Source: an uncultured Candidatus Altimarinota bacterium (GTDB lineage Bacteria > Patescibacteriota > Gracilibacteria > BD1-5 > UBA6164). From it: 21,929 nt of DNA. Location of the stretch: positions 1 to 21,929 of the forward strand of contig CALMDL010000354.1 in NCBI GenBank assembly GCA_937864995.1. Direction: 5' to 3'. The notes beneath the pieces are model-generated. The model worked only from the letters and a program-made list of their open reading frames with translations. It searched no databases and had not been told where the DNA came from. Both the position numbers and the translations under genes were made by a program. Below are positions 1 through 21,929 of the stretch, in pieces (position 1 is the first letter of the stretch; each line of letters begins with the position of its first letter).

Positions 1-42
1 GAAGATAAAAATTTATTAGATTTATTAAATAAACTTAAATAG
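1..42 (+). CDS. C-terminal end of an upstream gene (partial)
   Basis: The reading frame is open from the window edge to a TAG at 40-42 and gives 13 residues, EDKNLLDLLNKLK. The start lies outside the window. The next gene begins 2 bases later, the tight spacing seen throughout this block, so it is probably the last codons of the preceding operon gene. No function can be assigned from this fragment. Confidence 0.55.
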   Translation, partial: EDKNLLDLLNKLK

Positions 43-44
43 AT

Positions 45-536
45 ATGACAACAATAAACATAAACAACTTAACTAAATCTCAACTGGAAGATTTAGAGAG
101 GCAAATAGCAGAAGCAAAAGAGAAATTAAATACTACTTATGGTAGAAAGATAGTAGAAAAAGGAAATAGATATTATTATTTTCACTCTGATTGAAGTATT
201 AATGATAGTGTAGAAGTTAATGATAGTATTGATAAATGAAGATTTAATTTATGAAACTATTATCTAACTAGAGAAGAAGCAGTACAAGCAAGAGATAGAC
301 AACTAGCTATAGTTAGAGTTAATAATACTATTGATAAATTAAATTGAGATTGGGAATATAAAGTATGAGATGAATATTATACTATAGTATATAGCACATA
401 TAATCATAAATTTACATATGAAAAATGTGAATATATAAGGTCTTTTTATATTTATAAAATTAAAACACTTAAAATAGTAAAACAAATAATCTCTAAATAT
501 GAAAATGATTTAAAAATAATATTTAATGTAGAATAA
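45..536 (+). CDS. Hypothetical phage protein, 163 aa
   Basis: Read with UGA as Gly this is a single frame from ATG at 45 to TAA at 534-536. The N-terminus (about residues 9-33, SQLEDLERQIAEAKEKL) is a predicted charged helix, possibly a coiled coil. The rest is rich in Tyr, Trp and Gly in a beta-like pattern (for example YYYFHSDGS near residues 43-51 and GDWEYKVGDEYYTIVYS around 100-116), resembling small beta-rich phage proteins of unknown function. In-frame UGA codons occur at several Gly-like positions. It is the last gene before a 124-bp gap that carries a promoter-like element for the SSB-like gene. I do not recognise the family with confidence. Confidence 0.75.
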
Positions 537-580
537 TAAAATTTATTTTTAATAATCTAAAAAGAAAAAATAAAAAAGAT

Positions 581-618
581 TTGCAATTTCTTAATTTATG
601 ATTAAGATATACTAAGGA
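581..618 (+). promoter_or_regulatory. Promoter-like element upstream of the SSB-like gene
   Basis: The 14-mer AGATATACTAAGGA (605-618) contains a good -10 hexamer, TATACT (608-613). The same 14-mer occurs once more, at 11863-11876, in the other sizeable gap of the forward block. TTGCAA at 581-586 is the nearest -35-like hexamer, but it is 21 bp away, longer than the usual 16-18. Identity between the two intergenic copies is the main evidence. A small AGGAT/ATCCT inverted repeat follows at 615-629. Confidence 0.45.
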
Positions 619-638
619 TATTTAATCCTAACTATTTT

Positions 639-662
639 ACAGCTATAACTATATACAGCTAT
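639..662 (+). repeat. Direct repeat of ACAGCTAT at the SSB-like start
   Basis: ACAGCTAT occurs at 639-646 and again at 655-662, a 16-bp period, with the second copy running into the ATG at 661. The placement, between the promoter-like element and the start codon, would suit an operator or a translational control site for the SSB-like gene. Both copies are short, so chance is not excluded. Confidence 0.25.
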
Positions 663-1176
663 GACAGTTAAACAAGACAATGTTTCAAATCCATATGGAG
701 ATGAAAACCAAGTGCAAAGTGGGTGGATGAAATTTGATACTCCAGGTAATGCAATCAAATGAACAATAGTAGATATTTTTACTAAAGAAGGTAATGATTG
801 ATACCCAGCACAAAAAGTATTCGTATTAGATAAAGCTACACTTGATCAAGTAAAAGTTACATTGGAAGGAAATTGAGCAGAAGCTAAAGCTACAATCAGT
901 GGAATTATATCTTCTGAACCAACAGGAAAAACTAATACACCAATTAAAACAACTAGTGAATACTTAATGAGAATGACAAGAGAATTTAAACCATGAGATA
1001 TAGTTTGATTTGCTTTTACTCATGAAATTCCAACTAAGAAAAATCCAGCTAAGTCTATTAAAGTATTTAAAATTTGAGTAGACCAAGAATGGTTATCTCA
1101 AAATAATAATTCTTATAAAGAATCAAATAGTGTTAGTGATGAAATCTCAGTAGAAGATATCCCTTTTAACAAGTAG
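661..1176 (+). CDS. Probable single-stranded DNA-binding protein, 171 aa
   Basis: The frame runs from ATG at 661 to TAG at 1174-1176 with several in-frame UGA (Gly) codons. The first 135 or so residues look like an OB-fold: alternating hydrophobic strands, a conserved-looking W-M-K-F near residue 22, and Gly turns including KPGDIVGFAFTHEIP. A polar linker (NNNSYKESNSVSDEIS) leads to an acidic hydrophobic end, SVEDIPFNK. Bacterial and phage SSBs use an acidic D-D-I-P-F-like tail to recruit replication partners; here two extra residues follow the Phe. The gene has its own promoter-like element and lies upstream of helicase, primase and nuclease genes. The OB-fold assignment is inferred from pattern and context, so another OB-fold DNA-binding protein is possible. 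Confidence 0.55.
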
Positions 1177-1199
1177 CTCAAGTAACCTACTAAAAAGGC

Positions 1200-1430
1200 T
1201 TGACTTAATTAAAAAAGAATATCATATATGATTATTCCTTTCTAAACAATAGAGTTCAATATCTCAAATGAATATATAAAAAAATTCGTTCCTGCAGTAA
1301 ACAAATAATAAAACAAATATAAATTTTATGTATTCAATGAGGTATTGAACTAGTTCCTCAGTATAAGTAATGATAGTATAATAAACTTTAAAATATAAAC
1401 ACTTTATATTATCATTGCTTATATTTTTTA
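1200..1430 (+). ncRNA. Candidate structured small RNA (two long hairpins)
   Basis: This 281-bp gap (1177-1457) has no convincing gene. A TTGACT hexamer lies at 1200-1205 with AT-rich -10 candidates around 1223-1232. Downstream is a 13-bp inverted repeat, AGTTCAATATCTC (1253-1265) with GAGGTATTGAACT (1339-1351), whose stem can extend inward through GAATA/TATTC. A second, 19-bp stem follows, 1362-1380 with 1405-1423, containing only two G-U pairs and followed by a T run. GTTCCTGCAGTA in the first loop is nearly repeated as GTTCCTCAGTA between the hairpins (about 1353-1363). Promoter, structured body and terminator would make an RNA of roughly 190 nt. It matches no family I can name. A long 5' leader for the next genes is the alternative. 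Confidence 0.5.
1362..1429 (+). terminator. Rho-independent terminator-like hairpin
   Basis: TATAAGTAATGATAGTATA (1362-1380) pairs with TATATTATCATTGCTTATA (1405-1423) over 19 bp with two G-U pairs and a 24-nt loop, then six T at 1424-1429. It would end transcription from the SSB-like gene and/or the candidate small RNA. The stem is AT-rich and the loop long for a classic terminator. A TTGACA hexamer 10 bp further on (1439-1444) could belong to a new promoter for the following operon. Confidence 0.5.
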
Positions 1431-1457
1431 AAAACACATTGACAAATTAAAAAACAA

Positions 1458-1574
1458 ATGAATAAAAAACAATTTCAAAAAATCTTATGTACCTGGGAAG
1501 ATACAGAAGAGCATAATAAAAAATTAAAAGAAGCTTTATTCCCTAATGAAAATTTATGTGAAAATTTACAATAA
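1458..1574 (+). CDS. Small hypothetical protein, 38 aa
   Basis: A short frame from ATG at 1458 to TAA at 1572-1574, preceded by an A-rich leader like those of neighbouring genes. The product is charged and helical (QKILCTWEDTEEHNKKL at residues 7-23) with no recognisable domain and contains no UGA codon. Its last 19 bases overlap the next gene, which starts inside it at 1556, so the two may be translationally coupled. Size alone makes it uncertain; context and start region support it moderately. Confidence 0.45.
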   Translation: MNKKQFQKILCTWEDTEEHNKKLKEALFPNENLCENLQ

Positions 1575-1858
1575 CAAGAGAAGAAGCTATCCCTTTTAGA
1601 GAAGCTGATGGGATAACTCCTATGCAAATGGTTCAATACAGAGTAATTGTTTCAGTAATTCAAGAAGGAGATGAAACGATTGAAGACATTGAAAATCAAC
1701 TAGATATTGTTTTTTCTAGAAATTTAGAGAAAACAATGCAAAAAGATCCTATATACACAAGAATGAAAAACCAATTAAATTTTCTTGTGAATAAAATTAA
1801 AGAAAAGCTCCCAGTAGAAGCTAGGCAAATTATTTTAGAAGCTAAGAAATTTAAATAA
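1556..1858 (+). CDS. Hypothetical protein, 100 aa, second codon UGA
   Basis: The start chosen is ATG at 1556, inside the preceding small gene, immediately followed by UGA (M-G-K-F-T-I-T). With standard decoding the protein would seem to start at 1622 and lose 22 residues, including the well-formed FTITREEAIPFREADGITP. The rest is helical and charged: acidic GDETIEDIENQLDIVF near 40-56 and a Lys-rich C-terminus. No known family is recognised. The last base of its TAA is the first base of the next ATG (1858). Confidence 0.65.
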
Positions 1859-2115
1859 TGAGAAAAATGAATAAACAATCACCAGAATATATTGCATGAT
1901 ATACAGAAGGTAAAAGAGTTTGAGTAGCAAAAGCTGACTGACAAACTACTACAATAACTAATCTTAGAAAAATTATAACTAATAAAGATAAAGTAATTTC
2001 TATCTTAAAAAGTAGAGAAAAAGTTTTTTGAACTTGATTTAGAAAATTTGTATGAATTGTTATATTAACTAGTTTAATTGCAAATGTTTATTTTGCTTAT
2101 AATTTATATATATAA
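1858..2115 (+). CDS. Small membrane protein, 85 aa, C-terminal TM
   Basis: ATG at 1858 overlaps the preceding stop by one base, indicating translational coupling. About 60 polar residues (YIAGYTEGKRVGVAKADG early on, several Gly as UGA) are followed by one hydrophobic segment, FVGIVILTSLIANVYFAY (about 64-81), at the extreme C-terminus. This is the layout of a tail-anchored or single-span inner-membrane protein. Phages place such proteins among early genes for host takeover or exclusion, but nothing here gives a specific role. TAA at 2113-2115. Confidence 0.65.
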
Positions 2116-2126
2116 TTTAATAAAAA

Positions 2127-2528
2127 ATGAAAATATCTAGTAAAAATATGAAAACATTAGTGGGGAAAATTGTGGCTGCACAACATGAAGAACAAGGGAT
2201 AGCAAGACAAAATTTTATAAAGAAAAAAGAAAACTCTCAAGAAGTTTTAGAGATAAATCAAACTATCTTAGAAGCAAAAGAGATATTGAATACATTACCT
2301 GAAAAAATAAAGAATAATTATTATATAAAAAATTTTTTAAGTAATTATACATGTTGAGGAAAAACAATTATTGAACTTTTGTTTGAAGATGAATTAAATA
2401 AATTAGCTAAATGTAATGATAGTAGAGATAATATTGAATTTGAATTAGCTATTCTGTCAGATAGTTCTGAAACAATAGTAGAATTAATTCAAAAAGCTGA
2501 AAAAAAATTTAAAGTAAAAATATCTTAA
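2127..2528 (+). CDS. Hypothetical helical protein, 133 aa
   Basis: Frame from ATG at 2127 to TAA at 2526-2528. One in-frame UGA gives Gly77 in C-G-G-K (TGT TGA GGA AAA); standard decoding would truncate the protein to 76 residues. The sequence is mostly amphipathic helix (residues 22-66 very Lys/Glu/Gln-rich) and its last half is acidic then Lys-rich (IQKAEKKFKVKIS at the end). No domain is recognised. It directly precedes the RecB-like nuclease with a 21-bp gap. Confidence 0.65.
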
Positions 2529-2549
2529 TTTAATAATAAAAAACATAAT

Positions 2550-3551
2550 ATGCCAACAGATAAAGAATATTTCGCAGATACAACATCAATATCAAATTCA
2601 CAACTTAGAAGCTTTGTATCTTACAATAAATGGGGTCAAAGATTATTAACTCCAGATGACTATATAGCTATGCATATAGATAAAGTAATAAAATTTGAAC
2701 CAACTGATGCAGTTATAATTTGAAAAATAGTGGATAAATTTTTTGATTGAACAGGAAAAAATGTATGGAACTTTTATATTCCAGTTGCAAGAAGAACTGG
2801 AAAAGAGATTCAAGAAGTTAAAGATAAATTAATTAAAGATAAAACAATCGAATATGATTTTGAAGAAACTGTAGAAAATTCAGAAATAATTTACTTATCT
2901 ACATTTAAAATACCTAAATGAGAAGAAGTTATTTGTGGTAAATGATTAACTACACAAGAGTCTATAGAAGATTTAATTAACAAATATGTTGATGAAAACT
3001 ATATGGAAATTACAATGAGTATGAAAGATGATGCTGATATGATGATAGCAAGAGGGTTGTCTTTTAGAAAATTTAAAAACTTTTTGAAAGATGAATGAAC
3101 TGAATCACAAGTTCAGTTAAAACAAAATGTAGATATAGTGAATAAAGAAACATGAGAAGTTAGAACAATTGCAATGAAAGGGAAACCAGATTTTGTAAAC
3201 AAAAGAACAAAATTAATTGTAGATTTAAAAACTTCTTGATCAAGAGATATGGTAATTGAAGACTTACAATTTAGATGAGAACCTAAATTAACTGCTGATT
3301 ATATCAGACAATTATCTATTTATAATAAATTGATGTGAGGTGATTATGATTGAGCTTTAGCTTTACTTACAGCTAATGGAGTTAAATGGATTTTTATACC
3401 AAATGAATTTTTGGTACAAGCTTGGGAAATTTTAGAAAAAGATATTCTAGAATTAGATGATTTTATAAAAGACCCAGACTCTATTGATGAGTCAATATTT
3501 AAACAATCAGATTATAATATAAGTTTAGATGCTTTAGGATTAGATAACTAA
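2550..3551 (+). CDS. RecB/Cas4-like PD-(D/E)XK nuclease, 333 aa
   Basis: The catalytic pattern is clear: K-G-K-P-D214 followed by I-V-D225-L-K227-T-S, then a Q254-L-S-I-Y258 motif. These correspond to the D...(D/E)xK core and the Q-x-x-x-Y motif of RecB/Cas4-type and phage lambda-exonuclease-like superfamily members. The expected activity is metal-dependent cleavage of DNA ends in recombination or replication-fork processing. The N-terminus (SNSQLRSFVSYNKWGQRLL, residues 15-33) matches the S-x-S-x-L start typical of these proteins, so the ATG at 2550 is well placed. I see no four-Cys Fe-S cluster of the Cas4/AddB type. Many Gly codons are UGA. Its neighbours (SSB-like, helicase, primase) fit a replication-recombination role. 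Confidence 0.8.
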
Positions 3552-3558
3552 AAATATT

Positions 3559-3783
3559 ATGAACACAAAAGAACTACAAGCTCAAAAAAAGATAAAAGAC
3601 TTAGAGCAAACTATTTATTATTTAGTTAAATTGAATGTACTTTATAGTCAATTAGATTACCATAATAATGAGATTATTAAATCTTTAGAATCTATAAATA
3701 CAAACAATAGAAAAATTATTATTCTATTAATTATAGCATTATGAGTAGTAATTTGAACTGCAAATTATTTATCTAACTTTTAA
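3559..3783 (+). CDS. Small tail-anchored membrane protein, 74 aa
   Basis: Frame from ATG at 3559 to TAA at 3781-3783. The N-terminal 50 residues are a charged, coiled-coil-like helix (KELQAQKKIKDLEQTIYYL near 4-22). The C-terminus is one hydrophobic segment, IIILLIIALGVVIGTANYL (about 53-71), containing two UGA-encoded Gly; without UGA decoding the segment would be cut short at residue 61. The layout suggests a membrane-anchored coiled-coil protein facing the cytoplasm. The function is unknown. Seven bases separate it from the nuclease. Confidence 0.65.
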
Positions 3784-3786
3784 CAA

Positions 3787-4044
3787 ATGAATACAAATAT
3801 AGATAACTACATGGATAGTTTAGAAGAATGAACTATTATAGAATTTGAATGAGAAACTTTTGTTTTCCTTAAACTTAGTTGAGATTATATTCTTTGTGAA
3901 GATATGAGGTATTTAATCTATAATGATTTTATAGATGACCTAGAATTTTGAGACAATACTAAATTCAAAGAATGGGTAGAAACACAAGAGATAGATAAAC
4001 AAACTAATTCCTGAATGGATTTAAATAGAGAATTAACCAGTTAA
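3787..4044 (+). CDS. Small acidic hypothetical protein, 85 aa
   Basis: Frame from ATG at 3787 (three bases after the preceding stop) to TAA at 4042-4044, with six UGA-encoded Gly. The protein is strongly acidic, with a beta-like N-terminal half (GTIIEFEGETFVFLKLSGDY, about 15-34) and an acidic second half. Small acidic phage proteins can be DNA mimics or host-enzyme inhibitors, but that is only a possibility. No family is recognised. Confidence 0.6.
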
Positions 4045-4046
4045 AA

Positions 4047-4361
4047 ATGATAACAATAGAAGATATACATAAGGCTTTAGATTGCCTTAGAGAAACAAGA
4101 CCAAATAGAAAACATTGTTATATTATTAGAAATGATTTTTATGATGATTTCTTAAAATCTATATCTATATTTAGTACTGTTATTGCACAAGATACTTTAA
4201 GTACTTTGTTTTGAGTCCCAGTATATAATGAAATACCATGATTTTTACTATATCAAATAAGGAATTCATTTAAACAATGAATGGATGAAATTCATATAGT
4301 AAGTAGAACAGAATTACTTATAATAGATAAAAAATTTATTATTTGAGAAGGAAAACTCTAA
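4047..4361 (+). CDS. Hypothetical protein, 104 aa
   Basis: Frame from ATG at 4047 to TAA at 4359-4361, starting three bases after the preceding stop. It has an N-terminal helix (IEDIHKALDCLRET, 4-17), a central segment with SISIFSTVIAQDTLSTLFGVPVY (about residues 38-60) and a beta-like end (ELLIIDKKFIIGEG). Five Gly are UGA-encoded. The F-G-V-P-V phrase is seen in various phage proteins but identifies no family here. Function unknown. Confidence 0.6.
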
Positions 4362-4392
4362 ACCTAATTTATTTTAATAATCCATTTATACT

Positions 4393-4719
4393 ATGGAAAG
4401 AGCTATTAATATTGGGGATACATTATTCCATGCTAATTTAGCTGAATATGTTATGGTAGATTGAACTCTACAATTAGAAGCTAGAATTACAAAAGTTGAA
4501 ATAGAGGGGATTTATTTATTTAAGGATTCTACTCCTAAATATTTATTTAAAATTTGAGAAGCTAAAGCTAATTCAGAAGATACTAAATTATTCCTTAGTG
4601 AAGAAGAAGCTAGAGAATATATTAAAGAGCAATTAACTAAAGTTCCTGTACTAGTTGATTTACAAGAACCAGTAAAAGATATTACTGAAGCAGTAAAACA
4701 ATGACCAGTACAAAAATAA
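4393..4719 (+). CDS. Hypothetical protein, 108 aa
   Basis: Frame from ATG at 4393 to TAA at 4717-4719. The N-terminal half has beta-strand character (INIGDTLFHANLAEYVMVDG, 5-24; then LEARITKVEIEGIYLFKD), reminiscent of small SH3/KOW-like phage proteins in which an ITKVE strand leads to a Tyr-rich strand. The second half holds a helical segment, LFLSEEEAREYIKEQL (about 71-86), and a Pro/Val/Gln-rich end. The fold resemblance is only suggestive. It lies immediately upstream of the SF2 helicase (19-bp gap). Confidence 0.6.
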
Positions 4720-4738
4720 TTATTTTAATAAATATAAA

Positions 4739-6250
4739 ATGTATTACAATAAAAAATGAACTTTCCTTACTAAAGGAGAGTTCATAAATATAAAATCAAA
4801 GTATGAAGTTAAAAATGAGAAGAAAGAACAAGACCGTCGTTTAGGTCTTTGGTGACGGCAAAAACAAAAGGATAAAATAATTCATTGGGAAGAGGTAGAT
4901 TGAGTTATATCATTACCTAGTTGAATCAGGGGTTTTTTGAATTTTGAGAACCTTTACTGAGAAATAGGTATAGTTAATCATCCAGAAATAAATAATCCAT
5001 TTAAAGGCAATGGATTAGATTTAAAACAAAATAAATTTTTAAATGATTTACTTGAAAAAGATATTTGATTTTGACACTGCTCGACTTGAGTTGGGAAGAC
5101 AATGATAACTGCTAAAATAATAAAAGCTAAATCAGTTAAGTCATTAATTATAGTTTCTTGAATTGAATTAATGAATCAAATGCAAAAAGATTTAGAAAAT
5201 ATTTTCTGAGAAAAATATCCTACTATAGATTGAAAATCATGAATAGTAAAACAGGTTTTAATTCCAGATACAACACTAGAAAATCATATCGCTCTATGAG
5301 AGGAAATGATGGCAAATCAAACTTCTGATTTTAAAATAAAACAAATTAAAAAGAAAATAAAATTTTTCAAAGATCAGAGACAATATAAAGAAGAAATAAA
5401 TTTTAAGAAGCTTAATAAAATATTAAATAGTAATATAATTATTGCTAACATTGATACTTTAGTAACACTTCCGAAAGAAGAGTTCTTTGAAAAATTTGAT
5501 TTAACTATTATGGATGAAGTAGATACTTATCTATGAGCAGATAGAAGAAGAGAAACAATGTGGAAAAAAGTTAATTCTAAATTTATTTATTGATTAACTT
5601 GAACAATTAAAATAAATTATGTTTCAGATAAAATATTTGAAATGTATTTATGACCAAAATCGGAACTGCTTGAAAAACATTTCAGCCCAGATATATATAA
5701 AGTTTTAACAGACTTCGAATATCAACTAGATGATATGAAGAAATTCCATGAACTTAAAGCTGCTGTTTATTCAGATGAAAGTAGAAACAATTTAATTATT
5801 AATACTATTGTTGACACAATATGAAATAATAAATGAATTGTATTTTCAGAATATATAGACCATGCAAAGATTTTAAAAGAGAAACTAGAAGATAAATGAA
5901 TTAAATGTTTTATGTTGATTTGAGAAGTTAAGGATAAAGAAAGAGCTGAAATAAAACAACAATTAAAAGAATATAAATGAGTTTGTATTTTAATAGGCTC
6001 TGTTAAAATAATAGGTAGATGATTTAATGTACCTGAACTTAGTGTTTGATATTTAACTACTGTAGAAAAATTCAAGTCAAATATTGAACAATATATAGGT
6101 AGAATAATAAGAACACATCCAGGGAAAACAACTTGTAAGTGGTATGATTTTACAGATCCTTGATGTAAGATACTCTTTAATCAAAGTAAAAATAGAAGTA
6201 CTACATATAAAAAAGAATTTCCTGAAAGTAAAATAGAATTTTATAAATAA
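4739..6250 (+). CDS. SF2 (DEAD-like) DNA helicase, 503 aa
   Basis: Motifs in order: Walker A, C-S-T-G-V-G-K-T (114-121), in which the first Gly of GxGK (G117) is encoded by UGA; Walker B as D259-E-V-D262, a DEAD-box variant; a SF2 motif III-like L-T-G-T after the DEVD (about 284-287); and motif VI, Q451-Y-I-G-R-I-I-R458. This is the full RecA1/RecA2 arrangement of phage UvsW/RecG/type III restriction-like SF2 helicases, and it would use ATP to remodel branched DNA or start replication. ATG at 4739 gives about 110 residues before Walker A. The early part (4830-4858) uses rare GC-rich codons and can form alternative hairpins. The location between the RecB-like nuclease and the primase-like protein fits a replication and recombination role. 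TAA at 6248-6250. Confidence 0.85.
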
Positions 6251-6254
6251 AAAA

Positions 6255-6512
6255 ATGTCAGAAGAAAACCAACTAAAAGTACTTAAAAATTATCAAGATA
6301 CATATATTGATTTGAAAAAGTTAATAGATGAAGAGATGAGAATTTTAAGTAATTCTATAGATTGATTAACTATAGATTTAGAAATAGCTATAAAAATTAA
6401 CCATTCAGTAGAAGAAAAATATATTAGAAATAATCTAGAACCTAAACTTGAGGCATATAATTTTTATCAAAAATTAAAAACAAGACTAGAATTATGACAG
6501 AAGAATACATAG
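6255..6512 (+). CDS. Small helical hypothetical protein, 85 aa
   Basis: Frame from ATG at 6255, four bases after the helicase stop, to TAG at 6510-6512. The sequence is almost entirely charged helix (YQDTYIDLKKLIDEEMRIL around 14-32; KLEAYNFYQKLKTRLEL near the end), with two UGA-encoded Gly. Its last 19 bases overlap the start of the primase-like gene in another frame, indicating coupling. It could be a helicase or primase accessory protein by position only. Confidence 0.6.
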
Positions 6513-7102
6513 CAGATATATGTGAAGAAATAAAAACAAAAGAACTTCATATAGAATCTGAAAAATATTATAAAACACCTTGAAGTATTGAACATTCTAT
6601 TTTATCTATGATGACTGATTCTGATATAGCTATTATTATAGCTGATAAAAGATCAGAATGGGGTATTCTAGAAAAAGAGAAAAAAGAAGCAATGAAATGA
6701 TTAAGGTGAGAGAATAGACAAATAGTAGAATTATTATTTTTAGATGAGCAAGAATTAATAAATAAGCTTATTAAAAAATTTCAATATATTCTAAAATCAA
6801 GGTCTTGAGAAGATACTTGAAAATTTAATTCTGAAGATTTACAAAGAGCAAAAGAGACAATATCCATTATTGATTTAATAGAAGTAATAACTTGAATAAA
6901 AGCAAGTTGATATAAATTAATGAAATGTCCATTCCCTGCACATAAGGATAAAACACCAAGTATGAAAATATATAAGAATACTAATAGTTTTTTCTGTCAG
7001 TGATGTAGGAAATGATGAAGTTGTATAGACTTTATAATGAATATGAATCAATGTTCTTTACCTGAAGCGATAAACCAATTTATGCAATTTTATAAGAAAT
7101 AA
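6494..7102 (+). CDS. CHC2 zinc-finger primase-like protein, 202 aa
   Basis: The C-terminal 70 residues hold a textbook DnaG-type CHC2 zinc finger: I-D-L-I-E upstream, C145-P-F-P-A-H150, K-T-P-S-M, then F-F-C168-Q-G-C171-R-K-G-G-S and I-D-F-I-M. Zinc ligands are C145, H150, C168 and C171. The Gly residues of C-Q-G-C and G-G are UGA-encoded, independent evidence for the UGA=Gly code. In DnaG and phage T7 gp4 this finger recognises the priming trinucleotide. No TOPRIM or RNA-polymerase domain is visible; the 140-residue N-terminus is helical, so the catalytic part may be another protein, for example the 805-residue product at 12183. The start at 6494 overlaps the preceding gene by 19 bases. TAA at 7100-7102. 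Confidence 0.85.
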
Positions 7103-7104
7103 AG

Positions 7105-7395
7105 ATGAACAAAACAGAATTATATGAAAAATATCTAAAAGAAAAGTGAGTAAGAAGAGTAGGTAAATATGTCTTCTTTACTTACTTAGATAAATATGGA
7201 GGATACGAGTGAACCATATCCTTTCTAAACAAACCTAAAAAAGTAGCTCAAAATAAAAAATGAGTATACAAGGCAAAAAATATACAAGAAATAATAGACT
7301 ATGCTAAACTTTTTTCAATAGATAAAGCAGCAAAAGAATATAATATTTCTACTCGTAGTATATATAGATACATTAATTTAAATTCTAAAAAATAA
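7105..7395 (+). CDS. Small HTH DNA-binding protein, 96 aa
   Basis: Frame from ATG at 7105, two bases after the primase-like stop, to TAA at 7393-7395. The C-terminus, FSIDKAAKEYNISTRSIYRY (about 70-89), has the helix-turn-helix layout of a small A-A-x-x-Y-x-I-S-x-x-S-I-Y-R-Y module, typical of phage regulators and resolvase-like recognition helices. The N-terminal part is basic and Tyr-rich (GVRRVGKYVFFTYLDKYGGY). It contains the second copy of the 14-mer TCCTTTCTAAACAA (7219-7232, coding I-S-F-L-N-K). A transcriptional regulator or DNA-structuring protein is plausible. Confidence 0.65.
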
Positions 7396-7397
7396 AA

Positions 7398-7790
7398 ATG
7401 ATTACAAAAGTAAAAAGCAATGTACTTGATATAAGTATAATAGTGGTTTTATTATTTATACTAATATTAATATGACTAATTTCTTCTAATAATACAAAAA
7501 TAAAAAACCAAGAGATAACTCAATTAAAAGAGGAGGTAAAAAAACAATCTGATATAGAGATATTATGACAATCAGCATATGAAGCAAATATTAATGCTAT
7601 ATCTGAATTAGAAGAAATTGAGATATTAAAAGCTGATTTAAAATTAAAGGAAGAAAACTATGAAAAAAATTTACTTACTAAAAAATGTATTGAAAGTCAA
7701 ATATTAAGAATGACTGATAATTTAGAATATAGTTTAGATTATTGTAAAGATAAAAATAATATTGAACAATTTAGAACAAAAAAATACTAG
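7398..7790 (+). CDS. Membrane-anchored coiled-coil protein, 130 aa (0-frame product)
   Basis: From ATG at 7398 to TAG at 7788-7790. One N-terminal hydrophobic segment, DISIIVVLLFILILIGLIS (11-29), acts as a signal anchor with few positive charges before it (K4, K6). It is followed by a long charged coiled coil from about residue 33 to 110, rich in Glu, Lys and Leu heptads. The last sense codons read AAA AAA TAC before TAG. They lie on an A7 slippery run (7778-7784) followed by a stem-loop, and a -1 shift there would continue into the lysozyme-like frame ending at 8200. The 0-frame form alone is a spanin- or holin-like membrane protein; the long form would be 267 residues, a membrane-tethered lysozyme. 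Confidence 0.7.
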
Positions 7791-7817
7791 AGGCTGTTAA
7801 GGTTCAGCCTCCTCTAG
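7778..7817 (+). promoter_or_regulatory. Candidate -1 ribosomal frameshift signal
   Basis: The heptamer A AAA AAA (7778-7784) lies in the required phase (0-frame codons 7779-7781 and 7782-7784). Downstream is a strong stem-loop: CTAGA plus GGCTG (7787-7796) pair with CAGCC plus TCTAG (7805-7809 and 7813-7817), with a 3-nt bulge (TCC) and an 8-nt loop. The 0-frame stop TAG (7788-7790) is inside the stem. After slippage the next codon is ATA at 7784, and the new frame is open for 138 codons to the TAA at 8198-8200. There is no T run after the stem, so it does not look like a terminator. Transcriptional slippage on A7 is an alternative way to get the same product. Confidence 0.6.
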
Positions 7818-8200
7818 GTGAAATAGAACCACTGTCCCAATGAAAAAGAGTATTGCATAAATGATGGGCAGAAAATGATGAAAGGCAAAAATGGCTTCAA
7901 TATCTATTAGATAATTGAGGTGAGGATGCAATGAGAACTTTTCTAGCTGAAAATTGAACAATGTGAATCACTAGGAAGAGTGGATTAGTTTGAGCTAATT
8001 GATACAGAGATTATGGAATATGCCAAATAAATGCTGGTTATCACCCAGAAATCTTGTGAAATTGAAAAGATTATTTTGTAGATTGGTTTTATGATCCATA
8101 TAAACAGATGGACTATTGTATAAAAAAGTTTAAATGATGAACTAAATTTTATGCATATAAACATAGATTTGCAAGAACAAGAGATATAATAGTATATTAA
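7784..8200 (+). CDS. Lysozyme-like domain, 138 aa, expressed by -1 frameshift (or internal start)
   Basis: The frame is open from 7775, upstream of the slippery site, to TAA at 8198-8200 and has no ATG until 7931. The sequence looks like a lysozyme/soluble lytic transglycosylase fold: R-T-F-L-A-E-N-G (probable catalytic Glu at 7949-7951), then G-Y-R-D-Y-G-I-C-Q-I-N-A-G-Y-H-P (the GLxQIN-like core), then D-W-F-Y-D-P-Y and K-K-F-K-G-G-T-K-F-Y-A-Y near the end. This architecture resembles small peptidoglycan hydrolases I know from CPR bacteria and their phages. ATG at 7931 would give an 89-residue form beginning just before the catalytic Glu and lacking the conserved WAENDERQKWLQYLL helix, so the frameshift product is favoured. 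Role: cell-wall degradation for lysis or entry. Confidence 0.6.
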
Positions 8201-8209
8201 TTTTTAAAT

Positions 8210-8752
8210 ATGAATAAAATGAGTGATTTTAATAATTATTTAGCTTATTTAGATGCAACAAAAAATAGAGAAATAGGTAATTGTTGTAGTAATGAAGGTA
8301 TGAGTATAGAAGAAGCTAGATTAAAAATAATGGAACATTCAGCTCAAGAGTGATTAAGAATAATTGAGCAGAATAAATATATCAATAGAGAAGTTCATTT
8401 GTTAAGTGATGAACTCAGAAAAAAGGACTATGATTTAGAAGAAAAAACAGAAATTCTTAATAAATATATTGAAACTTTTGGTAAATATGAAATAGTAGAA
8501 GAGAGATATGCTACTTCTTTTAGGAAAGAAAAAACAATAAAAATGCCAGAAACTAATTCTTACAAATTTTATAAAAAAGTTTTCAATGATGATACTTACT
8601 GAAATTTTTCAATCCCAGCTTGAAAGATAATTAATTTATCTATTGAAGTTCTAGATTGAAGTTATCAAATTTTATCTAGAAAAGTTAAAGATAAAAAAGT
8701 AAAAGAAGAAAAAATATCTACTAAAACTACTAAAAAATGAAAGATAAAATAA
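8210..8752 (+). CDS. Hypothetical coiled-coil protein with basic tail, 180 aa
   Basis: Frame from ATG at 8210 (ATG again at 8219) to TAA at 8750-8752. Residues 30-90 are charged helix with coiled-coil character (SIEEARLKIMEH, ELRKKDYDLEEKTEIL). The C-terminal half has beta-like segments (YGNFSIPAGKIINLSIEVLD) and a Lys-rich tail (KVKDKKVKEEKISTKTTKKG). The basic tail could bind nucleic acid or the envelope. Its last 16 bases overlap the exonuclease gene. No family is recognised. Confidence 0.6.
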
Positions 8753-9486
8753 TATTTTTGGATACAGAAACTACAGATACTAGTCCAGAACCTTGAATGA
8801 TACAATTATGATACATTGTGTGTGACTTACATTTTAATGAAATAAAAAGAGAAAATCTATTTTTTCATTTAGAAGATAAGGAAATAGATATTTGAGCTAT
8901 GGCTATTCATCACATAACTCCAAAAATTCTAACTGAAAAATTAAAACAAGATTCAAGAGATAATAAAGAAAAGAAAAATCTAGCAATAGAAGATTTTAAA
9001 AATGCTTATCTAGTTGCCCATAATTCTCCTTTTGATAAAAATGTTTTGACTTGTAATTGAGTTATTACAGAAGATGATCAATGGATAGATTCATATAATA
9101 TAGCATATTCTATATTCACAGATGATGATATGAAACACTCTTTACAATATTTAAGATATTATTTTAAATGTGAATTTGAAGAAATTATTGATGCTCATGA
9201 TGCAATATCAGATGTTATAGTATTAAAGGAAGTTTTTAGAAAAATATATGAAAAATATATGGAAACTTGAACTTGATGAAATCCTTTTGAGGAATTAGTT
9301 GAACAGACTTCATTTTGAATAATTTTAAGAAAATGGATGTTTGGTAAATATAATTGAAGAAGTATTGAAGAAACTTTTAAGATAGATAGATGATATTTTG
9401 AGTGGATGTATGGACAAAAAAAGAAGGACTGAAATACTGATGATGCAGTTTTTAATACATTAAAACATTACTTATGATTGAAGTAA
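8737..9486 (+). CDS. DEDDh 3'-5' exonuclease (DnaQ-like) with C-terminal DUF3820-like domain, 249 aa
   Basis: Exo I: I-F-L-D9-T-E11-T. Exo II: A-H-N-S-P-F-D100. Exo III: A-H154-D-A-I-S-D159. All four acidic residues and the catalytic His are present, giving an RNase T/DnaQ-type proofreading or degradative exonuclease acting on ssDNA or RNA with two metals. Between I and II sits A-I-H-H-I-T-P, a common motif in this family. The C-terminal 50 residues, W-M-F-G-K-Y-N-G-R (200-208) to Y-F-E-W-M-Y-G, match the pattern of the DUF3820-type module (F-G-K-Y-K-G ... Y-L-x-W) that often accompanies these exonucleases. The start at 8737 overlaps the previous gene by 16 bases. It likely helps replication, repair or host-DNA turnover. 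Confidence 0.8.
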
Positions 9487-9668
9487 CATATGAAGTCTAT
9501 AGATTTTGACAATGGCATAAAAATCATTATATGACTCAAGTATCTAATACTAATTGATTAGGAAAAATTAAATGGTTTAAAACTTATTTGGAAAAAATAG
9601 CATATAAAAATGATTATTGACCAATAAAAAATTTAAAATATAAAATATTAAAAGAAGTATGAAATTAA
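9474..9668 (+). CDS. Small basic hypothetical protein, 64 aa
   Basis: ATG at 9474 lies inside the end of the exonuclease gene (13-base overlap), and the TAA at 9666-9668 lies inside the start of the methyltransferase gene. Rich in Lys, Tyr, Trp and Asn (VYRFGQWHKNHYMTQVSNTN, 8-27), so probably a small nucleic-acid-binding protein. The head-to-tail overlap on both sides argues that it is a real, coupled gene. No family is recognised. Confidence 0.6.
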
Positions 9669-10393
9669 TAAATTGAGATTGTTTAGAAGAAATGAAACAT
9701 ATACAAGATAAATCAATAGATATGATTTTATGTGATTTGCCTTATTGAACTACTCAAAATAAAGCAGATATAATTTTACCTTTTGAGTTATTATGGGGGC
9801 AATATGAAAGAATAATAAAAGATAATTGAGCTATTATATTATTTTGACAATGATTATTTTTCATAGATTTAGTAAAATCTAATAGAAAGTTATTTAGATA
9901 TGATTTAATTTGGAATAAAGAACTTACTACTTGATTTTTAAATGCTAAAAGAATGCCATTAAGACAACACGAACAAATAGCAGTTTTTTATAAAAAATTA
10001 CCTACATATAATCCACAATTTAAAAAAGGTAAACCATTACATTGAAGATGAAAAAGTTATTTAAAAAAAGAAAATATCAATAATAACTATTGAGATTTTA
10101 AACAATTAGAAGATAATAGAAAATGAAGCATAGAGAAATATCCTACTTCTATTTTAACTTACAAGAAACCACACCCTAGTATTGCTAAACATAGAACTGA
10201 AAAACCAGTTGAATTACTAGAAGACTTAATACTTACTTATAGTAATAATTGAGATTTAATACTAGATAATTGTATGTGAGCTTGAAGTTGTGGGTTAGCT
10301 TGTAAAAACACTAACAGAGATTTTATTTGAATTGAGTTAAATAAAGAATATTTTGACATAGCTAATAATAGAATTAACAATGAAAATAACTAG
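9659..10393 (+). CDS. DNA methyltransferase (N4/N6 amino-MTase, beta type), 244 aa
   Basis: Motif IV comes first: C-D26-L-P-Y-G (D-P-P-Y variant of the catalytic motif). Motif I comes near the C-terminus: D203-N-C-M-G-A-G-S-C-G, the SAM-binding F/D-x-G-x-G loop, with L-A-C-K following and F-I-G-I-E-L at the motif II strand. The IV-before-I order is that of beta-class amino-MTases, which methylate adenine N6 or cytosine N4. Several required Gly are UGA-encoded. R-M-P-L-R-Q-H-E (about 101-108) resembles the stretch after motif IV in RsrI/MboII-type enzymes. No restriction nuclease lies beside it, so it is an orphan MTase, likely protecting phage DNA. ATG at 9659 overlaps the previous gene by 10 bases. 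Confidence 0.8.
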
Positions 10394-10847
10394 AAATCCT
10401 AGAAAAGAAGTAGATAATTTTCTTCTACATTTAAATCTTTTCATGAGAAAAAATAGTAGAATTTTAACTGAGGAAAATATTTTTGATTTAATTTTTCCAT
10501 TTAAAGCAGTAAAAGCTAGTTCATTTGCTCCTACAGATGAACTAGAATTACAATCTTTAGTTTCACATATTAATTCTGCTACTACAAGAAATAAAATAAA
10601 AACAAGGAGAAAAAGTAATTATGTCAGAAGATGTTGATATAAAATAGAGTATCAAATAGTAAAATGAGAATCATATGAAGAAATTTTTACTAGATTACTT
10701 ATCAAAAAAAACTGACTTATTGAATTTCATTGACTTATATTAGATAATTTTTATGAAAATAATCCTGCAAAAGAATTTATAATTCCAAAAGATTATTGAA
10801 AAATAAGTAATGATAGATATTATAATGGAGAATATAAAATAATTTAA
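10380..10847 (+). CDS. Hypothetical protein, 155 aa
   Basis: ATG at 10380 overlaps the methyltransferase end by 14 bases; TAA at 10845-10847. The N-terminus is basic and helical ([20 protein letters not shown]), the centre contains TRNKIKTRRKSNYVRRC (about 69-85), a strongly basic patch that may bind DNA, and the last 70 residues contain several UGA-encoded Gly. The span between two MTases is compatible with a modification-related function, but no domain is recognisable. Confidence 0.6.
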
Positions 10848-10852
10848 AAAAA

Positions 10853-11439
10853 ATGAGTTCAACAAATAGAAGTAATGCTAGAGATGCACATATTGCTGAT
10901 TATTATAAAACACCTCTCAAGCCTATTGAAGATTTTCTTACTAAATTTTGTTATGAAGAAAATCTAAAATTGGAAAATAAGAAAATTTTAGATCCTTGTG
11001 CTTGATGAGATATTAATAATCCTATGAGTTATCCAACTGTTTTAACAAAATTATGAGCAAATAATATTAAAACTAATGATATTAGAGAAGATAGTCCTGC
11101 TGAGTATCATCAAGACTTCTTATCTTCTACATTACAAAATGTTTATGATATAGTCATCACTAATCCTCCATTTAATATTGCTCAAGATATTATAGAAAAA
11201 GCACTCCAAGTTTGCAATAGGGGGGGTATGTCATTATGTTACTAAGATTAAACTACTTTTGAGGTAAAGTAAGGCAAGATTTTTGGAAGAATAATATGCC
11301 TTATAAATGTTATGTACATAATAGAAGAATGAGTTTTACAGATGATTGAAAAACTGATTCAATAGAATATTGTCACATGGTATGGAAAAAATGACATACT
11401 ACAAAAACAACTGAATTAAGTTTAATTTTTGATTTTTAA
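10853..11439 (+). CDS. Second DNA adenine methyltransferase, frame interrupted at a G7 tract
   Basis: The 5' part (10853-11245, 130 codons to TAA at 11243) carries motif I, D47-P-C-A-G-G, and the catalytic motif IV, N104-P-P-F107. The 3' part continues from 11227 to TAA at 11437-11439 (G-Y-V-I-M-L-L-R-L-N-Y-F, then W-M-V-W-K-K-G-like strands) in the -1 frame. The break is exactly at seven G (11220-11226) in otherwise AT-rich DNA. One additional G would restore N-R-G-G-Y-V-I-M-L-L, the expected post-motif IV strand, giving about 195 residues. Alternatives are -1 frameshifting on G GGG GGT (11221-11227), phase variation, or a homopolymer sequencing error. Target specificity cannot be read from sequence. 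Confidence 0.65.
11220..11226 (+). repeat. Homopolymer G7 tract in the methyltransferase gene
   Basis: Seven consecutive G in a region of very low GC. The frame is broken exactly here. The heptamer G GGG GGT (11221-11227) also fits the X XXY YYZ slippery pattern in the 0-frame, so three readings are possible: slipped-strand phase variation, programmed -1 frameshift, or assembly error. No other G run of this length was noticed in the window. Confidence 0.6.
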
Positions 11440-11441
11440 AA

Positions 11442-11627
11442 ATGCCTACAATTTACATAAATAAATATATAGATTGAACAAAAGATTTAACCTATCAAAT
11501 TTCTGATAGAAAAGATTTAGATTATTTTACTCAAAAAGAAATTTCAGATGAAGAATTTGCAAAATTATCTGATGATGTAAAAACTAATGTTGAGGAAATA
11601 AAGAATTTAATTAATAATATAATATAA
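11442..11627 (+). CDS. Small acidic hypothetical protein, 61 aa
   Basis: Frame from ATG at 11442, two bases after the methyltransferase stop, to TAA at 11625-11627. N-terminus MPTIYINKYIDGTKDLTYQ (one UGA Gly), then an acidic helical region (EISDEEFAKLSDDVKTNVEEI). No domain is recognised. Tight spacing supports translation with its neighbours. Confidence 0.55.
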
Positions 11628-11629
11628 AA

Positions 11630-11836
11630 ATGGATAAAATACAAGATTATCATATAACAACTTTGTTATATTTAGTTGCTGCATTAATTTTTTTCTTATC
11701 TTTATTTGCATTTCTTAATTTAGATGCACAAAGAATAAGAGCATATGAAATAGAATGTGTTAAAAATTGATGAGAAATGGTAAGGTCACTTTTGCCTTGA
11801 GAGAGAATAGCTACTAAAATGTGTACTAAAAAATAA
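11630..11836 (+). CDS. Small membrane protein with Cys-rich tail, 68 aa
   Basis: Frame from ATG at 11630 to TAA at 11834-11836. After a short polar start, TTLLYLVAALIFFLSLFAFL (about 10-29) forms one transmembrane segment, followed by a charged 35-residue tail with two Cys (IECVKNGGEMVRS; TKMCTKK). Three Gly are UGA-encoded. Topology is probably a single-span inner-membrane protein. It is the last gene before the promoter-like element at 11845-11876. Confidence 0.6.
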
Positions 11837-11844
11837 ATAAAATT

Positions 11845-11876
11845 TTGCCTTTTATATTTTATAGATATACTAAGGA
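11845..11876 (+). promoter_or_regulatory. Promoter-like element upstream of the primase/helicase unit
   Basis: AGATATACTAAGGA (11863-11876) is the same 14-mer as at 605-618 and contains TATACT (11866-11871). A TTGCCT hexamer lies at 11845-11850, 15 bp upstream (TTTGCC at 11844 gives 16), a more usual -35/-10 spacing than the first copy. A second TATACT is at 11879-11884. The element sits in a 67-bp gap, so it likely starts transcription of the genes from 11904 on. Confidence 0.5.
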
Positions 11877-11903
11877 CTATACTTTTTAAAATAAAATGAA
11901 TAT

Positions 11904-12167
11904 ATGGGATATGAAAATAAAATTCTATTAAGAGTTCGTGTTGACAGAAATTGATGGTTTAATTTTTCTAAATGAAACCATAGAGTCCAACTTTGTGGAG
12001 ATACAAGAAAAGACTGATTTTTCTTAAAACAATATGCAGAAAAGCTAGGTAAAAAAGATTTTATGAAAGATTTTACTGAGATTTTAACTGCTATGGAAGC
12101 TGATTGAAATCAACCAATTTTTACTCTATATGAATTACCAGAAATAATCAATGGAGATCTTAAATAA
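11904..12167 (+). CDS. Small hypothetical protein, 87 aa
   Basis: The start is ATG at 11904. An ATG at 11896 is in a different frame and stops after a few codons. TAA at 12165-12167. N-terminal half beta-like and basic (ENKILLRVRVDRNGWFNFSK, about 4-23), then a helical middle (FLKQYAEKLGKKDFMKDF) and an acidic end. UGA codons encode four of its Gly. It is the first gene after the promoter-like element and is followed by the large P-loop protein. Function unknown. Confidence 0.6.
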
Positions 12168-12182
12168 TAACTGAAGTTTTAT

Positions 12183-14600
12183 ATGAATAATGCTAACTGA
12201 AGATTTACTATTAACTTAAAGAAAAAAATTCTAGTATCAGATGAAATGCAATTCATAGATGAATTAGAATTATCAAAAGAAATATGATATGAGTTTCCTC
12301 ATTATTTTGCAGGAGACAATATTTCTTGATATAAAGCTGTTATTATAGAAGTAGATATTAATGATATAGATTATGTAAAGGAGTTGTATAATATAACACC
12401 AAATACAATATATGGACATGATAACATAAAATTCCATTTAGTATTTAATTTTAAAAAAATTTTAAATACCTATGATTATAAAAGAGTATCAGAAACATTA
12501 GCTTTTTTATATAATTGAACAGCATTAGAATATCATTTCTATCCAGTAAATTGAATTACAACAGAAAATATTACAGAAACCATAGATGACAATTTAATAG
12601 ATATATGTACAAAAATATATTTTTACAGAGAAAAAGAAATTACATATCAGAAAGTTTTTACAATTAGTGAATATGATAGATATATAGAAGCTAATAATAT
12701 TAATATAGCTGAAGTAATAGAAAAAATATATGAAAAAGATACACTTACAGCTACAACTTTAATTTCTGGAATTGATATAAGATATAATATACATAAAGAC
12801 CACTGAAATTGTTTTGAGCTTGTAATGAATTACTATTCTTCAATAGAAAAAACAAAGAATTTTTTTCTTGAAAATTTTGAAATTCAATTTGAAAATATTA
12901 ATCCATTTGACCATACTAAGTCGCAAAAATGATTTGTAATTACTGAATGACAAAATTTATTTTTAGATAAGTTCTGATATTTTACATTAGATTGAAATTG
13001 AAAGAAAAAACAATTAACTGATTTTTATATTAAAGTTCATAATAAAATTATTTTAAATAATGGAAAACATCATTTTATAGTTTCATTAATAAATGAATCA
13101 GAATGAGTAGAAACAAAGAAAATAATATGGGAGAATAGAACTTCTACTTGAACCTTTTCAGATTTTATACAAGCTTATTGACCTTATCATTATTATTGAA
13201 CAGCTCCTTTTATTAAAGAAATTCATAGATTAATATCTTGAATTAAGCAAGTAGCTGAAATTAAGCAGATAATTTGATATTGACATCATAAAGATGAAAA
13301 TGTAATAATTTTCAAAAATTGAGTTTGGGATATGGAACATAAAATGTTCACAAGAAAAAAAGATGAAGACGATGATTTTTATTATAAGCACGACTGAACT
13401 TGATTTTGGGTAACAGATAAACAAGCAAATAATCTATCAGATATACTAACTGAAGGTGTTCCTTATCTTGATTTAAATAAAATATCTGAATTAGATGATA
13501 TGATAGATTTTATGGGAAAATTATATGCAGATAATTCTGGTTCATATTTAATTTTTCTAGCATTTGGTATGATGTGATATTTACTTTATTGAGACCAATC
13601 TAAACAATTCCCATTAATATTCACTAGATGAATAACTGGTTCTGGTAAAACTGCATATAATGAATTATTGCAGAGAATTTGGGGAATTAAAAAAGCATGA
13701 AGTGATTTTGAAAATTCTACATTATTCACAATGACTGTAACTTTATCTTACTTAATTAAATTTCCATATTTTATCTCTGAATATAGAGAAGCTGCTTCAA
13801 TGAGGTTGCAAAAAGTTTGAACATTAAGATCAGTTTTTGATAAAATATCTCAAACAAAGTGAAGAGCCGATCAATCAGTTGTTAAATATGATTATGTTGC
13901 TATTCCAGTTTTAGATTGAGAAGAAATGATAGTTGATTGAGCTTTGAGAACAAGAAGTATCCAATATCAATTATTAAGAAAACATAAGATCCAATGAAAT
14001 TTTAACAAGATTTTAAGAGATTGATGAGGTATTTTGGATACTATTTTATTCACTTATTTATCAAAAAGTAAGTGAGAAAAATATCAAGAATATTTAGATG
14101 AAGGCTATGAAATATTTAAACCTTTAACAAGTCAAAATAGAATTGCTCAAAATATTGCAAGTATATATGCTTGATGTATGTGTTTTGATCATTCTAAAAA
14201 AAATAAAGAAGACTATATATTAGTATTATCAGAGGTCGTAGAATTTCAAGAAGAAGATGTTCTACAAAATTCCACAAGTATGCAAATTATTAAAGTAATG
14301 GGTAAGTTTCTAGAAAATACTTACACTACTTGAGTTTTTGTAAGAAAAAATGATATAGTAATTAGTCGGAATACTCTTGAGGATTATGTATCCAAATACA
14401 GAGTAGAAACTACTTTAAAAATCAATTCATATAAAGAGCATTTGATAGCTATGTGATTTAATATAGATTTCATAGAAATATGAGAATCATATATAGAATG
14501 AGTTGTTATACCATTCACAATCATACCAAAACATTTATTAGTTCATCATGAAGTTTATAAATGATATAAAGATTGGAAAAATTTAAATAATATTGAATAA
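12183..14600 (+). CDS. Large P-loop replication protein (primase/helicase-like), 805 aa
   Basis: One open frame with dozens of UGA codons, from ATG at 12183 to TAA at 14598-14600. Walker A: G483-I-T-G-S-G-K-T490, preceded by F-P-L-I-F-T-R, the pattern of phage/plasmid DUF927-like or superfamily 3-type replicative ATPases. I-S-E-Y-R-E-A (about 530-536, after a hydrophobic strand) is a plausible Walker B. P-V-L-D-G-E-E and R-T-R-S-I-Q-Y further on resemble sensor/arginine-finger elements. The first 150 residues contain V-D-I-N-D-I-D and K-F-H-L-V-F, conceivably a degenerate primase (PrimPol) domain, which I cannot confirm. The most likely role is unwinding at the phage origin, perhaps coupled to primer synthesis together with the CHC2 protein at 6494. 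Confidence 0.7.
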
Positions 14601-14604
14601 TAAA

Positions 14605-15105
14605 ATGGATTATAATACTAGAAGAGCTATTATTAGAAGAGTTAAGCAAGGCTGAAATATGAAATCAGCCTTTAGTTTAATGAAAAAAGATAGTAAATAT
14701 AAAAATCTTAGTTATTCATCATTTCTCTTAGTAAGAGAAGATTATCTAAGAAAACAAGTTCAAGATTGATATAAATGGTGCAATGTTTGTTGATGTGAAC
14801 ATCCTTATACTTATGAAGTTTTTGGATATAATTGATTCAATACTGACTGAACAAGAAGATTACATTCTGTATGTTTATATGCTAGAAATCGTATAAAGAA
14901 AAATATTATAATAATGAGGTGAGAAAAATATGAAGCAATGAAAGAAGTACAAAGAAGAAATCGTATAAAAAATAAATTGAGGTGGAATAGAAAAAAAATT
15001 AATGAAATGACTCCAGAAGAACAAGAAAAACAAAGAGATAAACGGAGGAAATATAGTGCAGATAAATATTTAAGACTAAAAAATGTGAAGAAAAAAACTA
15101 AATAG
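14605..15105 (+). CDS. Basic zinc-binding protein, possibly HNH/treble-clef nuclease-like, 166 aa
   Basis: From ATG at 14605, four bases after the previous stop, to TAG at 15103-15105. K-W-C-N-V-C-G-C-E-H (about 58-67) is followed by R-R-L-H-S-V-C-L-Y-A-R-N-R about 20 residues later, a CxxC...H...C arrangement reminiscent of treble-clef zinc folds found in phage HNH and endonuclease VII-like proteins. The C-terminal 65 residues are extremely basic and helical. A catalytic D/H pair of the HNH type is not obvious, so a non-enzymatic DNA-binding role is equally possible. The final 23 bases overlap the next gene. Confidence 0.5.
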
Positions 15106-15310
15106 TAAAAATATATCTGAATGGGTCTGATTAAAATGTAGATATATTTGAAAAATAGAATGAATTTCTAGAATAGTTCTATATGAGGGAATTATATTAG
15201 AAGATTTATGAGAACAAGTGAAATGTGAAATGGTAGATAGATACATTTATTCAAGTGATGATTTATTTGAAATTACTCTTCCAAAAAAATGAGTAACTAT
15301 AACTAAATAA
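15083..15310 (+). CDS. Small hypothetical protein, 75 aa, second codon UGA
   Basis: ATG at 15083 is directly followed by UGA (M-G-R-K-K-L-N), as in the gene at 1556; standard decoding would hide the gene altogether. It reads through eight UGA codons to TAA at 15308-15310. Beta-like segments (LKCRYIGKIEGISRIVLYEG, about 17-36) and a Thr/Lys end. It overlaps the preceding gene by 23 bases. No family is recognised. Confidence 0.6.
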
Positions 15311-15312
15311 AA

Positions 15313-15501
15313 ATGAATATACCTAGTTTAACTAAAGAAGCCTTAGCTAATGCAATAGAGGAAGCTAAATATCTAAATAGTAAAGAGCATAGAGATAAAA
15401 GTGCTGAACTAATGTGAAAGATAATGAGATGAGAATTATTACCTGAAAAAATAGAATTAAAAAAGAAACTTTATGAACATCCCTTTAGTAAATATAAATA
15501 A
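15313..15501 (+). CDS. Small helical hypothetical protein, 62 aa
   Basis: ATG at 15313, two bases after the preceding stop; TAA at 15499-15501. It is mostly charged helix (LTKEALANAIEEAKYLNSKE, about 6-25), followed by a Lys-rich stretch. Two Gly are UGA-encoded. It is too short for a domain call; position suggests co-expression with the nuclease that follows. Confidence 0.55.
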
Positions 15502-15505
15502 AAAT

Positions 15506-15919
15506 ATGTTCCCAGAAATATGAAATTTTCAACTTAAATGAAACTATAAAAAATGATCTATTGAAAAAGGTTTTGAAAAAGAAATAATGAGCCTTTTGAG
15601 ATGATTAAGAAATTATATTTGTTTTAAACCACAAGATGTATGATTAGCAACTAAATTTTTAGATGTACATTTTATTACTGATAAATGAGTTTGTCATTGG
15701 TTAGAATTAAAACAAATACCTTGAGATACATTTAATGTTAAAAAATTTGAAGATGACCAAGTTATAGTTTTAAGAGAACTTGAAAAAAGAAACTCCGAGA
15801 TAGTTAGAGTGTGAATATACTCAATTAAACATAATGATTATAAAATATTAAAATTTTCTGAAATATGGAATAATCAAAATGAAAAATGAAGTGTTAAAAT
15901 ATTTGGTAAAAAGAAATAG
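15506..15919 (+). CDS. Probable PD-(D/E)XK nuclease (Holliday-junction-resolvase-like), 137 aa
   Basis: From ATG at 15506 to TAG at 15917-15919. The catalytic pattern of a minimal PD-(D/E)XK fold is present: an N-terminal helix containing S-I-E-K-G-F-E-K-E (Glu on the first helix), then K-F-L-D53-V-H-F-I and, on the next strand, W-L-E67-L-K69. Length and order match archaeal Hjc-like and phage RecU-like resolvases (120-140 aa). The activity would be metal-dependent cleavage of branched or ss/ds junction DNA, late in recombination. Six or more Gly are UGA-encoded. A restriction-type or VRR-NUC-like nuclease is the main alternative. Confidence 0.6.
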
Positions 15920-15920
15920 A

Positions 15921-16235
15921 ATGAATAAAGAAGAATTTAAAAAGAATTTTAAAGATACATTAGATAATATGTATAATATAATGGAAAGAAAAAATTCTGA
16001 TTATGCAAAAACTAGTGCATTTTGAAATTTTGAATTAGTAGAAAAATTATGAATTACTAGTATAGAAAAGTGAATATTAGTTAGAATGGCTGATAAAATG
16101 AGTAGAATTTCTACTTTAATTGACCAAGATGCAAAAGTAAAAGATGAATCAATAGCTGATACTTTACAAGATTTAGCTAATTATTCAGTAATTTTAAAAA
16201 TATATTTAGAATATGCAAACAAGAACAAAGAGTAA
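15921..16235 (+). CDS. DUF1599-like phage protein (nucleotide-metabolism associated), 104 aa
   Basis: From ATG at 15921, one base after the preceding stop, to TAA at 16233-16235. Distinctive pattern: K-N-S-D-Y-A (24-29), F-G-N-F-E-L, G-I-L-V-R-M-A-D-K-M-S-R-I (about 52-64), then D-E-S-I-A-D-T-L-Q-D-L-A-N-Y (78-91). This matches the D-Y-A ... R-x-x-D-K-x-x-R ... D-E-S-x-x-D-T-x-x-D-L-A-N-Y signature of the DUF1599/all-alpha NTP pyrophosphohydrolase-like family widespread in phages, where the acidic residues bind Mg-nucleotide. It likely cleanses or modifies a nucleotide pool during replication or base modification. The next gene overlaps its end by 23 bases. Confidence 0.7.
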
Positions 16236-16425
16236 AAGAACCTGAGATTGTCGTTGATGTAATAGAATGAGTATAAAAAAATCTGATTTTACAAGAAAAA
16301 CAATTTCTTGAACTCCTGTTTATACTTGTCCTTGGTGTTGATATTACAATAGTCCTGGAATATTTGAGGAACAAGTAAAAGTTCCTACAAGAAAATTAGT
16401 TTTTTGATATCCTATAACAAGATAA
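16213..16425 (+). CDS. Small zinc-ribbon protein, 70 aa
   Basis: ATG at 16213 inside the end of the previous gene; TAA at 16423-16425. Two CxxC knuckles: C13-R-G-C16 and C39-P-W-C42-G, the four-Cys spacing of a zinc ribbon. The second knuckle contains UGA (Gly43). The basic N-terminus (TRTKSKR) suggests nucleic-acid binding, as in transcription factors or phage regulatory ribbons. Five bases separate it from the following methyltransferase. Confidence 0.7.
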
Positions 16426-16429
16426 TACT

Positions 16430-16984
16430 ATGACTAAATGAACTTCAATAGCTTGAAGAAAAAGAAATGATTGAATTGATTTTTATCAAACACCTAGTTG
16501 GTGTGTAGAAAAACTTTTAGAAAAAGAAGTTTTTAGTGATAATATATTAGAACCATGTAGTTGAGCAGGTGCAATATCTAAAGTATTAGAAAAACATTGA
16601 TATAATGTTTTCAGTCAAGATATAAGAACTGATAAATGAGTATATTGAAATAAATGACAAGATTTTTTATTATATAATAAACCAAAAGTTTGAGACATAA
16701 TAACTAATCCACCTTATTTTATAGCTAAAGATTTTATAAATAAAGCATTAGAAAATACTGATTGAAAAGTTGCTATGTTGCTTAAATTATCTTTTTTAGA
16801 AAGTGCTGATAGATATGAATTTTTTAAAAATACTCCTCTAAAAAAAGTTTATGTATTTTGTAAAAGAGTAAATATGTATCCTGAATGACAACCTCAACCA
16901 AAAAATAGCTGAACTATTGCATATGCTTGGTATATTTGGGAAAAATGATATACATGAAAGCCAACAATAGATTGGATATTATAA
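16430..16984 (+). CDS. Third DNA adenine methyltransferase, 184 aa
   Basis: Motif I: L-E41-P-C-S-G45-A-G-A (SAM loop). Motif IV: N93-P-P-Y96 (catalytic). Motif order I-IV and the small size match gamma-like phage N6-adenine MTases (Dam or 'DNA N-6-adenine-methyltransferase' type). Y-Q-T-P-S-W (19-24) before motif I is the conserved W/Y-x-T-P phrase of such enzymes. I-T-N-P-P-Y-F-I-A-K-D-F is canonical. UGA encodes the first Gly of S-G-A-G. It is unrelated in motif order to the beta-type MTase at 9659. The gene is in the same operon as the zinc ribbon, with no nuclease partner visible. TAA at 16982-16984. Confidence 0.75.
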
Positions 16985-17007
16985 TTTATTTTTTAATAAT
17001 AAATATT

Positions 17008-17274
17008 ATGCAAATGATAAAATTTAGTGCTAAATGGTGTAACCCTTGTCAGGCTTATTTACCTATTTTTGATGCAGTTAAAAATAATAATCAAAATATA
17101 GAAATGAGAAGTGTTGATGTTGATGTAGAAATGGATTTTGCTTGAAAGAATAAAATAATGTCTATTCCTGCAACAATCATTTTAGATGATGAATGAAAAG
17201 AAATCTTTAGACAAATTTGAATAATTCAACAAAAAGATTTACAAGAAATTATTGATAAATTTTTTAAAATTTAA
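17008..17274 (+). CDS. Thioredoxin-like protein, 88 aa
   Basis: M-I-K-F-S-A-K-W10-C11-N-P-C14 is a thioredoxin active-site motif (W-C-x-P-C) at the end of the first beta strand, and S-I-P54-A-T holds the cis-proline. Length (88 aa) is that of a minimal thioredoxin fold. The expected role is dithiol reduction, for example supplying ribonucleotide reductase or a phage enzyme. Start at 17008 rather than the in-frame ATG at 16927, because the latter is inside the methyltransferase gene and the added residues are hydrophobic but outside the fold. TAA at 17272-17274. Confidence 0.75.
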
Positions 17275-17289
17275 TCCTTTCTAAACAAT
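17275..17289 (+). repeat. Repeated 14/15-mer TCCTTTCTAAACAA(T)
   Basis: TCCTTTCTAAACAAT occurs at 1236-1250 (near the predicted 5' end of the candidate small RNA) and at 17275-17289, directly before and into the ATG at 17288. The 14-mer also occurs at 7219-7232 in the HTH gene. CCTTTCTAA resembles the pyrimidine-rich 3' end of bacterial 16S rRNA. Function is unknown; it could be a regulatory or recombination sequence. Confidence 0.35.
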
Positions 17290-17761
17290 GCATATAAATT
17301 CAAAAGTAAGACTTATAATTGAAGATTATGGAAATCTGATCTGAATGAAAAATTTATATAAATTATATAAAGCAAGAGTTTTAAAAGTAAAATCAATTAA
17401 AGAAATATCTGATTTTAAAAAAGAATATCTAATTAATATTTTTAAGGATTCAATTAATAAATTAAATACTTGAAAATTAACACAGCAAAGAGCTATAATT
17501 AATATTAAGCAAGAAATTATGCATAGAGATTGATATATAACTTGAGTTGATAGAACTGAATGAGGAGAAAAAAGAGTTACTCATTTATATAAATGAACAT
17601 TCCAAGACCCTTGACTTCCTATGTGCAAAAGAGGTTGGAATAGATGAGATAGTTATTCTATTTTTAGGAACAATATTTCAAAAAAATGAATTTGTAAAAT
17701 TTGTGAAAGAAGAGCAGAAAAAGATTTAGATTGAATAACTTGAAAAAAATGAAAAACTTAA
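17288..17761 (+). CDS. Hypothetical protein with Cys-rich C-terminus, 157 aa
   Basis: From ATG at 17288 to TAA at 17759-17761. The N-terminal 90 residues are helical and Lys-rich (FKKEYLINIFKDSINKLNTG near 50-69). The C-terminal part contains a Cys-bearing region, L-P-M-C-K-R-G-W-N-R (about 113-122) and I-C-K-I-C-E-R-R-A (about 136-144), that could form a zinc knuckle. Several Gly are UGA-encoded; standard decoding would break it at residue 19. The start codon overlaps the repeated 15-mer. Possibly nucleic-acid binding; no family recognised. Confidence 0.55.
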
Positions 17762-18081
17762 AACTAATAAATGAAGCACCAAGATGATTTACTTGAGAAA
17801 TAAAATTTCTACATAAGTGAACTGAATTTTGAAAAGTAAATATAAAAGTTCCATTAGAAAATCCAATTTCTCTATATGTATTTTTATTTAAAATTATGGA
17901 AGACTCTTTTAAAGACCAACCACAATTAAATATGTGAAAATTTGGAGAAATTTTTGAAGCTTCTATGGAAGTTAATTGAAAAGAAGTTACAGAAAAACAA
18001 ATTATGGATTTATTTTGAGAGATGTTTATAATTAAATTTAAAAAACATGTGAATACAAATTCTAACTCCAAAAAAGAGTAG
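17749..18081 (+). CDS. Hypothetical protein, 110 aa, last gene of the forward block
   Basis: ATG at 17749 overlaps the preceding gene by 13 bases; TAG at 18079-18081. Beta-rich N-terminus (GFTGEIKFLHKGTEFGKVNI, about 13-32), hydrophobic centre (LENPISLYVFLFKIMEDSF) and a helical end with a Ser/Lys tail. Seven Gly are UGA-encoded. The region from 18082 to 18180 downstream is AT-rich with no gene that I can support. Confidence 0.6.
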
Positions 18082-18180
18082 CTTTACAAAGCCAAAAGAT
18101 AGGTATAAAAGGCAAAATTTGACTTTAAAAAGACGAAAAAAAGTTTAGCTATACTTATATCCTAAAATAAAGAAAATAAT

Positions 18181-18213
18181 AAAGAGAGATTTTAATAAAT
18201 CCCTCTTTTTTTA
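18181..18213. terminator. Bidirectional terminator between convergent blocks
   Basis: AAAGAGAGATTT (18181-18192) pairs with AAATCCCTCTTT (18197-18208) around a TAAT loop, 12 bp with one A-C mismatch, followed by a T run on the + strand. On the - strand the other side is also T-rich (complement of AATAAAGAAAATAAT). It sits exactly where the forward block (ends 18081) and the reverse block (last stop at 18211-18213) converge, so it can stop transcription from both sides. Confidence 0.7.
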
Positions 18214-18618
18214 TTGTAATATATAAATTCCATCAACTAATCAATTTTTTCTTCTTTTTTCTTTATAATGTCATTTTAATTTAAGTTGCATATCTATTCA
18301 TTTTAATCTTAAATGATAATCAGGAACAGTTATACTTCATCATTCTCAATCTGAAATTTCTTTAGTTCAATTTAGAACAACATCATTTAAAGCTTCTGCA
18401 ATATCTTCATCATCTAATAAATGGTTTGTAATATCTTTTTCTACCTCCACTAATTCTAAAACTGGTGGAGGTGTTATTGTTTCTATTTTAGTACTTTGTC
18501 AAGAAGTGTTTGTAATTGAATTTTCTCAAGTTGTGGTTGAGTTTGTTGTTTTGCTTCAATGTCAATTAAATTGATCAGTTTTCACTTCTTCTTCTCAGAA
18601 TATGTTGGCAGTATTCAT
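18211..18618 (-). CDS. Possible small terminase subunit-like protein, 135 aa
   Basis: Read on the - strand from ATG at 18618-18616 to TAA at 18213-18211. N-terminus M-N-T-A-N-I-F-G-E-E-E-V, then a low-complexity Thr/Ser/Gly/Asn linker (SKTTNSTTTGENSITNTSG), a Pro-rich turn (TITPPPVLELVEVEKD), and a helical C-terminal half: LLDDEDIAEALNDVVLNG, then V-P-D-Y-H-L-R-L-K-G-I-D-M-Q-L-K-L-K-G-H-Y. The D-x-x-x-R-L-K-x-I-D-x-x-L-K-L-K-G phrase resembles the end of phage small terminase subunits and related DNA-packaging factors. The 5' 136 bases overlap the end of the large - strand gene in another frame. Family assignment is tentative; the position next to a virion-protein gene supports it. Confidence 0.5.
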
Positions 18619-21600
18619 ATATTAGTTCATTTAGTAGTAATTTTTCAAGAAAGTTTTGTTTCTTCTTTTGGAATATTACTCACTTCTTGTTTTTTTTCAA
18701 GATTTTCATCAATAAAAGTAGCTCATCTTAATTCTGCATTTCTTCTATATAAATCATATAACTCTGGAAAATCTTTTGTTGCCTCAAGTATTTTTGAAAT
18801 GTTATCTTGATTTATTGCAGTTGTAATTTTTTGACTAAGTGAATCATATATTTGTGCTTTTAATTCTGGAGAATTATTTAGTAATCAAATTACTTCATTT
18901 AAAGCTTTTAATTTATCATATTCAGTAGTAATTATATCACTTTTTGAAACCATTTGTTCAGCTAAATCACTTAATTTTTCTCATATAACTGTAGATAATA
19001 AAGCTCATTCCATATCTCTATTAATTACATTATCAACAAATGCTTTTTGTAATTCTGCAACTTCTGGATTTATATTTCCAGTAGAAATACTATTATATAA
19101 TTCAGAATAAAATTGGTTATATAATTTTGGATTTACTTCTCTTAATGTATTAAGAGTGGTATTCATATCTTCAAAATCTAAAGGAACATTTTTCACATAA
19201 TTTATTCATTTTACAACAGAAGATAGTTTATTTACAGTTCATAGATTAGATGTAATATTTTTAATATATTTTTCTTTAAAATTCTTTTTAAAAAGTTCTC
19301 ATTTTTCTCAATAATCTTTTCATAAAGCATTATCTAAGAAAGCATCAAAATCCATTTTTTCTGATTGTTTTTCTTTAATTCTTCTATTAATATTATCCAC
19401 TTGTGTTCTCAATGCTTTTAATTTAGCATTATTAACTTTTGAAGATACATCAAATGCATTTGACAAGCTATCAAAAACTTGAATAGTTTGCATAAAATTT
19501 CATAATTTTTCTCAAACTGAAGCTGGTAATTTAGCTTTTTCTTCTGCTAATTTGTTATATAAATTACTATATGCTGCAGAAGTTGGATTTATTCACATAA
19601 AAGTTCAAAGAGGGCTTGTAGATTTTATATCAGTATATGTATATCATCAATCTTTACTTTCATTTCTTGTATAATCTCATGCTATACTAGATAGAGCTGT
19701 TTTCCCTTTCTTTAGTCAAGTAAATATATTAAAAAACATTTTATTAAACTCTTCAATTTTTGCTTTTTCTCATTCAGCATTAGAAATTCAAACAACTCAT
19801 TGGATAAGTGCATCTATATTTCAAGAAACCATATCAAGACCAGAAAATCATGCTGGAGAAGTAACCAAATTAGCTAAGTAGTTTTTTAAATCTTTTGCAA
19901 AAATATATTCAGTAAATTTTGCTTTTTCCTCTTCATCTTCAAAGAACATTTCAGCCATAATTTTAGCAACTGCTAGCATTCATATAGTTCTTGTAGTTAA
20001 TGAAGTCATATTTGCTTTTAGTCAACTTACATCTCATCAAAGAGTTTTACTAAATTCTCTATCTGCTATATTATCTTTTTTTGTTTTTCATTCTGATTTT
20101 AATAGAATATCTATAGAATCAGTCATATCATGAAATATGCTTGATAAATTTTGTCTATTAAATCATTTTACCATATTAAATAATGGTATATCAAAAACTG
20201 AACTTGTAGCTGAAGATAATCTTGTATTGTCTTCTATTTTTGTAACTTGGTCTGATAATTCTCAAAAAATATCTCTTCTTTCAGGCTCACTTAGTGAATT
20301 AATTGTTCTTTTAAATGCTCAAACTAGAGTTTCTCATTCTTTTATCCCTCATCATTGTTTTTGAACTACATTGTTCATAAATCAAGAAGCAATGATAGTC
20401 TGAATTTGAGGTATTAATGTTGCTGTAAAGTATCTTAATCATTTATTAGGAATATCTTTTGTTTGAGAATATACTTTTCTAGATAAAGGAACATTTCATT
20501 TAAACAAATCCTTATCTAAGTTAAAGTCTTTATGTGCTATTAATCATTGATTAAATAAATAATCTCTTGTATCCCATAATGTATTATTTACAAAATTAGA
20601 TATTTTTTTAAATCATTTATCTTTTCATGATATTCAAGAATAAGTAGCTTTATCAGTAGCTAAATTATATAATGTCTTTCATAATCATTGTAAAGCACCA
20701 AAAGTTAAATTTTGCACCATCATAGCAGTATTTCATACATACTTTGTAAGTGCTGTTGCTTTTGAAATTTTTCTTACTCATTCATTTATTTTTGAATAAT
20801 CTCACATTCATAATAATTTTTTTGTAAGATAATTATTATCTGAAGTTAAATTCTGATCTATAAAACTTTTTACATTATCATCTTTTTTTCATAATTCTTC
20901 AAATAAAGATAATATTTCTTTTTGTTCTTTAAGTCTTGATAATTCAGTAGCATAGCTATTTATAACATCAAGTGGATTATAAGAATGTAAGAACCATACA
21001 TCTCTACTCTTTTTTAAAATTCAAGCCATTTGTTCTGGGGTAGGCATACTTCAGTTTTTAATAGCTTGTATATTATCTGCTTCATATTTTTGTAAAAAAG
21101 CATTAATATCTCATCATTGAGTTGCTTCAAAATATTCTCTTAGTTTATCTTGAGATACATATCAATGGTAGTAATTTTCTTTCAAATAAGGTATTAATTC
21201 TGGGTGTTGTTCTCATATTTCTTGAAATCATTTTTGAACTATAGAATCTTCTCAAAATTGTCAGTAATTATCAAATATTTGTTTTACATATGGTTGAGTT
21301 TCTTTAGGTAATTCAGAAATTACTTGATTTATAATTTCCTGTGTTTTAGCAGGATTTATCTCTTGATTAGTTTCTTTTTCAAAATTCTTAATTCTATTCA
21401 TTATTTCAAATCAAGTAAAATCAAAAAGAACTCTGTTTTTAGTTGAATTTATTCATTGTTCTCAACTTGTTCTTGAAAATAATTGATTAGGAGCTGTACT
21501 TGTTCAAATTTCTCTAATTTTATCTTTAATCTTTTCTCAAGTTTTATACTTGTCTATATTTTTTACAACAAAATCATATCATGCATTTATTGCTTTTGTG

Positions 21601-21929
21601 TTTTGGTCTTCTAATTTTCTTAGATTATCAAATCATAATGCATTCATTGTTTTATTCCTAAAATTTTTAGCTTCTCAAATGATTCAATCTACTAAAAATG
21701 AAGCTGTTTTTCTTCTTCAATTTTTATCTGTTACAACTATATTATCTAAAAATCACCTAACATTATCTATAAGAACCTTTTCAACTCATCATAATTTAAC
21801 TTTTTCAGTTAGTTTTCTAACTTTATTGAGACTAACTTTTAATCATTCTGTTAAGGGAAATTTTGACTTTTCAGCCTCTATATTATCTCATTTTAAAAAA
21901 TCTGGTAAATTTTTTGTTGTTTTTATTTG
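18483..21929 (-). CDS. Giant phage protein, C-terminal 1148 aa (5' end outside window)
   Basis: A single uninterrupted - strand frame from the right window edge to TAG at 18485-18483, with UGA read as Gly throughout. It is Lys/Glu/Asn-rich and mostly alpha-helical, with long coiled-coil-like stretches. A few hydrophobic patches are present (about 20,740-20,660: MMVQNLTFGALQGLGK; about 20,010-19,950: TRTIGMLAVAKIMAEMFF) and no enzyme motif that I recognise. Such very long helical proteins with small glycine-rich hydrophobic islands resemble phage internal virion/ejection proteins and the large polyvalent proteins described in phages, but that is inference. The start codon, and possibly an N-terminal enzymatic domain, lie beyond 21929. 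Its last 136 bp also encode the start of the 135-aa gene in a different frame. Confidence 0.75.

Follow-up and report, generated by a model that had tools for sequence, protein, structure and literature searches.

Two proteins are very likely produced from one gene of a phage-like contig by programmed -1 ribosomal frameshifting, namely a membrane tether and a fusion of this tether with a lysozyme-like enzyme domain. The gene lies in a stretch of 21,929 nucleotides (hereafter, the window), which makes up the whole contig C354 (21.9 kb) and comes from a 1.21-Mb metagenome bin with a completeness of 85%. The same layout, a membrane coil in frame 0 and a lysozyme-like domain in frame -1, was found in 19 contigs, i.e., the window and 18 others, and for this family programmed -1 frameshifting can be read from the sequences with even greater confidence than for the window alone. 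The core of a preliminary description of the locus, a -1 frameshift fusing a membrane coiled coil to a lysozyme domain, has therefore proven essentially right.

We infer that slippage itself occurs, and propose the following mechanism. Most ribosomes would complete the 0-frame ORF and release a short protein with one membrane helix, presumably oriented N-in/C-out, and an extracytoplasmic coil. At A_AAA_AAA, with a hairpin 5 nt farther downstream as the stimulus, a fraction would slip one base back, enter the -1 frame and synthesize a 267-aa protein carrying the same tether followed by the lysozyme-like domain. As the enzyme domain lacks a hydrophobic segment of its own, the frameshift would also provide its export and anchoring. 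With the short and the long form made in a fixed ratio, the number of enzyme-bearing subunits would be set in a coiled-coil assembly, in which we infer both forms to be mixed, and this assembly would open the cell wall as infection ends. The conserved signal would, in this way, set the ratio of anchor to wall-cutting enzyme in phages of bacteria with a recoded genetic code.

Slip site and hairpin in the window

Translation with table 11 yielded 17 ORFs of at least 60 aa in the window, and reading TGA as an amino acid (table 25, the code of Gracilibacteria and Absconditabacteria) gave long, closely spaced ORFs and dense coding. Since the ORFs are intact only in the latter case, TGA appears to be read as sense. 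The neighbors of the frameshift gene are phage-like and include a primase DnaG zinc ribbon (6494-7102; Pfam, 1.6e-16), an exonuclease (8737-9486; phrog_192, 2e-35), and a helicase (phrog_16, E 4e-42). An open-ended ORF of at least 1148 aa at 18483-21929 (minus strand) is oriented against most of the other long ORFs; neither Pfam nor PHROG gave a match to it below E 0.01, and it does not clearly resemble the 1647-aa ORF of locus L014. The protein of 7398-7790 is present in the protein database from a contig of 22,786 bases, compared with 21,929 here, and a slightly longer record may exist.

All elements of the frameshift gene lie on the plus strand. The 0-frame ORF (7398-7790, 130 aa), encoding the tether or short form, ends with ACA AAA AAA TAC TAG, its stop codon TAG being located at 7788-7790, just past the slippery heptamer A_AAA_AAA at 7778-7784. 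Both position and phase of this heptamer were as previously described. A spacer of 5 nt (7785-7789), the same heptamer-stem distance as in 16 of the 17 GGGTTT-type relatives, is followed by a stem-loop of GAGGCTG, an 8-nt loop, and CAGCCTC (7790-7811), the presumed frameshift stimulator. A stem-loop had been announced within two bases of the heptamer; the stem was recovered with 7 bp (7790-7796/7805-7811), but at a spacing of 5 nt, and the longer pairing of 7787-7817 was absent from both the minimum-energy and the centroid structure when RNA structure prediction was run. Likewise, the 0-frame stop, said to be inside the stem, touches the predicted stem with the last base of TAG only.

Judged by its sequence, the window site alone is only moderately unusual, and it is the relatives that take it beyond chance. 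The window is AT-rich, with 28 start positions of A7 on its plus strand; a 7-bp stem at a distance of 4-9 nt can be formed from 278 of 21,729 positions (1.3%), and the fold z-score was -1.5, with 14 of 200 shuffles as good. Furthermore, A_AAA_AAA is less shift-prone than A_AAA_AAG in E. coli according to PMC5009743, which speaks against a programmed frameshift in the window.

Recurrence of the layout and conservation of its signal

The 19 instances comprise the window, L014, L029, and 16 IMG/VR contigs; L037 and L038 are near-identical to each other. Among 353 genomes of the class, a scan with A1 matched 10 and one with A4, at E 0.01, matched 11. The 0/-1 layout was found in contig C140 of G080 (L003/L014), which carries Sak4 and SSB genes and has no start codon before the enzyme core, and in contig C8 of G017 (L012/L029), carrying terminase and tape-measure genes and the site G_GGT_TTT. 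The other genome matches examined (L004-L011) are single-frame proteins, and a match in G033 (L027) was weak (E 0.006). Scanning viral contigs with A5 yielded 27 loci, 15 with and 12 without the layout; A6 also returned 27 loci, including four new contigs, with the layout present in L077 and absent from L085-L087. From a phylum sample of 379 genomes, two matched, the window's own and one with the single-frame L013. None of the 51 and 65 stretches that fit the pattern in the A2 scans of viral and genome contigs, respectively, was confirmed; three explicit DNA pattern searches gave no stretch and another gave two (L032 and L033), and a phage collection searched by protein gave no match. A scan of viral contigs with a single protein was of no use.

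A count of homologues gave 140 (120 of them listed), which do not enter these layout numbers. Six of the first 11 metagenome homologues begin at an internal Met corresponding to ATG 7931, so that the first helix is incomplete; this would be expected in the absence of an upstream start codon, and frameshifting would explain why gene callers truncate these enzymes. Back-translation, a test of what a protein sequence permits, made from the protein alone, revealed for the upstream residues of P0002, read one base over, that they can encode a window-like tail (score 56), a score reached by 0 of 300 shuffles; against the L003 tail, P0002 likewise gave 0 of 300. P0009 resembled the L003 tail only (0/300, versus 32/300 for the window tail), and P0001 did so weakly (3/300, versus 37/300). 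For P0004, this test gave no support, 160 and 178 of 300 shuffles being as high.

Conservation in homologues of A7, stem, and frame relation had been proposed as a check of the window site. The frame relation recurs in all 18 relatives, a stem at 5-6 nt in 17 of them, and a slippery site in each, but in letters other than A7. An in-phase heptamer is present at 18 of the 19 loci, L014 having the tetramer A_AAG, and 17 of the 19 carry in-phase GGGTTTA (14) or GGGTTTT (3). The background rate of in-phase GGGTTTA/T was 2 in 46,892 codon positions, counted for all loci except L029 (18 of 19) in open frames of at least 150 codons, all six frames included. The base preceding GGT is always G, within varying codons (ATG, GAG, TTG, GCG, AAG, and CAG), and G makes up 12.3% of third positions overall.

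Of the 19 loci, L058 alone lacks a stem after the slip site; in the other 18, the spacing is 5 nt (17 loci) or 6 nt (L014). The stem is very small in 16 of the 17 GGGTTT-type loci, where it begins 5 nt past the heptamer and consists of 4 bp closed by a loop of 6 nt, for the most part AGNNAA, and in six of 17 the stem can be extended by one pair toward the heptamer, the spacing then being 4 nt. The stem covaries, pairing being maintained in the variants GAGC/GCTC, GAGG/CCTC, GAAC/GTTC, GCAG/CTGC, GGGG/CCCC, and GTAG/CTAC. In the hairpin alignment, 95.3% of the cells are paired and 20 cells are changed on both sides, such changes affecting three of the four stem pairs. The covariation score was 0.779 versus 0.222 for shuffled alignments, and 0 of 500 shuffles reached it (16 distinct rows); relatedness can inflate this comparison, but the slid controls, which share the same relatedness, scored 0.02-0.12. 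In the hexaloop (L034:4975-4980; A9 columns 17-22), four of six positions are (nearly) invariant, suggesting a defined loop structure or a contact. The 4-bp hairpins are weak by folding, with z-scores of -0.92 (L034), -2.64 (L040), and -0.27 (L047) for the three that were folded, and the minimum-energy fold of L047 is a structure different from the 4-bp hairpin.

The same plan, in other letters, is seen in the window (7 bp, 5 nt) and in L014 (8 bp, 6 nt). The L014 site reads GC A_AAG TTA TAA, followed by 6 nt and a perfect 8-bp stem (z = -4.92); such stems occur at 48 of 11,240 positions of C140 (0.4%). The 0-frame stop coincides with the first stem base, lies in the loop or falls past the stem, depending on the phage, so the stop is not the conserved element. 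In L058, no 4-bp hairpin was found and the fold z-score was +0.80. Its enzyme stop is a TGA overlapping the next ATG, and reading TGA as sense raises its open-frame coverage from 0.56 to 0.90, compared with 0.12 to 1.04 in L034. By these features, L058 is probably a standard-code phage; if so, the frameshift device is not tied to code 25.

The membrane coil and the lysozyme-like domain

The preliminary description of the short form as a signal-anchored coiled coil agrees with a single N-terminal hydrophobic segment at residues 10-28 (peak hydropathy 3.20), followed by 102 mostly hydrophilic residues predicted to form one long helix. AF2, based on only two alignment rows, modeled a helix from residue 4 to 106 with a pLDDT of 78 and a pTM of 0.38. 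At a threshold of 1.6 over 19 residues, exactly one hydrophobic segment was found in all 19 short forms and none in any of the 19 extensions. The short forms of the window and of L014 are homologous, with 33% over 115 residues (E 4e-10); a protein search with the window short form returned its own protein, P0012, as the sole match.

An open -1 frame spans 7775-8200. After slippage, the extension (7784-8200) comprises 138 codons and TAA, encoding a linker and the lysozyme-like domain; with 129 residues before the slip, the product reaches the 267 aa predicted beforehand. The window enzyme is 42% identical to that of L014 over 132 residues (E 2e-29). A Glu codon at 7949-7951 (residue 59 when the -1 frame is numbered from 7775) specifies a candidate catalytic acid, E59 being invariant in 17 of 17 aligned homologues and the matching Glu being present in 25 of 25 rows. 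A fold match to C-type lysozymes and SLT lytic transglycosylases was obtained with Foldseek (E 0.11, 13-18% identity, not significant alone), and a wider profile gave no improvement against solved structures (best E 0.07). The window enzyme domain had no Pfam match above the cut-off, and one of 25 family members matched Pfam SLT. A lysozyme fold of the extension is supported but not proven, with no single fold test being significant.

Several known systems share features with this arrangement. Rz-type i-spanins likewise have an N-terminal membrane helix and a coiled extracytoplasmic part, a feature present here (the segment in 19 of 19, the helix in the window model), but the short form described here is extended by an enzyme via frameshifting, and the host type differs. 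Signal-anchor-release endolysins have anchor and enzyme in one frame, whereas the loci described here encode them in two frames, separated by a long coil, and have no single continuous anchor-enzyme frame. The likeness is that P1 Lyz and R21 also combine a lysozyme with an N-terminal export or anchor segment (PMC3556154). The lambda tail assembly chaperones gpG/gpGT also use -1 frameshifting, but there the proteins and the job are different from a membrane tether and a lysozyme-like domain; in L029, a tape-measure-like gene lies about 8 kb from the frameshift gene, a further contrast to gpG/gpGT.

In the literature consulted, phage frameshifting is described mainly for tail and capsid proteins (PMC5009743), and lysins are mentioned only briefly, PRFect listing them among genes known to contain a frameshift (PMC10885494). 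The reference list of the latter includes the paper on the lysin of Lactococcus phage phi-vML3 (Shearman 1994), with two overlapping genes and two products of the lysin gene; in a second-hand description, these are a lysin, the larger of the two, and a smaller protein resembling a holin (PMC3111421). The lysis gene of the RNA phage MS2 also overlaps another gene, and frameshifting has been proposed for it (PMC10885494; titles in the PMC5009743 references); there, however, ribosomes terminate after the frameshift and initiate anew on the lysis gene, with no fusion product. In the open-access (PMC) literature searched, we found nothing describing a frameshifted tether-lysozyme arrangement, and as far as that literature showed, lysis in phages of TGA-recoded bacteria has hardly been studied.

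Function, start codons, and alternative explanations

The tether-enzyme pair is probably a lysis device, as suggested by the tethered lysozyme-like domain, the one membrane helix, and weak Rz-like matches. An Rz-like spanin was the best match in five of the 12 short forms scanned (L029, L034, L036, L042, and L047), with E values ranging from 1.7e-4 for L047 and 4.9e-4 for L029 up to 0.02; the window's own short form had no Rz-like spanin match up to E 1. These matches lose weight since the tape-measure protein of L029 also matches an Rz-like family (phrog_739, E 0.0018), coils matching by composition. A bolder reading, to which we give somewhat less than even chances, is that of a separate class of phage lysis machine in Gracilibacteria/Absconditabacteria-type hosts, in which an excess membrane coiled-coil scaffold with a frameshift-set minority bearing a lysozyme head would replace separate endolysin and spanin genes, in analogy to the co-assembly of Gag and Gag-Pol, the compact stimulator consisting of G_GGU_UUA, 5 nt, a 4-bp stem, and the AGNNAA hexaloop.

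The frameshift could also be real and its product serve purposes other than lysis, for example as a virion-associated or entry enzyme or a wall-remodeling hydrolase. Such a role would suit the position of the window gene among replication-type genes (primase zinc ribbon and exonuclease), the long single-frame, host-type enzyme relatives L005, L010, and L011, and the weakness of spanin matches that a tape-measure protein shares. We consider it unlikely, as a membrane tether with a coil and a lysozyme-like domain suits wall opening from the inside and an Rz-like match recurs among the short forms.

Considerably less probable is translation of the enzyme as a separate gene, without any frameshift, from its own start at TTG 7853 and coupled to upstream termination. 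According to the preliminary description, the enzyme frame has no start until 7931; the ATG is indeed located there, but TTG 7853-7855, the sole ATG/GTG/TTG of this frame ahead of the conserved core, lies just before the core. By a simple pattern, no ribosome-binding-like motif was found for it. A possible start between slip site and core exists at six of the 19 loci (the window, L035, L036, L041, L046, and L048), and ATG 4992 of L041 does have such a motif; moreover, the relatives L039, L043, L050, L051, L053, and L085 have own starts. Against this, no start lies between slip site and core at 13 of the 19 loci, and nine lack any ATG, GTG, or TTG in the enzyme frame before the core. A separate enzyme would also have no hydrophobic segment, none of the 19 extensions having one, versus seven of 19 own-frame relatives that pass the threshold when measured from their first ATG. 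In-phase GGGTTTA/T in 17 of 17, the fixed spacing, and the covarying hairpin would be left unexplained.

Slippage of RNA polymerase on A7, rather than of the ribosome, has a marginally smaller chance still of yielding the second product. It is a recognized alternative route, and both kinds of slippage are treated in PMC5009743. However, a stem at 5 nt is typical of ribosomal frameshifting, and the relatives' GGGTTTA, GGGTTTT, and AAAG form no long homopolymer runs. An assembly or sequencing error in the A7 run that split a single-frame gene was rejected as very unlikely: homopolymers are error-prone and single-frame relatives with a membrane segment exist (L007 and L013), but the same frame relation recurs at non-homopolymer sites (L014 and 17 loci with GGGTTT).

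Homologues with both parts in separate genes or in a single frame had been named in advance as evidence against the frameshift. Such relatives exist, but they are other loci with their own N-terminus and not junctions changed by one base. L053 has two distinct ORFs with an overlap of 8 nt, one for a membrane coil and one for a membrane-anchored enzyme. L085 and L087 each have an enzyme ORF with ATGs at its junction with an overlapping ORF that contains a hydrophobic stretch; neither GGGTTT nor an A6 with A or G after it is present in the last 150 nt. L013 has a hydrophobic stretch preceding its first ATG, and L086 has none; most of the other own-frame relatives below the threshold show, by eye, a shorter hydrophobic stretch at their start.

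A tree of 37 rows (19 frameshift and 18 own-frame forms; L055, a cut fragment, the remote L059 and L060, the near-duplicates L052, L054, and L057, and all P rows omitted) revealed both forms mixed, with at least five changes, two of which are required by branches with good support. The window clusters with L014 (95/90), apart from the GGGTTT group; both are long branches, and this may be a false join. The backbone is poorly supported, and the tree may be compatible with more than one gain or loss of the frameshift form.

Further observations concern individual loci. In L005, L010, and L011, the same lysozyme-like domain is located at the C-terminal end of a long protein encoded in a single frame; some regions of L010 and L011 resemble what we take to be S-layer homology repeats. 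An ORF of L087 (5140-6285) with its own start, behind an ORF with a hydrophobic stretch and a coil, carries the same lysozyme-like domain, apparently joined to a part that we assume to be amidase-like from its motif. The frameshift contig of L058 contains an ORF (8833-9468, minus strand) that, judging by a motif, presumably resembles an amidase and is possibly a second wall hydrolase, as well as an ORF (3232-3942) rich in NTG-containing pentapeptide-like repeats. Directly downstream of the L029 frameshift gene, a small ORF (16813-17256, minus strand) has a hydrophobic start and a charged, coil-like remainder and might be a partner.
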